Shown here piece after piece: positions 1-64,000 of a stretch of DNA of 64,000 nucleotides (positions are counted from its first letter, which is position 1; each line of letters starts with the position of its first letter). The notes beneath the pieces are model-generated. The model had not been told where the DNA came from. It searched no databases and saw only the letters and a program-made list of their open reading frames with translations. The position numbers and the translations under genes were made by a program. This DNA comes from Puniceicoccaceae bacterium (lineage in GTDB: Bacteria > Verrucomicrobiota > Verrucomicrobiia > Opitutales > Coraliomargaritaceae). The stretch lies in contig PBYS01000079.1 in NCBI GenBank assembly GCA_002729725.1, positions 1-64,000 of the forward strand. The letters are read 5' to 3'.

Positions 1-10
1 AACTTAAAGT

Positions 11-45
11 GTTGTAGGCTGGAAGCTCCGCTTTCTGCTTACAAC
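11..45. repeat. Imperfect hairpin next to IS91-like element
   Basis: An inverted repeat with about 12 of 15 positions pairing around a TCCG-type loop; the outer arms are GTTGTAGGC and GCTTACAAC. It lies just outside the left end of the IS91-like element. It could be a terminator, part of an older mobile element end, or an insertion-prone secondary structure. Nothing else is visible in bases 1-47. Confidence 0.4.
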
Positions 46-47
46 CT

Positions 48-64
48 GTTGAACTAAGCCGTGC
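48..64 (+). repeat. Left terminal inverted repeat of IS91-like element
   Basis: GTTGAACTAAGCCGTGC pairs with the complement of 2391-2407 with one mismatch (T/C at base 62). It is preceded by AACCT. Confidence 0.75.
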
Positions 65-311
65 GGGTGTCTTTTACGGGGTAAGGGGATTGTTTGGGCT
101 GCCATGCTTTTTGTTTAGCACTTTGAGGTGCTTGAGCAATGTCAAATTACCCATTTCTTTACAGTGAGGGGTGGGCTGGCATGATTTTCCCTGGGGGGTA
201 CTTCGTTTTTGAGTGGATTCGTGGGGCTGGGCGCAAGTGGGTCTGTCCGCAGGGGCGGGATTGCTCTGCGGCTGTCTCTTTGAGGGATGATTGATAGTGT
301 CATAGTTGTGT

Positions 312-1478
312 TCATGGGGCGCCGGCCCAGTGTCCGAGGGGCTCGGGCGTGGGCATGACTTCTGTGGCGATTAGGTTTTGGCTGCGGCATCGGGGGCACT
401 GCAGTGGCGGGGCTGGCATGGTGGTTTTGGCGAGCAATGCGAGGATGGCGCGGGTAGCATGGGCAATTTTGGTTCCTTGTTGCTTGAGGCTGGTTCGCAG
501 CGTGGCGAGTGCTTTGGCTTTGGTGGCGTGGGCGAAAAGGCCGTAGTGTCTGACTTTGACGAAGCCGGTGGGCAGGATGTGTTGGAGGAATCGCCTTAGG
601 AACTCTTGGCCGTTCAGTGTCATTGACTTGGTTCGCGCTCGGTCTGCATAGTCTTTGTATCGGAAGGTGACGCAGTCGTTATCGATGGACTGGATGCGTG
701 ACTGGTCGAGGGCGACGCGGTAAACGTAGCGCGCAAGGTAGAGCAGTATACTGCCGGGCTCGGCTTGTGGGGCACGGGCGTGGACAACCCATTCTTTGGG
801 AAGCTTCTTCTCGGGTAGGCTTTGACCCTGTCGCTCCAGCGCTGCGAAGCACTTGGCTCGGAAGATGGCTGAGAGTGCGCGCACGGGCAGGAAGTAGCCT
901 TCGGGCGTGGGCTTCCATGTGCCCTGGCTGGTCATGCCCCCGGCGGTGACGATGAGGTGGATATGGGGATGGAAGTGTAGATTTTGTCCCCACGTGTGGA
1001 GCACGGCGATCATGCCGGGCTTGATGCCGTAGCGCTCTTTGGCGAGTCGTCGCACGCTCTGCGAGGCGGCCTCGAAGAGTGCCCGGTAAAGTGCTTCCGG
1101 CTGGGCGCGGCAATGCTCGGCCAGTGCCCCTGGCACGGTGAAGACGAGATGGGCATAGGGCACTGGTGGGAGCTCTCGCAGGCGTGCGGCGATCCACTCT
1201 TGCTGTTTGCCTTGCTGGCAACGGGGACAATGACGGTTGCGACAGGAATGCCAGCGCACATGCGCATGACCGCAGTGCTGGCAGGCACGACGGATCCCGC
1301 CCAGCCGCCGGGTGCGGCAGGACTCGATGGCGTGCAGCGCTTTGCGCTGGTGCGCGGGCACGCGCCCGCCGCGTCGCTTCAGGTAAGCGGGGCCGAAACG
1401 GCGCACGACTTGCGCCAACCGGGGCACGGGTCGCTTACTCCGGCGCGCCTTCCATGCCGGGCGGGATGTGCAGCTCAA
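312..1478 (-). CDS. IS91-family transposase (HUH, Y1-type)
   Basis: A rolling-circle type transposase of 388 residues, the usual length for IS91 enzymes. The N-terminal zinc-binding region shows clustered cysteines (CQHCG and then CRNRHCPRC, residues about 66-88). The HUH metal motif is HFHPHIHLIV, and the conserved catalytic-helix region YLARYVYRVA follows. These enzymes nick single-stranded DNA at one end of the element through a covalent tyrosine link. The gene overlaps the end of the upstream recombinase gene by 44 bp, so the two are probably translated together. The C-terminus keeps a CPRC motif. No frameshift or internal stop is visible, so it should be functional. Confidence 0.9.
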   Translation of the reverse strand: MSCTSRPAWKARRSKRPVPRLAQVVRRFGPAYLKRRGGRVPAHQRKALHAIESCRTRRLGGIRRACQHCGHAHVRWHSCRNRHCPRCQQGKQQEWIAARLRELPPVPYAHLVFTVPGALAEHCRAQPEALYRALFEAASQSVRRLAKERYGIKPGMIAVLHTWGQNLHFHPHIHLIVTAGGMTSQGTWKPTPEGYFLPVRALSAIFRAKCFAALERQGQSLPEKKLPKEWVVHARAPQAEPGSILLYLARYVYRVALDQSRIQSIDNDCVTFRYKDYADRARTKSMTLNGQEFLRRFLQHILPTGFVKVRHYGLFAHATKAKALATLRTSLKQQGTKIAHATRAILALLAKTTMPAPPLQCPRCRSQNLIATEVMPTPEPLGHWAGAP

Positions 1479-2346
1479 TCAGATCGAGCGGACTACACCA
1501 GTTCTCCAGTCCCTTATTGCTCACATGCAGGTAGCGTGCGGTGGTGTGCAAGTCGGCGTGCCCGAGCAAGCGCTGGATCACCGCCAAGTTCATGCCGCCT
1601 TCGAGCAAATGTGTGGCAAAGCTGTGGCGCAGTAGGTGGATGCCACCCTTTTTCGTGATCCCGGCACGCTTGGCGGCTGTTTTGTAGGCGTATTGTCCGG
1701 TCGCGGTGCAGGCAGGGCCATAGCCGTTCTTCGAGGGAAACAGCCAGTCGCTACAGCCGTGGCGCTTCCAGTGCGCGCGCAGCTCTGTGAGTAATGCCGG
1801 CGAAAGCACGGTGTAGCGATCTTTGTTACCTTTGCCCGCTTCAACCCGGATCTGCATTCGGTCGCTGTCAATGTGACGGGCACGCAGGTTCGTCGCTTCC
1901 GCCAGTCGCATTCCAGTGCCGTAAACCAACATCAGAAAGGTTCGATGGTGCGGTTGGGGTGCATTCGCAATCAGGCGCTCCACCTCTTGCGTGCTCAGCA
2001 CCTCGGGCAAGAGCCAGCCACTGCGAGGGCGCGGCAATAGCAGCATCAATTGATCGCGAGGGATGCCTTCGATGAGTTGGTAATACAAACGCAGTGCGTT
2101 GATCGCCACATTGCAAGTGCTGGCCGAGAGATTGCGCTCATAAGCCAAATGATACAGGTAGGCCTGCAGCTCATCACGCGAAAGCTCTGAGGGAGCTCGC
2201 ATGTAATAACGCGCCAGATCATACATCCGGTCGACGTAGCTTTTGATGGTGCGCTTCGAATAACGGCGCAGCTTTAATGCACGCACATAGCGTGCCCGAC
2301 TATTGGTATTTTTTTTGTGTAGACATAGGTCGTCAGAATAACCCAA
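1435..2346 (-). CDS. Tyrosine recombinase of the IS91-like element
   Basis: A XerC/D-like site-specific recombinase of 303 residues. A SAM-like N-terminal DNA-binding domain (KLRRYSKRTIKSYVDRM) is followed by the catalytic domain with the RHRY residues: Arg in YGTGMRLAEATNL, HLLRHSFATHLLEGG, LLGHADLHTTARYLHV with the final Tyr nucleophile. It lacks the extra insertion typical of integron integrases. It sits just inside the right end of the element and overlaps the transposase gene. Companion integrase-like genes are known in one IS91 subgroup, where their role is unclear; resolving circular or dimeric intermediates is a plausible guess. Confidence 0.85.
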   Translation of the reverse strand: MGYSDDLCLHKKNTNSRARYVRALKLRRYSKRTIKSYVDRMYDLARYYMRAPSELSRDELQAYLYHLAYERNLSASTCNVAINALRLYYQLIEGIPRDQLMLLLPRPRSGWLLPEVLSTQEVERLIANAPQPHHRTFLMLVYGTGMRLAEATNLRARHIDSDRMQIRVEAGKGNKDRYTVLSPALLTELRAHWKRHGCSDWLFPSKNGYGPACTATGQYAYKTAAKRAGITKKGGIHLLRHSFATHLLEGGMNLAVIQRLLGHADLHTTARYLHVSNKGLENWCSPLDLIELHIPPGMEGAPE

Positions 2347-2390
2347 TGCCTACCGATTGACAACTGTTGAATCGATCCCCCCGCGCGGTA

Positions 2391-2407
2391 GCGCGGCTTA
2401 GTTCAAC
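2391..2407 (-). repeat. Right terminal inverted repeat of IS91-like element
   Basis: Complement of 48-64, ending GGCTTAGTTCAAC. The right arm also forms the distal half of a local hairpin with 2366-2371, a structure expected at rolling-circle transposon ends. It is followed by AACCT. Confidence 0.75.
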
Positions 2408-2515
2408 AACCTTTTTGAATCCTTCCATTAGATCCTTTTGGTTCTTTTGCGAACTTTTGATAATGTCCGCCATCAAGATTATTTGTCGTTTTGGCATAAT
2501 ACTCATACTGATCAA
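2408..2515 (-). pseudogene. 5' fragment of gene interrupted by the IS (SatD-like N-terminus)
   Basis: A start codon at 2515 (or an in-frame Met at 2497) begins a protein containing KRQIILMADIIKSSQKNQ, which runs cleanly into the element border at 2408 and would then read into element sequence. The ADIIKSS motif near the N-terminus resembles SatD-family proteins, but only about 36 residues are available, so the assignment is tentative. If one AACCT copy is removed and the left flank joined, the frame continues for only about 12 codons before a stop. The full gene may therefore have been lost, or this was a tiny protein. The 29-bp palindromic repeats lie immediately upstream and may have been its control region. 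Confidence 0.45.
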
Positions 2516-2533
2516 TAGATAAAGGACGAATTA

Positions 2534-2649
2534 TGTCAATAAAACTGACATAGCGACATACATGTCAATAAAACTGACACAGCAGCATCCATATCAATAA
2601 AACTGACACAGCGACATCCATGTCAATAAAACTGACACAGCGGCATCCA
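2534..2649. repeat. Four tandem 29-bp repeats with internal palindrome
   Basis: Four head-to-tail copies at 2534-2562, 2563-2591, 2592-2620 and 2621-2649. Each has the core TCAATAAAACTGACA followed by a TAGC/CAGC-type segment and CATCCA or CATACA. Within each copy TGTCA and TGACA (first arm changed in copy 3) form an inverted repeat with a 7-bp spacer, as in repressor operators. They differ at a few positions and contain no unique spacers. They lie directly upstream of the interrupted minus-strand gene. Confidence 0.9.
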
Positions 2650-2684
2650 TGGTTCGGCACAAGGACATCAGCTCCTCCGGTCAC

Positions 2685-3605
2685 CTACCTCGGTCGGGGG
2701 ATCGTCGGCATGGGTTGACCGAATGGCAGTGCACCGGCGTCCGGTCGCTCTCGATCATAGGCCGCGCCGTCCAGCCCCGGAAGAACCCGTCCGAACACCG
2801 TCTCCAGATTCGTTCCCGCAGCCCGCGCCGGGCTCTGCTCGATCAACGACAGGTCCAGCGGATCCAAGGACGCGAACGGTAAGCCGCCGTCCTCGATCCA
2901 CCGGCTGTGTTCATCCTGAGGCAGCCGCTCGGCCATCGCCTTGGTGGTCTCCCAGGCCGGATGGTCATCCCGGCGAACAAAGACATTGTAGTCCCCGTTC
3001 CAGTTCGGCTCGACCGACCCACCCGTGTTTCCCCACCACTGCCGGGCGTAGAACAGGTTGTTATAGACATGATAATTCGGCGTGCCGATTCCCCGGACCT
3101 TGTTGCTCGTGATCGCCACCCGCGCCGTGCTCGTGTTATGGTAGACGAATACCTCTGCCGGGTTCAGCTCGAGTTCCCCGTAAAAGCGAATATCCTCGCG
3201 GTTGTCGTCAAACAGGTTCCGGTAGAGGTAGAGGGGGCCGACATCTACCACCTTGACCCGCAGGGCGCAACGCGAACGGAGGATCAGGTTGTCGTGCCAC
3301 CGGCAGTTGACCTCTGCGCTGTTGGGCTCCAGCGCATCATCGTTCATGTCCTCGATCCGGTTGTGGTGAATGTTCAGATCCTGATTGAACTCGGCCCATC
3401 CCAAACGCTCCTCGGCCGTGGATTTCCAGCGTGTCCAGCCCATGCTGCTGATTCCGTCCCAATGGTGGTGGATGTGATTATCGTGGATCTCGTGGCCACC
3501 GCGCGTCCGCTCGATCTTGACACCGCGCATATCCCACCAGCCGCCGCGCTTGTGGGCGGTCCACAAGCAGAAGGCAACGGAGAAGAATAGGTTTAGGCAT
3601 AACAA
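2685..3605 (-). pseudogene. Right-handed beta-helix protein, probably 5'-truncated
   Basis: The translation is rich in the short strand-turn pattern of parallel beta-helix (PbH1) proteins, for example IHDNHIHHHWDGI, LNIHHNRIEDMNDDALE, YLYRNLFDDNREDIRF and YHVYNNLFYARQW. Families with this fold include polysaccharide lyases and other secreted carbohydrate-acting proteins; no catalytic residues can be assigned. The protein enters directly in mid-fold: the first 16 residues (MLCLNLFFSVAFCLWT) look like read-through of unrelated DNA, though they are hydrophobic enough to imitate a signal peptide. Typical members are longer at the N-terminus. It is flanked by the repeat block and by non-coding DNA, consistent with a remnant left by rearrangement. 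Confidence 0.6.
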
Positions 3606-3917
3606 TTATCGGGGTTGAACGGTGAGTGTGGGAAAAAGAAAGCAAGCCCCGACGTTAAGGTGCGAGCCTAAACCGGACGGAGGACAGAACAGGGGTGTTT
3701 CAATCCAATGACACAGGTAAAAGACCGTAAAGGGAACATAAAGGGTTCCCCCTAAAGCGCACAAGGGCGGGGCAAAAGTGCCCTTCAAGTGTTTGTGGAT
3801 CGCAGTGATACTCTAAGTTTCACGCAGCGCTAGCCGTAGTGTGCCCGCTAAATGACGACGAACCTTTTTTCTTAGCTTTTCTTGCCAATGCACTGAAATC
3901 TCAGTCGAATCTCAGCT
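3606..3917. other. Non-coding gap
   Basis: About 310 bases without a convincing gene. A short minus-strand open frame here has no recognisable features. The region separates the beta-helix remnant from the PA14-like gene. Confidence 0.5.
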
Positions 3918-5018
3918 ATGAATCTATCGAAGCGCACCTCCAAGAACAGCACATTGACCCTGGTTCTCTTGATAAGCGTTGGTCTTCATGTACTGGCGCT
4001 CGTCATATTCGGGGCGTTCAAAATAGTGGAGACAGTGACCCGAGAGGACCAGACTTTCGAGGCGCCAGAGATCGTCGAAGCGCCCCAGGAGCAGCCCGAA
4101 TATCAAGTCAACCTGGAGCAGCGCAACCAGAGCAGCGCCCCTCCGCGGCCCAACCCCATCGTGGTCGATGCGCCGGAGGTGACCATCCCCGCCCTCGACA
4201 TCGATGTGGATATCGCAAACACATCGAGCTACGGCCGCGGCAGCGGTGGCTTTGGCACCGGCAGCGGCAGCGGCAGCGGGATCAGCACTATGCGCGAGAT
4301 GGCTTTGGAGATCTCCAATTTCGGCTACAGCAGCTTCGTCGATAATACGCTTGAAGGCACCCTCTTCGATTTCAAAACAGACGACAGAGGTAAACCTACC
4401 GGTTTTGAGCCCTACGAGAACATACCCGAAATCTCTAAAGACTTCACACGCTCATTCAACATTCCCGCCCTCAAGCGAAAGTTCTTTAGCGCGGATAAGA
4501 ACCTTTATGCGTCCTATTTCATCATCCCCTTCCAGGATGCATCCAACGCGCCCCGCGCTTTCGACGCCGAGGGCATCATCGAGCCCCGCATGATCGGCGC
4601 GGCTTACCAGGGGGTCTACACACCGAGCAAAACGGGGCGCTTCCGATTCTACGGCCGTGGCGATGACATTCTGATCGTCCGAGTCAATAACCGCATCGTG
4701 TTGGATGCATCATGGACACTCAACCTTTACAGTCGCGAATCCGTCGATGAAAAAGATCCGAGTCATTATGGCGAGAATCTGTTCGGCTTCCCCAAGCCCG
4801 GTGTCTATGGCGACTGGTTTAACCTAAAGGAGGGGCAGGAAACAGAAATCGAAATTTTCATTTGCGAAGTGCCCGGCGGCAAGTTCGGAGCTTGGCTGAT
4901 GATCGAGAAAGCTGGCAGCAATTCCGGTCCGAAAATCTTCCACACGCGGCCCCTGAGCCAAGACGATCGTGACTTCCTAAAGCAAGTCCACTCTGACGCA
5001 GAAAAGTTCCTCCCTTAG
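3918..5018 (+). CDS. TonB-like anchored PA14-type envelope protein
   Basis: A 366-residue protein. A short basic N-terminus is followed by one membrane helix (LTLVLLISVGLHVLALVIFGAF, about residues 13-34), then a Pro/Glu-rich stretch and a Gly/Ser-rich linker (about 105-125), as in TonB-like periplasm-spanning proteins. The C-terminal half (about 190-345) resembles a PA14-type beta-sandwich: GVYTPSKTGRFRFYGRGDD followed by LIVRVNNRIVLDAS. PA14 domains often bind carbohydrate. No TonB C-terminal domain is apparent. The role is probably envelope-associated ligand binding or mechanical linkage. The gene stands alone, with an IS5-type remnant starting right after its stop codon. Confidence 0.6.
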   Translation: MNLSKRTSKNSTLTLVLLISVGLHVLALVIFGAFKIVETVTREDQTFEAPEIVEAPQEQPEYQVNLEQRNQSSAPPRPNPIVVDAPEVTIPALDIDVDIANTSSYGRGSGGFGTGSGSGSGISTMREMALEISNFGYSSFVDNTLEGTLFDFKTDDRGKPTGFEPYENIPEISKDFTRSFNIPALKRKFFSADKNLYASYFIIPFQDASNAPRAFDAEGIIEPRMIGAAYQGVYTPSKTGRFRFYGRGDDILIVRVNNRIVLDASWTLNLYSRESVDEKDPSHYGENLFGFPKPGVYGDWFNLKEGQETEIEIFICEVPGGKFGAWLMIEKAGSNSGPKIFHTRPLSQDDRDFLKQVHSDAEKFLP

Positions 5019-5042
5019 GGAGCGTCTGGAAATAAAGTTCTA
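5019..5042 (+). repeat. Probable left end of the IS5-type remnant
   Basis: GGAGCGTCTGGAAATAAAG lies directly after the previous stop codon and about 65 bp before the transposase start, the position and general look of an IS5-family left inverted repeat. No matching right end was found downstream. Confidence 0.4.
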
Positions 5043-5084
5043 AAAACTACTTGTACTCAGACAATTGTCCCTTAAGTTATTGTC

Positions 5085-5749
5085 GTGCAAAGTATTAAAT
5101 TCGAACTCAACGACAAGGACTGGGAAGTCCTAAAAAAATTAACGACTGGCGTGCGGTACATTTAGATGGCCGAGGACGTAAGCCGAAAAACCTCCGTCTG
5201 AGCGTCGAGGGCATCTTCTGGATCCTGCGAACGGGAGCACCTTGGAGGTATCTGCCCGTTGACTATGGCCCCTGGCAAAGTGTTTATGATCGCTTCCGTT
5301 CGTGGGCGTCCAGCGGTCTCTGGGAGTATCTAATGAATCATTTCCAAGAGGCTTTCGCAGACTTGGAATACGTGATGGTCGATTCCAGTTCAATCCGAGT
5401 GCACCAAGATGCTGCGCGAACCCACCGAGGCCAGACGCGTGATGCGATGGGGCGTTCACGCGGAGGGTTGACTACAAAGTTGCATATGGCCTGCGATGCG
5501 CTCGGTTACCCGCTTTCCTTCGTACTTACCTGCGGCGAAAGGGGCGATGCCCCGCAGGCGATTGGAGTGCTTCGCAAATGGCTCAACCAGCCCAGTGCCT
5601 GCTTGCTCGATGGCGGATATGACAGCGATGCTATTCGTGAGTTTATTGTGCAAAGCTCGGGCACCGCCGTCATACCGCCAAACCCGACAAGAGCATCCAA
5701 GACTGGAGCACTCTCTGTAATCACTTTGCTTCGTAGGCGTTGTAGCTAA
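5085..5749 (+). pseudogene. Degenerate IS5-family transposase
   Basis: A GTG at 5085 starts a short frame (NDKDWEVLKK) that ends after about 27 codons. The homologous protein continues in the -1 frame across a run of seven A (5132-5138) into GRGRKPKNLRLSVEGIFWIL, RTGAPWRYLP and GPWQSVYDRFRSWASSGLW, hallmarks of the IS5 N-terminal domain. The first catalytic Asp region (LEYVMVDSSSIRVHQ) and second Asp region (ACLLDGGYDSDAIRE) are present. The protein breaks off after VIPPNPTRAS, so the segment with the last acidic residue of the DDE triad and the C-terminus are missing. With a frameshift and a lost end it cannot be active. Confidence 0.85.
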
Positions 5750-5863
5750 GTATTACGCCCTCGGGGCGTCCGCCTTGTCTTTTCAGTAGTCGAACTTGCG
5801 GGTTGAACGCTACCCAAACTAACGCCAAAAAACTAAGACAAGAAAGTTTCATTTGAGTAAATC

Positions 5864-6289
5864 ATGTCTACAGTCCGCCTATTAGCTCTATTTCTTGTTC
5901 TTGGTAGTGCTTCGCTTTGGTCCGCAGATGCGGATCTTCGATTTTATTCATATGAGATCGTGATTGAAGATCGTGGCCACGAAGAGACGCTCTCAGCGTG
6001 TCCAGTTTATGACAATAAAGAGACGGATCCTTACACTGGCTTCGGGGTGCACGCGTGGATGTCAAACGACAAGCATTGGGAGGCACTTGAAGCGATTTAC
6101 AATAAATATGCGGGACGTGAAGACTGGTGGTATTGCTCGCAGACAGAATATGCGGCTTATCGGAAAATGCTGCAATTACATCAGCTGTCAGCACCCGTTC
6201 GAGATGGGAATTCTGTTCGCTATGTGCTTCGCTTACCATATGCAGCAGATATCGGCGTAGATTTGCTCAAGGTCGAACATGCACAATAG
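5864..6289 (+). CDS. Small secreted protein of unknown function
   Basis: A 141-residue protein with a clear Sec signal peptide (VRLLALFLVLGSASLWSADA, about residues 4-23). The mature part is acidic and aromatic, with WYCSQTEYAAYRKM and two cysteines (in SACPVY and WWYCSQ) that could form a disulfide in the periplasm. I do not recognise a family. It sits between an IS remnant and a GH16 gene in an accessory region, with 310 bp of non-coding DNA after it. Confidence 0.55.
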   Translation: MSTVRLLALFLVLGSASLWSADADLRFYSYEIVIEDRGHEETLSACPVYDNKETDPYTGFGVHAWMSNDKHWEALEAIYNKYAGREDWWYCSQTEYAAYRKMLQLHQLSAPVRDGNSVRYVLRLPYAADIGVDLLKVEHAQ

Positions 6290-6599
6290 AGTGAGCGACG
6301 CCACCGCAAGCGCAATGGGAAAAGCGACCTCCTCTCATACGCGATGCTGAATAGACGAGACTATGGGCGCAATGAAACCATTGAACCCATAGCTACAAAT
6401 ACGAGGCCTGCAATCGGCCATTTGGCGCTAATCTTTAAACCCCTTGTCTCCGACTTCCCCTAGCTGATCAGCAATTCACTACTATTTAGAACGGCAAAAG
6501 ACTCACTTAATTTGTCCGAGCTATGCTATTATATCCAGCTTGCCAAGATCGTCTCGCATACTCTGACAGCTTCACTTAGAAGCGTACATAATATAAAAA
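6290..6599. other. Non-coding gap upstream of GH16 gene
   Basis: About 310 bases with no gene, strong hairpin or obvious repeat that I can support. It must contain the GH16 promoter unless that gene is read from upstream. Confidence 0.4.
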
Positions 6600-8024
6600 A
6601 TGAAATACCCCACTATCAATCAATTTAAAGGCATGCTGCTAGCGTGTTTTATCGGATGGATCTGCTCGCCCTTAGCCGCGAAGGACCTTACACTTGAGGT
6701 CGCCAAAGAGATGCGCGGCGATATCGATGTCGTGAGTGAAGCGCTTGATCACTTGCTTGCTAGCTCAGATGCATCACTCGTCAAAGAAGGGCAAAGCGCA
6801 GATACCGCCTTGGAGCGAGTCGCGGAGCACTTAGACCACTACATCACAGAAACGGAGGCACTGCAGGCCTCGGTCGGGGCCTATGACGGCGGCAAGCAGT
6901 ATCCAGCGGCCTCAACCGTTTCGATCGAGGACTTTGATGTGCCTGTTGGCGCCACGCAAGTGCACGTGCCAGTGAGCTTGGACAAGCCCAGCGTGAATTC
7001 GGTGGTGGCCCATATTCGCGTTTACAACGGCAAGGGCGGTCGTGCAAATCCAGATAAGACTCAAGCAATCATATTCCGCCCCGGCGATCCCTTAACGAAG
7101 TATGTAAGTTTTGATGTCAGCGGCATGAAGGAGGGCCATAATGTGAAGGCCCTGCAGCCATCCGTTCCAGACGGAGCAAAACGTGGAAAGAGCGGCGTTT
7201 TGATCACCGCGCGCACGGGCGCGATCAATAAAGCATCCGCAGATACAAGTCGCGATGCCCAAACATTTCAGCCATTGGGCGAACTGTCCTATTCCGTGAC
7301 GGGGCAGACAGTTCAATTCGACGACAAGGGCGGCTCGAATATGCTCACCACAGCGCTGGCTCACGGACGCACGCAGCCAGGAAATGGAGAGACCGGGTAT
7401 TATGGCACCGTCGAGTTTGGTGGCTTCAAGCGGACAGAAGAAGGCTTGGCCATTTCCACGCGACGCTTAGAGACACCGGTATCCGTAGGCACACCTGCGA
7501 CCGCATATCCATTCCTAGCGTCGATGCTTTCCGGTTATCGCACGCCAGAAACTCAATTCAAGTATGGCTCCGTGGAATGGGTGGTAAAAATGCCCAACCG
7601 TCGAGGGTCTTGGCCGGCGCTGTGGTTGCTCCCCATCGATGGTTGGCCGCCAGAGATCGATGTATATGAAGGGTTCGGATACAATGGATCCTGGAAGTTC
7701 AACTCTGACCTATCGACCAATTTACATGGTGGCGATAAAGGAGTCCGCACCTTTACCCGAGCCGCCATGCGAATGAAAATGAGTGACTTCGGCTTAGCCA
7801 ACACGCTTGATAGCGAATTTCACACTTTCTCCGTAACCGTCACTCCCAAGTGGATCACGATGTTTGTTGATGGCGTGGAAACCATGTGCTACGCGAATCC
7901 ATTTGCTGGTGAAGTCTGGTATCCCCTGACCAATGTTGCAGTGAAAGCGGGCATTGACTCCGCATACGAGGATGGATCCGGCGATATGATCTTGCGCTCG
8001 CTCAAGGTCTGGCGTGCGGAATAA
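6600..8024 (+). CDS. Secreted GH16 glycoside hydrolase
   Basis: A 474-residue endo-acting beta-glycan hydrolase. A signal peptide covers about residues 1-27. A beta-sandwich-like region (about 95-200) precedes the catalytic jelly roll (about 240-474). The signature ExDxxE is EIDVYE at 352-357: Glu352 nucleophile, Asp354 assisting, Glu357 acid/base. This spacing is the beta-bulge variant seen in laminarinases, agarases and kappa-carrageenases; the nearby GSVEWVVKMP and WPALWLLP segments are also typical. The exact substrate cannot be read off; marine beta-glucan or a sulfated galactan is likely. It is followed closely by PEP-CTERM protein sequences, consistent with an extracellular polysaccharide-handling island. 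Confidence 0.85.
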   Translation: MKYPTINQFKGMLLACFIGWICSPLAAKDLTLEVAKEMRGDIDVVSEALDHLLASSDASLVKEGQSADTALERVAEHLDHYITETEALQASVGAYDGGKQYPAASTVSIEDFDVPVGATQVHVPVSLDKPSVNSVVAHIRVYNGKGGRANPDKTQAIIFRPGDPLTKYVSFDVSGMKEGHNVKALQPSVPDGAKRGKSGVLITARTGAINKASADTSRDAQTFQPLGELSYSVTGQTVQFDDKGGSNMLTTALAHGRTQPGNGETGYYGTVEFGGFKRTEEGLAISTRRLETPVSVGTPATAYPFLASMLSGYRTPETQFKYGSVEWVVKMPNRRGSWPALWLLPIDGWPPEIDVYEGFGYNGSWKFNSDLSTNLHGGDKGVRTFTRAAMRMKMSDFGLANTLDSEFHTFSVTVTPKWITMFVDGVETMCYANPFAGEVWYPLTNVAVKAGIDSAYEDGSGDMILRSLKVWRAE

Positions 8025-8045
8025 GTTCGGCGTGCATCCGCAGCA

Positions 8046-8336
8046 ATGGCGTCACACGCAGAGGGCGAAATTGTGTGGATTGATTTTGGAACTACTAGTT
8101 ATACGACAGGCGGGAATTGGAATAACAATGATGTTGCCACCATTAGCGGCATAACCGGCGTAGAGTCATTCGACCTAAGCCGAGTAAGTAACTCAGCTGC
8201 GAATTTCTTAGGTGGCAATGAATATGGCTACATCAATGCATTGCAAATTGAGATCGTCCCCGAGCCCTCCTCCGCTGCTGCGCTGCTAGGTCTGTGTTCG
8301 ATCACCGTGGCCTGCCTGCGTCGCCGCAGAGACTAG
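8046..8336 (+). CDS. Short PEP-CTERM protein, possibly a remnant
   Basis: A 96-residue frame ending in a PEP-CTERM sorting signal: the VPEPSS motif, a hydrophobic helix (AAALLGLCSITVACL) and a basic tail (RRRRD). PEP-CTERM proteins are processed by an exosortase and delivered to the surface or exopolysaccharide. The N-terminal part (IVWIDFGTTSYTTGGNWNN) looks like the beginning of a mature exported domain, but no proper signal peptide precedes it and the domain is far shorter than usual. An internal deletion and loss of the start are likely. The first ATG at 8046 may not be used. No exosortase gene is in the window. Confidence 0.5.
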   Translation: MASHAEGEIVWIDFGTTSYTTGGNWNNNDVATISGITGVESFDLSRVSNSAANFLGGNEYGYINALQIEIVPEPSSAAALLGLCSITVACLRRRRD

Positions 8337-8337
8337 G

Positions 8338-8420
8338 ACCCATTCGAAAAAAGTTTGGCCCTCATGGATCTATCTTTTGTAAGCTTAGATGCGAGGAACC
8401 GGGGCGATGCCGATCGCTCC
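8338..8420 (+). repeat. Dispersed 80-bp repeat, copy 1
   Basis: Begins ACCCATTCGAAAAAAG two bases after the PEP-CTERM stop and ends GGCGATGCCGATCGCTCC. It matches the reverse complement of 9375-9454 at roughly four of five positions with a few single-base gaps. The two copies enclose the next PEP-CTERM gene in inverted orientation. Confidence 0.85.
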
Positions 8421-8492
8421 ATGAAAAAGCTTCCACTAATCCAATCTATTATTTAATTAAATAGTTCATCTTATCGCGAGGAATTTAATTAA

Positions 8493-9212
8493 ATGAAAAA
8501 AAAGACATTCACAATCGCCTTACTGTCCTGCAGTTTCATACATGCCCACGCAGCAATTTTACTGTTTGAAGGACTGCGCCCCAGCACAGTTGACAGCCTC
8601 GGCGACTGGCGGATTGACGGAGGTAGCGCGATAGGCAACAGCAATTCAGGAGGAAATTTCTCCGGCTATACGCCCGACGAAGGTTATACAGGAGGGCTCG
8701 AAACTGGAACCTACACACTCACGGCTGATACACTTGAACTTTTAGGAGATGGCAGTCTCTACGATGTCGTAATGACCATCGAATTCAATGGCACGAACAC
8801 GTTGTTTGAGAACTACCGCTTTCGTCAAAGTTATAACAACAGCACGGGCAACACCAGCACACTCACATATGCAACGCCGACATTAACAGTCTACGACGCA
8901 GGAACCAGCGATCTGGCAGATATCTCAGTAACGTTCAATGGCTACAAATCCGCTCATTTTGCCGCATTTTCAACAGGCGAAGCAAATGCGATCTCAGGCA
9001 CGGGAATCTCCCCCATTAGCGGCAACACATCGGAAAATGTAGATATTACCGGCGCTCAGGACGTAACAATCACTGCCTCCAGCGGTGGCATTTATAATCA
9101 TATTGGCATTTCTGGCGAATTCTTAGTCACCGTCCCTGAACCTCTAAGCACTTCTCTGCTCTCAGGATTGATGGCCTTATTTTTAGTACAGCTCAGGCAT
9201 CGCAAAAGCTAG
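8493..9212 (+). CDS. PEP-CTERM exported protein
   Basis: A 239-residue protein with a signal peptide (KKKTFTIALLSCSFIHAHA, residues 2-20), a Ser/Thr/Gly/Asn-rich beta-type body, and a C-terminal PEP-CTERM signal: VPEPLS, hydrophobic helix (LLSGLMALFLVQL) and basic end (RHRKS). The body has no family that I recognise. Such proteins usually attach to or build extracellular matrix. It is preceded by an AT-rich stretch with TTTAATTAAAT motifs about 10-40 bp upstream and bracketed by two inverted copies of an 80-bp repeat, so the gene and flanks may have moved or duplicated as a unit. Confidence 0.75.
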   Translation: MKKKTFTIALLSCSFIHAHAAILLFEGLRPSTVDSLGDWRIDGGSAIGNSNSGGNFSGYTPDEGYTGGLETGTYTLTADTLELLGDGSLYDVVMTIEFNGTNTLFENYRFRQSYNNSTGNTSTLTYATPTLTVYDAGTSDLADISVTFNGYKSAHFAAFSTGEANAISGTGISPISGNTSENVDITGAQDVTITASSGGIYNHIGISGEFLVTVPEPLSTSLLSGLMALFLVQLRHRKS

Positions 9213-9374
9213 CGCAGTCGAAAATTAACGAGCAGATGGCAGCTTGTCCCCGGAGCTACTCTGAAGGACGCATGGGATCACTTCTAAGAAAATATGATCT
9301 ATAAGCTTGGCCTTAATCTAGCCTCGAAACTTTGTTTCCATGCGTCACCTTCGGCTATGCAGGACACAGTCGGG

Positions 9375-9454
9375 GGACGATCGGCATCGCCCCGGTTCCG
9401 AGAACCGAGCTTACAAAAGACATACCTATTAGGACCAAACTTTTTCGAATGGGT
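9375..9454 (-). repeat. Dispersed 80-bp repeat, copy 2 (inverted)
   Basis: Reverse complement of the element at 8338-8420. This copy also contains a perfect short hairpin, CGGTTC-CGA-GAACCG (9393-9407), absent from copy 1. It lies in the 405-bp non-coding gap between the PEP-CTERM gene and the prepilin cluster; nothing else is supported in that gap. Confidence 0.85.
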
Positions 9455-9618
9455 ATGAGGCGCTCCCCGACTCTGGCGGGAGGTTTGTCTGTTCCAGACG
9501 TGGAAATGCCCAGCCTGAGCTGTGTCTGAGCGAGGCCGACACAAACAAGCCGCAGCGCCCAAAAACGGCGATGCGGCTTGTGAAAAGTCCTGACTCCCAG
9601 CAGCGGAGCCGAAAACAC

Positions 9619-10500
9619 TTAAAGTGGACGTGCGAGGAAGTTGACGCGACGAACGAAGACTTCACCATTCGCAGCAATGTATTCCTTCCAAGAACTAAAG
9701 CCCGTTTGAGTTAATTTATCGGCCTGAATAACTTGCAGCACTGAATCCGAAACCACAGTCAGAGTGATGTCTGCATAAGCCAGAGGTCTCGCAAAGACAG
9801 TACCGCCAGATGCTGCCCCTACTGTTGCATCGGTGCCACCGAACTTAACATCTCCTGAAACCAACAAAGCAGTACCCGCTGGATCCTCGCTATCGCCCTC
9901 TACATAGAAATCGATTCGAAAATCAACAATGTTAGAAACTAAATAATTGTCTCCATCTGCTTTAGTCGCGGGTTCCAACCATTGAGTATTATCGAACTCT
10001 TCTTGATTCCCTGAGCCCATTAACTCGTTGAATGTCTCCTCAGGATCAATCAAATGACGATACAAGATAAATGTCTGATCACCAGTAGATCCACCATCGA
10101 TAGGGCTTCCATAATCTAACAAATAGGAGACTCCACAAATATCGCCAGCGACTCCCTCAGGCCGATCTAAAGCAGGTGAAAACAACTTAAGCTTTGTAGT
10201 CACAAACCCCGTTCCAGAAAATGGATTATCGACAGCCTGTTTACTCGCTTCCAACCAACGTAGTCCGTTGTTACGAAAAACAGCTGTTTCCAAGTCCTGT
10301 GTCAACAAATCCATCGCGATGCGAGCTTCAGCATTTGCCGATAGCTTACCAGACGAACGATTCCACACTTTTAAGACTTCACTAGTGATCTGAATAACGA
10401 GTCCAACAAGAACAATCATGATGACCGTCGCCACCATAATTTCGATAAGTGTAAAAGCACTGCGACGCTTCTTTCGCGGGGTAGTCAGTAAAGTATTCAT
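9619..10500 (-). CDS. Prepilin-type protein, GspJ-like
   Basis: A 293-residue protein with a type IV prepilin leader: a basic N-terminus (RKKRRSA), then FTLIEIMVATVIMIVLVGLV. The conserved Glu at +5 is present, but the residue before the cleavage site is Ala rather than Gly. Length and position as the last gene of the cluster resemble the minor pseudopilin GspJ. The body is a mixed alpha/beta domain without recognisable motifs. It follows the GspI-like gene by 12 bp, the last of five minus-strand prepilin genes that probably form one operon. Confidence 0.7.
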   Translation of the reverse strand: MNTLLTTPRKKRRSAFTLIEIMVATVIMIVLVGLVIQITSEVLKVWNRSSGKLSANAEARIAMDLLTQDLETAVFRNNGLRWLEASKQAVDNPFSGTGFVTTKLKLFSPALDRPEGVAGDICGVSYLLDYGSPIDGGSTGDQTFILYRHLIDPEETFNELMGSGNQEEFDNTQWLEPATKADGDNYLVSNIVDFRIDFYVEGDSEDPAGTALLVSGDVKFGGTDATVGAASGGTVFARPLAYADITLTVVSDSVLQVIQADKLTQTGFSSWKEYIAANGEVFVRRVNFLARPL

Positions 10501-10512
10501 GATGATAAGATG

Positions 10513-11211
10513 CTATCGCACAACTGCGGTGTTATATTCAAAGATTGGTTCGACGCCAGCAAGCTCTCCGAGATTAGTCGTGCGTGTAAAAGAGGGACCA
10601 GGTGCCTCAGCAAAGATACGAACTTCCATAGCAAAATATCCTTCAAGATAATCGCTCAAGTCTGCTTTCAAAGTATACACTAAAGTATCTTCATCTCGTT
10701 CAGCAGAACGATATTTCTCAGGATCATCAGTTGGCGTAGGAAGAACTGATGACGCCGATAGCACCACGCGATAAATCGGTCCTGCCGCATCAGCGATCTC
10801 CGCATCGGTGATGATGGCATCTGTCCCGATTGGAGTATCTGTGGCTTCATTATTAAATCCCACTTTCAATCCAATTAAACTAGGATCATTCGAGTCTAAG
10901 TAAGCTCTAAAAACAAGGATAGTTGCAAAATTCTCTCCCTTAACAGCATCGTAAATAGCATCGAATTTCGATCCATTGGGCGCAATGTCAGGAGAACTCT
11001 GCAGGAAAGCATTTACGGTATTCACAACCGAAGAGACTTCATCTGTTTTCTCAACTTCATCAACCGACTGAAGTGTGGGACCAAGCAATCCGACCAGAGC
11101 AAGCACTGTGATCAGGAAGATGCCGATCGCAAGAACGACCTCGATCAAACTAAAGCCGCAACTCTCGCGTTTAATTAAAATCGGTGATGGCTCAAATGTT
11201 GTAGATTTCAT
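10513..11211 (-). CDS. Prepilin-type protein, GspI/PilV-like
   Basis: A 232-residue protein with leader RESCG and helix FSLIEVVLAIGIFLITVLALVG, so cleavage after Gly and Glu at +5 as required by the prepilin peptidase. The size and type of helix fit a GspI- or PilV-like minor pseudopilin. The mature domain shows no known catalytic motif. It is fourth in the prepilin operon, 87 bp after the third gene. Minor pseudopilins prime assembly of the pseudopilus in type II secretion or type IV pili. Confidence 0.7.
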   Translation of the reverse strand: MKSTTFEPSPILIKRESCGFSLIEVVLAIGIFLITVLALVGLLGPTLQSVDEVEKTDEVSSVVNTVNAFLQSSPDIAPNGSKFDAIYDAVKGENFATILVFRAYLDSNDPSLIGLKVGFNNEATDTPIGTDAIITDAEIADAAGPIYRVVLSASSVLPTPTDDPEKYRSAERDEDTLVYTLKADLSDYLEGYFAMEVRIFAEAPGPSFTRTTNLGELAGVEPIFEYNTAVVR

Positions 11212-11298
11212 AAATATTATTTTCGTGATAATGATTCTAAGACCGCACTAGAAAGTCATGCATAAATGTTAATACAGTTGGTATGATAAAGCAGACCT

Positions 11299-12015
11299 TT
11301 ATGGCGCAGGCGCTGCAGCTGGCTCTTTAATATCTCCAGGATCATCGACACGAGTGGTCGTGCCCATCCTTCGTAAAATCAAAGCAGACCTAAGCCCGAT
11401 TTTATCTTCTTCAGTAAATACGACTTCATATTTACCACTTGCATCAGGCTTTAGAGTCCCCGCTTGAAGAACGAGCCAATTGTTATCAAAGCCAGAAGCC
11501 ATTGTTCCATTACTATTAAATTCATAATAATAATACTCTTCACCACCTCCGCCCCCGGCTTTATCAGTATTACTACCAGCTCGAAGCCTAGGATAATCCA
11601 AGTTCATAGTGTTTTTATTCCAGAGATTACTCCCGGAGCTGGGGCTACCATCTGGATTAAAATAAATCCCTTCAGGAAGAGACGTACCTTGAGTTGCAGC
11701 CAACCACCCTTCTTTACCATCCTGATCAGTCCCCCAGTAAACGATACCGAAAAAGCGTAGCATTTTATCAATATTTGCCTCCGCGGATGTATTATTCTCA
11801 GAGTATATAATTAGTCGCGTCTTAGCATTTTTGAGAATAGCCTGCCCTCGTGCGCCTTGCGCAATGCCAGCAACAATTCTTTGCGAAGAAGTGAGTTTGG
11901 CACCGTCACCACCATTTCCACCGATAAATATAAAAGAGGAAGCTATCAATATAATACTGATAACAACCAATAATTCAACTAGGGTGAAACCGTGTTTTTT
12001 ATTCGAACAATACAT
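11299..12015 (-). CDS. Prepilin-type protein, GspH-like
   Basis: A 238-residue protein with leader KKHG and helix FTLVELLVVISIILIASSFIFIGG. Gly at the cleavage site and Glu at +5 are present. The middle of the protein contains segments such as GIVYWGTDQDGKEGW and a Gly-rich loop (KAGGGGGEEYYYY). Its position after two major-type pseudopilins fits a GspH role, but similarity in the body is not clear. It follows the second gene by 9 bp. A Pro/Ala-rich tail (EPAAAPAP) ends the protein. Confidence 0.65.
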   Translation of the reverse strand: MYCSNKKHGFTLVELLVVISIILIASSFIFIGGNGGDGAKLTSSQRIVAGIAQGARGQAILKNAKTRLIIYSENNTSAEANIDKMLRFFGIVYWGTDQDGKEGWLAATQGTSLPEGIYFNPDGSPSSGSNLWNKNTMNLDYPRLRAGSNTDKAGGGGGEEYYYYEFNSNGTMASGFDNNWLVLQAGTLKPDASGKYEVVFTEEDKIGLRSALILRRMGTTTRVDDPGDIKEPAAAPAP

Positions 12016-12024
12016 AATTAAGCC

Positions 12025-12618
12025 TTAATCAACGTCATAGAGGTAGTAATCAGGCTCTTCTTCTGCTGTAGTGCTATCATCTAGTACATAAGCTGTTACA
12101 GTCGCTCGTACATCACCAGTCTTATTCGGCAAACCAGTAAGCTTACCGTTACCATCTCCATCGATTGCGATATAAATGTTCTGATTATCGAATCGATCTG
12201 CAATGAGCCCACTTGTAGAGTCTCCTCCTAAGAATTCAGATTCAGAGAACGAATGAAATGAAATCAATCGGCGATTGCCATCAAGATTAGCGTCCGAAGA
12301 AGAAGTGATTTTATCTCCATTTACTTTTCGAGCGGAAAGCGCTCCAATAAACTTAGCAGGCGTAATACTGGCGATAGTAGCACCACCATCAGCATGTGCC
12401 GCAGTGAAAGGGAAATAGCTATATTCAGTCTTAAACATACTAATAGCAGAGACATAGCCCGACAACTGTGATTTTGAAGCCGCGATGTTAGCCTGTTTTT
12501 TGACAGCTCCTACAGTTGGAATCAAAATTCCGGCAAGAATGCCAATAATTGCAATTACCATCAAGAGCTCGATCAGCGTAAAGCCTTTTTTATAATGCTT
12601 TTTCATAATTTTATTCAC
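12025..12618 (-). CDS. Prepilin-type protein, GspG-like
   Basis: A 197-residue protein with leader KKHYKKG and helix FTLIELLMVIAIIGILAGILIPTVG, a textbook class III prepilin signal with Glu at +5. The first 60 residues (AAKSQLSGYVSAISMFKTEY) match the conserved amphipathic helix of GspG major pseudopilins. The acidic C-terminus may bind calcium, as in GspG, but residues cannot be assigned. The start codon overlaps the end of the preceding prepilin gene by 8 bp, implying coupled translation. Confidence 0.75.
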   Translation of the reverse strand: MNKIMKKHYKKGFTLIELLMVIAIIGILAGILIPTVGAVKKQANIAASKSQLSGYVSAISMFKTEYSYFPFTAAHADGGATIASITPAKFIGALSARKVNGDKITSSSDANLDGNRRLISFHSFSESEFLGGDSTSGLIADRFDNQNIYIAIDGDGNGKLTGLPNKTGDVRATVTAYVLDDSTTAEEEPDYYLYDVD

Positions 12619-13240
12619 CTAAATAAATGTTATCAATATTTGCGTCGTCGTTACGAATGGCGGGCGTCAAAATACCACCATCTGTAATTTGAACAGCCGT
12701 AGATTCACCATCGGGACCTTCCGAATATAACAAATAGCCTGCATTATCCCAGCCTGCCTGCTCTCGGCTATAGTCGTAAACATAAGGATTTCCCCATGGA
12801 TCAATTATGACCTCAGTGTCGCCTGTCGATGTAGTGGTTGCAGTTTGAAAACGATCCACTTCAATGTACCTTAAGACTCCAGATCGAGTCGTATTAGTCA
12901 TGCCATCGACTTTATCACTAGAATCATACTTCCAGTCCAAATCGCCACGCAAAGCTTGGACCAACCTCTGAGCGTTTAAATTAATTTGCCCATCCGTTGC
13001 CACATTAGGCGTCCACGGATAATCCCCCATTTTAGATTTAAACTGCTCTAATCCTTGAGAAATCGCCGCCAATTCAGCCTTCGCCTTTGCCCGAGCCTGA
13101 GCATTTTGCACACCGCGTGAAATGCCGAAGGTGATACCTGCAAGGATCAAAATAATAGCGATGACGACTAGCAACTCGATCAGGGTAAAGCCCTGTTGCT
13201 TCGAGCGCTGTCGAACGGAAATGGGGGGATGCAATAACAT
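12611..13240 (-). CDS. Prepilin-type protein, GspG-like, first gene of cluster
   Basis: A 209-residue protein with basic leader RQRSKQQG and helix FTLIELLVVIAIILILAGITFG, cleaved after Gly with Glu at +5. ARAKAKAELAAISQGLEQFKSKMGDYPW followed by a VIDPWGNPYVYDY segment is the classic GspG C-terminal pattern. It is the promoter-proximal gene of the five-gene cluster. Having two GspG-like proteins plus H-, I- and J-like partners suggests a type II secretion-like pseudopilus; the ATPase (20881) and a secretin domain (41513) are encoded elsewhere in the window, and no GspF or prepilin peptidase is seen here. Confidence 0.8.
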   Translation of the reverse strand: MLLHPPISVRQRSKQQGFTLIELLVVIAIILILAGITFGISRGVQNAQARAKAKAELAAISQGLEQFKSKMGDYPWTPNVATDGQINLNAQRLVQALRGDLDWKYDSSDKVDGMTNTTRSGVLRYIEVDRFQTATTTSTGDTEVIIDPWGNPYVYDYSREQAGWDNAGYLLYSEGPDGESTAVQITDGGILTPAIRNDDANIDNIYLGE

Positions 13241-13411
13241 GGGGAGAATGTCTAATCTCTGTATTTAACAGAATAAGTTGAAAATATCGTATGTGCACGA
13301 AGCACTGTCAACACTCTGTGTCGATGCGAATGGGGCTTTTCAACAATTTTATCAAGCATAGTGGGCAAGAGAACGCGATTTCAGCCATCGTATACCGGCG
13401 CAATAGCAGGT

Positions 13412-14740
13412 CTACTGGTATTTCCGTTTTCCGAAGCGCAGGCGGTAGAGCACAAAGACCATCAACATAGTGAAGACGAAATACCAGGCGAAATACTGCA
13501 GGGAGTCAACAAAGACGGCGTCCTGCGCGGCCTCCCCCTGGGCCTGCGATTGGATCCAAAGGATCAAGCCGGAATATAAGAGGGAGACGGCCCCGTAGCT
13601 GGAGTTGGTAGAGAGCCCACGAAAGCTGAGCACGGTGGCTCGTTGCTCGGAGGGCGCGGCTTCGTTGAGATAGCGGCTCACAAAGAATCCCGTCAATTGA
13701 ATGGAGGCGTAGAGCAAGATGGCGGGCAGAATGCCCCAAATTGGCACCGCGAGGCCCAGCCCGAGCAAGCCGACAAAGACAGCGGCGCCGGTGAGCAGAA
13801 AGTTTTTAAGGGGCGTGCCCTTCTCTGTCAGCAGGCGTGCCAAGCGCGGCACAAATAGGCCCATCAGCGACATGCCGGCGCCGATCAAGCCATAGCTGGC
13901 GATGGGCAGTTCGATCACGTTCCAGTATTCGCTGGCCAGAGTTAGAAATTGACGCACCGAGCTATCGATCACCATGGCAGCGAGAATGATCGCAAAGGGC
14001 AGCGGTGTGGCCCAAATCCAGCGTGCCGCGGCACCGGTCTGCTGCCAGCTTTGAGCCAGGGTGGCGCGGACGCTCAGGGCGCTGCCTGTTGGCGCCTCAC
14101 GCATGCGCAGGGCCATCCAAAAGACGATACCTCCGGAAAAGAAGGTCAGCGCAATTGGCAATTTGACCAGTTGAGCCTGCTCGACTAGGAAGGGCGCGCC
14201 CACGAACTGCAGCACCGCGTTGACCATGGCGGGATCGTAGACCGCGGCCCCGATCATCATGGCAAAAAAGAAAGCCAGCGAAGTATCGCGCTGCACGCGC
14301 TCCAGCACGTGGCCCCAGCGGTCTTCCAGCCCGGCGGCCTTGAGCGAATCGTAGACCAGTGCCTCGTCGGCCCCGCTGGCGGCGGCCTCGGCCGCACCAC
14401 TCAGCACGCGGTTGAGCGCGAAGAAGCCAAACAGCCAGCCGCTCGCCCCCACGGGCACCAGCAAGAGAACGAACATTTCCAGCAGCATGCAAATGCCTGC
14501 CAAGATTAAGAGATTGCGGCGGCCGACAGTATCGGCCAGCGCGCCCGAGGGCACCTCCAGCAGGACAATCGTGACAGCCCACAGGCCATTGAGCAGGCCG
14601 AACTGCGCCAGCGTCAGCCCATAGTCTAAAAAGAGTAAGGCGTAGACGGGGTAATAAAACCGCGCCGAGAAAAACATGCGGAAGAGCGTAAAGCTGCGCA
14701 CGTTGCGCCAGGCGATGGTTTCTAGGTTTGCGGTGTCCAT
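13412..14740 (-). CDS. MFS transporter
   Basis: A 442-residue inner-membrane protein with about 12 hydrophobic segments in two halves. The signature between helices 2 and 3 is present as LEVPSGALADTVGRRNLLILAG. The substrate cannot be told; distant drug-efflux-like or unknown-solute carriers share this pattern. The gene is monocistronic and convergent with nothing nearby. Its start codon at 14740 is immediately preceded (on its own strand) by an array with 7-nt periodicity (14741-14783), a layout seen at several other genes of the window. Confidence 0.8.
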   Translation of the reverse strand: MDTANLETIAWRNVRSFTLFRMFFSARFYYPVYALLFLDYGLTLAQFGLLNGLWAVTIVLLEVPSGALADTVGRRNLLILAGICMLLEMFVLLLVPVGASGWLFGFFALNRVLSGAAEAAASGADEALVYDSLKAAGLEDRWGHVLERVQRDTSLAFFFAMMIGAAVYDPAMVNAVLQFVGAPFLVEQAQLVKLPIALTFFSGGIVFWMALRMREAPTGSALSVRATLAQSWQQTGAAARWIWATPLPFAIILAAMVIDSSVRQFLTLASEYWNVIELPIASYGLIGAGMSLMGLFVPRLARLLTEKGTPLKNFLLTGAAVFVGLLGLGLAVPIWGILPAILLYASIQLTGFFVSRYLNEAAPSEQRATVLSFRGLSTNSSYGAVSLLYSGLILWIQSQAQGEAAQDAVFVDSLQYFAWYFVFTMLMVFVLYRLRFGKRKYQ

Positions 14741-14783
14741 AAGTCAGTAAACTAGAAGTCAGAAAGCAGAAGACAGCATTTAG
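14741..14783 (-). repeat. Heptanucleotide array upstream of MFS gene
   Basis: On the plus strand the units are AAGTCAG, (T)AAACTAG, AAGTCAG, AAAGCAG, AAGACAG, CATTTAG: six heptamers with one single-base insertion, ending exactly at the start codon of the minus-strand gene. Confidence 0.65.
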
Positions 14784-14859
14784 CAACCCCCATCCCTTGC
14801 CCGGAGTTTATCTACGTGCATTCGCAGCTAAAATACCTCACACATACTCTCTTTACCAC

Positions 14860-15318
14860 ATGTCGCATAAGCCGAAACACATCCTACCGTTGCTCCTAAT
14901 TTGCTTACTACTCTGCGCCTGCTCAAAATCCCGCGAACTAAGCGACTTCAGCAGCGACGGCTGTTCCCTCTTTCCCGATCGCTCATTAATCGATGCCAAG
15001 GACTGGTGCGATTGTTGTTTCGAGCACGACATCGCGTATTGGCAGGGCGGCACGCGGGCCCAGCGGCTCGCGGCCGACGAGCGGCTGCGCGATTGCGTCT
15101 TAGCCAAGACGGACGATCGCCTACTGGCGGAAGCCATGTTTCAGGGCGTCCGCATGGGAGGGAGCCCCTATTTCAAGAATTGGTATCGCTGGGGCTATGG
15201 CTGGGGCGATGGTCGCAGCTACCAAGCGCTCACATTCGAAGAGCAAGGCATGGTGACAGAAAAATTGGTGCAGTATTATAAGAGCGAAGCGCCCTCGCCT
15301 TGCAGTATTGTCGAATAG
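14860..15318 (+). CDS. Phospholipase A2-like lipoprotein
   Basis: The chosen start (MSHKPKHIL) gives a 152-residue protein with a lipoprotein signal (LPLLLICLLLCAC, lipid-anchored Cys about residue 20); an upstream in-frame ATG at 14797 would spoil this signal. The mature part has DGCSLFPD and then WCDCCFEHDIAYW, matching the CCxxHDxxY active-site helix of secreted phospholipase A2, where His-Asp activates water and a Ca2+-bound loop holds the lipid. Six cysteines could form disulfides. It is probably anchored on the outer membrane facing the periplasm. The family assignment rests on this motif alone. Confidence 0.55.
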   Translation: MSHKPKHILPLLLICLLLCACSKSRELSDFSSDGCSLFPDRSLIDAKDWCDCCFEHDIAYWQGGTRAQRLAADERLRDCVLAKTDDRLLAEAMFQGVRMGGSPYFKNWYRWGYGWGDGRSYQALTFEEQGMVTEKLVQYYKSEAPSPCSIVE

Positions 15319-15357
15319 AGCGAAAAAGAGAAAATCTTCAGAAAAGAAGACGCTCTA
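15316..15357 (+). terminator. Hairpin after phospholipase-like gene
   Basis: TAGAGCG (15316-15322) pairs with CGCTCTA (15351-15357), with an inner TCTTC/GAAGA stem. It begins at the stop codon; the downstream T-tract is weak (TGTTAAC), so it may stabilise mRNA rather than terminate. Confidence 0.4.
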
Positions 15358-15473
15358 ATGTTAACTAACACCGTCTGGTTTAATCCGCGGCATCTACTTG
15401 CTTTCAGGTTTGCAAGCCGCTGCGAAAGCGTCACAAGCTTCGTACTTCATATTAATTTCACCTGAAAATCATT

Positions 15474-16715
15474 ATGTCCGATCCAAAACCTGTTAAAAAA
15501 GTTGCTCTTCTCACTGCGGGTGGCCTCGCGCCTTGCCTCTCGTCCGCTGTCGGCGGTCTGATTGAACGCTACACTGAGCTGTATCCTGACATCGAAATCA
15601 TTTGCTACCGCGGCGGCTATAAGGGTCTGCTGCAGGGTGACAGTATTACTGTGACGGAAGCCATCCGCGCGACTGCGGGCACCTTGCACGCGCACGGCGG
15701 CAGCCCGATCGGCAACAGCCGGGTGAAATTGACCAATGTGAAGGACTGCATTAAGCGCGGCCTGGTCCAAGAGGGCGAAGACCCGCTGAAAGTGGCGGCC
15801 GACCAGTTGACCAAAGACAATGTCGATGTGCTCCACACCATTGGAGGCGACGACACCAACACCACGGCGGCGGACCTGGCTGCGTTCTTGGCTGAAAACG
15901 ACTACGCGCTGACCGTGGTCGGCCTGCCCAAGACCATCGATAACGATGTCTTCCCGATCGCTCAAAGCTTGGGTGCATGGACCGCGGCTGAAGAAGGTGC
16001 GAAGTATTTTGAAAATGTGGTAGCCGAGCACAATGCCAACCCACGCATGCTCATCATCCACGAAGTGATGGGCCGCAACTGTGGCTGGCTGACTGCGGCC
16101 ACTGCGGATGCTTACCGCAAGCGCTTGGACAATTTGGAATGGGCGGAAGAAATCGGCCTCAGTGAAACACGCAAGGAAGTGCACGCCATCTTCATCCCCG
16201 AAATGGAGATCGACATTCAGGCGGAGGCCAAGCGTTTGAAGGCAATCATGGATGAGCATGACAACGTCAACATCTTCATCTCCGAAGGCGCAGGCGTAGA
16301 GACCATCATTAAAGAGATGGAAGCCGCGGGCGAAGAAGTGCCACGCGACGCCTTTGGACACGTCAAGCTGGATGCCGTCAACCCAGGCAAGTGGTTTGGT
16401 GAGCAGTTTGCCAAGATGCTAGATGCGGAAAAAGTGTTGGTGCAAAAGAGCGGCTATTTCGCCCGCGCGGCACCAGCCAATGTAGAAGACATTCGCCTGA
16501 TCAAGAGCTGCACCGACCTGGCAGTCGACTGTGCCGTGGTGCGTGAAAGCGGCGTGATCGGCCACGACGAGGACGACCGTAACATTTTGCGCGCGATCGA
16601 GTTTCCACGCATCGCGGGTGGTAAGCCTTTCAACATCGACACGCCATGGTTCGAAGAACTCCTGGATGCGATCGGCCAAGCCAAGGGCGCCAACATCGCT
16701 CAAGCGGGGCATTAA
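15474..16715 (+). CDS. pfp: Pyrophosphate-dependent phosphofructokinase
   Basis: A 413-residue enzyme converting fructose-6-P and PPi to fructose-1,6-bisphosphate, reversibly, in the cytosol. The motif GGDDTN (residues 124-129), in place of GGDG, and PKTIDND (152-158), with Lys in place of Gly, are the residues that favour PPi over ATP. MGRNCGW (199-205) binds the sugar phosphate. The length fits the single-chain PPi-PFK group. It can feed fructose-6-P from the mannitol/fructose locus at 50508-53479 into glycolysis. The start at 15474 follows an AT-rich leader; no strong Shine-Dalgarno sequence is visible. Confidence 0.9.
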   Translation: MSDPKPVKKVALLTAGGLAPCLSSAVGGLIERYTELYPDIEIICYRGGYKGLLQGDSITVTEAIRATAGTLHAHGGSPIGNSRVKLTNVKDCIKRGLVQEGEDPLKVAADQLTKDNVDVLHTIGGDDTNTTAADLAAFLAENDYALTVVGLPKTIDNDVFPIAQSLGAWTAAEEGAKYFENVVAEHNANPRMLIIHEVMGRNCGWLTAATADAYRKRLDNLEWAEEIGLSETRKEVHAIFIPEMEIDIQAEAKRLKAIMDEHDNVNIFISEGAGVETIIKEMEAAGEEVPRDAFGHVKLDAVNPGKWFGEQFAKMLDAEKVLVQKSGYFARAAPANVEDIRLIKSCTDLAVDCAVVRESGVIGHDEDDRNILRAIEFPRIAGGKPFNIDTPWFEELLDAIGQAKGANIAQAGH

Positions 16716-16734
16716 TTAAGAGAGCACTCACTGC

Positions 16735-17451
16735 GTGTCCGAATCTCCGCATCCATCCATGCGCGCTTGGTATCCGCTCATCGCGCCTGCGATGGCTGCG
16801 TTTTCGACCTATTGGCCCGCGATCTTGCTCATCCAAGTCGTGGCGCTGGCAGTGGTGCTGGCCTACTATTTCATCGATAGTACGGCGGAGCTCTTCGCCA
16901 GCGTCACGGCTTGGAAACAAGCTGGCGACCTGTATTTCGCAGCCGGCTCGACAATCGTGAGCGGGGGGATCTTGCCCGAGCTGATCAAGCGACGCTTTCG
17001 GCCCGCGGGCGCATCCGCGCCGGGGCTGGGCGAGCTTTGTCATCAATTTATCATGTGGGCCACACTGGGCGTGGTGGTGGACTTAATGTATCGCCTGCAG
17101 AGTCACTTGTTCGGCAATGGCACCGACCCCGCGACACTTTTAAAAAAGGTGCTGGTGGACCAGTTCGTATTTACACCACTTATCAGCCTGCCCGGCATCG
17201 CACTTTGGTTTGCGCTACGAGAGGTAAATTATTCACCGAAGGCATTCTTGTGCTGCTGGCACTGGAGGGAAATACGCGACCGCGTGCTCCCCCTTTGGAC
17301 CACCTCGCTCTGCTTTTGGCCAGTCATGCTATGCATTGTATTTTCGCTACCGACCCCCTTGCAATTCCCCCTCTTTCTATTAGGCAACGCAGCCTACAGT
17401 ATATTGATGATTTTCATCGTGCGCCATCAAGCGCCACAGCAGACTGCGTAG
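16735..17451 (+). CDS. Membrane protein resembling Mpv17/PMP22
   Basis: A 238-residue protein starting at GTG 16735, 19 bp after pfp, with four to five hydrophobic segments. The spacing of GDLYFAAGSTIVSGG, LLKKVLVDQFVFTPLISLPG and the C-terminal WTTSLCFWPVMLCIVFSLPTP, then PLFLLGNAAYSILM recalls the Mpv17/PMP22 family of small eukaryotic organelle membrane proteins (GD..Q, VDQ..P, WP..N..VP, W). The final W of the family signature is not evident. Bacterial members are uncommon. The function is unknown; an inner-membrane channel-like role would be a guess. Confidence 0.4.
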   Translation: MSESPHPSMRAWYPLIAPAMAAFSTYWPAILLIQVVALAVVLAYYFIDSTAELFASVTAWKQAGDLYFAAGSTIVSGGILPELIKRRFRPAGASAPGLGELCHQFIMWATLGVVVDLMYRLQSHLFGNGTDPATLLKKVLVDQFVFTPLISLPGIALWFALREVNYSPKAFLCCWHWREIRDRVLPLWTTSLCFWPVMLCIVFSLPTPLQFPLFLLGNAAYSILMIFIVRHQAPQQTA

Positions 17452-17470
17452 CCGAGTCCTTTAGGCTCGG
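17452..17470 (+). terminator. Weak hairpin after Mpv17-like gene
   Basis: CCGAG (17452-17456) pairs with CTCGG (17466-17470) around CC/GG, immediately after the stop codon and followed by GTTCTGG. There is no proper T-run. The rest of 17471-17610 has only a fragment resembling GCAGAG-type intergenic repeats (17506-17534). Confidence 0.3.
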
Positions 17471-17610
17471 TTCTGGCGGGACGGGCTCCAGGCCGACGCG
17501 CATGGTAAACCGCAGAGTTCGCGGAGAAGGCAGAGGCGTTGGGGAGCGGGCCGCCACTCACACGATGCAAAACGGGGTCTAAAGTCCCCCGCTACTGGAT
17601 TGCGCGGACT

Positions 17611-17652
17611 CATTCGATGTTCGATGTTAGACGTTCAATGTTCAATGTTCCC
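17611..17652 (+). repeat. Heptanucleotide array upstream of desaturase
   Basis: Six exact-length units: CATTCGA, TGTTCGA, TGTTAGA, CGTTCAA, TGTTCAA, TGTTCCC. The array ends 19 bp before the probable start codon at 17672. Confidence 0.75.
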
Positions 17653-17671
17653 ACCTTCTCTTCTCCCGCTC

Positions 17672-18775
17672 ATGCGAGGCTCGGCTCAAAAATCGAGCTT
17701 AGTGCTCGCCCCTACTGAAGAAGTCATATTTCACGGGGCAGTGAACACGCCTTTAATCACTCCACCTCTACCGATTCCAGTTAATGAGACTGCGCCCAAT
17801 TGGCGACAGATCGTTAAAAAATACCAGCAACCTTGCCTGAAGAAGAGCTCGTGGCAGATCGTCAATTCAATGGGTCCTTACATCGCCTTGTGGGGGGTGA
17901 TGTACTTTACAGTCTCGTTTTCGTGGCCGCTCACACTGGCACTGGCCACACTGGCGGGGCTCTTTTTGGTGCGGGTTTTTATCATTTTTCATGACTGCGG
18001 ACACGGCTCGTTTTTTCGAAATAAAAAAGCAAACAAGACGGTGGGCTTCATCTCGGGGCTGATGACGCTCACGCCCTTCCGCCACTGGACCTGGCAACAC
18101 GCGGTGCATCATGGCACTTCCGGCAATCTGGATCACCGGGGGGTGGGCGATGTCTGGACTATGACGGTGAAGGAATACCAGGCGGCTCCCTTGTGGCTGC
18201 GGGTTCAATACCGTCTGACGCGTAATCCTTTTATCCTGTTCGTGCTCGGCCCGCTGGGGCTGTTTATCGTATATCAACGCTTCGCCTACAAAATCGCCAG
18301 CCGCCGCGACCGTATGGACGTGTATAAGATGAATGCATGCATCGCGCTCTACGCAGTGGCGATGAGCTTGATATTTGGTTTTTGGAATTTCCTATGGATT
18401 CAACTGCTGATCACGACGGTTTCCGGAGGGGCGGGCATTTGGCTATTTTATGTGCAGCACCAGTTTGAAGACACCTATTGGCGCACGGGGGATGAGTGGG
18501 ACTATACCGACTCGGCCATGCAGGGCAGCTCCTTTTATCGCTTACCTGCGATTTTAAACTGGTTCTCTGGCAACATCGGCTACCACCACATCCACCACTT
18601 GAGCTCGCGCATTCCGAATTATAATTTAAAGGCCTGCCACGAGTCGGAGCCCTTCTTTCAGCAAGTGCCGGAGTTGACACTGCGTAGCAGTATTCGATCG
18701 ATCCAGCTGCGGCTGTGGGATGAGGAAGCGGGCAAACTCGTCGGCTACGATGTGCTGAAGAAATCCGCCCACTAG
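17672..18775 (+). CDS. Membrane fatty acid desaturase
   Basis: A 367-residue acyl-lipid desaturase of the DesA/delta-12 type that introduces a double bond into membrane acyl chains. The three histidine boxes that bind the di-iron centre are HDCGH (107-111), HAVHH (143-147) and HHIHH (305-309). Four membrane helices lie in pairs around residues 68-106 and 186-256. An upstream in-frame ATG at 17600 would translate a 7-nt repeat array, so the start at 17672 (MRGSAQKSS) is preferred. Electron donors are not encoded nearby. It probably adjusts membrane fluidity; the phospholipase-like gene at 14860 may be functionally related, but this is speculation. Confidence 0.88.
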   Translation: MRGSAQKSSLVLAPTEEVIFHGAVNTPLITPPLPIPVNETAPNWRQIVKKYQQPCLKKSSWQIVNSMGPYIALWGVMYFTVSFSWPLTLALATLAGLFLVRVFIIFHDCGHGSFFRNKKANKTVGFISGLMTLTPFRHWTWQHAVHHGTSGNLDHRGVGDVWTMTVKEYQAAPLWLRVQYRLTRNPFILFVLGPLGLFIVYQRFAYKIASRRDRMDVYKMNACIALYAVAMSLIFGFWNFLWIQLLITTVSGGAGIWLFYVQHQFEDTYWRTGDEWDYTDSAMQGSSFYRLPAILNWFSGNIGYHHIHHLSSRIPNYNLKACHESEPFFQQVPELTLRSSIRSIQLRLWDEEAGKLVGYDVLKKSAH

Positions 18776-18783
18776 TTGCGTGG

Positions 18784-19209
18784 CTATAAATATTCAGCGA
18801 TCACCGCTTGTAGGGCTAGGCGCATCGCATCGGCAAGCTCCGGATTGGCATAGGCGGCCCAACTCACTGGCGTAGTGGTATCCAGTGGGCAATCCAAGGG
18901 CTGGCCATCGGGCTTTTCGACCACACAGCCCGCCTCTTGCAGAATGAGCGCGGTCGCGACATCGTAGGGGTGGCAAGCAAGATTGGACAAAATGCCGAGC
19001 TTGGCAAAGGCCTCCGGACGCAGGTCCGCGACAAAGCGATCATGCCCGGCCAGGATCTCGTAAAACTGACCACCACTGGAGATATATTGATCATTAAAAA
19101 CCAATGGTGACGGCGAATCCGGCTGTCCATAGAGTCGATCCCACAACGCTTCTTCGACTCGACTCAGGAGCGCCAAGCCTGCGGGCTTGGCAAGGCTATC
19201 CAGCCCCAT
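18784..19209 (-). pseudogene. C-terminal remnant of inositol monophosphatase-like protein
   Basis: 141 residues that match the C-terminal half of an inositol monophosphatase-type phosphatase: LACHPYDVATALILQEAGCVV followed by PDGQPLDCPLDTTTPVSW and YANPELADAMR. The N-terminal part with the metal-binding Glu and DPLDGT motif is missing, since mutY begins on the other strand just upstream (19303). The remaining frame is intact, but a functional phosphatase is not expected. The deletion end coincides with the heptamer-containing leader of mutY. Confidence 0.6.
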
Positions 19210-19267
19210 TATCTGGTTGTCGCCGCGCGGTGAACCCGTTCCTACTGTGTGCGCCTCCCTTCTTCTT

Positions 19268-19288
19268 AATTCAGAGGTCAGAGGTCGA
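19268..19288 (+). repeat. Short heptanucleotide array upstream of mutY
   Basis: AATTCAG, AGGTCAG, AGGTCGA, 14 bp before the start codon. Only three units, so weak alone, but it has the same period and place as arrays at other genes. Confidence 0.4.
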
Positions 19289-19302
19289 CTCTTTCTAGGC
19301 TC

Positions 19303-20334
19303 ATGGACTTACTCTCACATACCATTACTTTTCGTCATGCCCTCGCTCAGTGGTATGCCACCGCGCAGCGGCCCTTGCCCTGGCGCACACAACCGAGCCT
19401 CTATCGAACCGTGGTGTCCGAGCTGATGGCGCAGCAGACACAAATCAAGACCATGCTGCCCTACTTTGAGCGCTGGATGCGGCGCTTCCCTGACTTTGCC
19501 GCCCTGGCCGAGGCGCCCGCCGAGGATGTGCTCAAGCACTGGGAGGGACTGGGCTACTACAGCCGCGCGCGCAACCTCCACAAGTTGGCCAAGGAATATG
19601 TCGCGCTGGAGCCCAAACCACGCAGCCGTGAAGATTGGCAACAACTGCCCGGCATCGGCCCCTACACCTCGGCCGCGATCAGCTCGATCGCGCTGGGCGA
19701 GCCCGCGGCAGTGGTCGATGGCAATGTGGTGCGCATTCTCGCGCGGCTAACGGACGATGCCCGCGTGTTTAAAAACAACGGCGAAGCGGTCAAGGCTTTC
19801 ACTCCCACCGCGGAAGCCGTGCTGGACCAGGGCAATGCCGGCGAGCACAATCAAGCGATGATGGAGCTCGGCGCCACAGTGTGCCTCAAGCATAAGCCAC
19901 TCTGCACGGTCTGCCCCGTGCTGGCCTATTGTGCAGCCAGCCGCAAGGGCAGCCAAGAGGCGCTCCCCAAGATCGAGCGCAAAGCCACGGTAAAAGTCGA
20001 AGTCGAGCGGGCCTGGGTATTGCAAGCGGGCAAGCTACTGCTCCACCGTATCGCGGAAGACTCCGGCCAACTGGCGGGGCAGTACGAGCTGCCCCGATTA
20101 GAGACAGTGGCCAGCCCGCGCAGTGCCAAGCAGCTGCTGGCCAGCAAATCGCGCTCGATCACGCACCGCCGCATCAAAGAACACATTTACCAGGTCAAAG
20201 CCAAGCCCAGGATCGACGCCTCACTGGAGTGGGTGCGCCTCGAAGACATCGAGCGCATCACACTATCAGGCCCCCATCGCCGCTGGATCGGCGAACTGTT
20301 GGCCCGCGAGTCGGAGGGCGGAGGACTGAGGTGA
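19303..20334 (+). CDS. mutY: A/G-specific adenine glycosylase MutY
   Basis: A 343-residue base-excision repair enzyme removing adenine opposite 8-oxoguanine. The catalytic Glu40 lies in VVSELMAQQTQ; the helix-hairpin-helix is LPGIGPYTSAA (115-125) with catalytic Asp139 in VVDGN. The [4Fe-4S] cluster ligands are Cys194, 201, 204 and 210 (C-x6-C-x2-C-x5-C). The C-terminal region (about 230-343) corresponds to the NUDIX-like domain that recognises 8-oxoG, here short. The gene stands alone, and a 7-nt repeat lies before its start. Confidence 0.93.
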   Translation: MDLLSHTITFRHALAQWYATAQRPLPWRTQPSLYRTVVSELMAQQTQIKTMLPYFERWMRRFPDFAALAEAPAEDVLKHWEGLGYYSRARNLHKLAKEYVALEPKPRSREDWQQLPGIGPYTSAAISSIALGEPAAVVDGNVVRILARLTDDARVFKNNGEAVKAFTPTAEAVLDQGNAGEHNQAMMELGATVCLKHKPLCTVCPVLAYCAASRKGSQEALPKIERKATVKVEVERAWVLQAGKLLLHRIAEDSGQLAGQYELPRLETVASPRSAKQLLASKSRSITHRRIKEHIYQVKAKPRIDASLEWVRLEDIERITLSGPHRRWIGELLARESEGGGLR

Positions 20335-20450
20335 ATCTCGCTCTGCGGCGCCCCAAATTCGAGAGCACACAATTTGCCGCAACCTTTTACATAAATGCTC
20401 GATTCTAAGTTGGACCTTTCCCCCGTGACGCCACTACTTTGCTCCACAAC

Positions 20451-20864
20451 ATGCCAAAGCCCCAAAAATGGACTGCTGACGACTTCGCGATCCGCACCTC
20501 TACTATCGAGGGCGCGGGCATGGGCCTTTTTGCCAAGCACCGGATCGCGGCGGAAGATACGATCGGCTACTACACTGGTGAGGTGATCAGCGAAAAAGAG
20601 TTCTACGATCCGGAGCGGCCTTTTTCCGCCTACGTGATGTGGGTCTGCCGCACACATATCATCGTGGGCGAAGGCCCGAAGGCCAATTACACCCGCTACA
20701 TCAATCACAGTGATGAGCCGAACGCCTTTCTAATCGTCTCCAGCCGTTGGAAAACGGCTCGCTTTGAAGCGCTGCGCGAGATCGAAGCAGGCGAAGAGAT
20801 TTTCTTTAATTACGGCGATGATTACTGGGAGACAGCGTCCGAGGAACCAAAGCACACGATTTAG
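20451..20864 (+). CDS. SET-domain protein (putative lysine methyltransferase)
   Basis: 137 residues from MPKPQKW (an ATG four codons upstream at 20439 is also possible) making up almost only a SET domain. The SAM-binding GAGMGLFA, the [11 protein letters not shown] segment (usual NHxxxxN) and the [11 protein letters not shown] end with the catalytic Tyr are all present. The pre- and post-SET regions are minimal. Such eukaryote-like enzymes methylate protein lysines; bacterial free-living members are of unknown target. It lies 17 bp before gspE and is possibly co-transcribed with it. Confidence 0.8.
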
Positions 20865-20880
20865 ATCTAAGAGTATAGTT

Positions 20881-22590
20881 ATGAATATCGACCCCATCTA
20901 CACAGGCCTCGACGAGGAACAACGCAGCACTGTTTCAGGCCTGCCACGCGGCGATCGTTTGATCGAGCTATCCACCCTGCGCAACCGACCGACACGCGAA
21001 ATGGTGACTGAACTGGCCGAGCTGGCCGAGCTGCCGGTGGTGCAAAATTTCGAACTGATCGAAAACCCCACCGCCACCCTGCCCCTGCGCATGATCCACG
21101 AGTATCAGTGCATCCCGATCAAGACGGAAGCTGACGAGGATCGAGCATTTAGCGACGACCTGGCCGCCGAAACAGACCAGAGCGCTCCCATCGCCCTAGC
21201 CACCCTTTGGCCGCCCGACGAAGCAATGAACCGCTGGATCTACGCCGTCAGTGGGCGCAATGCCCAATGGTTCATGGGCGATCCGGAACAGATCACCGAA
21301 ACCATCACCCAAAACTTCGGCGTCGGCTCCGGGAGCTTGGATGAGTCGGACCTGGTGACCGATGTCGCCGATGCCGATGAGGCGGAGGACGAAGATGCGG
21401 CCGTGATCCGCTTCGTGAATGAAGTGGTGCAGAAGGCTGTCAGCGATCGCGCGACCGATATCCACTTCGAGCCGCACCGCGACGAACTACAGATCCGCTA
21501 CCGCATCGACGGCGAACTGGTGCCCGTCCGTGTGCCCGACAATTTGATCCGCTTCCAGGGGGCCATTATTTCGCGCCTCAAGATTATGGCCAAGCTCAAC
21601 ATTTCGGAGAAGCGCCGCCCACAGGACGGCCGTATCTCCTTCGGCGCCGGCAACTCGGAACTCGACATCCGTATTTCCACCTTCCCGACGATGTATGCCG
21701 AAAGCGTCTCGCTGCGTCTGCTGAATCAAAAGTCGAAGCCACTCTCGATGCGCGAGCTGGGCCTTGCAGACGATGAGGAAAAAAAGCTGACTCAGTCGCT
21801 GGCCACGCCGCACGGCATCATTCTAGTGACGGGTCCCACCGGCTCGGGTAAATCCACCTCCTTGACCGCCTTCATTCGCCTGATCAACAAGCCCGAGCGG
21901 CGCATCATTACCGTAGAGGACCCGATCGAGTATGAAGTGCCCGGGGTCAACCAGACACAGGTGCACCCCGAGATTGGCCTGACTTTTGCCCAATCACTCC
22001 GTGCCATGCTGCGGCAAGACCCCGACGTGATCATGGTGGGTGAGATTCGCGACCGCGAGACCGCCGACATCGCGATCCGCGCCTCGCTGACTGGGCACTT
22101 GGTGCTCAGCACGCTCCACACCAACGATGCCCCCGGTGCCCTCACCCGCTTGGTCGACATGGACATCGAGCCCTTCTTGATCGCCTCTTCGGTGGAAATG
22201 ATCATCGCGCAACGCCTGGTGCGCCGCCTCTGCCCCAACTGCGCGCAGCCGGCCAATTACGATCCACGTCAAGTCGCCAGCTTTTTACACACCATGCGCA
22301 TCGACCCCAGCGAAGTGCAATACGCGCCGCTGGCCAAAGCCCCCTGTGGTTGCGAGCGCTGTCGCAAGCTCGGCTTCCGTGGCCGTGTGGGCATGTTTGA
22401 AATCCTACGAGTGACCGAAGAGATCCACGAACACATCGTCAAGCGCGACTCCGCCCGCATGATTCGCCAGACAGCGGTCTCGCAAGACATGCGCACACTG
22501 ATGCAAAGCGGCTGGGCCCACGTCAAAGAAGGCACCACCACCTTAGAAGAAGTCATGCGCTTCGCCGAGATCGAGAGTGACGAAGAGTAA
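20881..22590 (+). CDS. gspE: Type II secretion/type IV pilus ATPase (GspE/PilB)
   Basis: A 569-residue cytoplasmic hexameric ATPase driving pseudopilus or pilus assembly. The start at 20881 (MNIDPIYTG) is chosen because the upstream in-frame Met codons lie inside the SET-domain gene. An N-terminal GspE-II-like domain (about 1-150), an acidic linker (about 155-173), then the N2 domain with ATDIHFEPH. Walker A is GPTGSGKST (318-326), the Asp box [13 protein letters not shown], Walker [14 protein letters not shown] and the His box [15 protein letters not shown] zinc-binding tetracysteine module is present (CPNC and CERC). Its probable partners are the prepilins at 9619-13240. Confidence 0.92.
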
Positions 22591-23575
22591 GTATGCTCCG
22601 CCCTTCGGTTTCCGAAATGCGCACCTGCAAACCATCTACCCGACTCTATTTAGGCGGGTGCCGGTGCTCACTCGTCAGCGTGAGCGCATAAGCACTCCAG
22701 ATCACGACTTTATCGACCTAGACTGGGCCCGGCGCCCGGGCAGTTCGCGACTCGTCGTGATCACGCACGGACTCGAGGGCCACTCGCGCAGCCACTACTG
22801 CCAAGGCATGGCCCGCGCACTGCAAGCCGACGGCTGGGATGCGCTGGCATGGAACTTCCGTGGTTGCAGCGGCGAGCCCAATCAGCAGCTACGCAGCTAT
22901 CACAGCGGCGCCACCGAAGAATTACAGATCGTGCTAGAGCACATATTCGCTCACAGCGCGTATCGCGAGATCGCCCTCGTCGGCTTCAGCCTGGGCGGCA
23001 ATTTGACGCTCAAATACATCGGCGAGCGCGGCAGCACGATCGATCCGCGCATTTGTGGCGCGGTCGCCTTCAGCGTGCCCTGCGATCTAGCCAGCAGCGC
23101 GCAGCGGCTCGAGCACTGGCAAAACCGCATCTACATGGCGCGCTTCATGCGCAGCCTGCGAGAAAAAGTGCGCGAAAAGGCGCAACGCTTCCCCCAGCAA
23201 CTCAGCCTCGAAGGCTTAGAGCGCATGCGCACCTTCGCCGAATTTGACGATCGCTACACCGCGCCCATCCACGGCTTTTCCGGCGCCGAAGAATACTGGT
23301 CGCAGAGCAGCTGCCTCCACCGGCTGATGGACATCGCAGTGCCCACGCTGCTAGTCAACGCCCTCGACGATCCCTTTCTCACGCCGGAGTGCTACCCGCA
23401 CGAGGCCGCCCGGGAAAATGCAAATTTCCGTCTAGAGACCCCTAGCCACGGTGGCCACATCGGCTTCGTCAGCTTCAACGATCAAAACATCTACTGGTCC
23501 GAGCGCCGCGCAGTTGACTACCTACACAACATTGCCTCAAGGCAGAAACAAAAACCGCGAAACAGTTTTCGCTAA
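22577..23575 (+). CDS. YheT-type alpha/beta hydrolase
   Basis: A 332-residue serine hydrolase of the YheT/ABHD1-3 group. The oxyanion-hole motif [14 protein letters not shown], nucleophile elbow GFSLGGN, the acid in NALDDPFL and the His in SHGGHIGF form the expected triad. The N-terminal [19 protein letters not shown] is a hallmark of this family. Members act as esterases or lipases on uncertain substrates. The start codon overlaps the end of gspE by 14 bp, so translation is coupled, although the functional link is unclear. Confidence 0.85.
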
Positions 23576-23672
23576 TAAAAATTCGCGAAAACTAACCCGC
23601 ATACCATAGCCAGTTTTTAGGTTTTAGTCTTGTCATCTATCGGGGCTGTGCGAGTTTGATCTGTCTACGCTT

Positions 23673-24788
23673 ATGGCTACTACGAAAAAGAAATCCACAT
23701 CGAAAACCACATCGGTGGCCAAGAAACCTGCCAAGTCTACAAACTTCGCAACGGCACCGATCAACAAATCACTTTCTAAAGAGGAAAAGATCGCGCTTTA
23801 CAGCACGATCGTTGGCATTCGCCGCTTTGAAGAGCGCTCATTGCGCGCTTATAACCAAGGCAAGATTGGCGGATTCCTACACCTTTACATCGGTCAGGAA
23901 GCGGTGGCCACTGGCATCGTATCGCTGATGGAAGAGAACGACCACATCATCACTGCCTACCGGGACCATGGTCACGCCTTGGCTGTGGGCATGTCAATGA
24001 ATGAGTGTATGGCCGAAATGTATGGCAAGCACACAGGTTGCTCCAAGGGCAAGGGAGGCTCGATGCACTTTTTCGCTCCGGACAAGAACTACTGGGGTGG
24101 TCACGGGATCGTGGCGGGCCAAACACCGCTAGGCGCCGGACTGGCTTTTGCTCTCAAATATAAGGGCCTCAAGGGCTGTGCGCTCGCTTTCCTAGGAGAC
24201 GGCGCGGTCAATCAAGGCTCCTTCATGGAAACGCTCAACTTGGTATCGCTCTGGAATATTCCGGTTGTGTTCGTGATTGAGAACAACGGCTACTCGATGG
24301 GCACCAGCCTCAAGCGCTCCTCTGCCGAAGAGAACCTCGCGCACCGCGCGGACGGCTTCGACATGGAATGGGAAGTCTGCAACGGGCACGACGTATTTGA
24401 AGTGCGTGAAGTCGCCAATCGCGCGATGACTCGTGCACGCGAAGAGATGAAGCCCTTCTTACTGGAAATCCGCACCTATCGCTATCGCGGACACTCCGTA
24501 GCGGACGCCAACCACGAGAAGTACCGCACCAAGGAAGAGATCGAAGAGTATAAGCGCACCAAAGATCCGGTCAACGTGATCAAGCAGCAACTGATCGCGG
24601 ACGGCACCTTGACAGACGCCGAGGCCAAACGCATCGACCAAGAAAAGAAGGACGAAGCCGAAGCCTCCGCAAAGTTCGCCGACGAAAGTCCAGTCGCACC
24701 ACGCAGCGAGATCCAAACCGATGTTTACTGGGAAGTGGACAACGACACAGAGGGCAAGCTCAAGGGCACCCACTTCTTTAATGACTAG
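23673..24788 (+). CDS. pdhA: Pyruvate dehydrogenase E1 alpha subunit
   Basis: A 371-residue thiamine-diphosphate enzyme subunit that decarboxylates pyruvate and passes the acetyl group to the lipoyl arm of E2. After a Lys/Ser/Thr-rich N-terminal extension (about 1-35) come GGFLHLYIGQEAVATG and CSKGKGGSMHFF, then the TPP motif GDGAVNQGSFMETLNL and VVFVIENN. The loop YRYRGHSVADAN carries the conserved active-site His. A charged C-terminus follows. It is first in the pdhA-pdhB-pdhC order; the gap to pdhB contains two opposite heptamer arrays. No E3 gene is visible in the window. Confidence 0.93.
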   Translation: MATTKKKSTSKTTSVAKKPAKSTNFATAPINKSLSKEEKIALYSTIVGIRRFEERSLRAYNQGKIGGFLHLYIGQEAVATGIVSLMEENDHIITAYRDHGHALAVGMSMNECMAEMYGKHTGCSKGKGGSMHFFAPDKNYWGGHGIVAGQTPLGAGLAFALKYKGLKGCALAFLGDGAVNQGSFMETLNLVSLWNIPVVFVIENNGYSMGTSLKRSSAEENLAHRADGFDMEWEVCNGHDVFEVREVANRAMTRAREEMKPFLLEIRTYRYRGHSVADANHEKYRTKEEIEEYKRTKDPVNVIKQQLIADGTLTDAEAKRIDQEKKDEAEASAKFADESPVAPRSEIQTDVYWEVDNDTEGKLKGTHFFND

Positions 24789-24791
24789 AAA

Positions 24792-24819
24792 ACAATTACG
24801 ATTTAGGAATTAAGAATTA
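24792..24819 (+). repeat. Heptanucleotide array (inverted) after pdhA
   Basis: Units ACAATTA, CGATTTA, GGAATTA, AGAATTA. They are complementary to the TAATTCT/TAATTCC units at 24849-24897, so the pdhA-pdhB gap can fold into a long imperfect hairpin. Confidence 0.7.
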
Positions 24820-24848
24820 CGAAAATGCACACTGCTCCTTGCTGTCGT

Positions 24849-24897
24849 TTCTAATTTCTCACTCCTAATTCCTAATTCCTAATTCTTAATTCTTAAT
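24849..24897 (+). repeat. Heptanucleotide array upstream of pdhB
   Basis: Seven exact-length units: TTCTAAT, TTCTCAC, TCCTAAT three times, TCTTAAT twice. It stops 11 bp before the pdhB start codon and occupies the position where a ribosome binding site would lie. Confidence 0.9.
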
Positions 24898-24908
24898 TTA
24901 AATACACC

Positions 24909-25886
24909 ATGCCACTTATCACTTACCGCGAAGCTATCAAGCAAGCACTCGACGAGGAAATCCAACGCGACGAGAACGTCTGCATCATGGGCGAAGAAGT
25001 CGCTCAATACAACGGTGCCTACAAGGTCACTGAAGGTCTCTGGGAAAAACATGGCGACAAGCGTCTGATTGACACTCCGATTTCGGAAGCGGCCTTCTCG
25101 GGCTTGGCGATCGGAGCCTCCATGTTGGGCATTCGCCCGGTCGTTGAAATGATGTTCATGTCATTCAGCTACGTAGCGATCGACCAACTCTTCAATAATG
25201 CCTCCTTTTGCCGCTACATGTCCGGCGGGCTCATGAATGTGCCCATCGTCGTACGTGGTCCTGCCAATGGTGGCACTAGCGTGGGCGCGACTCACTCACA
25301 CACGCCGGAAAACATGGTGGCCAACCACCCGGGCCTGAAAGTTGTCTGCCCCTCCAACGCGTATGATGCGAAGGGCCTGATGAAAGCTGCGATCCGTGAC
25401 AACGACCCGGTCTTCGTGATGGAGAACACCCTACTCTACGGAGAAAAATGGGAAGTTCCGGAAGAGGAGTACATCGTCGAGCTAGGCGTGGCCAATGTGT
25501 TGAAAGAAGGCACGGACCTGACCATCGTATCTCACGGCCGCTGCGCTATGATTTCGCTGCAAGCCGCGAAGACTCTCGAAGAGGAACACGACATCAGTGT
25601 GGAAGTTGTGGACCTGCGCTCAATTCGCCCGCTGGACGAAGAAACGATTTTGAAGTCGGTTCGCAAGACACACCGCGTGATGCTGGTGGAAGAGAACAAA
25701 CCTTTCTGTGGCGTGGATGCACAAATCTCGCACATGATTCAACTCAAGGCTTTTGACGATTTGGATGCACCCATCCACCGCGTCTCTGCAATTGATGCGC
25801 CGAACTTCTACTCCAAAGAGCTGGAAGACTGGCAAATCCCCAACGAAGAACGCATTATCGAATGCGCGCTCAAAGTTGCAGAATAG
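24909..25886 (+). CDS. pdhB: Pyruvate dehydrogenase E1 beta subunit
   Basis: A 325-residue partner of E1 alpha; together they form the alpha2beta2 decarboxylase. Transketolase-type pyrimidine-binding segments are clear: MGEEVAQYNGAYKVTEGL with the catalytic Glu, ISEAAFSGLAIGASMLG and FMSFSYVAIDQLFNNA. The C-terminal domain has VVDLRSIRPLDEETILKSV and the HRVMLVEE segment. Length is normal for the family. No Shine-Dalgarno sequence is seen; the 5' region consists of TCCTAAT/TCTTAAT units, and similar units precede pdhC. Confidence 0.93.
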   Translation: MPLITYREAIKQALDEEIQRDENVCIMGEEVAQYNGAYKVTEGLWEKHGDKRLIDTPISEAAFSGLAIGASMLGIRPVVEMMFMSFSYVAIDQLFNNASFCRYMSGGLMNVPIVVRGPANGGTSVGATHSHTPENMVANHPGLKVVCPSNAYDAKGLMKAAIRDNDPVFVMENTLLYGEKWEVPEEEYIVELGVANVLKEGTDLTIVSHGRCAMISLQAAKTLEEEHDISVEVVDLRSIRPLDEETILKSVRKTHRVMLVEENKPFCGVDAQISHMIQLKAFDDLDAPIHRVSAIDAPNFYSKELEDWQIPNEERIIECALKVAE

Positions 25887-25901
25887 CTTTTCAACGCACA
25901 T

Positions 25902-25929
25902 TCCTAATTCTTAATTCTTAATTTCTAAT
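25902..25929 (+). repeat. Heptanucleotide array upstream of pdhC
   Basis: Units TCCTAAT, TCTTAAT, TCTTAAT, TTCTAAT, then TCTCATC to 25936 and the start codon three bases on. Same unit type as the pdhB array. Confidence 0.85.
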
Positions 25930-25938
25930 TCTCATCTT

Positions 25939-27261
25939 ATGGCTACACTTATCGACATGCCCAAACTCAGCGACACCATGACGGTGGGCACGCTGGTCAA
26001 ATGGTTAAAAAACGAAGGCGACGCAATTTCCAGCGGCGACATGATTGCTGAAGTCGAGACCGACAAAGCAACCATGGAAGTCGAATGCTTCGACGACGGC
26101 GTGCTGATTAAGCAATACGCAGCCGAAGGCAGCGAAGTCGCCGTAGGTGATGCGATCGCAGCCATCGGCGAAGAAGGTGAAGAAGCACCCGCCGCAGAAA
26201 GCAGCGCCTCCGCAGCTTCCGAATCTGAATCCGAGCCCGAAGCCGAAGCTGAAGCGGAACCTGCCGCGAAAGCTCCCAAGGAGGCATCCAAAGCGGAGCC
26301 GGCTCCAGCAGCAGCGCCGGCTCCAGCAGCTGCACCCGCAACAAGCAGCGCTTCCGGCAACGGACGCATCAAAGCCTCCCCGCTCGCAAAGAAGATTGCA
26401 GCTGATAAGGGCATCGATCTGGCCAGCATCCAGGGCTCTGGCCCCGGTGGACGCATTGTCAAAGCCGATGTCGAGAACGCAAAACCCGGCAGTGCCGCAA
26501 GCGCGGGCGCTCCGGCCACAGCCAGTGCCCCCGCCGCAGCGCCCGCTGCTACACTAGAAGCGCTCGACCTGCCCGTGTCCAATATGCGTAAGAGCATCGC
26601 GAAGGCACTGGTCGGCTCCAAGACTCAAGCACCGCACTTCTACCTACAAATCGAAGTCGACGGCGGCCCATTGGCCAAGCTCCGCGCAGAGCTCAACGCC
26701 AAGCTTGCGGATCTGCCCAAGGAGCACGGTGGCACCAAGTTTACCGTGAATGACCTTACACTCAAGGCAGCGGCCGAAGCCGTGCGCCGCGTGCCTGCGA
26801 TCAATCGCTCATGGGAAGGTGAAAGCATCAAGCAACACCCGAACGTGCACCTCGCCTTCGGGGTCGCGATCGACGACGGCTTGGTCACACCCGTCATTCG
26901 CGCAGCCGAGACCAAGGGACTACGTGAAATCGGCGCAGAAGCGAAGGTCTTGATCAAAAAGGCACGTGAGAAAAAGCTCACTCCCAACGAGATGAGCGGC
27001 TCCACACTGACCGTCACCAACCTCGGCATGTTCGGGATTTCCGACTTCTACGGCATCATCAATCCCAACAACGCAGCGATCCTCAGTATCGGTGCAACGA
27101 TCAAGAAGCCTGTAGTGAACGACAAGGACGAAGTCGTCGTGGGCCAAGTGATGAAGATCGGTCTCTCCGGCGACCACCGCACCATCGACGGAGCCGTCGG
27201 CGCACAGTATTTGCAGGCGCTCAAAGAGATCATCGAGACCCCATCGGTCATGTTGGTCTAA
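25939..27261 (+). CDS. pdhC: Pyruvate dehydrogenase E2, dihydrolipoyl acetyltransferase
   Basis: A 440-residue core enzyme transferring acetyl from lipoamide to CoA. A single lipoyl domain (1-80) carries the lipoylated Lys43 in ETDKATMEV. A long Ala/Pro/Glu linker (about 80-135) leads to the peripheral subunit-binding domain (IKASPLAKKIAADKGIDL and then GPGGRIVKADV, about 138-178). A second Ala/Pro linker precedes the catalytic domain with the C-terminal DHRTIDGA motif (His and Asp catalytic). The repeat-rich linkers are encoded by shifted GC-rich DNA but remain in frame. It ends the pdh operon, 20 bp before a strong terminator. Confidence 0.93.
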   Translation: MATLIDMPKLSDTMTVGTLVKWLKNEGDAISSGDMIAEVETDKATMEVECFDDGVLIKQYAAEGSEVAVGDAIAAIGEEGEEAPAAESSASAASESESEPEAEAEAEPAAKAPKEASKAEPAPAAAPAPAAAPATSSASGNGRIKASPLAKKIAADKGIDLASIQGSGPGGRIVKADVENAKPGSAASAGAPATASAPAAAPAATLEALDLPVSNMRKSIAKALVGSKTQAPHFYLQIEVDGGPLAKLRAELNAKLADLPKEHGGTKFTVNDLTLKAAAEAVRRVPAINRSWEGESIKQHPNVHLAFGVAIDDGLVTPVIRAAETKGLREIGAEAKVLIKKAREKKLTPNEMSGSTLTVTNLGMFGISDFYGIINPNNAAILSIGATIKKPVVNDKDEVVVGQVMKIGLSGDHRTIDGAVGAQYLQALKEIIETPSVMLV

Positions 27262-27281
27262 TTCAAAGCATCAGAATTTTC

Positions 27282-27311
27282 AAAAGCCCGCGAGCCATCG
27301 CGGGCTTTTTT
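27282..27311 (+). terminator. Intrinsic terminator of the pdh operon
   Basis: Stem GCCCGCGA / TCGCGGGC with a GCCA loop, flanked by AAAA and followed by TTTTTT. It lies 21 bp after the pdhC stop. Confidence 0.93.
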
Positions 27312-27345
27312 GTGTGCCTCCCCCAAGGACCGACTCGGTAAGGAC

Positions 27346-27423
27346 CGGCTGCTTTAGCTGCCGCGGGAGGATATGCACGCTCGTGTGGGCGGACAGATCA
27401 TACGCCGGTAGCTAAAGCAACCG
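27346..27423. repeat. Inverted repeat with 18-bp arms
   Basis: Arms CGGCTGCTTTAGCTGCCG (27346-27363) and its complement with two mismatches at 27406-27423, separated by 42 bp. Adjacent AAGGACCG occurs twice (27325 and 27340). This resembles an intergenic REP/MITE-like element; no gene lies in 27312-27479. Confidence 0.75.
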
Positions 27424-27479
27424 CTCCAAATAATATTCCGCCGTGACAAGCGGGGGATGCGTGCCTAAACCTCTTTATT

Positions 27480-27758
27480 ATGGAAAAAACTGATCCTATC
27501 ATTTCCGTTCAAGTATCTGTCTACGCACTGGATGGCCAGGTGCGCGAGGCGGTGTACTGCTATTTGGATGCGCTGGATGCGACAGGCATTGGCCGCGACA
27601 GTGGTAGTATGTCCACAGTCGTATGGGGCGAAGCGGCTGAAGTCTGGCCCGCACTGCAGTCTGCCTACGAAACTGTCGCCGCACAATACAAGGTGATCGT
27701 GAATACCAGCATGTCCAACGCTGCGCCCCTGCCTGCCCGCGCCTCGGGCCAACGCTAA
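27480..27758 (+). CDS. Small protein resembling YkoF/MTH1187 thiamine-binding family
   Basis: A 92-residue protein without signal peptide. The pattern ISVQVSVYALDGQVREAV, then GSMSTVVWGEAAEVWPALQSAY and VIVNTSMSNA follows the single ferredoxin-like fold of YkoF/MTH1187-type proteins, which bind thiamine or hydroxymethylpyrimidine. Its position just after the thiamine-diphosphate dependent pyruvate dehydrogenase operon supports a thiamine link, but it is behind a terminator and likely separately expressed. The assignment is tentative, since similarity is only at the pattern level. Confidence 0.45.
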   Translation: MEKTDPIISVQVSVYALDGQVREAVYCYLDALDATGIGRDSGSMSTVVWGEAAEVWPALQSAYETVAAQYKVIVNTSMSNAAPLPARASGQR

Positions 27759-27780
27759 TTTCCATTCCTGTCCCGAATTC

Positions 27781-27815
27781 CCTAATTCTTAATTCTTAAT
27801 TCCTAATTTCTAAGT
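27781..27815 (+). repeat. Heptanucleotide array upstream of def
   Basis: Units CCTAATT, CTTAATT, CTTAATT, CCTAATT, TCTAAGT, then CTCCTCA directly abutting the ATG at 27823. The period is kept without a single gap up to the start codon. The unit type is the same as at pdhB and pdhC. Confidence 0.85.
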
Positions 27816-27822
27816 CTCCTCA

Positions 27823-28404
27823 ATGATTTTACGAGTCACACAATACGGCGAACCGATCCTGCGCAAAGTCGGCAAATCCATCACAGATTTCAACCAAGCG
27901 CTGGCGACCTTGGCCGACGACATGGTCGACACCATGTATGACGAGGAAGGCATCGGCCTAGCCGCGCAGCAAGTCGACCAAGCACTGCAAATTTGCGTCG
28001 TCGATGTGCGCCCGCCGGAAGGGGTGGAAGTGCCCTTCAACTATAGTTTCGACGGCAAAAAGCCTCCCTTGGACTTGATCATGCCGATGGCAATCGTGAA
28101 CCCTAAAATCACCATTTTGGACGACACGGAAGAAGTCTACGAAGAGGGCTGCCTCTCCTTCCCCGGCGTCAACGGTCGGGTCGACCGTCCCATCGGCGTG
28201 CGCTGCGAATACCAAGACACGGAGGGCAACCCGCACGTGATCGAAGCTGATGGACTCCTAGGCCGTTGCATTTTACATGAAGTGGATCACCTGCAGGGCA
28301 AACTCTTCATCGATCGTATGTATAAACGCGATCTCAAGAAAAACGAAACGAAGATCAAAAAACTAAAGCGTGAAAGCCGCGATTTTTTGAAGGGAAAGAA
28401 GTAA
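27823..28404 (+). CDS. def: Peptide deformylase
   Basis: A 193-residue metallo-enzyme that removes the formyl group from nascent proteins. The three motifs are present: EGIGLAAQQV (42-51), EEGCLSFPGV (107-116, metal ligand Cys110) and CILHEVDHLQGKLF (149-162) with ligands His152 and His156 and catalytic Glu153. An extra loop of about 15 residues (about 66-85) compared with short PDFs resembles type 1B/2-like enzymes. The start is set by an array of 7-nt repeats ending at the ATG. Confidence 0.93.
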   Translation: MILRVTQYGEPILRKVGKSITDFNQALATLADDMVDTMYDEEGIGLAAQQVDQALQICVVDVRPPEGVEVPFNYSFDGKKPPLDLIMPMAIVNPKITILDDTEEVYEEGCLSFPGVNGRVDRPIGVRCEYQDTEGNPHVIEADGLLGRCILHEVDHLQGKLFIDRMYKRDLKKNETKIKKLKRESRDFLKGKK

Positions 28405-28492
28405 GCTGTAGATTCAAGTCTGAATACAACACTGATGTAACAGGTCGCCTAAAGCACGGACGCTCCACCCAGTTGGCTCTGAAAAGGCAATT

Positions 28493-29602
28493 TTAATCAT
28501 TCAATAGAATGCAGATTACATTGGGCACTGAGATCACGCGTTTGCCGGGGTATTGTAAACTGCCGGAATCGGGATCGATGGCGAGCACCGTTACGGTATT
28601 GGAATGCGCGCCGGCGGCGAGTAGCCAGCGGCCGCTGGAATCGATATTTATATTGCGAGGCCAGGCGCCGCGGATGGCTTCGACATCGATACGCTCGAGA
28701 CTCCCATCAGGAGCAATTTGAAAGGCGCTGACACTGTCATGGCCACGATTGGCGGCATAGACAAATTGGCCGTTCGGATGCACGAGGATCTCGGAACCAG
28801 AGTTGGAAGCTTGCTGGGCTTTGACGGCTTCGCTGAGCGTGGGTGCGGACGCGAGCAGCTGCGCGCTGCCAGAGTCGGCATCGTAAGCCAGTGTTGAGAC
28901 GGAGAGGTTCAACTCATTAAGTAGGAAGATAAAACGCCCGTCCAAGGAGAACTTCATATGGCGCGGGCCGCCGCCGGGCACGGAGTCGGCATGGCCGATG
29001 CGCTCAATCGAAACGGGCTCAAATTGCACTTGATAGATCACAATTTGGTCGAGTCCGAGGTCGGGCACCAAGGCAAAACGCCCGTCGGGCGAGAAGCCGG
29101 TCCAATGCGGATGCGGTGAATTTTGACGATGCGCGACGACTCTGGAGCCTCCCTGATGCTGGATCACTTGCTGGCAAGGCAGCAAAGCACCGTCTTCTGT
29201 GAGCGGGAAGAGCGCGACCGAACCGGCGCCGTATTGCGCCGTCAGCAGAAACTGGCCAGAGGGGTGCACGCTGATATGCGCGGCGCCGCCTCCAGGGATC
29301 GGCTCCGCATGCAGCTGCTCGAGAGCGCCGTCGGCGGCCACTTGGTAGGCGACCACGGAGGGCTTCGAGTCCACCTTAGCGATCGCATAGAGTTTTGTGC
29401 GATCCGGATGAAAGGCCAGAAACTCGGGGGCATCCAGCTCCGCAGCGAGGGAGGCTGGCGATAGCTTGCCTTGTTCGCTGTCCAAGCTGGCGCGATAAAT
29501 GCCTTGGGCCTGCCCGCCACCAGTGCCGAAATAGACATCAACTGTTGCAGCGTGGAGGGTGGATGTCAGCAAAAGCGGAATCAGGATGCGTACGATTTTC
29601 AT
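28493..29602 (-). CDS. Exported lactonase-fold beta-propeller (Pgl-like)
   Basis: A 369-residue seven-bladed propeller of the 6-phosphogluconolactonase/YbhE type. The repeats are visible as VYFGTGGGQAQGIY, ISVHPSGQFLLTAQYGAGSV, PHWTGFSPDGRFALVPDLG, GGGPRHMKFSLDGRFIFLLNE and PRNINIDSSGRWLLAAGAHSN. The start at 29602 gives a signal peptide (KIVRILIPLLLTSTLHAATV), so unlike the cytosolic YbhE this member is exported; two upstream Met codons exist but would hide the signal. Its function outside the cytoplasm is uncertain. It is downstream of ftsQ on the same strand, 81 bp apart. Confidence 0.75.
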   Translation of the reverse strand: MKIVRILIPLLLTSTLHAATVDVYFGTGGGQAQGIYRASLDSEQGKLSPASLAAELDAPEFLAFHPDRTKLYAIAKVDSKPSVVAYQVAADGALEQLHAEPIPGGGAAHISVHPSGQFLLTAQYGAGSVALFPLTEDGALLPCQQVIQHQGGSRVVAHRQNSPHPHWTGFSPDGRFALVPDLGLDQIVIYQVQFEPVSIERIGHADSVPGGGPRHMKFSLDGRFIFLLNELNLSVSTLAYDADSGSAQLLASAPTLSEAVKAQQASNSGSEILVHPNGQFVYAANRGHDSVSAFQIAPDGSLERIDVEAIRGAWPRNINIDSSGRWLLAAGAHSNTVTVLAIDPDSGSLQYPGKRVISVPNVICILLND

Positions 29603-29683
29603 AAAGGGGCGTGGGAGCGGCATGCGCTCGGGCGGATAGATGACAGAAATGATGACGAAAATGTACACTGTCCGCCACAGATG

Positions 29684-30622
29684 CTAGAAGGTACTGATAC
29701 GCCCGCTGACAAACTGCACGGCAGCCGAGCCTGGCAGCGAGAGGTCGATGCGTTTGATGGCAGGATTGCCGCGGCTTTGAACGTATTTCAGAATGACTGA
29801 CAAGCGATCCAGCTGCTGCTCGAAGCTGGTATTAAAGCCGAAAATAAGGCGTGGGACCATGGGCGAGCGCACTTCGATCACTTCACCGGGCAATTCAGGA
29901 TCGCCGGAGTAATGCTCTAAGGAAACGAGTTGCCAAGTTCTGTAAAATTTAGGCTGTGTGCGTCTCGCGACTTCCAGAAGCTCGGCGACTTTATCAATAC
30001 CAAGCAGAGGCTTGAAACCGCCCTCTGGATGCCGATAAGGCACCAGGTAGGGCAACTGACTCAAAGTAGCCTGCGGGTAACCCACCCCTTGATAGATCGT
30101 GCCTTCTCGGGAAACAATGCGCAGCTCGGGCTTGCCATCGCGACCGACCACTCGCATGCGCATGACAGGCTCTTCCTCTTTGATCTCGATCTTGAGCGCA
30201 TTGGGGAATTCTCGTTGCACCGAAGCCGACACCACCTGGCCGTGTGCTTCCAGCTGTTGCTTCATTTTGTAGATATCAATCTCCATCATGGTGGTATCAC
30301 GCCGCAATTCAATCACGGTGCCCAACCAAGAGGAGGGTAACACACCATTGGTATCGAAGAGCACTTTTTCCACTGGCTTAGAGGGGGTCGTGATCTGGAT
30401 GGGCTCTTTGCGGTTCTTAAAGGCGATGACGCCCCAAACGACACAGCCGATCAACATCATGCTAACAAAGAAAATAGCGAACAACTTAAAGAGCTGATTT
30501 TGCCGTCTTTTACGCGCTTGCGGCGACTTTACACGTGTGCTCTTAGGGGCACCGGCAAGTGCGCGCCAGCTCTGCTGCCCACTCGCCGAGGTGCTGCCTT
30601 TCTGCTTGCCATTGCCAATCAC
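29684..30622 (-). CDS. ftsQ: FtsQ-like division protein
   Basis: A 312-residue bitopic inner-membrane protein. A basic cytoplasmic N-terminus (about 1-45) precedes one TM helix (LFKLFAIFFVSMMLIGCVVW, about 45-69). The POTRA-type domain (about 100-160) has MEIDIYKMKQQLEAHGQV followed by SVQREFPNALKIEI, as in FtsQ. It is in the expected place after ddl, overlapping it by 4 bp. FtsQ joins FtsB and FtsL in the divisome. ftsA and ftsZ, which normally follow, are absent here; the lactonase gene follows instead. Confidence 0.82.
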   Translation of the reverse strand: MIGNGKQKGSTSASGQQSWRALAGAPKSTRVKSPQARKRRQNQLFKLFAIFFVSMMLIGCVVWGVIAFKNRKEPIQITTPSKPVEKVLFDTNGVLPSSWLGTVIELRRDTTMMEIDIYKMKQQLEAHGQVVSASVQREFPNALKIEIKEEEPVMRMRVVGRDGKPELRIVSREGTIYQGVGYPQATLSQLPYLVPYRHPEGGFKPLLGIDKVAELLEVARRTQPKFYRTWQLVSLEHYSGDPELPGEVIEVRSPMVPRLIFGFNTSFEQQLDRLSVILKYVQSRGNPAIKRIDLSLPGSAAVQFVSGRISTF

Positions 30623-31545
30623 TCCGCACCTCCGGTTTGAAAGCGTGCGATTGCGGGCGCCACCAATTCGGCTGCAAGTTGTTCAAAATCGAATCCGACG
30701 CAAGAAGCGCTCTTGGGCAATAGACTGGTCGCGGTGAGCCCAGGCAAGGTGTTGATCTCTAGGAAATAAGAGCGCGTGCCCTCCAATAGAAAGTCGACAC
30801 GGGCAAAGTCGCGACAGCCACAGGCATCGAATAGCTGCTCCGCGTGGTCTTTAATCTTCGCCTCCACCGCGGGCTCGAGACTTGCTGGATATTGATACTC
30901 GGTGGAGCCGGGTGTATATTTGGCTTGATAATCATAGACACCACTCTGACTGACAATTTCGACAATTCCCATGGCGGCGCCTTTGAGTACTCCCACGGTG
31001 AGCTCGCGTCCACGGATGCGCTGCTCGATCAACCAGTTCCCCGAGCGTATACCGGAAAGCGTGACACCGAGTGCTGAGCGGTGCTCGGTAAAGTGTAAAC
31101 CAACGCTGCTACCTTGGTCCGCGGGCTTAATCACCAGTGAGGCCCCGAGTTGCTCGATCACCGCGTCCGCCAGCGGGGCTTGCGCACCGTCGAAGCTCAG
31201 GGCAGCAGGCACCGCAATCCGCAAGTCGCTGGCAATGGCTTTGGTGGCGGCTTTGTCCATACAAAGACGACTGGCCACGGCATCGCTGCCGCAATAGTGA
31301 ATGCCGGCCGCTTCCAGCAGAGCTTGGAGCTGCCCATCCTCACCGAAACTCCCGTGTAGGGCGGGAAATACAATGTGGGCGCCGGCATCTAAGGCTGCTG
31401 GCAAAGCCTCTTGCTGCAACAGCCATGCCTCCACTGAAAAGCGGGCACGCAGTGCCTGCGCGACTGCTTCGCCACTGCGTAGCGAGACTTCGCGCTCCGA
31501 ACCGACGCCGCCATAGAGGACAATAACTGTGGGAGAAGAAATCAT
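30619..31545 (-). CDS. ddl: D-alanine-D-alanine ligase
   Basis: A 308-residue ATP-grasp enzyme making the D-Ala-D-Ala dipeptide for peptidoglycan. The N-terminal VIVLYGGVGSEREVSLRSG, the ATP-grasp core (LVIKPADQGSSVGLHF) and the C-terminal ARVDFLLEGTRSYFLEINTL, PGLTATSLLP are complete. Length is usual for Ddl. The gene overlaps both neighbours by 4 bp (ATGA-type), so translation with murCB and ftsQ is coupled. Confidence 0.92.
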   Translation of the reverse strand: MISSPTVIVLYGGVGSEREVSLRSGEAVAQALRARFSVEAWLLQQEALPAALDAGAHIVFPALHGSFGEDGQLQALLEAAGIHYCGSDAVASRLCMDKAATKAIASDLRIAVPAALSFDGAQAPLADAVIEQLGASLVIKPADQGSSVGLHFTEHRSALGVTLSGIRSGNWLIEQRIRGRELTVGVLKGAAMGIVEIVSQSGVYDYQAKYTPGSTEYQYPASLEPAVEAKIKDHAEQLFDACGCRDFARVDFLLEGTRSYFLEINTLPGLTATSLLPKSASCVGFDFEQLAAELVAPAIARFQTGGAE

Positions 31546-33782
31546 TCGCTCAAAACTTCATCCCAAGACTGGCCAACTAGCAAGACCTCGGGTTCTAAAA
31601 TATAGCCTGACTGTGCTTTTACCTGAGCGCGAATTTGCCGCACCAGCTCGATGACATCGGTGGCGGAAGCCCCCCCCTGGTTGACAATAAAATTACCGTG
31701 CACCTCCGAGACCTCCGCCGCACCGACGCGCATGCCCTTGATACCATGCTGATCGATGAGTTTGCCCGCAAAGTTACCCTCCGGGTTTTTAAAGATACAG
31801 CCCGCACTCGCTCCCCGCGGCTGACTTTCTTTGCGCGAGCCCGAGTAGCGGTCCATCCGCGCACGGATCGAGCGCTCACTCTCGGAGTCGACACAGCGCA
31901 GAATCGCGCCTAACGCGATGCCGCGGCTAATCTCCTCCACTTTGCGATAGCCAAAGTGAAAGGCTTCTTTAGGCAAATCCTGATAGCGCCCTTCCTCGTC
32001 GATAAACTGAACACGTTCGACGACATCAAACATCCAACTGCCCATGGCACCGGCATTCATGCGCAGTGCCCCTCCAAGCGCACCGGGGATGCCCTCCAGA
32101 AACTCGAAACCAGCCAGCTCTTGCTTGGCAGCATACCCGCAGATCTCTTTTAGTCGACCACCGGCGGCCGCCCAGATGCGTCCCTGCCCGAGTGATTCGA
32201 CACGACGCCAGGCAGCAGCTGAAAATCGTATCACCAGCCCATCGAAGCCAGTATCAGCGACCAAGAGATTCGAGCCACGACCGATGCAAAATGTTTTAAT
32301 TTGAAAGAGTTCCGCCGCGCGCAACAAAACTCGTAGATCACTCAAGTTTGCAGGTTCTGCGTAAAAGCGAGCCGCGCCGCCGATGCGAATGGTGGTCTTA
32401 TTGGCCAATGGCTCGTCACGCTTTAGAGTGCAATCCGGCGATAGGCGCTGGCGAAGGTATTGTAGCAGGGCAAGGTCTAAGAGCGAGGCCGGCGAAGCTG
32501 CCAGCTCTGCCGGCACAGTCATCCAAGCAGTCAATACGCCCGCAAATTCCTCAATATCACCCGCCCCGACAAAGGCCAATTGTGTGGGCTCCGTTTGAAT
32601 GGCGCGCGCTAGCTGCCGCACGCCCGTGAGGGACATCTCCAATTCGACGGGCGGGATACCAGAAAATGCTTGAGCCAGAGCGCGACTATCTCCTCCCGCC
32701 AGGACTGGCTCATGTGCGGCATAAACGGGGAGTAAATACACCGCATCCGCCGCCTGTAGGGAGGCTGCGAAGGCCGCCTTAAACTGACGCGTGCGTGAAT
32801 AACGATGCGGCTGAAAGACGACAATCAACCGTTTATCTGGCTCATTGTCGCGTAAACACTCGATCAGTGCGTCGACCTCTGTCGGGTGGTGCGCATAATC
32901 TTCGAGTATAGTTAATTGAGCATCTTGATGCAGAACCGATTGGCGGCGCGCCATGCCCGGAAAAGAGGATAGCGTCTCACGCGGCAAGGCTTGCCCGAAC
33001 AAGGCGAGCACCGCCGCGGCGGCATCTCCATTGGTCTGATTAAAACGCCCGCGCGGCGCGGCGTCCAATCCCATACTTTGGGCGGCCCCGTCGAAACGTT
33101 GCACCGGCGTGTCGCCCTTAGGCTGCAAGTGCAAGGCCTGTGGCAGCAAGATCCTTTCCTGAGTGCGATCCAGTAAACCGGTAAAAGCCGCATCGAGCTT
33201 GGCAGCATCGCCGTAGCGGTCGGCATGATCCCAGTCGACATTGAGCACCACGGTGGCCGCAGGAGCAAAACCATCGATGGTGCCATCGCTCTCGTCCACC
33301 TCAGCGACCAACCAATCGCTGCCGGTATAGTGAGCCGGGGGCATGTCAGGATCGGCGGAAAGACCGCCCAAAATGTAGTCCACCGACAAGCCCGCAAGGC
33401 GTAGCCCGTGCGCGACCATGCCAGAGGTCGTGGTCTTCCCATGACTGCCGACCACCGCGACGAAGCGTTTATGTCGCGCAATTTCGGCCAATAACTCTCC
33501 CCGGCGTAAGCACCTGAGCCCCGCGGCGCGGGCGGCCGCCAATATCGGGTGCGACTGCTTCACTGCACTGGAGTACACCAGCGTGCTGAAGCGAGTGACT
33601 TGTTCGGGAAATACAAAATCTTCGAGCTGCACCCCGGAGCTGACAAGCCAGCGACGCACGCGCTCTTGCAAGTGAGCATCGTAGCCACACACAGAATAGC
33701 CCGCCTGTGACATCCAGCATGCCAGCGGCGCCATGCCCATGCCACCGGCCCCGAGAAATAAATATTGATCGGTCGAGTCCAT
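31542..33782 (-). CDS. murCB: MurC-MurB fusion (UDP-MurNAc-Ala ligase and enolpyruvyl reductase)
   Basis: A 746-residue two-enzyme protein. MurC (about 1-450) has the GAGGMGMAPLA N-terminus, the ATP loop VVGSHGKTTTSGM (110-122), and C-terminal FQPHRYSRTRQF; it adds L-Ala to UDP-MurNAc. MurB (about 455-746) reduces UDP-GlcNAc-enolpyruvate: FAD-binding TTIRIGGAARFY, NLLVADTGFDGLV, IPGALGGALRMNAGA. The catalytic Ser of type II MurB is Cys here (ASAGCIFKNP), and the Glu near the end (LEPEVLLVG) is kept. Order MurC-MurB reverses pathway order. Its start overlaps the murG stop by one base (ATGA); an upstream ATG at 33833 lies inside murG and is not used. Confidence 0.9.
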   Translation of the reverse strand: MDSTDQYLFLGAGGMGMAPLACWMSQAGYSVCGYDAHLQERVRRWLVSSGVQLEDFVFPEQVTRFSTLVYSSAVKQSHPILAAARAAGLRCLRRGELLAEIARHKRFVAVVGSHGKTTTSGMVAHGLRLAGLSVDYILGGLSADPDMPPAHYTGSDWLVAEVDESDGTIDGFAPAATVVLNVDWDHADRYGDAAKLDAAFTGLLDRTQERILLPQALHLQPKGDTPVQRFDGAAQSMGLDAAPRGRFNQTNGDAAAAVLALFGQALPRETLSSFPGMARRQSVLHQDAQLTILEDYAHHPTEVDALIECLRDNEPDKRLIVVFQPHRYSRTRQFKAAFAASLQAADAVYLLPVYAAHEPVLAGGDSRALAQAFSGIPPVELEMSLTGVRQLARAIQTEPTQLAFVGAGDIEEFAGVLTAWMTVPAELAASPASLLDLALLQYLRQRLSPDCTLKRDEPLANKTTIRIGGAARFYAEPANLSDLRVLLRAAELFQIKTFCIGRGSNLLVADTGFDGLVIRFSAAAWRRVESLGQGRIWAAAGGRLKEICGYAAKQELAGFEFLEGIPGALGGALRMNAGAMGSWMFDVVERVQFIDEEGRYQDLPKEAFHFGYRKVEEISRGIALGAILRCVDSESERSIRARMDRYSGSRKESQPRGASAGCIFKNPEGNFAGKLIDQHGIKGMRVGAAEVSEVHGNFIVNQGGASATDVIELVRQIRAQVKAQSGYILEPEVLLVGQSWDEVLSE

Positions 33783-34909
33783 CAGGTCACGCGCTCCAGC
33801 TTTTCGGCATTCGCAATGCTGCGCGCATCGCACAGGGCAATCAGATCGTCGGCAATACGCTCACTGGACTCGAAGCGATCCAAGCGCTCCAGATTCGACT
33901 TAAACTTTGCCAACAACCAGTCGTTAAACATCAAATCAATCACTTCTGAGGTCAAATCACCCAGCTGATCCTGAGCTAAGAGAACACCCGCTCCATGTTG
34001 CTCATGAGCCAATGCGTTCGCATACTGGTGATCATCTGCAGCATAGGGATAGGGAACCAAAATCGCAGGGGCGCGACAACGAATGATCTCCGCAATCGAG
34101 CCAGCTCCCGCGCGCGACACCACCAAATCTGCCGCCGAAATCACATCCCCCATCTGGCCGGAAAAGGGCACCAAGGTGGCTGTAACATCCACGCCACCCT
34201 TACCGATTTCGTGTATGGTGCTGGCGGAGCTATTGCCCAAGCCGGTGACGCAATAGATCGATATGCCTGCTTTGGCCAAAAGCCCGAAATTATGCGTCAC
34301 CCAATGATTCAGCGCGGACGCGCCCTGGCTACCACCGATAATGACCAGCAATTTATTAGGCACCTGAATATTCAAGCGCTTCCAGGCGTCCACCTTAAGC
34401 GCATGTTTGATTTCCTTACGCACCGGATAGCCGTAATAACGGATACACTCCGGAGGCACGCCTTTAAGCCGCACACCATCGGGCAAATAAACGCGCGTCG
34501 ACAGGTGCTTAATCAAGCGCACTGCCTTGCCAGGCTGGCAATTGGCCTCGTGTAAAGCGACCGGAACGCCTCCGATTTGTGCCGCCAGTCCCAGGCCCAA
34601 AGATAGAAAGCCTCCAAACAGCAGCACCAGATCCGGCTCTTGCTCCCGCAACATGCGACGTGAAGCAAAGAAGCTGGAAAACAGGCTCGCTAAAAAAGCG
34701 AGCCGTTGCAGCACCCCACCAGAAAAGGCGCGGCCGGGGCTTTTGATAAAGTCAAGGTGGCTGTATTTTTCGACCAGTGCCGAATCTACCTGCTTATTGC
34801 TGATCAACAAGAGGCACTTATGCCCACGTTCTTGCAGCACTTCCGCCACCGCGATACCTGGCGCGAGATGCCCGCCCGTGCCGCCACATGCTATTATAAT
34901 CCTACTCAT
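33782..34909 (-). CDS. murG: UDP-GlcNAc transferase MurG
   Basis: A 375-residue glycosyltransferase converting lipid I to lipid II at the inner membrane face. The N-terminal GGTGGHLAPGIAVAEVL loop, the linker VIIGGSQGASALNHWV, and the donor-site RAGAGSIAEIIRCRAPAILVPYP are clear. Length is near the usual 355-370. It overlaps ftsW by 4 bp upstream and touches murCB downstream, all minus strand. The complete reading frame supports normal function. Confidence 0.92.
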   Translation of the reverse strand: MSRIIIACGGTGGHLAPGIAVAEVLQERGHKCLLLISNKQVDSALVEKYSHLDFIKSPGRAFSGGVLQRLAFLASLFSSFFASRRMLREQEPDLVLLFGGFLSLGLGLAAQIGGVPVALHEANCQPGKAVRLIKHLSTRVYLPDGVRLKGVPPECIRYYGYPVRKEIKHALKVDAWKRLNIQVPNKLLVIIGGSQGASALNHWVTHNFGLLAKAGISIYCVTGLGNSSASTIHEIGKGGVDVTATLVPFSGQMGDVISAADLVVSRAGAGSIAEIIRCRAPAILVPYPYAADDHQYANALAHEQHGAGVLLAQDQLGDLTSEVIDLMFNDWLLAKFKSNLERLDRFESSERIADDLIALCDARSIANAEKLERVT

Positions 34910-36048
34910 AGATCACGCTGCTTACGCAGTGCCGGCAGCTCCCAGGAGCGGAAGCCATTGAGAATAATACCTGTGAGGACGAACATAAATACCAAATTGG
35001 AGCCACCGTAAGAGATAAATGGGAGCGACATACCCTTAGTCGGCAAGCAACCAGTGACAACCCCGATATTGATTAAGGCTTGAAAAGTAATGAACAGCAA
35101 GGCCCCCATCACCAAGAGATATTGATAAAGATTGGGAGCCCGCTTGAGCTGTAAGATACCGATAAAGAAGAGCGTCATAAAGAGCACCACCACCCCGGCG
35201 GTGAACACAAAGCCGAGCTCCTCACCCACGATTGCAAAAATAAAGTCAGTATGCGCCTCGGGCAGGAAGGACATTTGCTGGCGGCCGGCCCCGAGTCCAA
35301 CCCCCTGAATGCCGCCCGCACCGAATGCCAAAATGCCCTGCCAGAGTTGATAGGCGCTATCGCTGCGATTGCCCTCCACATCGAGGAAGGAGGTAATGCG
35401 CTGCAATCGCACCGGGTCCAAATAGACCGCAACCGAAAATCCAGTCAGTGCCACCAGCGCGGTGGGAATCAAATATTTGAGATGCACCCCGGCCAGGAAG
35501 AGCATGCAACCACCGACTGCGCCGCAAAGAAAAGCGGTGCCAAAGTCAGGCTCTAAAATGATGAGTCCGCAGAACATCCCGAGCAAACAACAGGGGTACA
35601 GGTAGCCCTTGAGCAAGTGCCCCAGGTCGCGCCGGTGACTCGCCAGATAGTGTGACATCGCAAACAGTAGCCCCAGCTTGCCTATCTCGGAGACCTGCAA
35701 ACGCATAAAGCCGAAGTCCATCCAACGCCGTGCACCGTTAACCTCTACCCCGATGCCGGGGATCAATACCAGCCCCAGCAGTAGCATCGACCCGAGGGCC
35801 AGCAGGTAAGCATAGTCGCGCAGGGCCTCTAAATTGACCAGCATCGCGATCCCCCCTGCCACCGTGGCCAAGCCCAACCAAATCAGCTGCTTGCGCAACA
35901 AGACGGTCGGGTCATCGTGCATCGATTGCGAGGCACTAAACAGGATGACTAAGCCCAAAAAGGTGAGCCCAACGACAATAAAGACAATAAAGAGCCCAAT
36001 CGGCGGGATACGCCACGAAGAATTAGGCGAAGCCGTACGGGCGCTCAT
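34906..36048 (-). CDS. ftsW: SEDS-family glycosyltransferase FtsW
   Basis: A 380-residue integral membrane protein with about ten TM segments that polymerises septal peptidoglycan from lipid II. The conserved GVGLGAGRQQMSFLPEAHTDF, FAIVGEELGF motif and the C-terminal VTGCLPTKGMSLPFISYGGSN are typical of FtsW. The first TM follows residue 13. The gene is between the LysM protein and murG as in dcw clusters. The C-terminal tail is short and basic. Confidence 0.9.
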   Translation of the reverse strand: MSARTASPNSSWRIPPIGLFIVFIVVGLTFLGLVILFSASQSMHDDPTVLLRKQLIWLGLATVAGGIAMLVNLEALRDYAYLLALGSMLLLGLVLIPGIGVEVNGARRWMDFGFMRLQVSEIGKLGLLFAMSHYLASHRRDLGHLLKGYLYPCCLLGMFCGLIILEPDFGTAFLCGAVGGCMLFLAGVHLKYLIPTALVALTGFSVAVYLDPVRLQRITSFLDVEGNRSDSAYQLWQGILAFGAGGIQGVGLGAGRQQMSFLPEAHTDFIFAIVGEELGFVFTAGVVVLFMTLFFIGILQLKRAPNLYQYLLVMGALLFITFQALINIGVVTGCLPTKGMSLPFISYGGSNLVFMFVLTGIILNGFRSWELPALRKQRDL

Positions 36049-36090
36049 TATGAATGCAGAAGTCTCTACGCTTTTGTTGAAGCTAGAAGA

Positions 36091-37494
36091 CTATTCCTCC
36101 AGACGAATCACAGGAATCTCGACAGCGCCATCGAAGACATCGTCGGACTCGATCTCGCTGACACCTCCCTCAACAAGAGGGTCCGCCTCGATCACAGTGA
36201 TCTCGACCGGGCCGCTGCTGACATTACTCGCGCCAGCGGCGCTAGCCGAGGAACGGAAGGAAGAGCTCGTAACTGGCGACGCGGGGATCGTCTTAGGCGC
36301 AGCCGTCTGACCTGTCGACTGGGCCGCTGGAGGTGCGACCACAGTTTCGGTGCGTGAATCCACATTGCTCGCAGAACCTGACGCGCTGACCTGTAGCACT
36401 TGGCCAACCTGCAACTTACGTGGGTCGGTAATGCCATTCAATGCGAGCAGCTCGCCGGAAGTCATGCCATATTTGCGAGCAATTGTAGCCGGATACTCAC
36501 CAGCTTTAACAGTATGCGTGCGAGCACCCGAGCTGACGCTGTTGGTGGTGGGCACATAGGTGACCGGCGCACTAGAGCGGCTAGATGCCGAAGAAGAAGA
36601 AGAGGAGGAGGAAGGCGCTGAGCCACTGCCGGCAACCGGTAGGATCAGCGTATCTCCGACACGAATGAGGTCTGAGCTCATATTGTTGGCCGCCTTGATC
36701 GCACGCACCGAAGTGTTGTGGCGACTTGCAATCTTAGAGAGGGAATCGCCGCGCTGGACAGTGTAGCTGGTGCTCGCCTGATTGAACGAAGAGGGCTGGT
36801 AAGTATCGGCACTCACAGTATTGACCGTGGCCGTGCCACCTTCGACTGGAATCTGGATTTGCTGCCCGATCTTCAACACCGAATTTTTATTCAAGCCATT
36901 GGCTGCATACAGTTCGTTGAGCGACACCTTGTAGCGCTTTGCAATAGTCCACAAATTGTCGCCCTTTTTCACGGTGTAGGTTTCAAAGGAGTCACCGGCA
37001 ATTTGCACGGTTTGTCCGCCCGCAGATCCCGAAGAGAGCGGCGCGATCGGAGCAATATCGTCGAACTCACCAAATTCGCCGCCAGTGTTATCAGCCGCAT
37101 AGCGGCCATCATCAAAACCAGCGTTAAAGGCGGCATCCAAACCTCCAGAACTACCATCCACGCGTTTCGCTTCGATAAAGCCTTCTGATAGACGGGAAGC
37201 TCCTTCGACAGAACTTTTAATAGTGCGTCCAGAGCTATAGGCCATGGTGCGCTCGCCCCCCGTGTTGCCCGAACTGCCCGTGTTGCCCATGCTGCTAGTG
37301 GAGCTGCCGGAACGCGTTGCAGTATACGTCCCGGTATTGGCTAAAGTGCGCGTCGACGCTGCAGTTTGGGTTGAGGTTTGGGTGTAGGTTTGCGTAGGCG
37401 GTTGCTGACTACGGCAACCGGGCTGAACCAATAATACTGTGATCACACCGAAATGAAGACCGAGAACACAACCGAAAACTTTAGATACTTTCAT
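36091..37494 (-). CDS. Envelope protein with three LysM domains
   Basis: A 467-residue exported peptidoglycan-binding protein. The start at 37494 (MKVSKVFG) gives a signal peptide ending near Cys27 (VQPGC, a poor lipobox); an upstream Met at 37539 lies within murD. A Thr/Ser/Gly-rich region (30-165) is followed by LysM domains at about 172-217 (YTVKKGDNLWTIAKRY), 243-287 (YTVQRGDSLSKIASRH) and 326-370 (HTVKAGEYPATIARKYG), with low-complexity Ser/Ala linkers. There is no hydrolase domain. Its position between murD and ftsW suggests a role in organising cell wall synthesis or division. Confidence 0.85.
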   Translation of the reverse strand: MKVSKVFGCVLGLHFGVITVLLVQPGCRSQQPPTQTYTQTSTQTAASTRTLANTGTYTATRSGSSTSSMGNTGSSGNTGGERTMAYSSGRTIKSSVEGASRLSEGFIEAKRVDGSSGGLDAAFNAGFDDGRYAADNTGGEFGEFDDIAPIAPLSSGSAGGQTVQIAGDSFETYTVKKGDNLWTIAKRYKVSLNELYAANGLNKNSVLKIGQQIQIPVEGGTATVNTVSADTYQPSSFNQASTSYTVQRGDSLSKIASRHNTSVRAIKAANNMSSDLIRVGDTLILPVAGSGSAPSSSSSSSSASSRSSAPVTYVPTTNSVSSGARTHTVKAGEYPATIARKYGMTSGELLALNGITDPRKLQVGQVLQVSASGSASNVDSRTETVVAPPAAQSTGQTAAPKTIPASPVTSSSFRSSASAAGASNVSSGPVEITVIEADPLVEGGVSEIESDDVFDGAVEIPVIRLEE

Positions 37495-37528
37495 GATAAA
37501 ATGGAGATATTGCCTGCAATCCAGCACA

Positions 37529-38794
37529 CTAGCTGGCATTACTAGTATTCTTCAAACTTAAAACCAAATCTGTGAAGCTTTTTCCACGCTCCGCATAAGA
37601 GCCAAATTGGTCGAAACTAGAGAAGCCAGGGCTCAACAAAACATTCGCATCTGTCATGCTTTTGGCCAGTTCGGCAGCGGCGTAAACGGCATCTGCAAAG
37701 CAGGAAAATACCTGCACCGAATCCAACAAGCCCTCTAATGCGGCCGCCAGGCGCGGCGCAACCTCTCCGTATAAGACCGCGGCATTGACATAATCCGAAA
37801 CCTCACGTGCAAAAGCTTCGATATCGCCCCCCTTGGCACGCCCACCACCGATCCAGACCACGGGTGGCCCCACCGATTCAAGCGCCGCGAGAGTGGCGTG
37901 AAAATTGGTCGCCTTGGAATCATCCCAATAGCAGACACCCTCCGAATCCGCAACTCGCGCAAGCCGATGCGGCTCCAGCTCAAATGTATTGGCCGCCTCG
38001 ATCAGATGCGCGGAGGAGAGCCCCAGCAGCCACCACAATTCAGCAGCCAGCGTAAAATTCTCCGAATTGGGATAGCGGTGGAAGGAGCAACTACGGTCGA
38101 TTTCAAAGAGCAAAGCACTGTCTTCTTGCGCAACAAAATACGCATTAAACTCTTGGTGCATGGCTTCCATCCAATCGGCCACCTGCGCCCCCAGCACACA
38201 GACTCCGCTAGGCTTGAGACAGGCAAAGAGACGTGCCTTGGCGTTAAAATAGTCTATCATAGAGCCGTAACGGTCCAAGTGATCTTCGGCAAAATTTGTC
38301 CACAGCAACGCATCCAAGCTCAAACCGTCTGCAAGCTCTGCTTGGAAGGAGCTCACCTCCAGCACGACATAGGCCTCCGGATGATTCGCTGCTGTCAAAA
38401 CAGCATCGGCAAAGGGAAAACCAATATTGCCCGCACACACACTGCGATGCCCGGCCTGCTTGAGTGCCGCATCGATCAGGCCCGTCAAAGTGGTCTTTCC
38501 ATTAGTGCCAGTGACCGCGATCACCTTGCCCTGCCAATAGCGAGCTGCAAAAGCGAGCTCACTCATACAAGGACGCCCCGAGGCCTCCGCCAAGACGCGC
38601 CAAGGGTGCTCTTGCGCAAAGCCTGGGCTGAAGATGAATGCATCAAAATCCGCCAAGTCATGCGCCTCAAAAACCGCTCGGTCCCCCTGCCCGGCCTCAT
38701 CAATGAGTACGACCTCGAGATCATGGTGTCTTGCGAGGCGCCGCGCCGCTTGAGCACTCTGCCCCGCACCAAATATAGCATAGCGCTCTAGCAT
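37529..38794 (-). CDS. murD: UDP-MurNAc-Ala-Glu ligase MurD
   Basis: A 421-residue Mur ligase adding D-Glu to UDP-MurNAc-L-Ala. N-terminal GAGQSAQAARRLARHHDLEV binds the uracil nucleotide, VIAVTGTNGKTTLTGLID is the ATP loop, the central WTNFAEDHLDRYGSM segment and the C-terminal GGRAKGGDIEAFAREV / LLSPGFSSFDQFGSYAERG match MurD. It is first in this minus-strand cluster; mraY and murE/F are not in the window. The gene is separated by 64 bp from tsaD upstream. Confidence 0.9.
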   Translation of the reverse strand: MLERYAIFGAGQSAQAARRLARHHDLEVVLIDEAGQGDRAVFEAHDLADFDAFIFSPGFAQEHPWRVLAEASGRPCMSELAFAARYWQGKVIAVTGTNGKTTLTGLIDAALKQAGHRSVCAGNIGFPFADAVLTAANHPEAYVVLEVSSFQAELADGLSLDALLWTNFAEDHLDRYGSMIDYFNAKARLFACLKPSGVCVLGAQVADWMEAMHQEFNAYFVAQEDSALLFEIDRSCSFHRYPNSENFTLAAELWWLLGLSSAHLIEAANTFELEPHRLARVADSEGVCYWDDSKATNFHATLAALESVGPPVVWIGGGRAKGGDIEAFAREVSDYVNAAVLYGEVAPRLAAALEGLLDSVQVFSCFADAVYAAAELAKSMTDANVLLSPGFSSFDQFGSYAERGKSFTDLVLSLKNTSNAS

Positions 38795-38858
38795 CCAGCG
38801 TACTCAAACGGCTCACATACTCGTTGGCAACGGCACGTTTTGTCAAAAAAACGTAAGA

Positions 38859-39899
38859 TCAAGACTGCGCGGCTGGCTGCGCCAAACGCAAGGCTGGCTC
38901 GATACTAAAATCCCCCTGAGCGAGCCCGGCCTGATCGGCAAATGCGGCAAATGCAATCATGGCGGCGTTGTCCCCGGTATGCTGCGGCTGCGCGATGTGG
39001 CACGATAGTCGAAAACGCTTCGCCAGGCGCACCATCGCGGCACGCAGCGCTCGATTATTGGATACGCCCCCAGACAGGCCGAGACTACGATACTCAGCAG
39101 CCTGAATCAAATGCTTCGTTTTGCCGACCAGTTGGTCGATCACCGCGCCCTGGTAGCCGGCGCAGATATCGGGCATCGCAGCCTCCAGCTCGGAATCGCT
39201 CATTTTCTCGAGTCGATAGCGCAGACTGGTCTTCAAACCCGAAAAACTAAAGCGGCGCTCATTGCGCGGTGCAATTGCTTTGGGAAAGTCGTAAACGCTG
39301 GCATCGCCCCCTGCCGCCAATCGCTCGACTTGCGGTCCGCCCGGATAGGGCAACCCCAGCAGCTTAGCGCCCTTATCCAGGGCTTCGCCCGCGGCGTCGT
39401 CGACCGTCTCCGCGAGCACAGTCAGCTGTTGATCCATATCGATTTGAAAGAGTATGGTATTGCCCCCCGAAACAATCAGCCCCAAGTGCGGCAACAGCCC
39501 CTCGAAGGCCTGGGCAAAATCCTGCGGCGACTGCTGATGCAAAGCGATAAAGGGCGAATAGGCATGCCCGCGCAAGTGATTGACCCCGACCACCGGCAGA
39601 TTCCAGGCGACTGCCAAACTTCGGGCAAATGCCATGCCCAGCGCCAGGCAACCAGCCAGGCCGGGCCCATGCGTGACCGCGATCTGAGTAATTTCACCAC
39701 GATCCGCAGACAGCCCCGCAGCTGAAAGCAGCGGAAAGAAATTCTTTAAATGCTCACGGCTAGCAAGGTCAGGAACCACGCCACCATACTCTTTGTGCAA
39801 ATCGATCTGAGTGTGAACCCACTCGCCCACCAGCCCGCTGGCGGGATCAAACCGTGCCAGTGCCGACTCGTCACAAGAACTTTCAATCGCCAAAATCAT
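38859..39899 (-). CDS. tsaD: tRNA t6A modification protein TsaD
   Basis: A 346-residue ASKHA-fold enzyme transferring the threonylcarbamoyl group to A37 of ANN-decoding tRNAs. N-terminal ILAIESSCDESALARF, the metal ligands in VNHLRGHAYSPF, VSGGNTILF and the C-terminal LSGGVSNNRALRA, HTGDNAAMIAF are complete. The gene lies upstream of murD on the same strand. Its partners TsaB, TsaE and TsaC are not in the window. It diverges from the MidA-type gene, with a 123-bp shared upstream region. Confidence 0.93.
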   Translation of the reverse strand: MILAIESSCDESALARFDPASGLVGEWVHTQIDLHKEYGGVVPDLASREHLKNFFPLLSAAGLSADRGEITQIAVTHGPGLAGCLALGMAFARSLAVAWNLPVVGVNHLRGHAYSPFIALHQQSPQDFAQAFEGLLPHLGLIVSGGNTILFQIDMDQQLTVLAETVDDAAGEALDKGAKLLGLPYPGGPQVERLAAGGDASVYDFPKAIAPRNERRFSFSGLKTSLRYRLEKMSDSELEAAMPDICAGYQGAVIDQLVGKTKHLIQAAEYRSLGLSGGVSNNRALRAAMVRLAKRFRLSCHIAQPQHTGDNAAMIAFAAFADQAGLAQGDFSIEPALRLAQPAAQS

Positions 39900-40022
39900 C
39901 TCACTCTAAGTATGCGCGTCGGGCGACGCCTCAAGCATTTAAGCACGCGAGGAAGAATTCAGCGCGATCGTATTTAGTGGTTTCATAGTCGTCCGCATTC
40001 CGCATAGAGTGCACGGCCAGCC

Positions 40023-41024
40023 ATGAAAGAAGCTCAGACTACAGTTGAAGACATCGTTCGCGCTCGCTGCCAATCGGCGCCCATCAGCTACCGCGATTAC
40101 ATAGAGCTTGCACTCTATAGTGAGGATTGCGGCTACTACACCCAACTCGCGCAACGCGTAGGCCGCAGCCCGGAGCACGACTTCTACACCGCCGAGAGCT
40201 TGGGGCGCGTCTTTGCCAAACTCGTCAGCACCGCCGCGGCGGAGCTACTGCCCCCCGGCGAAGCCGCAGCCAGCACCTTCTTCGAAATCGCCGCGGAACC
40301 CGGCAGCTCACTCCTCAGCCACTTAAAAAAACATCCCTTTCGCGCGGAACAGGTCATTCGCCAGGGCGACCAACTTCAAATCGTAGGCAAAGTCGTCATT
40401 TTCGCCAACGAATGGCTGGACGCCCTGCCCTTCCACCGCCTCATCTTTCGCGAGGGCGCTTGGCGCGAGCGCGGCGTAGGACTCAACACAGCTGGCGAGC
40501 TGACAGAAGTGCTGCTCGCACAACTCAGCCCTGAAGTCGCAGCAGTGGCCGATCGCCTGCCGGCGCACATTGAAGACGGCTACGAACTAGACCTCCCACT
40601 TGCCGCCGAAGCTGCACTGGCTGAGCTACTGTCACAAGATTGGCAGGGTTTACTACTCTTTTTCGACTATGGCCGCACCTGGACTTCGCTACTACAGGAC
40701 CACCCCTCCGGCACTGCACGCACCTACAAGCAGCACGCGCAGGGCAACGATCTGCTCGCCAGCCCGGGCGACTGCGACATCACTTGCGACGTCAACTGGA
40801 CCCCACTCATGGCACAAATGGAAGCTGCGGGCTTGCAATCGGTCGTGCTGGAGAGTCAAGAATCTTTCCTGGTCAAGCGGGCCCAACGGGCCGCCGAAGC
40901 CATCGTTTCGGACAGCGCAGGCAGCTTTAGCCACGACCGGCAAACCCTGCTGGAACTGATCCATCCCGCCAACATGGGACAACGATTCCAGGTTCTATGG
41001 GGCCTGCGGGACGATGCAGGCTAA
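40023..41024 (+). CDS. MidA/NDUFAF7-type SAM-dependent methyltransferase
   Basis: A 333-residue protein of the COG1565 family. The N-terminal ISYRDYIELALYSEDCGYY (usual ...F..YM..AL..P..GYY), DFYTAESLGRVFAK, VVIFANEWLDALPFHRL and DYGRTW...TARTYKQHAQGND are the conserved blocks. Eukaryotic NDUFAF7 methylates an arginine of a complex I subunit; bacterial targets are unknown. The usual SAM-binding Gly-rich loop is poor here (FFEIAAEPGSSLL). It precedes rpmB by about 95 bp. Confidence 0.8.
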   Translation: MKEAQTTVEDIVRARCQSAPISYRDYIELALYSEDCGYYTQLAQRVGRSPEHDFYTAESLGRVFAKLVSTAAAELLPPGEAAASTFFEIAAEPGSSLLSHLKKHPFRAEQVIRQGDQLQIVGKVVIFANEWLDALPFHRLIFREGAWRERGVGLNTAGELTEVLLAQLSPEVAAVADRLPAHIEDGYELDLPLAAEAALAELLSQDWQGLLLFFDYGRTWTSLLQDHPSGTARTYKQHAQGNDLLASPGDCDITCDVNWTPLMAQMEAAGLQSVVLESQESFLVKRAQRAAEAIVSDSAGSFSHDRQTLLELIHPANMGQRFQVLWGLRDDAG

Positions 41025-41118
41025 AAATCGGCCTCTAAAAATTTTCAAAGAAAACGCTTGCTTGGAGCTCGATCCCCCCTACCTTCCAGCCTTTAAATTT
41101 TTCAACGAAGGAACTCCT

Positions 41119-41349
<231 letters not shown>

Positions 41350-41370
41350 AGCTTCATTCATATTTATTTA

Positions 41371-41401
41371 AAGGCCCCGGTTCGCTGGGGCCTTTTTTTT
41401 T
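41371..41401 (+). terminator. Intrinsic terminator of rpmB
   Basis: AAGGCCCC (41371-41378) pairs with GGGGCCTT (41387-41394) around GGTTCGCT, then a run of T. Fits a Rho-independent terminator; convergent to the ABC-secretin gene. Confidence 0.93.
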
Positions 41402-41512
41402 GTGCGCCCAGGCGCGACGGCGAGGTATTAAGCGCTGTTAGAATGCTTGGACTGAGCGCCACACACACGCGCGAGCGCAGCTGTCGCGGGTCAAAGCAGC
41501 GCCGCCGCAGCC

Positions 41513-44500
41513 CTAGTCGATTCCCATCGCCTCGAGCTCAGTTTCCAACTCGGTAGCCGCATCGCGCAAGGCTTGACGCAGCGCATCGTAGTAGCGCTCA
41601 GTCAAATAGAAGAGGCGTGCCACTTCACCATCCACGAGGTCAACCTTGCTGAGATCGCGGGTGGGCAAAAGCAGGAATCGACCAACAGAGAAGTTCTCCA
41701 GCGTGAGTGTGCGGTCCACGGCGTTAAGTGTGACAGTGTCGCGCAATACGATGGCGCGCTTGAGACGGCGCAAATCTGCAGCATCGTGCAAGACGATGCT
41801 ATGACGCGCACGCCCTTGCTCGTCTGGTTGATTCAAGGCCCAAAAAAGATGCTCATAAGCGGAACGGTCTGGCACCTCAACGATCTCAATACTAGGCACA
41901 GGCGACTCTAGCGCCTGACTGAGATCCTCGGTCTTGCCATAATCACGGTAGCTGATGGTGAGCGCTTTGTCGTCGAAGTAATCCCAGACATCTTCGATGC
42001 TGCGGATTTGCTTGGCCTGCACCTCGCCTGCATGAGCTTGAGCTCGCTCGAGCAGGAGCTTTTCTAAGAAGCTCACCTCAAAACCTTCGTCGGCATCAGG
42101 CTTAGGCTCGAATATCAGCGAGCGCGAAGCGTCCACCCGCTCATCCATCCGAATGCGCTTGATCACTTCATACATCTGACGATAGACGAGGATGTTCTCG
42201 CCGGGCACACGCCCATTCGCAAAACTCGAGAATGGGTACTGCGCACGCAAGGAGTAGTCCTGATCGACGGCTAATTCTGCCTTGGCTTGCAATTCGTTAA
42301 GATGCTCATTCTCAATCAGGAAGTTAAGCTCAAAGACATCCTCGTCGCGGATACGGTAGGCGTCGCGGAAGAGCTCATTGCCAAAAGAGTCGAAGGTGTC
42401 CTCGCCCTTGGGCAAGAAGCGGCCGACAATCTTATCCAGGGCTTCAGTCTGATTATTGACCTCTTCCGGCAACACGAAGGGCGTGATCACGATGATCACC
42501 TCGCGCTTAAGCTGATCGACTTCTTCGCTGCCAAAGGCGCGCCCCAAATATGGGATCGAACCTAGCAACGGCACCGTTTTTTTAATGCGTAAATCGTCCT
42601 TTGCGATCAGACCACCAATAATAAAGGGCGTATTATTGGCAATGCGGGCGTAAGTTTTGACTTCGCGAATGGAAATGGTCGGCGCGCGCGCCACCACTGT
42701 ATCGGTATTGGCATTGCGAACGATTACATCCTCATTGGGCACTTCGGCGGAGACGGTCGCATTGACCTGCATACTGACCTCCTGCCCTTCATCGTTGATA
42801 CGCGGGCGTACTGCGAGCTGAATGCCCACCGTTTCGCTGCGAAAGCTGACTGTGGAGACATTATTATTACCCTGAAACTTTGTTTCTGCGATCGGGATTT
42901 TACGCGCAACATTAATGTAGGCCATGCGATTATCCAAAGTCAGCACACTGGGGCGCGAAAGCACCTCGGCCTCCCCATCAGCCATGAGTGCGCGGATACC
43001 GACATCGAATTCTCCAAAGATCTTGGGCGTGCCCATCACTAACTGATCATTAATACTATCGAGGTCCGGAACGACATCGCCCAATTGTAACGCGGAAAAA
43101 TTCGAGCTGGGGCCAGCCAGCGTCCACTCCACTCCGAGCCGATCCAAGCCAGACTCGGAAATCTCCAGTACCATGGCTTCGATCATGATTTGCCGGGAAG
43201 GAATATCGATCTCCTCACGAATCATGCGCACCACACGACTCAACTGCGATGGCTGAGAGCGATCGTAGAAAATAAGGAGTTCATTCAGCGGGTCGGCATC
43301 GGTGAGCGGAAAACTCTTATCGGTGTTAGGAATCGTATTGTGCTGCACAGTCGATGGAATCGCCACCACCACAGGCAATTGAGCCTTTTTAATCGCATCG
43401 CCAGTGATACCAGTATTGATCCCGTAGATTTTAAGCACATCCAAACAGCGCTTGGGATCTGTATAGCTAAGACGCATGCGTTGGGTCTCGATCTCATCCA
43501 GGACAGAGCCAGTTTGCGCCGCCACTGGCGTGGGCATGGTAAACAAGGCTCCAAGCGTGAGCCCGAGCAAAAGCAACCAAGTCGAGAGCGCCCCCGCCGC
43601 GAAGGATTGTGCGGCCGATGCGATACGATTGCGCTGCGAGACAAGGCGCCCTTGGTTGAGTTCAATTTCCATATCGGCGTGTTTCAAAAGTTTCGGGTTG
43701 TGGGTAATCATGAGAGTCGTGCGCCCGCGCATGAGCTTTAAAATGGTAGGAATGACCGCATCCTCAAGCTCTGTGTCGAGTGAGGCAGTGGCTTCGTCTA
43801 GAATTAAAATTTTCGGGTCTTTGATCATCGCGCGCGTGATCGTGATCAACTGTTTCTGCCCGCGCGAAAGCGCCAATCCTCCATCGCCCACAATCGTGTG
43901 GTAGCCATTCGGAAGCCGCTGTATAAACTCGTCCGCACCCGTTAAGGCACAGATGCGGCGTATCTCTTTCTCGCTAGCCCGGGCTTTGGCATAGCGCAAA
44001 TTTTCCTGAATCGAGGCATTAAACAGGAAACACTCCTGAAAGACGACACCGATATTTCGGCGAAGATCGCGAGTCGAAATTTCACGCGTGTCGACCCCAT
44101 CGATGACAATGCTACCAGCGGTCGGTCGCAGCAGCATCGGCACTAGGCTGACCAAGGTTGACTTACCAGCTACGGAGTGTCCAGTGATCGCGCAGACCTG
44201 CCCCGCTTTCACCGCAAAAGATACGTCCTGCAAAGTATCACTCAGACCGTCGAAGGAAAACTTAAGCTGATCAAAACGTAGGTCGCCACGCATTTCGGGC
44301 ATCGCAACGCCTGCCCCTTCAGTGGCAGCCTCATCGACATCAAGTAACTCATAGACCCGGTCCACACTCGCCCCCACCTTCGAGAGCTTAGCACCACTAC
44401 TCATCAGGTCGATCACGGTAGGATAGAGCAATCGAATGTACCAGAAGAAGGCGATAAAGTCGCCCGCACCCATGGCATGCTCCACCGGACGACCAATCAC

Positions 44501-45322
44501 TTGATAGGCGCCGAGCCCAATCAAGGCCAACATGCCAAAGCCGACCAGGAGGTCCGCACAAACTTTTTGTAAGACTACGTAACGATAACTACTGAGATGG
44601 CTGGCCCGCGAGTCCTCCATCGCTTCGTTAAAGGCGCGATTGCCTCGCTCCTCGCCTGTAAAGCCCTTTACCACTTCAACGCCTAAGAGGGTTTCGATAA
44701 TGCTCCCCGTGGCAAAATCGATGCGCTCCTGCGACTCGCGACTACTACGCTTGATGCGGCGCCCAAAAAATGTAAATACGTAGAGATGCACAGGCAAAAT
44801 AAAAGTCGAGGCCAATGCCAACTGCCAGTTGATCGTATACGTGATCACTAAAATCCCTAAGAAGAGCAAGGCTGCCTGCAAAGTCTTAGGTAGCACATCG
44901 GCAATGAATTGCTGAATTTGCATACTATCGTTCATCACTTTACTCGTAATTTGCCCCGGGCTCTGCGAACGGGTATAACTCAGTTGCAACTGCTGAATAC
45001 GCTCGAATAAACGCTTGCGCAGCGAAAAGCAGACGTTTTCACCCACCTGCACTGCTGTGAATTTGCTCTGATAAAAAAATAGATTACGCAGGAGAAAGCA
45101 GACAAGCAGTCCTCCGAGAATCCACCACAGCAACAACCAGTCACGCTCGGGGAAGACCTCATTAAACACCATGCCGATCAGCATCGGCGTAGCCAAGTTC
45201 ACCGCAGTGAGTAAAAACATTCCCGCCAAAGCGAGCGCAACCGGCTTCCAATGCGGCCACAGTAATCCCAGTAATCGTTTATTGGGCGAAGGATTTTCTA
45301 CGGCCGAAGCCATGATATGCAA
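41513..45322 (-). CDS. ABC exporter fused to a secretin-type outer membrane protein
   Basis: One frame of 1269 residues. Residues 1-560 form an ABC exporter half: six TM helices (about 25-310), then a nucleotide-binding domain with Walker A GHSVAGKST (381-389, Val for the usual Gly), Q-loop VVFQE, signature LSRGQ (485-489, Arg for Gly), Walker B ILILDE (505-510) and H-loop His541. At 579-602 a hydrophobic stretch ending VAA is an internal signal peptide. Then an N-type domain (about 610-690), a secretin domain (about 700-952, with VPLLGSIPYLGRAFG at 917-931), and an unfamiliar C-terminal extension (about 955-1269). Met551 could be an internal start for the secretin. No stop codon separates the halves. 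Confidence 0.75.
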   Translation of the reverse strand: MHIMASAVENPSPNKRLLGLLWPHWKPVALALAGMFLLTAVNLATPMLIGMVFNEVFPERDWLLLWWILGGLLVCFLLRNLFFYQSKFTAVQVGENVCFSLRKRLFERIQQLQLSYTRSQSPGQITSKVMNDSMQIQQFIADVLPKTLQAALLFLGILVITYTINWQLALASTFILPVHLYVFTFFGRRIKRSSRESQERIDFATGSIIETLLGVEVVKGFTGEERGNRAFNEAMEDSRASHLSSYRYVVLQKVCADLLVGFGMLALIGLGAYQVIGRPVEHAMGAGDFIAFFWYIRLLYPTVIDLMSSGAKLSKVGASVDRVYELLDVDEAATEGAGVAMPEMRGDLRFDQLKFSFDGLSDTLQDVSFAVKAGQVCAITGHSVAGKSTLVSLVPMLLRPTAGSIVIDGVDTREISTRDLRRNIGVVFQECFLFNASIQENLRYAKARASEKEIRRICALTGADEFIQRLPNGYHTIVGDGGLALSRGQKQLITITRAMIKDPKILILDEATASLDTELEDAVIPTILKLMRGRTTLMITHNPKLLKHADMEIELNQGRLVSQRNRIASAAQSFAAGALSTWLLLLGLTLGALFTMPTPVAAQTGSVLDEIETQRMRLSYTDPKRCLDVLKIYGINTGITGDAIKKAQLPVVVAIPSTVQHNTIPNTDKSFPLTDADPLNELLIFYDRSQPSQLSRVVRMIREEIDIPSRQIMIEAMVLEISESGLDRLGVEWTLAGPSSNFSALQLGDVVPDLDSINDQLVMGTPKIFGEFDVGIRALMADGEAEVLSRPSVLTLDNRMAYINVARKIPIAETKFQGNNNVSTVSFRSETVGIQLAVRPRINDEGQEVSMQVNATVSAEVPNEDVIVRNANTDTVVARAPTISIREVKTYARIANNTPFIIGGLIAKDDLRIKKTVPLLGSIPYLGRAFGSEEVDQLKREVIIVITPFVLPEEVNNQTEALDKIVGRFLPKGEDTFDSFGNELFRDAYRIRDEDVFELNFLIENEHLNELQAKAELAVDQDYSLRAQYPFSSFANGRVPGENILVYRQMYEVIKRIRMDERVDASRSLIFEPKPDADEGFEVSFLEKLLLERAQAHAGEVQAKQIRSIEDVWDYFDDKALTISYRDYGKTEDLSQALESPVPSIEIVEVPDRSAYEHLFWALNQPDEQGRARHSIVLHDAADLRRLKRAIVLRDTVTLNAVDRTLTLENFSVGRFLLLPTRDLSKVDLVDGEVARLFYLTERYYDALRQALRDAATELETELEAMGID

Positions 45323-45551
45323 TGCGGATCGGGGTTATAGTCTGTTGGCGAATAAAGTAGTTAGTCATGGGGAACGAGGGGGACTTTCGCCTCACATGCT
45401 CCAAGCTCCAAACACTACGGCAAGCGTAAAGCAGATTTATCTGCTCGCAAGATGACAAAAAACCTGCGGGCGTAATACTCTCAATAGGCTGATATCGACC
45501 GCCGCAGACTCATCGCATTCCGGAATCATCAGGCCCCCAACTCCCAGACAG

Positions 45552-48500
45552 CTACAGCTCCGGTGCTAATACCACGCGAAACCCGAGCGCATCGCTCTTC
45601 ACATTCGGGTTAATTTCTTCACGCACAGCTGAGCGCACACGAGCGGCGGAATCCTCCCAACCGCCACCACGCACGACGATACGCTCGCCTTCACTTCGCG
45701 GACGTGGATCTACCACGGAGTCACCGGATAACCTGCCATTGTAGCGATCAAGCGTCCACTCTCGCACATTACCATGCACATCATAAAGCCCATATTCATT
45801 TGCCTGATAGCGCCCCACGATTGAGGTGCCGGTACCATCGGGCGCACGCAAGCCGTCTTTACGGTCACGCGGGTAAACCCCTCGAAAGTGGCCCTTCGTG
45901 GCATCTGCCACGCGGCCAAAGTGAAAAGGTGTCCGACTACCTCCACGCGCGGCATACTCCCACTCTGCCTCGCTAGGCAAACGATAGACATAGCCCTCAG
46001 GTAGACGTTGCGCTTCCCGCTCAAAATTTGTTAACAACTCACAGAAAACCTTCGCTTCCTGCCAACTCACACTCTCAACCGGCCGAGCGCCACTCTTAAA
46101 CTTAGAAGGATTGTGCCCAGTGATTTCGTAATACTGCGCCTGCGTGACTTCGTAGATACCAGCCCAAAAACCATGCGTGAAGACAACCTGAGTTTGAGGC
46201 CCCTCGTTCGGCAAACGTGCGTGTTCTGGTAAAGGACTCCCCATCGTGAACTCCCCTGCGGGCACCCACCCGAATGAAATACTAAAATAAGGCAGGGTCC
46301 AGCTCTGGCCTTCGGTCGGCCCGGGAATGGAGACAGGTTTGACCTGCCACACATAAGTCTCATTCGGAGATAATTTGAACACTCGCGACATAGTTAAATG
46401 ATTCCTGACACGTAGCTCAAACTCCACCTCCTTATTGGCCGGAATCTGAATCGAATTACCGATTAACTGAGTCACAACACCATCCACCCGCACAGCGGCT
46501 TCAAGATTACCAAGAATTTCAAGCTGCACAATACTTGGACGCGGTTCCAACACAAAGTCCAAAATATATTCCCCACGGTCATCGACCTGCAATGTCTTCT
46601 CCTTAGAGATGTAGAGCGGATGCTCCAGTCGAATACGGTGCTCGCCCACTGGCACAAAAGCAAGATCGCGCTCTCCCCATGAATAGGCCTCATCGTCGAT
46701 AACAACTTTGAGTGCATGATATAGATCCTCCGGCTCAGGCACGTTTTGGCCCAGCACGCTGACTCTAAAACGTAAGGCCCCAGAGAGCGGCACTAGATCA
46801 CCAAAATCAATCATTATATCCTGACCTGGCTCCACAACAACGCGACGACCAACCGGACGATATCCGGGCAGACGAGCAATCACCAAATATTGATCACTAG
46901 GGATCACATCCTCTAAGGACAAGGGGGTCTTACCCAGTTCGATATCGTTAATAACAATCGACGCCCCAGCAGGCTGACTGCGAACATCAACCTTAGCGGG
47001 CAATGGTAATAGTGGCGCATCAATCTCCGCCACAGTGCCAAACTCAATCGCCTGATTCTCTAATACACTGGGCTGATACCCTGCTTTCTTCACGAGCACT
47101 TGATAAGTTCCAGCAAAGATCCCTTTCTTGAGAGAAAAAGTGCCCGAATCATCCGCCACGCCGAGTTCAATCTCAAGACCACGCAGATCCACAACAGAGA
47201 TCGAAGCACCAGGCTCAGTATGAATCGTCATATCCGTCCACGCAGGCTTCAAGTTCACTTGCACACGCTCAGCGATACTAGCGCCAGAAACAATGTTCAC
47301 TCGCAGTGTTTCCTCAATGTGGTGCGGTGCAGAAATACGCAATTTGTAGTAGCCGGGCTGCACATTTAGACGCAAGGCACCTTCATTGGCGAAAAAACGC
47401 TGTTTAAAACCGACAAATTCAACCCTAGCAACAGGAGGCTCTACCTTCAGCTCCAAGGATGGACTTTGCCCGGCCTCCGCAACTTGAGCCACCGAACGGC
47501 TATAATCAGCCTCCTCAGTATAACTCACACTCAAAAATGACGCACAGACCGCAGTCAAAGTCAGCCCAATCAATCCGATAATAAAAAGCCGGTAAATGCG
47601 GGTTGCCAACTCACCCCGCTCGACAATTTTCTTCGGCACCGGAATCCGGTCGATTTGCCGTTGCACAAAGCCAGCCCCTTCCGACTGCGGCTCCACCTCG
47701 GTGCTCTTGAGCCCCAGCAACGCAACTTTACAGGATTGATAACGCTTATCCTGAGTGCGCTCAAGCGACTTATCAAAAAACTCGTTCCAATTGGGCGAAA
47801 GATCATCGACCAGCTTAGTCGGTGGCTCGTATTTCGACAGAACGGCCTTACGCCCGGTCAACAACCAATAACCAACAAAGCCAACCCCGTAGACATCGAC
47901 ACGAGCATCCTCCGCCACGCCCGAACGGTACTCGGGACTCATCACATCAAATGAATTCAGACGCCCAAGCGTTTTACTCGAGACGAGCGGCGAGACCGAT
48001 GCGGAGACAATAGATTCAAACAGATCTACACCTAGGGCGGCCTTCACTCCGAGACCTATAATCCGGATACTACCATCTTCTTGAACATAAATTAAATCCG
48101 AATCCAGATCGCGATGATCGACGCCTTGCGAATGTGCATAGCCTAAAACCCCGAGCAATTGCGCAATCATCACGACCGATGCTTTGACCCCGATGCCCTC
48201 TTTACCAGGCTCTCCATGAGTTTCAAAATATTGGCTCAGTGTTTGCCCTTTAACAGGATCCAGAAAAAGGCAAATACGCCCGTCGATCTTATTACAGTCA
48301 CGTATCTTCGGAATCGCCTCATGGTCGAAGGTGGAAACCGTCTTCTTCAACAGTTCTAGACGCTTAAAAAAGCGATCATTACCTTCAGTGCGATAGTGAA
48401 AAATGCCCACTGTCACATCGTGCAAGTCACGAATGTGCTGCATATGATAGTAATGCGCCAGCAAGCCCGCACACATGCACTTCACCACCCGATAATTACC

Positions 48501-48593
48501 GAAACTCTCGCCCGTTTTAAGCACGCGATTTTTTAACTGCTCCTTCTTTTGAGCAGCAGCGATGCTATCAGGGGGGCTCTCTTCGTTCTCCAT
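45552..48593 (-). CDS. Pseudokinase-PEGA-SUMF1 membrane protein
   Basis: A 1013-residue protein. Residues about 30-300 have a Ser/Thr kinase fold with HRD (160-162) but no Asn after it (HRDLDSDLI), GLG (180-182) in place of DFG, and no clear VAIK Lys or Gly-rich loop, so it should be catalytically dead. A TM helix (about 334-356) leads to several PEGA-like beta domains (about 375-760; for example RSQPAGASIVINDIELGKTP). The C-terminal formylglycine-generating/SUMF1-like domain (774-1013) has GEFTMGSPLPEH, YEVTQAQYYEITG, YRLPSEAEWEYAAR, NVREWTLD, VRGGGW and LGFRVVL. The periplasmic SUMF1 domain may be a ligand-binding module. It precedes the ABC-secretin gene on the same strand by 229 bp. Confidence 0.8.
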   Translation of the reverse strand: MENEESPPDSIAAAQKKEQLKNRVLKTGESFGNYRVVKCMCAGLLAHYYHMQHIRDLHDVTVGIFHYRTEGNDRFFKRLELLKKTVSTFDHEAIPKIRDCNKIDGRICLFLDPVKGQTLSQYFETHGEPGKEGIGVKASVVMIAQLLGVLGYAHSQGVDHRDLDSDLIYVQEDGSIRIIGLGVKAALGVDLFESIVSASVSPLVSSKTLGRLNSFDVMSPEYRSGVAEDARVDVYGVGFVGYWLLTGRKAVLSKYEPPTKLVDDLSPNWNEFFDKSLERTQDKRYQSCKVALLGLKSTEVEPQSEGAGFVQRQIDRIPVPKKIVERGELATRIYRLFIIGLIGLTLTAVCASFLSVSYTEEADYSRSVAQVAEAGQSPSLELKVEPPVARVEFVGFKQRFFANEGALRLNVQPGYYKLRISAPHHIEETLRVNIVSGASIAERVQVNLKPAWTDMTIHTEPGASISVVDLRGLEIELGVADDSGTFSLKKGIFAGTYQVLVKKAGYQPSVLENQAIEFGTVAEIDAPLLPLPAKVDVRSQPAGASIVINDIELGKTPLSLEDVIPSDQYLVIARLPGYRPVGRRVVVEPGQDIMIDFGDLVPLSGALRFRVSVLGQNVPEPEDLYHALKVVIDDEAYSWGERDLAFVPVGEHRIRLEHPLYISKEKTLQVDDRGEYILDFVLEPRPSIVQLEILGNLEAAVRVDGVVTQLIGNSIQIPANKEVEFELRVRNHLTMSRVFKLSPNETYVWQVKPVSIPGPTEGQSWTLPYFSISFGWVPAGEFTMGSPLPEHARLPNEGPQTQVVFTHGFWAGIYEVTQAQYYEITGHNPSKFKSGARPVESVSWQEAKVFCELLTNFEREAQRLPEGYVYRLPSEAEWEYAARGGSRTPFHFGRVADATKGHFRGVYPRDRKDGLRAPDGTGTSIVGRYQANEYGLYDVHGNVREWTLDRYNGRLSGDSVVDPRPRSEGERIVVRGGGWEDSAARVRSAVREEINPNVKSDALGFRVVLAPEL

Positions 48594-48602
48594 TCAACAA
48601 CT

Positions 48603-49169
48603 CTAAGCTCGATCAAAAAAAGCCATGACTGCATCCACAATCGCCTCGACCGAGGCTAATTTACCCTGTCCTTCGTAGCCACAAGCAAGCATGCCACTCT
48701 GAGGTTCGATAAAGTGGCAACCTCGCTCTCGCAAAATATTAATATTCGACTGAGTCGCTGGATGCGCTAGCATCTTGCCATTCATTGCAGGCGCGATCAT
48801 GACGGGCGCTGGCGTAGCCAAATGAATTGAAGTCAACAAGTCAGGAGCGAGTCCATGTGCAAACTGGGCGATGCAATGGGCGGTCGCTGGAGCGACCAGT
48901 AAGAGGTCGGCGCGATCCGCAAGGTCGATATGCCCAGGCTGCCAACTAGCACCTTCGTTCCATAGATCTTCTGCGACTGGATTGCGCGAAAGCGTCTGCA
49001 ATGTGAGTGGCTGTATAAAATTACTCGCCCCCGCAGTCAAAATGGGAAACACGTCCGCACCCGCTTCCGTTAACCGACTGGTGATGTCGGCCGCCTTAAA
49101 GGCTGCGATCGAGCCTGTGATGCCGAGTAAAATGGTCCGGCCCTTTAAGTTGGTAGTCATGTCTGTCAC
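48603..49169 (-). CDS. Phosphopantothenoylcysteine decarboxylase-like flavoprotein
   Basis: A 188-residue protein of the CoaC/UbiX-type HFCD family. ILLGITGSIAAFKAADITSRL binds FMN; LLVAPATAHCIAQFAHGLAPDLL and VMIAPAMNGKMLAHP contain the PAMNxxM signature; SGMLACGYEGQGKL is the substrate clamp with active-site Cys. It corresponds only to the decarboxylase half of bacterial CoaBC; the CoaB half is not adjacent, so it must be elsewhere or replaced. An alternative start is Met4 at 49160. It ends 9 bp before the kinase-like gene starts and may be co-transcribed with it. Confidence 0.85.
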   Translation of the reverse strand: MTDMTTNLKGRTILLGITGSIAAFKAADITSRLTEAGADVFPILTAGASNFIQPLTLQTLSRNPVAEDLWNEGASWQPGHIDLADRADLLLVAPATAHCIAQFAHGLAPDLLTSIHLATPAPVMIAPAMNGKMLAHPATQSNINILRERGCHFIEPQSGMLACGYEGQGKLASVEAIVDAVMAFFDRA

Positions 49170-49272
49170 TCAGAGTAAAATGAAGGCTAATGCCCAGACA
49201 AACAAGACTCAAGTCTGCGCTTCGTTTTCCCAAGCGCAGAAAAGCCCTCCCAGCACGCGAGAATCCCTCCCA

Positions 49273-50367
49273 CTATGAACGACGTGCAGGCGCTGAATCA
49301 CGCATAACTAGCCGCCCCTTGAGCGTAGTGCGATGAGTCGGGCCCTCTGGATGCTGTATGCGTGCGATCATCGTATTCACAGCTATTTTACCAATATCCA
49401 GACAGGGCTGCTGATAACTCGTCAATGGCACCGCCAATAATGAGGCATATTTTACATCATCAAAGCCGCAAACTTGCATCTCCTCAGGAATGCGAACTCC
49501 ACCATCCACCATAATGCGCAAAAGCCGCGCTGCAGTGACATCGTTGGCACAAACCACTCCCGTCACTTGCTCCCGCCGCAGCGTTTCCACCACCGCCTCC
49601 GGATGCTCGGACTCAAAATTGACAGTGCGTAAATCTCGCGTGCTAAAACCATTTTGTATAAGCGCCTCACGCACGCCGATCTGCCGCAACTGAATGGTCA
49701 TGGCCGGATTGGGCTCCGAAACGAAGGCGATGCGACGACATCCATTCGAAATCATATGCCCGGCCACCACAAAGCCGGCCTCGATATTATCAATCCCAAT
49801 TAAATCATAGGGCGTCTGACGCGGCCAAGGGTAGATATCACGGTCCAACAGCACCACCGAGATGCCTGCCTGACTCAAGCGCTCTAAAATCGCCAAATTG
49901 AACGCCTCATGATTCGGGATATACTCGATCGGCGTAAAAAAGACACCGTTCACCTTCATACTAATAAACTGCGCAGCCAAGGACTCCGCCATTTTCCGAA
50001 AATCTGCCGAGCGTCCAAGCTCTGGTGGTCGTATCACATGCAACCCCGCCTCATGCGCACACTCCGTAATGCTGGCACAGATGGGCTCAAAGATCTCCGT
50101 CTGCGCAAGCTGTGGAATCAATAAACCAATCTTCAACGCTTCCACCTGAGGCGGCAGCACCTGCGTGCCAAAGCCTGCCTTACGATGCACTACGCCCTCC
50201 TGACTTAATAAATTGAGCGCTTTCGCAATCGTCGGACGCGAGGAATTAAACTGCTCACAAAGCTCCGCCTCAGCTGGCAAGAGCTCCCCGACCCGATAGG
50301 CCTGGCTGCGTATCTGATACTTAATCGCGTCATACACTTGTAAATACTTGGGCTTTTCTACACTCAT
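49273..50367 (-). CDS. GntR/LacI-type transcriptional regulator
   Basis: A 364-residue repressor of AraR type. The N-terminal winged helix (LQVYDAIKYQIRSQAYRVG, LPAEAELCEQFNSSRPTIAKALNLL, 7-70) is GntR-like and is followed by a periplasmic-binding-protein fold (about 78-364) as in LacI: KIGLLIPQL, VNGVFFTPIEY, RRIAFVSEP, CANDVTAARLLRIM, QVCGFDDVKYASLL. It likely binds a sugar effector. It diverges from the fructokinase-permease-mannitol dehydrogenase genes and probably controls them and itself. Confidence 0.88.
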   Translation of the reverse strand: MSVEKPKYLQVYDAIKYQIRSQAYRVGELLPAEAELCEQFNSSRPTIAKALNLLSQEGVVHRKAGFGTQVLPPQVEALKIGLLIPQLAQTEIFEPICASITECAHEAGLHVIRPPELGRSADFRKMAESLAAQFISMKVNGVFFTPIEYIPNHEAFNLAILERLSQAGISVVLLDRDIYPWPRQTPYDLIGIDNIEAGFVVAGHMISNGCRRIAFVSEPNPAMTIQLRQIGVREALIQNGFSTRDLRTVNFESEHPEAVVETLRREQVTGVVCANDVTAARLLRIMVDGGVRIPEEMQVCGFDDVKYASLLAVPLTSYQQPCLDIGKIAVNTMIARIQHPEGPTHRTTLKGRLVMRDSAPARRS

Positions 50368-50507
50368 AATTTAAATGTAAGTGAAATGTAATAACAAAGA
50401 AGGTCAAATGCTATTAAAATATTTTACAAAAGTACACAATTCTACAAGCTTACTGAATCGACGGCACTGAGGCCGCATCTGCACCCCCCAATAAAATAAT
50501 TATACCC
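50368..50507. promoter_or_regulatory. Divergent control region of the mannitol/fructose locus
   Basis: A 140-bp AT-rich region between the regulator and fructokinase. ATGTAAGTGAAATGTAAT near 50374 and AGTACACAATTCTAC near 50432 could be operator half-sites; no perfect palindrome is seen. The position between divergent genes is the main evidence. Confidence 0.4.
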
Positions 50508-51395
50508 ATGAATAAGATTTTCACCGTAGCTGGCATAGGAGAGGTACTCTGGGACGTCTTCCCTCATCGCGCTCGCATAGGAGGCGCGCCTGCAAATTTC
50601 GCCTGGCATTGCAGTCAAATCGGCGCCAAGGCCTACCCTGTAAGCTGCATCGGCGACGACGATTTCGGCCGTCGCATGCTGGATGAACTTCAAGTGGCAG
50701 GCGTCCACACAAACTACTTATCCACCACAGCGGACTATCCCACCGGGCAAGCCAAGGTCACCTTCGACCCCGTCGGCAAGCCCAGCTATGAAATTGTGCT
50801 AAATTCCGCATGGGATCACCTGGAGTTGACCACAGAACTCCAGCAGTTAGCTTCTCAGCTGGACGCCGTATGTTTCGGCTCGCTCTCACAACGCTCCGAG
50901 CAAAGCCGCCAGACGATTCAAAGTTTCTTGCGCGCGATGCCGCCTCACTCACTCAAGATTTTTGATGTCAACCTGCGCCAATCCTTCCACTCCAAAGAAT
51001 TGCTCGAAGGCTCCCTACAAGCCGCCAACATTCTCAAACTGAGTGACGAGGAGCTGCCGGTATTGGCCAAGTATTTTGCGCTCAAAGGCAGCACCAGCGA
51101 ACAACTACAACAGCTGCAAGCGCAATTCGAGCTGCGCTTACTGATCTACACGCGCGGAGAACATGGCAGTTTACTCGTTAGCGCCGACGCGGTGGATGAC
51201 GCTCCCTGCCAGCCCACCGACATGGTCGACTCCGTCGGCGCGGGCGATTCCTTTACCGCTGCGATCTGCATGAGCCTGCTGGACGGCATGCCGCTCGATC
51301 AGGTCAACATTTTCGCCAATAAAGTTGCCTCCTTCGTCTGCTCTCAGGTTGGCGCCACTCCCGAATTACCCAGTCAATTCAAACTAAATCAGTAA
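50508..51395 (+). CDS. PfkB-family fructokinase
   Basis: A 295-residue sugar kinase. GIGEVLWDVFPHRARIGGAPANF at the N-terminus is typical of bacterial fructokinases, the central IFDVNLRQSFHSKE and LKLSDEELPVL are kept, and the ATP-site motif is VDSVGAGDSFTA with the catalytic Asp. It would convert the fructose released by mannitol dehydrogenase, two genes downstream, to fructose-6-P. Ribokinase-like alternatives are less likely given the context. Confidence 0.85.
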   Translation: MNKIFTVAGIGEVLWDVFPHRARIGGAPANFAWHCSQIGAKAYPVSCIGDDDFGRRMLDELQVAGVHTNYLSTTADYPTGQAKVTFDPVGKPSYEIVLNSAWDHLELTTELQQLASQLDAVCFGSLSQRSEQSRQTIQSFLRAMPPHSLKIFDVNLRQSFHSKELLEGSLQAANILKLSDEELPVLAKYFALKGSTSEQLQQLQAQFELRLLIYTRGEHGSLLVSADAVDDAPCQPTDMVDSVGAGDSFTAAICMSLLDGMPLDQVNIFANKVASFVCSQVGATPELPSQFKLNQ

Positions 51396-51410
51396 GCTAA
51401 ACATACCCCG

Positions 51411-51962
51411 ATGAGTGATAACAATTCAACCCACGCGCTCGACAACGTCAGCGCGGAACAACTCCCGATCCCGGACAACAAACTACACGGCTGGAAGCAC
51501 TTCCTCGGTCTTTACGCCGGCGAGCACGTAGCAGCGACTGAATTTGTGATTGGCGCCACCTTTGTGGCATTAGGTGCCAAAACGATGGACATCCTGATTG
51601 GCCTGCTGATCGGCAACATATTGGCCATCCTTAGTTGGACGCTGATCACTACGCCGATGGCGGTCCAGACGCGCCTAAGCCTCTACACCTACTTACACAA
51701 AATCGCGGGTGACTCGATGACGAAGCTGTATAACTGGGCCAACGTAATCATATTTACCGTCATATCCGCGGCCATGATAACGGTATCCTCAACGGCGGTA
51801 AGATTCTTATTTAACATACCCGCCCAATTAAGTTGGTATCCCAACAGTGCGGCCTACGACATCAATCGAGAGCTCTTTTACCGCTTCGCATTCATCTGCA
51901 CCCTCGTTTACTTCGGCGCCGCCTATTGGGCACTTCGCCGCAAAAAAGCTCTACTTAAATAG
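51411..51962 (+). CDS. Shortened NCS1/cytosine permease-like membrane protein
   Basis: A 183-residue protein with four to five hydrophobic segments. The first 130 residues (HFLGLYAGEHVAATEFVIGA, LIGLLIGNILAILSWTLI, MAVQTRLSLYTYLHKIAG) follow the N-terminal part of NCS1-type permeases, and the end (RFAFICTLVYFGAAYWALRRK) looks like a native C-terminal helix. A full transporter has 10-12 helices and about 450 residues, so an in-frame internal deletion or a half-size family is suggested. It sits between fructokinase and mannitol dehydrogenase, 15 and 20 bp away. Confidence 0.55.
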   Translation: MSDNNSTHALDNVSAEQLPIPDNKLHGWKHFLGLYAGEHVAATEFVIGATFVALGAKTMDILIGLLIGNILAILSWTLITTPMAVQTRLSLYTYLHKIAGDSMTKLYNWANVIIFTVISAAMITVSSTAVRFLFNIPAQLSWYPNSAAYDINRELFYRFAFICTLVYFGAAYWALRRKKALLK

Positions 51963-51982
51963 AACCTCAACCCACATATCCC

Positions 51983-53479
51983 ATGAAAGAAGCCATCGCA
52001 CTCAATCAAAAGAACTTGCCTCTATTCGCCGAAAAGTTGGCCTGCCCACAGTATGATCGCAGCCGGGTAAAAGCCGGCATCGTCCATATCGGCGTGGGGG
52101 GATTCCATCGCTCGCACCAGGCCTATTATACGGATCGTTTAATGAACGAAAGCGACGCCTCCGACTGGGGCATCTGCGGCGTCGGCCTACGCGACGCGGA
52201 CCGCAAGATCGGTGACATCCTCGAGAAACAAGATTACTTATACACCCTGATCGTAAAACACCCCGACGGACGCATCGAAAATCGCGTGATCGGCTCCATT
52301 GTCGACTTTCTGCTAGGCTGCGACGCCCCTAGCGCAGTCATCGATCGCATGGCACATGCCGATACAAAAATCGTATCGCTCACCATCACCGAGGGCGGCT
52401 ATAATTTCAACGCTGCCACGGGGGAGTTCGACTGCATGAATCCCGCCGTCAAGCACGACATCGCCAACCCAGGGCACCCACAAACCGTCTTCGGCTTCTT
52501 AACTGCTGCGCTGAAACAACGTCGCGCGGCTGGCCTGCCCGCATTCACAATTCAGTCCTGCGACAATATCCAGCACAATGGTAACATGGCCCGCAAGGTG
52601 ATGCTCGCATTTGCACAGGAACAAGATGCCGACTTAGCCGAATGGATCGCCACTGAAGTAAAATTCCCTAACGCCATGGTCGACCGCATCACTCCTGTCA
52701 CCACGGCAGACGAAATCCGATACCTAGAAAGCGAACTTGAGCTAAAAGACGAATGGCCCGTCACCTGCGAGCCCTTCATCCAGTGGGTAATCGAAGATAG
52801 CTTCAGCAATGGTCGTCCCTCTTGGGAAAGCGTGGGCGCACAATTCGCGCCCGACGTGACCCCTTACGAGACCATGAAGATCCGCCTACTCAACGCAGGG
52901 CACTCAGTACTCGGCTTACTAGGCTCACTTCACGGCCACCCGACCATCGATGTATGCGTCGCGGACACACTCTTTGCTACCTACCTGCGCCGCTTTATGG
53001 ACTTCGAAGTCACGCCCGTGCTCGAGCCTGTCGAAGGCATTGAGCTCGACGATTACAAAGACTGCCTGATCGAACGCTTCGGCAACCCCAACATTAAGGA
53101 TAATCTCGCTCGCATCTGTCTCGAAAGCTCCTCCAAGTTGCCCAAGTTCCTGATTGCCACCATCCGCGAAAACCTCGCTAACGGTGGCAGTATCGAATAC
53201 GCCACCCTAGTCATCGCTGCATGGTGCTACTACAGTGACAAGGGCGTCAACCAACACGGAGAGCAACTCGACATCGTCGATGCAATGAAGGCCGAGCTAC
53301 ACCAAGCTGCCGCCGCCACCGCGCGCGACCCACTCGCCTTTTTAAAGGTCGAACCGGTCTTCGGCGATCTAGTGTACAACAAAACATTTACCCATACTTA
53401 TACCACGATGATTCAAGCGATCTATGAAAATCCAAAGATCGGCCAACACATGCAAGCCGTCCTATTCGGACGGGAATAA
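51983..53479 (+). CDS. Mannitol 2-dehydrogenase-like polyol dehydrogenase
   Basis: A 498-residue long-chain polyol dehydrogenase. GIVHIGVGGFHRSHQAYYTD binds NAD(P), SLTITEGGYNF, SCDNIQHNGNMAR, FPNAMVDRITPVTT and the catalytic-Lys segment YETMKIRLLNAGHSVLG are conserved. The family also contains fructuronate, tagaturonate and arabinitol dehydrogenases; the fructokinase neighbour favours D-mannitol to D-fructose. It ends the operon; a large palindrome follows. Confidence 0.88.
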   Translation: MKEAIALNQKNLPLFAEKLACPQYDRSRVKAGIVHIGVGGFHRSHQAYYTDRLMNESDASDWGICGVGLRDADRKIGDILEKQDYLYTLIVKHPDGRIENRVIGSIVDFLLGCDAPSAVIDRMAHADTKIVSLTITEGGYNFNAATGEFDCMNPAVKHDIANPGHPQTVFGFLTAALKQRRAAGLPAFTIQSCDNIQHNGNMARKVMLAFAQEQDADLAEWIATEVKFPNAMVDRITPVTTADEIRYLESELELKDEWPVTCEPFIQWVIEDSFSNGRPSWESVGAQFAPDVTPYETMKIRLLNAGHSVLGLLGSLHGHPTIDVCVADTLFATYLRRFMDFEVTPVLEPVEGIELDDYKDCLIERFGNPNIKDNLARICLESSSKLPKFLIATIRENLANGGSIEYATLVIAAWCYYSDKGVNQHGEQLDIVDAMKAELHQAAAATARDPLAFLKVEPVFGDLVYNKTFTHTYTTMIQAIYENPKIGQHMQAVLFGRE

Positions 53480-53496
53480 GGGCTCATAACAGGCCC

Positions 53497-53554
53497 GCGA
53501 AGGCAGGGATCTTCAGCGGGGGCAAGCGCCTCCGCTGAAGTGACCTGCCTTCGC
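53497..53554. repeat. Large two-step palindrome after mannitol dehydrogenase
   Basis: Outer arms GCGAAGGCAGG (53497-53507) and CCTGCCTTCGC (53544-53554) are perfect; inner arms CTTCAGCGG (53511-53519) and CCGCTGAAG (53532-53540) are perfect. A clear long hairpin without a T-run. It may be a mobile REP-like element or transcript-end structure. Confidence 0.9.
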
Positions 53555-53599
53555 AAAACTTGTATGAGATCGCGTAATTGCTAAAAGTACAGCCCACTC

Positions 53600-53628
53600 T
53601 TGACAGCCTCAGGCTAGCGATAGACGAT
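53600..53628 (+). promoter_or_regulatory. Candidate promoter of the leu leader
   Basis: A consensus -35 hexamer TTGACA (53600-53605) with a 17-bp gap to GACGAT (53623-53628), a weak -10. Transcription would begin about 53635, about 35 bp before the leader peptide start. Confidence 0.4.
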
Positions 53629-53670
53629 GTGAATCGAATGCAAATGACGACCCACAGAAATAGTCTCCTC

Positions 53671-53709
53671 ATGGGAGCACTTCTAATTCTACTCCCACTA
53701 CTCCCCTAG
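53671..53709 (+). CDS. leuL: Leucine-rich leader peptide before leuA
   Basis: A 12-codon frame, MGALLILLPLLP, with a TAG stop at 53707. Six of twelve residues are Leu, with codons CTT, CTA, CTA, CTC, CTA, CTC. Its place 149 bp upstream of leuA, with hairpins and a terminator between, is the layout of a leucine attenuator: ribosome stalling at Leu codons when charged leucyl-tRNA is scarce would let transcription reach leuA. No strong ribosome site is seen before the ATG (TAGTCTCCTC), which weakens the case a little. Confidence 0.65.
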   Translation: MGALLILLPLLP

Positions 53710-53731
53710 GGGGATTAGATTGACTCGTCTG

Positions 53732-53776
53732 CGGGCAGAAAGCCCGTATTTAAAATTCTTAGGAACTTCGCGTTCC
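53732..53776 (+). promoter_or_regulatory. Leader hairpins upstream of leuA
   Basis: CGGGC/GCCCG (53732-53746) followed by ATTTAAAA, and GGAAC/GTTCC (53762-53776). With the leader peptide upstream and the terminator downstream these are candidates for pause and antiterminator stems. Confidence 0.5.
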
Positions 53777-53781
53777 ACTCT

Positions 53782-53816
53782 GGTAAGCGTTCGACATAAA
53801 CGCTTCCGTTTTATTT
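53782..53816 (+). terminator. Attenuator terminator before leuA
   Basis: Stem AAGCGTT (53785-53791) / AACGCTT (53799-53805), lengthened by GG/CC with one bulged T, loop CGACATA, then CCGTTTTATTT. It ends about 40 bp before leuA, so it would stop leuA transcription unless antiterminated. Confidence 0.65.
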
Positions 53817-53857
53817 AAAACTGCATTCTATTTCGTATTTATTTAGCAAGGAGCCTC

Positions 53858-55543
53858 ATGCAAACTGGCAAGATCACAAAATATACTCCCTTTCAACAAA
53901 TTGATTTACCGGACCGTCAATGGCCGAGTAAAACAATTACGCACGCCCCCATATGGGCCAGTGTGGACCTGCGCGACGGCAATCAAGCACTCGCCACACC
54001 AATGAATGTGGATGAGAAACTCGAGATGTTTGAGCTCTTGGTGAGGATCGGCTTTAAAGAGATCGAAGTCGGCTTCCCCTCTGCGAGCGACACGGAGTTT
54101 AACTTCATCCGCCGCTTGGTGGACGAAAAGCGCATCCCCGAAGATGTAACTTTGCAGGTGTTGGTACAAGCGCGTGAGCACTTAATCCGCCGCACTTTCG
54201 AAAGCTTGCAGGGCGTCTCCAAGGCAATCGTCCATTTGTATAATTCAACTTCGCCCGTGCAGCGCCGCGTAACCTTTAATAAATCAAAGGAAGAGATTAA
54301 AGCGATTGCGATTGAAGGTACTCGCTTGGTAAAGAGCTTGGTCGAAACGATTCCAGGCACACAGATCCGCTTTCAGTATTCCCCCGAGAGCTTCTCTGAC
54401 ACCGAGGTCGACTACGCTTTAGAAGTCTGCGAAGCCGTCATGGCGGAATGGCAACCAACGGAGGACGATAAGATCATTCTTAATTTGCCCGCCACAGTCG
54501 AAGTGGCGACACCCAACATGCATGCGGACCAAATTGAATGGTTCTGTCGGCACTTGAAGGAGCGCAATAAGGCGATAATCAGCTTACACACCCATAACGA
54601 TCGTGGTACCGGCGTCGCTGCGACGGAGCTCGGCTTATTGGCTGGAGCTGATCGGGTCGAAGGCACCCTCTTCGGCAACGGCGAGCGCACAGGCAACTTG
54701 GATATCGTAACGGTGGCCTTAAACCTCTACACACAAGGTGTCGATCCATTGCTCGACTTCTCTCAATTGGAGCACATTCGCTCGGTCTATGAACGCATCA
54801 CTCGCATGACCGTACACGACCGCCATCCTTACGCAGGTGACTTAGTCTTTACCGCATTTTCTGGCTCACACCAAGATGCGATCAAGAAGGGCATGGACTT
54901 GCGCGCCACCACAGATACGGACGGCATTCGCTGGGAGGTGCCCTACTTGGCGATCGACCCCGCAGACATCGGACGCGATTACGAAGCGATCATTCGCATC
55001 AATAGCCAAAGCGGTAAAGGAGGTGTCGCCTACATTTTGGAGCGCGACTTTGGACTCGAATTGCCAAAAGCAATGCACCCCGACGTGGGCTTGACCATCA
55101 ACAATCAAGCTGACCAAGGCAGCCGCGAACTCGCGCCACAAGAAGTGCACGAGGTCTTTATGCAGCAGTATGTGAATCTTAGCACCCCCTTGCAATTACT
55201 CTCCATCGAACGCGAAGACTTCACCAAAACGGGCGAGGTCAAAGTCGAAGCCGACATCTGCATCGATGGCGAAAAAATGTTAGTCACGGGCACCGGCAAC
55301 GGACCGATTAGCGCATTCGTAAATGCACTCCACTTGAAGGGGCGCAAAGACTTCAAACTCATCGACTATCGTCAGCACTCGATTGGTGGGGGCTCCAAGA
55401 CCAAGGCGGCCGCCTACATACAGATCAAAAATGACGATGGCTCCATCAGCTTCGGCTGTGGTATCAATGCAAACATCGAGTTGGCCGGGCTTCACGCCTT
55501 AGTCAGCGCCTTCAATCGCGCACACCCAGCGCGCTCAGAATAA
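53858..55543 (+). CDS. leuA: 2-isopropylmalate synthase
   Basis: A 561-residue enzyme for the first step of leucine synthesis, condensing 2-oxoisovalerate and acetyl-CoA. The TIM barrel has VDLRDGNQAL with metal ligand Asp, the SLHTHNDRGTGVAATELGL metal-His motif, and GERTGNLDIV. The C-terminal regulatory domain (about 420-560) carries leucine feedback inhibition. The longer type resembles LeuA2 of actinobacteria and yeast. It is preceded by the ribosome site AAGGAG and an attenuator. Its 3' end overlaps the convergent histidine kinase gene by 32 bp. Confidence 0.93.
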   Translation: MQTGKITKYTPFQQIDLPDRQWPSKTITHAPIWASVDLRDGNQALATPMNVDEKLEMFELLVRIGFKEIEVGFPSASDTEFNFIRRLVDEKRIPEDVTLQVLVQAREHLIRRTFESLQGVSKAIVHLYNSTSPVQRRVTFNKSKEEIKAIAIEGTRLVKSLVETIPGTQIRFQYSPESFSDTEVDYALEVCEAVMAEWQPTEDDKIILNLPATVEVATPNMHADQIEWFCRHLKERNKAIISLHTHNDRGTGVAATELGLLAGADRVEGTLFGNGERTGNLDIVTVALNLYTQGVDPLLDFSQLEHIRSVYERITRMTVHDRHPYAGDLVFTAFSGSHQDAIKKGMDLRATTDTDGIRWEVPYLAIDPADIGRDYEAIIRINSQSGKGGVAYILERDFGLELPKAMHPDVGLTINNQADQGSRELAPQEVHEVFMQQYVNLSTPLQLLSIEREDFTKTGEVKVEADICIDGEKMLVTGTGNGPISAFVNALHLKGRKDFKLIDYRQHSIGGGSKTKAAAYIQIKNDDGSISFGCGINANIELAGLHALVSAFNRAHPARSE

Positions 55544-57911
55544 CATCACTGATCACCTGCGGCCTCAGTTTGCACTGCACCACATCGTGCATGCCGCTGA
55601 GGCGGCAGCGATCTTTGGAAATCTTTTGCTCCACAGGTCCACAGCCGATAATGAAATCCGGCTTTATACTATTAGGAGCAGCAGATACTTTCCTAGCAAG
55701 CTCCAGCGCTTCTAGTTCATCTTCCATCCAGATGAACATGATGTTGTAATGTCTACGGCGATACGAATGACCACTCAAATCATAATCTTCAGCGGCATGG
55801 GGCGTATAGCCTAATTGACGGCAAGATGCGGTGATCGCCCGTGTAGCCTCTTCTGGGCCGACCACTAGGATATCACAAGGGTGCATCCCGGCAATACGCT
55901 CCACAGGTTCGAAGGGCGACCGAGTCACCCCCTCAAGTGGAGGATGATCGGAGATTAACTTCGTGCGTACAACAAAGGCAAAAGTGGCCCCGGCTCCAGC
56001 TTCGCTCTCAACCCAGATACACCCACCCATTGCATTAACCAGTCGCTTGCAGATCACTAAGCCTAAGCCAGTACCGCCGTATTTACGAGTGGTCGATGCA
56101 TCCACTTGGCTAAATGCTTCAAACAAAACATGCTGTCTGTCTTCAGGGATACCGATCCCAGTATCTTGGACTCGAACTTCAAGGTAACCGTGCTCTGGGT
56201 GATCCAAATAACCAATCGGCTCCAACGGATCGGGACGGTGCGCGGCATCAATGTCTTCCAGTCTAACTGAGCGAACCGTGACATGGACTTCTCCCTCATC
56301 TGTGAACTTAAGAGCATTCGACAATAAGTTTTGTACCACCTGTCGTAAACGCTCCATGTCCCCCGCCGCAAACTCAGATAACTGCTCCGAGAGCTGCAGC
56401 GAAATTTCGACATTCTTCTCAGCAGCACGCGCTTTAAACAATTTAACGCAATCTTCAAAACAAAGCAGCAAAGGAAACTCCTGCACCTCCAATTCCAGTC
56501 GCCCCGCTTCGATTTTGGAAAAATCTAGAATATCATTTACCAACAATAACAGCCCTCTCCCACTGGAATGTATCGTCTGAGCCAGATCTAATGATTCCGC
56601 CTCTAGTTCACTTTCCGTTAACAAACTAGACAAGCCGATGATAGCATTTAGAGGAGTTCGAATCTCATGCGAAATCGTAGCAATAAATTGACTCTTAATG
56701 CGATTCCCCAACTCAGCGCGCTCCTTCGCTTGCTGCAGCTCAAGCTCTGCTTGCTTTTGATCGGTGATATCCTGCATCGTGCCCATTACCCGACCTGGAG
56801 AGCCATCCACCTCAAATTCGGTGATACGTACACTATCCTGCATCCACACATACTGCTGCTGTGCATTGCGAATCCGATAATCTACACGTAAGGAGCCGTC
56901 ACCTTTCTTGTAGAAATCTTGATACAACTCGCACACACGAGAGCGATCATCTGGATGCAAGCGCTTCTCCCAAATTTCGAGCGGAGAATCTCCGGCGACA
57001 TGTTCGACCCCGAGCAGGTGATACCAGTTCTCATCACAATTAACCTGCTTTGTTTTCAAATTCTCATCCCAGAACCCCATCCGTGCATTATTCAGAGCGA
57101 GATGAAGATTTTGTTCACTCTGCTGCATCTTCTTCTCATACAAGCGCAAGGCAGTTTCATCGATTAATAGTGATAGCGTGCCAAAGTCATCCTCTTGATC
57201 CACCAACATACGCAAAGTGAGCAAAGTCATACTCAGCTCCTTTCCACGCGCGTCCGTCAACTCAATGGACTGATAACGCACAGCCGAATCCTCTGCATCC
57301 AAGACCTCGGAAACTAACTGATTCCATTCATCCCCCAGATCCACGGGTGGTTCAGTGCTACCTGAGCTAAAGATTTCTTGGGCACTCAAAGGTGAGAATT
57401 CCGCCCACCGTTCGTTCACAAACAAACTACGTCCATCTCGAGCGCGCACCCAAATGCCAATCGGCAGAGCATCAAATATCTTATAAAGTAAATTTTGTCG
57501 CTGTGCCGAATGATCAACCGTGCGCTGTCGTACTCCCACGGCAAATGCGGCGACACATGCAAATGCAGCCAGTAATAAGCTAAAACCCACCATGAGAAAA
57601 ATGCCGTCAAACTTAGAGAGCGACGCAAACACGCCTAACTCCATGAAAAAAGCTATGCCCCCGATCAAAAGAAGTAAGGCCAAAGATGTAATAGCACCTA
57701 CTAACTGAAATAATAAACCAGCCACAACAGCCAAACCAAGCACGAGCGGAAAGAGTAATAAGCCCCCAACAGCCCCTCCCTGAGGAAACGCCAAAGCACT
57801 CATTAATGCCAATACCAGTAGCGTGTAAATTCCCAGCTCCATACGCCGCCCGAACAGGTTCAGGTATCCTGCCTTACGATTAGCCTTTGACTGCTTCAAC
57901 TGAGAATTCAT
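55512..57911 (-). CDS. Membrane hybrid histidine kinase with degenerate receiver
   Basis: 799 residues from MNSQLKQ (an ATG at 57980 is less likely). Four to five membrane helices (about 25-130) are followed by two PAS-like sensory domains (about 138-255 and 268-385), a HisKA domain with FIATISHEIRTPLNAIIGL (phospho-His about 415), and a HATPase domain: QNLLSNALKFTDEG, DTGIGIPEDR, GGTGLGLVICKRLV. The C-terminal receiver-like domain (about 675-799) keeps an acidic start (DILVVGPEEAT) and a CKLRP segment, but the phospho-acceptor position reads NIMFIWMEDE with no Asp, so it should not be phosphorylated. The signal is unknown. Confidence 0.85.
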   Translation of the reverse strand: MNSQLKQSKANRKAGYLNLFGRRMELGIYTLLVLALMSALAFPQGGAVGGLLLFPLVLGLAVVAGLLFQLVGAITSLALLLLIGGIAFFMELGVFASLSKFDGIFLMVGFSLLLAAFACVAAFAVGVRQRTVDHSAQRQNLLYKIFDALPIGIWVRARDGRSLFVNERWAEFSPLSAQEIFSSGSTEPPVDLGDEWNQLVSEVLDAEDSAVRYQSIELTDARGKELSMTLLTLRMLVDQEDDFGTLSLLIDETALRLYEKKMQQSEQNLHLALNNARMGFWDENLKTKQVNCDENWYHLLGVEHVAGDSPLEIWEKRLHPDDRSRVCELYQDFYKKGDGSLRVDYRIRNAQQQYVWMQDSVRITEFEVDGSPGRVMGTMQDITDQKQAELELQQAKERAELGNRIKSQFIATISHEIRTPLNAIIGLSSLLTESELEAESLDLAQTIHSSGRGLLLLVNDILDFSKIEAGRLELEVQEFPLLLCFEDCVKLFKARAAEKNVEISLQLSEQLSEFAAGDMERLRQVVQNLLSNALKFTDEGEVHVTVRSVRLEDIDAAHRPDPLEPIGYLDHPEHGYLEVRVQDTGIGIPEDRQHVLFEAFSQVDASTTRKYGGTGLGLVICKRLVNAMGGCIWVESEAGAGATFAFVVRTKLISDHPPLEGVTRSPFEPVERIAGMHPCDILVVGPEEATRAITASCRQLGYTPHAAEDYDLSGHSYRRRHYNIMFIWMEDELEALELARKVSAAPNSIKPDFIIGCGPVEQKISKDRCRLSGMHDVVQCKLRPQVISDVILSALGVRD

Positions 57912-58040
57912 GCGCAGCGCACACATTGCAAAGCTTATTGCCACACAGCAAGCCTTATAGGCGCTAGGCAAATCACGCATTGTTTACTGCCTAAACAGAC
58001 TGAACTAAACGGTCATACAGGCGATACGCCCACAACAAGA

Positions 58041-59471
58041 CTACGAATTCGCCAACACATCCAGTAAAGCGCGTAACTTCATCTCCGTCTCGCGCATTTC
58101 CTTATCCGGGTCCGAGCCTTTCACGATGCCTGCGCCCGCGTAAAGGCGAGCCAACTTGCCATCAATCAATGCCGAACGAATACCAACAATCATCTCTCCC
58201 TCATTGAGATGATTAAACCAGCCGACCACGCCCGCATAAAGCCCGCGCTGCATCTGCTCCAGCTCCGCAATGCAGGGAACCGCTTGCTCACGCGGCGACC
58301 CGCCGACCGCAGGCGTGGGATGCATCTCTGGCAAAATATCCAGCAAATGCACCGACTCGCCGACTTCCGCCTGAATACGGGTGCGCAGGTGCTGCACATT
58401 GGCCAGCAGCAACAATTGCGGTTGCGGCTCCGCGATACCAGTCACGCCCACCCGCTCCAAACGCCGCAAGATCGAATCTCGCACACAGATGTGCTCGTGC
58501 AAATCTTTCTCACTCTCCAGTAAGTCGCGCGCATGCTTGGCATCTTCGCCCGCGCTCTGCCCACGCGGCGCAGAGCCAGCAATCGCCTCCGTCAGCAAAT
58601 GCCCATTGCGAATCTGTAGTAAACGCTCCGGCGTAGCTCCGATAAAGCTGCGCGCATCCCCGCCGGCAAAAGAAAAAGTGAAACAGCCCGCAAAGCGCTC
58701 CCGCAGTCGATTCAAAGTGTCCAGCGGCTGCCACGGCCGATCCGCTTCCAATTCAATGCCGCGTGCCAAAACAATTTTCTCATAGCTGCCCTGCTCGATC
58801 TCCGAAAGTGCGCGCGCCACTGCCTGCGGATACACCCCCGGTGCCAGCTCACGGCGAGACTCCACCTGTGGCAAAGAACTGCCCGCCTGCAAAGCCGACT
58901 CGGGCAAATAATCAAAGGCCCCAAACTTGCGATAGGCCCCCCAAACACGCATGACCAAACTATCAATGTCGGTGTCGGCCTCGACCTTCAGATTGGCCAC
59001 CGCACCGTATTTCCCCTTCGAGCGCGACACTTGCCAGCGCGGCAAAAACACCGTCGCCGCCGGAAAAGACGCGCCTTCGCTGACCGAATCATCAAAGGTA
59101 AACGCGGTAAAGAAGTGCGGCCCGGTGAAGGCCTCGCTCAGGTCACCGACTGCAATGGTATTTTCCAGGACCTCCTGGGCAAAGGCCTTGACCGAGGCAA
59201 ATCGCTGACTGCCATCGAAGCGCGCTTGCACCACCGCCTCCGCCGCAGCCACTGCTTCATCGTCGCTGGCTCGCTCGATATAGCAGTGCAACTCGTCTGG
59301 CTCATAGATCGACTGCAAGACCGCCAACGGCGCAATGTGCTTCACCGCCAAAGAGATACTGGCTATCTGGTAGTGTCCCTTAGCGCGTGCCGCCTCACGA
59401 CAGCCCTCTAGGAATTGACGCAGTGCACCCTCATCACGTTCAGGCAACATACTGGAGGGAATAATCTGCAT
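58041..59471 (-). CDS. menF: Isochorismate synthase
   Basis: A 476-residue chorismate-utilising enzyme from [10 protein letters not shown] (59471; an upstream ATG at 59513 is possible but its first residues look like non-coding). The C-terminal chorismate-binding core is full: [79 protein letters not shown] and [16 protein letters not shown]. This fits MenF/EntC rather than TrpE/PabB. It would begin menaquinone synthesis; no other men genes are near. Confidence 0.85.
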
Positions 59472-59809
59472 TCGAGCGAGAAAAACCAAGATGCCCGAAA
59501 CCGCAACCAACAAAGCGGAGGCTTTTACTTCGGAACCGATCCCTTAAATTTGAATGCCAATAAATGTGGAGCCACACCCACCAGTATTGCAAAATGAAGC
59601 GATCATTAGCCTTCAAACATTGCCAATTGCAAATCGAATGTGGCTGCTGCATGCCGCACTAAAAGCAGTAAAAGCCCATACAACTGGACATAAAGCAGTT
59701 ACGAAGCACCTCTGCATTTAACTCATGCGCTTGGCATAGCCCGTGCACATTCTGTGCGGTCCGCTCACGCCACGCCGCGTGATTATATAACCTCAAAGAG
59801 TCAGCCACT
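59472..59809. other. Divergent non-coding gap
   Basis: About 340 bases between menF and the SDR gene. No hairpin, repeat or RNA gene that I can support; promoters for both genes must lie here. Confidence 0.4.
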
Positions 59810-60709
59810 ATGAAGTTAAACCAAAAACCAAATCGCCCCAACCCGCTGTATATCGGAGCACGTCCGCCTTTTGATGGTAAATCAGCTGCTGGAGCAGGCG
59901 ACGCAAGCGACGAACTAAATCCTCCAGCAGATCATGGAGAACAAAGCTATAAAGGCCACCAGCAATTATCAGGCTGCGTCGCACTAGTCATAGGAGGTGA
60001 CAGTGGAATCGGCAGAGCCATCGCACTTGCCTATGCACGCGAAGGAGCGGATGTCGCATTCACATACCACAAAAACCAAAGCGATGCAGAGAGCACGCAA
60101 CAACTCTTACAACAAGAGGCTGGCGTGCGAACCTGCGCCTATCAACTCGACCAAAGTAAAGCCGAACACTGCAAGCAACTGCTACAACAAGTAAACAGTG
60201 AATTCGGAAGACTGGACATTCTAGTCAACAACGCAGCGACGCAAACAACCTATCAAACTGCTGATGCAATCGATATAGAAGAATTCGAGAATACCTTTAA
60301 AATCAATGCATTCGGAACATTCTATCTGTGTAAATATGCCTTAGATATAATTCAGGAAAGTGGCTGTATTATTAACACAGCATCCATACAAAGCTTTGAT
60401 CCCTCAGCCTATTTGCTCCCTTACGCAGCGACTAAGGCGGCAATCGCGAGTATGACAAAATCGTTCGCATCATTTGCGATCCATAAAGGGATACGTGTCA
60501 ACGCCGTGGCACCTGGCCCGGTATGGACACCCCTCATTCCAAATACCATGCCGGAGGATAAAATAGAAAACTTTGGCTCGAACACCCTGCTTGGAAGACC
60601 CGCGCAGCCTTCAGAACTAGCGCACGCCTATGTATTTCTAGCGTCGCCGCAGGCCAGTTATATCACAGGGGAAATTTATCCCGTAACCGGGGGCCGCCAA
60701 CAAATCTAG
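59810..60709 (+). CDS. SDR oxidoreductase, general-stress type
   Basis: A 299-residue short-chain dehydrogenase with an N-terminal extension (about 1-50: RPPFDGKSAAGAGDASDE) like the YghA/YdaD stress-protein branch. The cofactor loop is ALVIGGDSGIGRAIA; NNAATQ, the catalytic Ser in INTASIQS and YAATKAAI (Tyr-x3-Lys) are present, ending TGEIYPVTGGRQ. The substrate is unknown. It is followed by a YciE-like gene, a pairing often seen in stress regulons. Confidence 0.88.
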   Translation: MKLNQKPNRPNPLYIGARPPFDGKSAAGAGDASDELNPPADHGEQSYKGHQQLSGCVALVIGGDSGIGRAIALAYAREGADVAFTYHKNQSDAESTQQLLQQEAGVRTCAYQLDQSKAEHCKQLLQQVNSEFGRLDILVNNAATQTTYQTADAIDIEEFENTFKINAFGTFYLCKYALDIIQESGCIINTASIQSFDPSAYLLPYAATKAAIASMTKSFASFAIHKGIRVNAVAPGPVWTPLIPNTMPEDKIENFGSNTLLGRPAQPSELAHAYVFLASPQASYITGEIYPVTGGRQQI

Positions 60710-60747
60710 CGCAGCTGCACTCGCGTTGAATTCCCTATATTCTGCCC

Positions 60748-60766
60748 GGTTGGCGAGCTGCCAACC
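60748..60766 (+). terminator. Hairpin between SDR and YciE-like genes
   Basis: GGTTGGC (60748-60754) pairs with GCCAACC (60760-60766) around GAGCT, followed by CGAAAAT. The T-tract is missing on the plus strand, so termination is uncertain. Confidence 0.4.
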
Positions 60767-60813
60767 CGAAAATACAACCCAAACAAACAGAAAGAAAAAC
60801 GATGATAACGACC

Positions 60814-61305
60814 ATGAAAGACCTACTCGTGGAACAAATCCGCGATCTCTATGACGCCGAAAATCGGATCACCGCCGCGCTGCCTAAGATGGAAGCCGCC
60901 GCACACAACAATGATTTAAAACAAGCATTCCAATCGCATCTGAGCGAAACCAGAAATCAGGTCGATCGCTTAGTTGAAATAAGTAACATTCTAGGAATTT
61001 CACCTGATGGTGAAACCTGTGAAGCCACCAAAGGACTCATTCGCGAAGGTGAAGAACTCATCCCCAAGCTATCGGATCCGGATGTGGGCGATGCCGCGCT
61101 CATCGCGGCAGCTCAGCGCATCGAGCATTATGAAATCGCAAGCTATGGTTCCGCAGCCACCTTCGCCACTTGCATCGGTGAAAGTCGCATAGCGGAATTG
61201 CTGGGGCAAACTCTAGCAGAAGAAAAGGAAGCCGACAGCAAGTTGCAAAAAATCGCCAAAGGAGGCATTTTCTCATCTGGAATCAATAAAGAAGCGACTC
61301 AATAA
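60814..61305 (+). CDS. YciE/YciF-type ferritin-like protein (DUF892)
   Basis: A 163-residue four-helix bundle from MKDLLVEQIRDLYDAENRI (an in-frame ATG at 60802 is four codons upstream). The pattern LYDAENRITAALPKM, HLSETRNQVDRL, AAQRIEHYEIASYGSAA and LAEEKEADSKL contains the Glu and His residues of the di-metal site in DUF892. These proteins are linked to stress response. It is 92 bp after the SDR gene and ends before a strong terminator. Confidence 0.85.
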   Translation: MKDLLVEQIRDLYDAENRITAALPKMEAAAHNNDLKQAFQSHLSETRNQVDRLVEISNILGISPDGETCEATKGLIREGEELIPKLSDPDVGDAALIAAAQRIEHYEIASYGSAATFATCIGESRIAELLGQTLAEEKEADSKLQKIAKGGIFSSGINKEATQ

Positions 61306-61330
61306 GCAGCTGCAACTTGTGCACCTAAAT

Positions 61331-61358
61331 GAGCCCGTCGGCCATTGCCGACGGGCTC
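61331..61358 (+). terminator. Intrinsic terminator after YciE-like gene
   Basis: A perfect 12-bp stem GAGCCCGTCGGC / GCCGACGGGCTC with a CATT loop, followed by ATTTTCTG. An ATG at 61329 opens a frame through this terminator; it is not the start of the helicase. Confidence 0.93.
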
Positions 61359-61398
61359 ATTTTCTGTACATTATTTTCCATTTGCGCTGGGCGGGCCC

Positions 61399-61432
61399 CA
61401 CTTCACACTTGCCGCTCACACTTCACACTTTC
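61399..61432 (+). repeat. Heptanucleotide array upstream of helicase
   Basis: Units CACTTCA, CACTTGC, CGCTCA (one base short), CACTTCA, CACTTTC, ending one base before the ATG at 61434. Another unit type in the same position as elsewhere. Confidence 0.7.
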
Positions 61433-61433
61433 C

Positions 61434-63410
61434 ATGCAAGCACCACTCCCTCCCATCGATTTCAAAGCTGAACTAAACGACGAACAATATGCCGCCGTTA
61501 CCTCTGAGCCAGGCCCGGCCTTGGTGCTCGCTGGCGCAGGCTCAGGAAAGACCCGCACCCTCACCTATCGAGTGGCTTACTTGCTGCACCAAGGCGTGCA
61601 ACCCCACGAAATCCTACTGCTCACATTTACCAACAAAGCCTCACGCGAAATGCTGGAACGGGTGGAAGAGCTCACGGGCATCAATGGGCGCCAGCTCTGG
61701 GGCGGCACCTTCCACAGCATCGCTCAACGCATCCTGCGCGTACACGGCGATCTGGTCGGCCTCCAGCGTAACTATACGATACTCGATCAAGGCGAAGCGG
61801 AAGCGATTCTAAAAAACGTCATTCAGACACTGGATTCCAAATTCATCAAAACCAAGAACAACCCCAAGCCCAAAGTGGTCGCGGACATGATCAGTTACGC
61901 GCGCAACACCTGCCGCGAACCACGCGAAGAGGCTGATGAGCGCTACCCCTTCCTCGACGGCATGGCCGACAAGGTCGATAAATTCTACAAGGCCTATAAG
62001 CAGGCCAAACTGGATCAACAAGTGGTCGATTACGATGACCTCTTGGAATACTTCCTCAAACTACTGCGCGAGCAAACCGAGATTCGCGAACAGTATCAAG
62101 CGCGCTTTAAACACATCCTGGTCGACGAATTCCAAGACACCAATCGCCTGCAGTCTGACATCGTGGATCAACTCGCTGGCCATCACCAAGTGATGGCCGT
62201 CGGCGACGACGCACAGTGCATCTACACCTGGCGCGGCGCCGACTTCGATAACATCATGCAATTCGAAGAGCGCCACCCCGGTGCCGAAATCCACAAAATC
62301 GAAACCAACTACCGCAGCTCGCCCGAGATCTTGGGCTTTGCCAATGCCGTACTGGCATCACAACCGAGCGGCCTTGGATTCTCCAAAGAGCTGCGCGCCA
62401 TCAAACCCTCACGCGAACGCCCCTACTTTGTGCCCGTCATGGACACACGCGGTCAGGCTAAATTTATTATCGAGCGCATCGAGGGGCTGGTCGACGAGGG
62501 ACGCAACCTCTCCGATATCGCCATCCTTTACCGCGCCCACTTTCAGGCAATGGACCTGCAAATGGAGCTCACACGTCTCAATATCGATTACCAGATCACA
62601 AGTGGCGTGCGCTTCTTCGAACAAGCCCACATCAAAGACTTCACTGCGCAGCTGCGCTTCGCCTCCAACCCGGCCGACGTATCCGCCTTTGCTCGCTTCA
62701 CCTGCCTACTGCCCAAGGTCGGCCCCAAGACCGCGGAGCGTATCCATAAATTCACCCGCGAGCGGGCCGCTAAACTAGAGAAGAACTTCTGCGATGTACT
62801 GGTCTCGCCTGAAGTGCTCAAAAAAGTGCCCGCCGACGCTAAAGAAGAATGGCCCTCGCTCGCCGAAACCATCCGCGAAGTATCCGCGGCCCTCACCGAG
62901 CGGGCTCCAGATGAAATCATTCAACTGGCCCTTGACGGTTGGTATAGCAGCTACATCCGTGAGATCTATCCCAACTGGACTGACCGCGCCGATGACTTAC
63001 AGAGCTTGGTTAGTTTCGCCAACCGCTTTGAAACGATGGAGGAACTGCTGGCACAACTGGTTCTGCTCGCCTCCGAGAGCAACGAGCGCAGCCCCGAAGA
63101 ACAACAAAACTGCTTGCGATTGACCACGATCCACCAAGCCAAAGGCCTCGAATTTCCCGTCGTCTTTGTCATCGGACTCGCCGACGGCACCTTCCCACTC
63201 AAGCGCACCATCGACGCAGGCGACCTGGAAGAAGAGCGCCGACTCTTTTACGTAGCCGTCACTCGCGCGGAAGAAGAACTCTATATGAGCTACCCGATGC
63301 TCAACAACCAAGGCAATCAAGTCATGCGTCTTAACCCCAGTCGCTTCATTCAGGAAATCGATCCCAGCCGCTACGAGACACTTAGAGTCGCTCCCACGCG
63401 GCGCTATTAA
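61434..63410 (+). CDS. UvrD/Rep-type DNA helicase
   Basis: A 658-residue superfamily 1A helicase from [10 protein letters not shown]; an ATG at 61329 starts in a terminator and is rejected. Motif [10 protein letters not shown], Walker [15 protein letters not shown], motif Ia [13 protein letters not shown], motif [10 protein letters not shown], motif [16 protein letters not shown], motif [11 protein letters not shown], motif [16 protein letters not shown] and motif [19 protein letters not shown]. The length is near Rep/PcrA. It acts in repair or replication restart. The C-terminus is short and lacks the usual tail. Confidence 0.9.
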
Positions 63411-63425
63411 TCCGCCACGCCACGA

Positions 63426-63854
63426 TTATTCGCGCTCTGGTGCTCGCCCCATCACGCTATAAAAAAAAGTAGCTGACCATGTTAATAGGATAATTCCAGT
63501 CAGTGCCTCTAAGGCTGTCACAAATTTAAGCGCTCCCGTAGGCACTTCACTGATACCGAGCGTCGAGTATGTCACGGCTGAATGATAGAAAAAGTCCATA
63601 AATCCTGCACCAAGATCGCCTGCCAGCTGACCTGCATCGCAGAATACAGAGACAAAATTCAAGCCGCAGGCAAACCCGACAATTACCGTTAAGTGCACAC
63701 ACACTAACAGTAAGAGCACCAGCACGGAACGTAAAAAATGATTACGTTGCTGTCCACGCTGCGGGAGGCAATGTAACAGCCGGCCTAAACTCCAATAATG
63801 AAAAACAACCGCTAGAATCATCAGACTGATCGCAACTATAAAAGCCTGAATCAT
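63426..63854 (-). CDS. Two-TM pore-loop ion channel-like protein
   Basis: 142 residues from MIQAFIVAIS (an ATG at 63878 is also in frame). Two early membrane helices and one late helix surround a pore-loop: FFYHSAVTYSTLGISEVPTG followed by the inner helix TALEALTGIILLTWSATFFYS. This resembles Ion_trans_2 potassium channels, but the filter reads STLGIS rather than TVGYG, so K+ selectivity is doubtful. No cytosolic RCK domain is present. Nothing else is visible up to the end of the window. Confidence 0.65.
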   Translation of the reverse strand: MIQAFIVAISLMILAVVFHYWSLGRLLHCLPQRGQQRNHFLRSVLVLLLLVCVHLTVIVGFACGLNFVSVFCDAGQLAGDLGAGFMDFFYHSAVTYSTLGISEVPTGALKFVTALEALTGIILLTWSATFFYSVMGRAPERE

Positions 63855-64000
63855 AGTAGCGCCTCTCCAACTTTCCAATTATGAATCAGCAGAGCTGAAA
63901 AAGCTCTAGCATTCATGTTTGCGTCTGAACTGAAAAGGAATTGAATGCGCCTCCAATCACAACGGTTAGCGATGACTCGATGTTTCATAGTAGATATCTA

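Follow-up and report, generated by a model that had tools for sequence, protein, structure and literature searches.

An ABC exporter and a secretin joined in one reading frame by an internal signal-like segment in Verrucomicrobiota and Phycisphaerae

Filamentous phage, type IV pili, and the type II and type III secretion systems are known to use secretins as outlets; ABC exporters are known to use TolC-type channels. In the window analyzed here, a stretch of 64,000 nucleotides from a Puniceicoccaceae bacterium (contig PBYS01000079.1), an ABC exporter and a secretin are encoded in one frame, although the two belong to different membranes. The locus raises the question of whether the fusion is genuine and, if so, how one reading frame could supply both membranes.

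Architecture of the fused gene

The frame is open from an ATG at 45313 down to the stop at 41513 on the minus strand, and a TTG at 45322 lies three codons upstream of the ATG. Residues are numbered here from the ATG (1266 aa); the sequence-only reading counted from the TTG (+3), such that the features it named are present but its residue 602 and Met551 become 599 and Met548. The features are as follows.

41513..45313 (−): fused ABC exporter–secretin gene, ATG start, 1266 codons and stop
44426..45232 (−): ABC exporter transmembrane domain, residues 28–296, Pfam PF00664 (ABC_membrane)
43784..44233 (−): ABC ATPase domain, residues 361–510, Pfam PF00005 (ABC_tran)
44156..44182 (−): Walker A GHSVAGKST, residues 378–386, with a fourth-position G-to-V change private to the window genome
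43856..43870 (−): signature LSRGQ, residues 482–486, SRG[QE] being typical of the whole family
43670..43672 (−): Met548 codon (Met551 in the earlier numbering), a restart candidate without a Shine-Dalgarno sequence and not conserved
43580..43648 (−): linker into the signal, approximately residues 556–578
43517..43579 (−): hydrophobic and c-region of the internal signal, residues 579–599, with a predicted signal peptidase I (SPase I) cut after VAA (599|600)
43160..43492 (−): short secretin N-domain region, approximately residues 608–718; model residues 5–106 match secretin N-domains (3gr5, XcpQ)
42470..42991 (−): secretin barrel domain, residues 775–948, Pfam PF00263 and Foldseek
41516..42424 (−): family-specific C-terminal domain, residues 964–1266, whose presence tracks the secretin family

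Thus, the claim that an exporter and a secretin share one frame with an internal signal is confirmed by the frame itself and by its Pfam domains (E-values of 1.2e-36 for the ABC_membrane family, 1.6e-29 for ABC_tran, and 5.1e-37 for Secretin).

The ABC half has an MsbA-like domain order, and its best NCBIfam match is TIGR02203 (MsbA), although the score of 340.6 bits does not meet the cut-off of 602. The Q-loop, Walker B, and H-loop are standard. The sequence-only reading also described altered Walker A and signature residues; both motifs are present, and only the first of these alterations stands. The signature is normal for the family, with [LF]SRG[QE] in 25 of the 26 ABC parts compared and LSHGQ in the remaining one, and LSRGQ is rejected as a sign of damage because SRG[QE] is family-wide. 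The change of G to V at position 4 of Walker A is found in the window only among the 26 parts; it still fits the loose pattern [AG]xxxxGK[ST] and could weaken the ATPase of this particular protein.

For the secretin half, the structure model has a mean pLDDT of 59, and all 36 Foldseek matches with E < 0.001 are secretins. The model contains one secretin N-domain, which aligns with those of EscC and XcpQ. Against NCBIfam TIGR02517 (GspD), the secretin scores 156.7 bits and does not meet the cut-off of 351.35. The C-terminal domain (approximately 300 residues) has no sequence relative in the PDB, and its structure model is weak (mean pLDDT 59). Within Phycisphaerae, the 21 genomes (of 298) that harbor the secretin family are precisely those in which it is present. 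Restricted in that class to genomes with this family and lacking a PDB sequence relative, the domain is taken to mark the family. In G535, a lone 85-residue fragment of it (G535:C20:319920-320174) lies at a distance of about 2 kb from that genome's fused gene. Phycisphaerae members have an extra N-terminal domain (e.g., the N-terminal part of L036:5264-7975), modeled with a pLDDT of about 85; it is weakly BamC-like (Foldseek E of about 0.0016–0.06; whole-model pLDDT 47), which is a lead only. Genomes with fused loci hold other secretin genes elsewhere.

Recurrence, inheritance, and partners

A protein search with one genome per species finds relatives in Verrucomicrobia, Planctomycetes, and Kiritimatiellota records. 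The first protein search gave four one-frame fusions (L031, L032, L033, and L034) and four planctomycete records with two adjacent genes. A secretin profile finds matches in 7 of 388 genomes from the phylum of the window, in 21 of 298 genomes of Phycisphaerae (the class of L033), and in 11 of 392 genomes sampled across the phylum of L033. The distribution of the fused gene is patchy, since none of 14 other genomes of the window's own genus has a comparable match.

When loci are read individually, the fusion is found in 17 genomes of Verrucomicrobiota and the class Phycisphaerae; this is a minimum count for the joined arrangement, which spans two related phyla. Three of the fused frames lie on contigs of 3.9, 7.4, and 4.3 Mb (G134, G582, and G682, respectively). 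L031 also has the fusion, although a frameshift beside undetermined bases disrupts the secretin end. Nine genomes have adjacent separate genes, ABC then secretin. In G529 the order is reversed, with the secretin gene (L089:6736-9627) preceding the ABC gene (9768-11426), opposite to all other linked members. Secretin homologues without any strong ABC partner in the genome are found in G511, G632, G704, and G625.

The sequence-only reading proposed a search for the fusion in relatives and named two findings that would overturn it, a stop codon lost through sequencing error and a point deletion confined to this genome. With the search carried out, neither holds, because the fusion is found in 17 genomes, including on multi-megabase contigs. 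An error of sequencing or assembly that deleted a stop codon between the two genes is without supporting evidence and would have to be reconciled with the same fusion in 17 independent assemblies, on contigs of up to 7.4 Mb. It retains essentially no credibility; sequencing error is ruled out as the source, and the fusion is not considered an artifact. Other one-frame fusions are encountered near loci of the family, namely COX1–FixO (CcoN–CcoO) at L104:2939-5269 and Mur ligase–D-Ala ligase at L107:9377-12721.

In the secretin tree (38 rows), the window groups with L094, L093, and L031, all of them fused, with a support of 100/99. The fused state is widespread and requires seven changes on the tree, at least five of which are forced by starred branches. 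L089 was labeled as partnerless in this tree, its reversed ABC gene having been found only afterwards. The fusion may be old and have been split or replaced several times, or it may have arisen repeatedly; the tree does not decide. Distances between ABC parts and between secretins correlate with r = 0.94 over 24 genomes, which shows joint inheritance yet partly reflects the species tree.

No neighbor is conserved at the fused loci, and those sampled by Pfam are housekeeping or unrelated genes. There are likewise no conserved gsp genes alongside and, within the locus neighborhoods, no conserved adaptor gene. On the basis of the missing conserved neighbor, the ABC–secretin pair looks self-sufficient. 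Upstream of the fused gene, the window encodes a 1013-aa protein with a weak protein-kinase domain as well as PEGA and FGE-sulfatase domains (45552-48593, minus strand). This gene was considered as a conserved third component and rejected, having no counterpart at other loci.

The inner-membrane partner itself can differ. In five genomes, from Opitutia, Kiritimatiellota, and the order to which the window belongs (L098, L099, L107, L108, and L109), the secretin of this family has no ABC gene beside it, and the gene directly upstream of the secretin encodes an MscS channel with a cyclic-nucleotide-binding domain (MscS-cNMP). The two genes overlap by 4 nt in L098 and L108, as in the following pair.

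L108:5943-7520 with L108:7517-9592: MscS-cNMP gene and secretin gene

L108 and L109 harbor a further, downstream cNMP-binding gene. Because this secretin is found linked to either an ABC exporter gene or a channel gene, it is inferred that the job of the secretin may be to extend an inner-membrane conduit across the outer membrane. Through this exchange of partners, what the inner-membrane half does becomes open to direct test.

The junction and the fate of the chain

All 17 fused junctions have a signal-like hydrophobic segment. In the window, it starts at residue 579 and ends PTPVAA|QTG, with VAAQTG at residues 597–602. A strict SPase I site, defined as [AVISTLFY]xA followed by Q, D, or E, is present at 10 of 17 fused junctions as compared to 1 of 109 control transmembrane segments taken from ABC parts. 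A lipoprotein-type cysteine is present at 5 of 17 junctions and in 2 of the 109 controls. In the sister clade, a cysteine follows the hydrophobic segment in all five fused genes; the lipobox is good in L083 (LGAC) and L088 (LGGC) but looser in L081, L084, and L087. The predicted mature N-terminus of the window secretin lacks a lipobox cysteine and has VAA|Q instead. In the separate-secretin homologues of the sister clade (L082, L085, and L089), the cysteine ends an ordinary N-terminal signal. The secretin half thus retains a signal for its own export, of either type (I or II), in fused and split members alike. The cleavage sites at the L031 and L093 junctions are unclear. At the L094 junction, a tandem duplication after the hydrophobic segment, AANADSPETEAAA, doubles an ANA|D cleavage-like site.

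The linkers of three near-relative pairs share 24–53% amino-acid identity, and their indels are of 18, 9, 3, and 3 nt or absent. All indels are multiples of three, and the frame is kept. The sequence-only reading left two alternatives, a polyprotein or a restart of translation at what is now Met548. The former is better supported on the basis of the AxA and lipoprotein-type sites, the frame-keeping linkers, and the lack of a conserved internal start. The specific restart at Met548 is rejected, as no Shine-Dalgarno sequence precedes this codon and the codon is not conserved.

It is considered probable, though well short of certain, that the product is a polyprotein from which signal peptidase releases two partners in export, an exporter of the inner membrane and a secretin of the outer one. 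What is observed is that the fusion exists and recurs, that it has these domains, that cleavage-type signals are conserved, and that the halves are inherited together; the cut, the pairing, and the export role are inferred. The ABC half would reside in the inner membrane, its ATPase on the cytoplasmic side, and the hydrophobic segment that follows would act as an internal signal sequence sending the secretin half across the inner membrane. A cut by SPase I after VAA599 is predicted to free the secretin; in the sister clade, the lipobox cysteine would imply lipidation and signal peptidase II (SPase II) instead. The freed secretin could then assemble in the outer membrane, with the ABC dimer exporting a substrate, as yet unidentified, from the cytoplasm and the secretin ring offering passage through the outer membrane.

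A difficulty for this polyprotein scheme is that an ABC dimer and a ring of 12–15 secretin subunits are hard to reconcile with a 1:1 fused product. An internal start within the ABC frame, yielding a stand-alone secretin precursor beside or instead of the fusion, would relieve the stoichiometry problem and could do so in some species. The evidence for such starts is divided. An ATG with a Shine-Dalgarno-like stretch is found no more than 40 codons before the signal at 6 of 17 junctions as compared to 16% of control windows, but the excess vanishes once any start (ATG, GTG, or TTG) is counted (7 of 17 versus 39%). The split relatives L103–L106 have a clear start 15–18 codons before the signal with a duplex energy of about −6; no start position is conserved among the 17 fused junctions, and L031, L093, and L081 have no plausible internal start at all. 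The lack of a Shine-Dalgarno sequence at Met548 counts against a restart in the window, although it is not decisive, because the window's own ABC start lacks one as well. The small ATG-only excess may thus leave room for restarts in some species, yet as an account of the family an internal start is judged unlikely.

Two further explanations concern the intact chain and the function of its ABC half. The chain could stay whole, with the hydrophobic segment anchored in the inner membrane and holding the N-domains of the secretin close to the exporter there. A single unbroken frame and a segment long enough to span the membrane are compatible with such an anchor, but strict AxA sites and lipobox-type cysteines occur at the junctions far above the transmembrane controls, and in split homologues the corresponding position holds an ordinary N-terminal signal. 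Moreover, only about 10 residues separate the signal from the N-domain in the window, which is inferred to be a short tether for an outer-membrane secretin. The anchor is therefore very improbable. Slightly more credence, albeit still little, is given to an ABC half that regulates or energizes the assembly or gating of the secretin and is not a substrate pump. Such a role would accommodate the Walker A change of the window, the deviations in L078 (H-loop) and L088 (Walker B region), and the replacement of the ABC gene by an MscS-cNMP gene beside the secretin in five genomes. It is opposed by the Walker A, Walker B, Q-loop, and H-loop motifs, which are intact in most members.

Relation to known export systems

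No description of an ABC–secretin fusion or pairing was found in the literature, in a search limited mostly to open-access papers. The ABC–secretin polyprotein apparently represents a real, undescribed way of making a two-membrane export pair, although both halves belong to known families. As a conserved unit, it would add another kind of pairing for both secretins and ABC exporters. The full picture is a two-component trans-envelope exporter in which a secretin replaces TolC as the ABC partner, the polyprotein is split by SPase I (with one clade relying on lipidation and SPase II instead), and an MscS-cNMP channel is swapped in elsewhere; it is possible but can be put forward only tentatively.

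One parallel is afforded by type I secretion and ABC tripartite efflux (ABC, adaptor, and TolC), which likewise combine an ABC exporter with an outer-membrane conduit. In the window, however, the outer-membrane half is a secretin and not TolC, both halves come from one polyprotein gene, and no adaptor gene is conserved nearby. The exporter half shares its domain order with MsbA-type exporters but falls below their cut-off, has LSRG[QE], and is fused to a secretin. The secretin half resembles GspD of type II secretion and PilQ of the type IV pilus in having a secretin barrel and one N-domain; it differs from them in its family-specific C-terminal domain, its linked ABC exporter, its score below the GspD cut-off, and the lack of gsp genes alongside.

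The sister clade recalls liposecretins such as HxcQ (Viarre 2009, cited in PMC3542185) in having a lipobox-type cysteine at the predicted mature secretin N-terminus. Its lipobox sits in the middle of a polyprotein, in contrast to HxcQ, and the site in the window is of the SPase I type.

With respect to gene design, there are precedents among bacterial membrane polyproteins. FbcH of Bradyrhizobium is a one-gene membrane polyprotein with an internal signal sequence that is parted after translation. The fused pufLM of Roseiflexus is also a bacterial membrane polyprotein parted after translation (PMC5908803). The products of FbcH and pufLM share one membrane complex, whereas the two halves encoded in the window belong to two different membranes. 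If true, it would be unusual for a gene to encode a polyprotein with an internal signal, of type I or type II, that directs the halves to two membranes.
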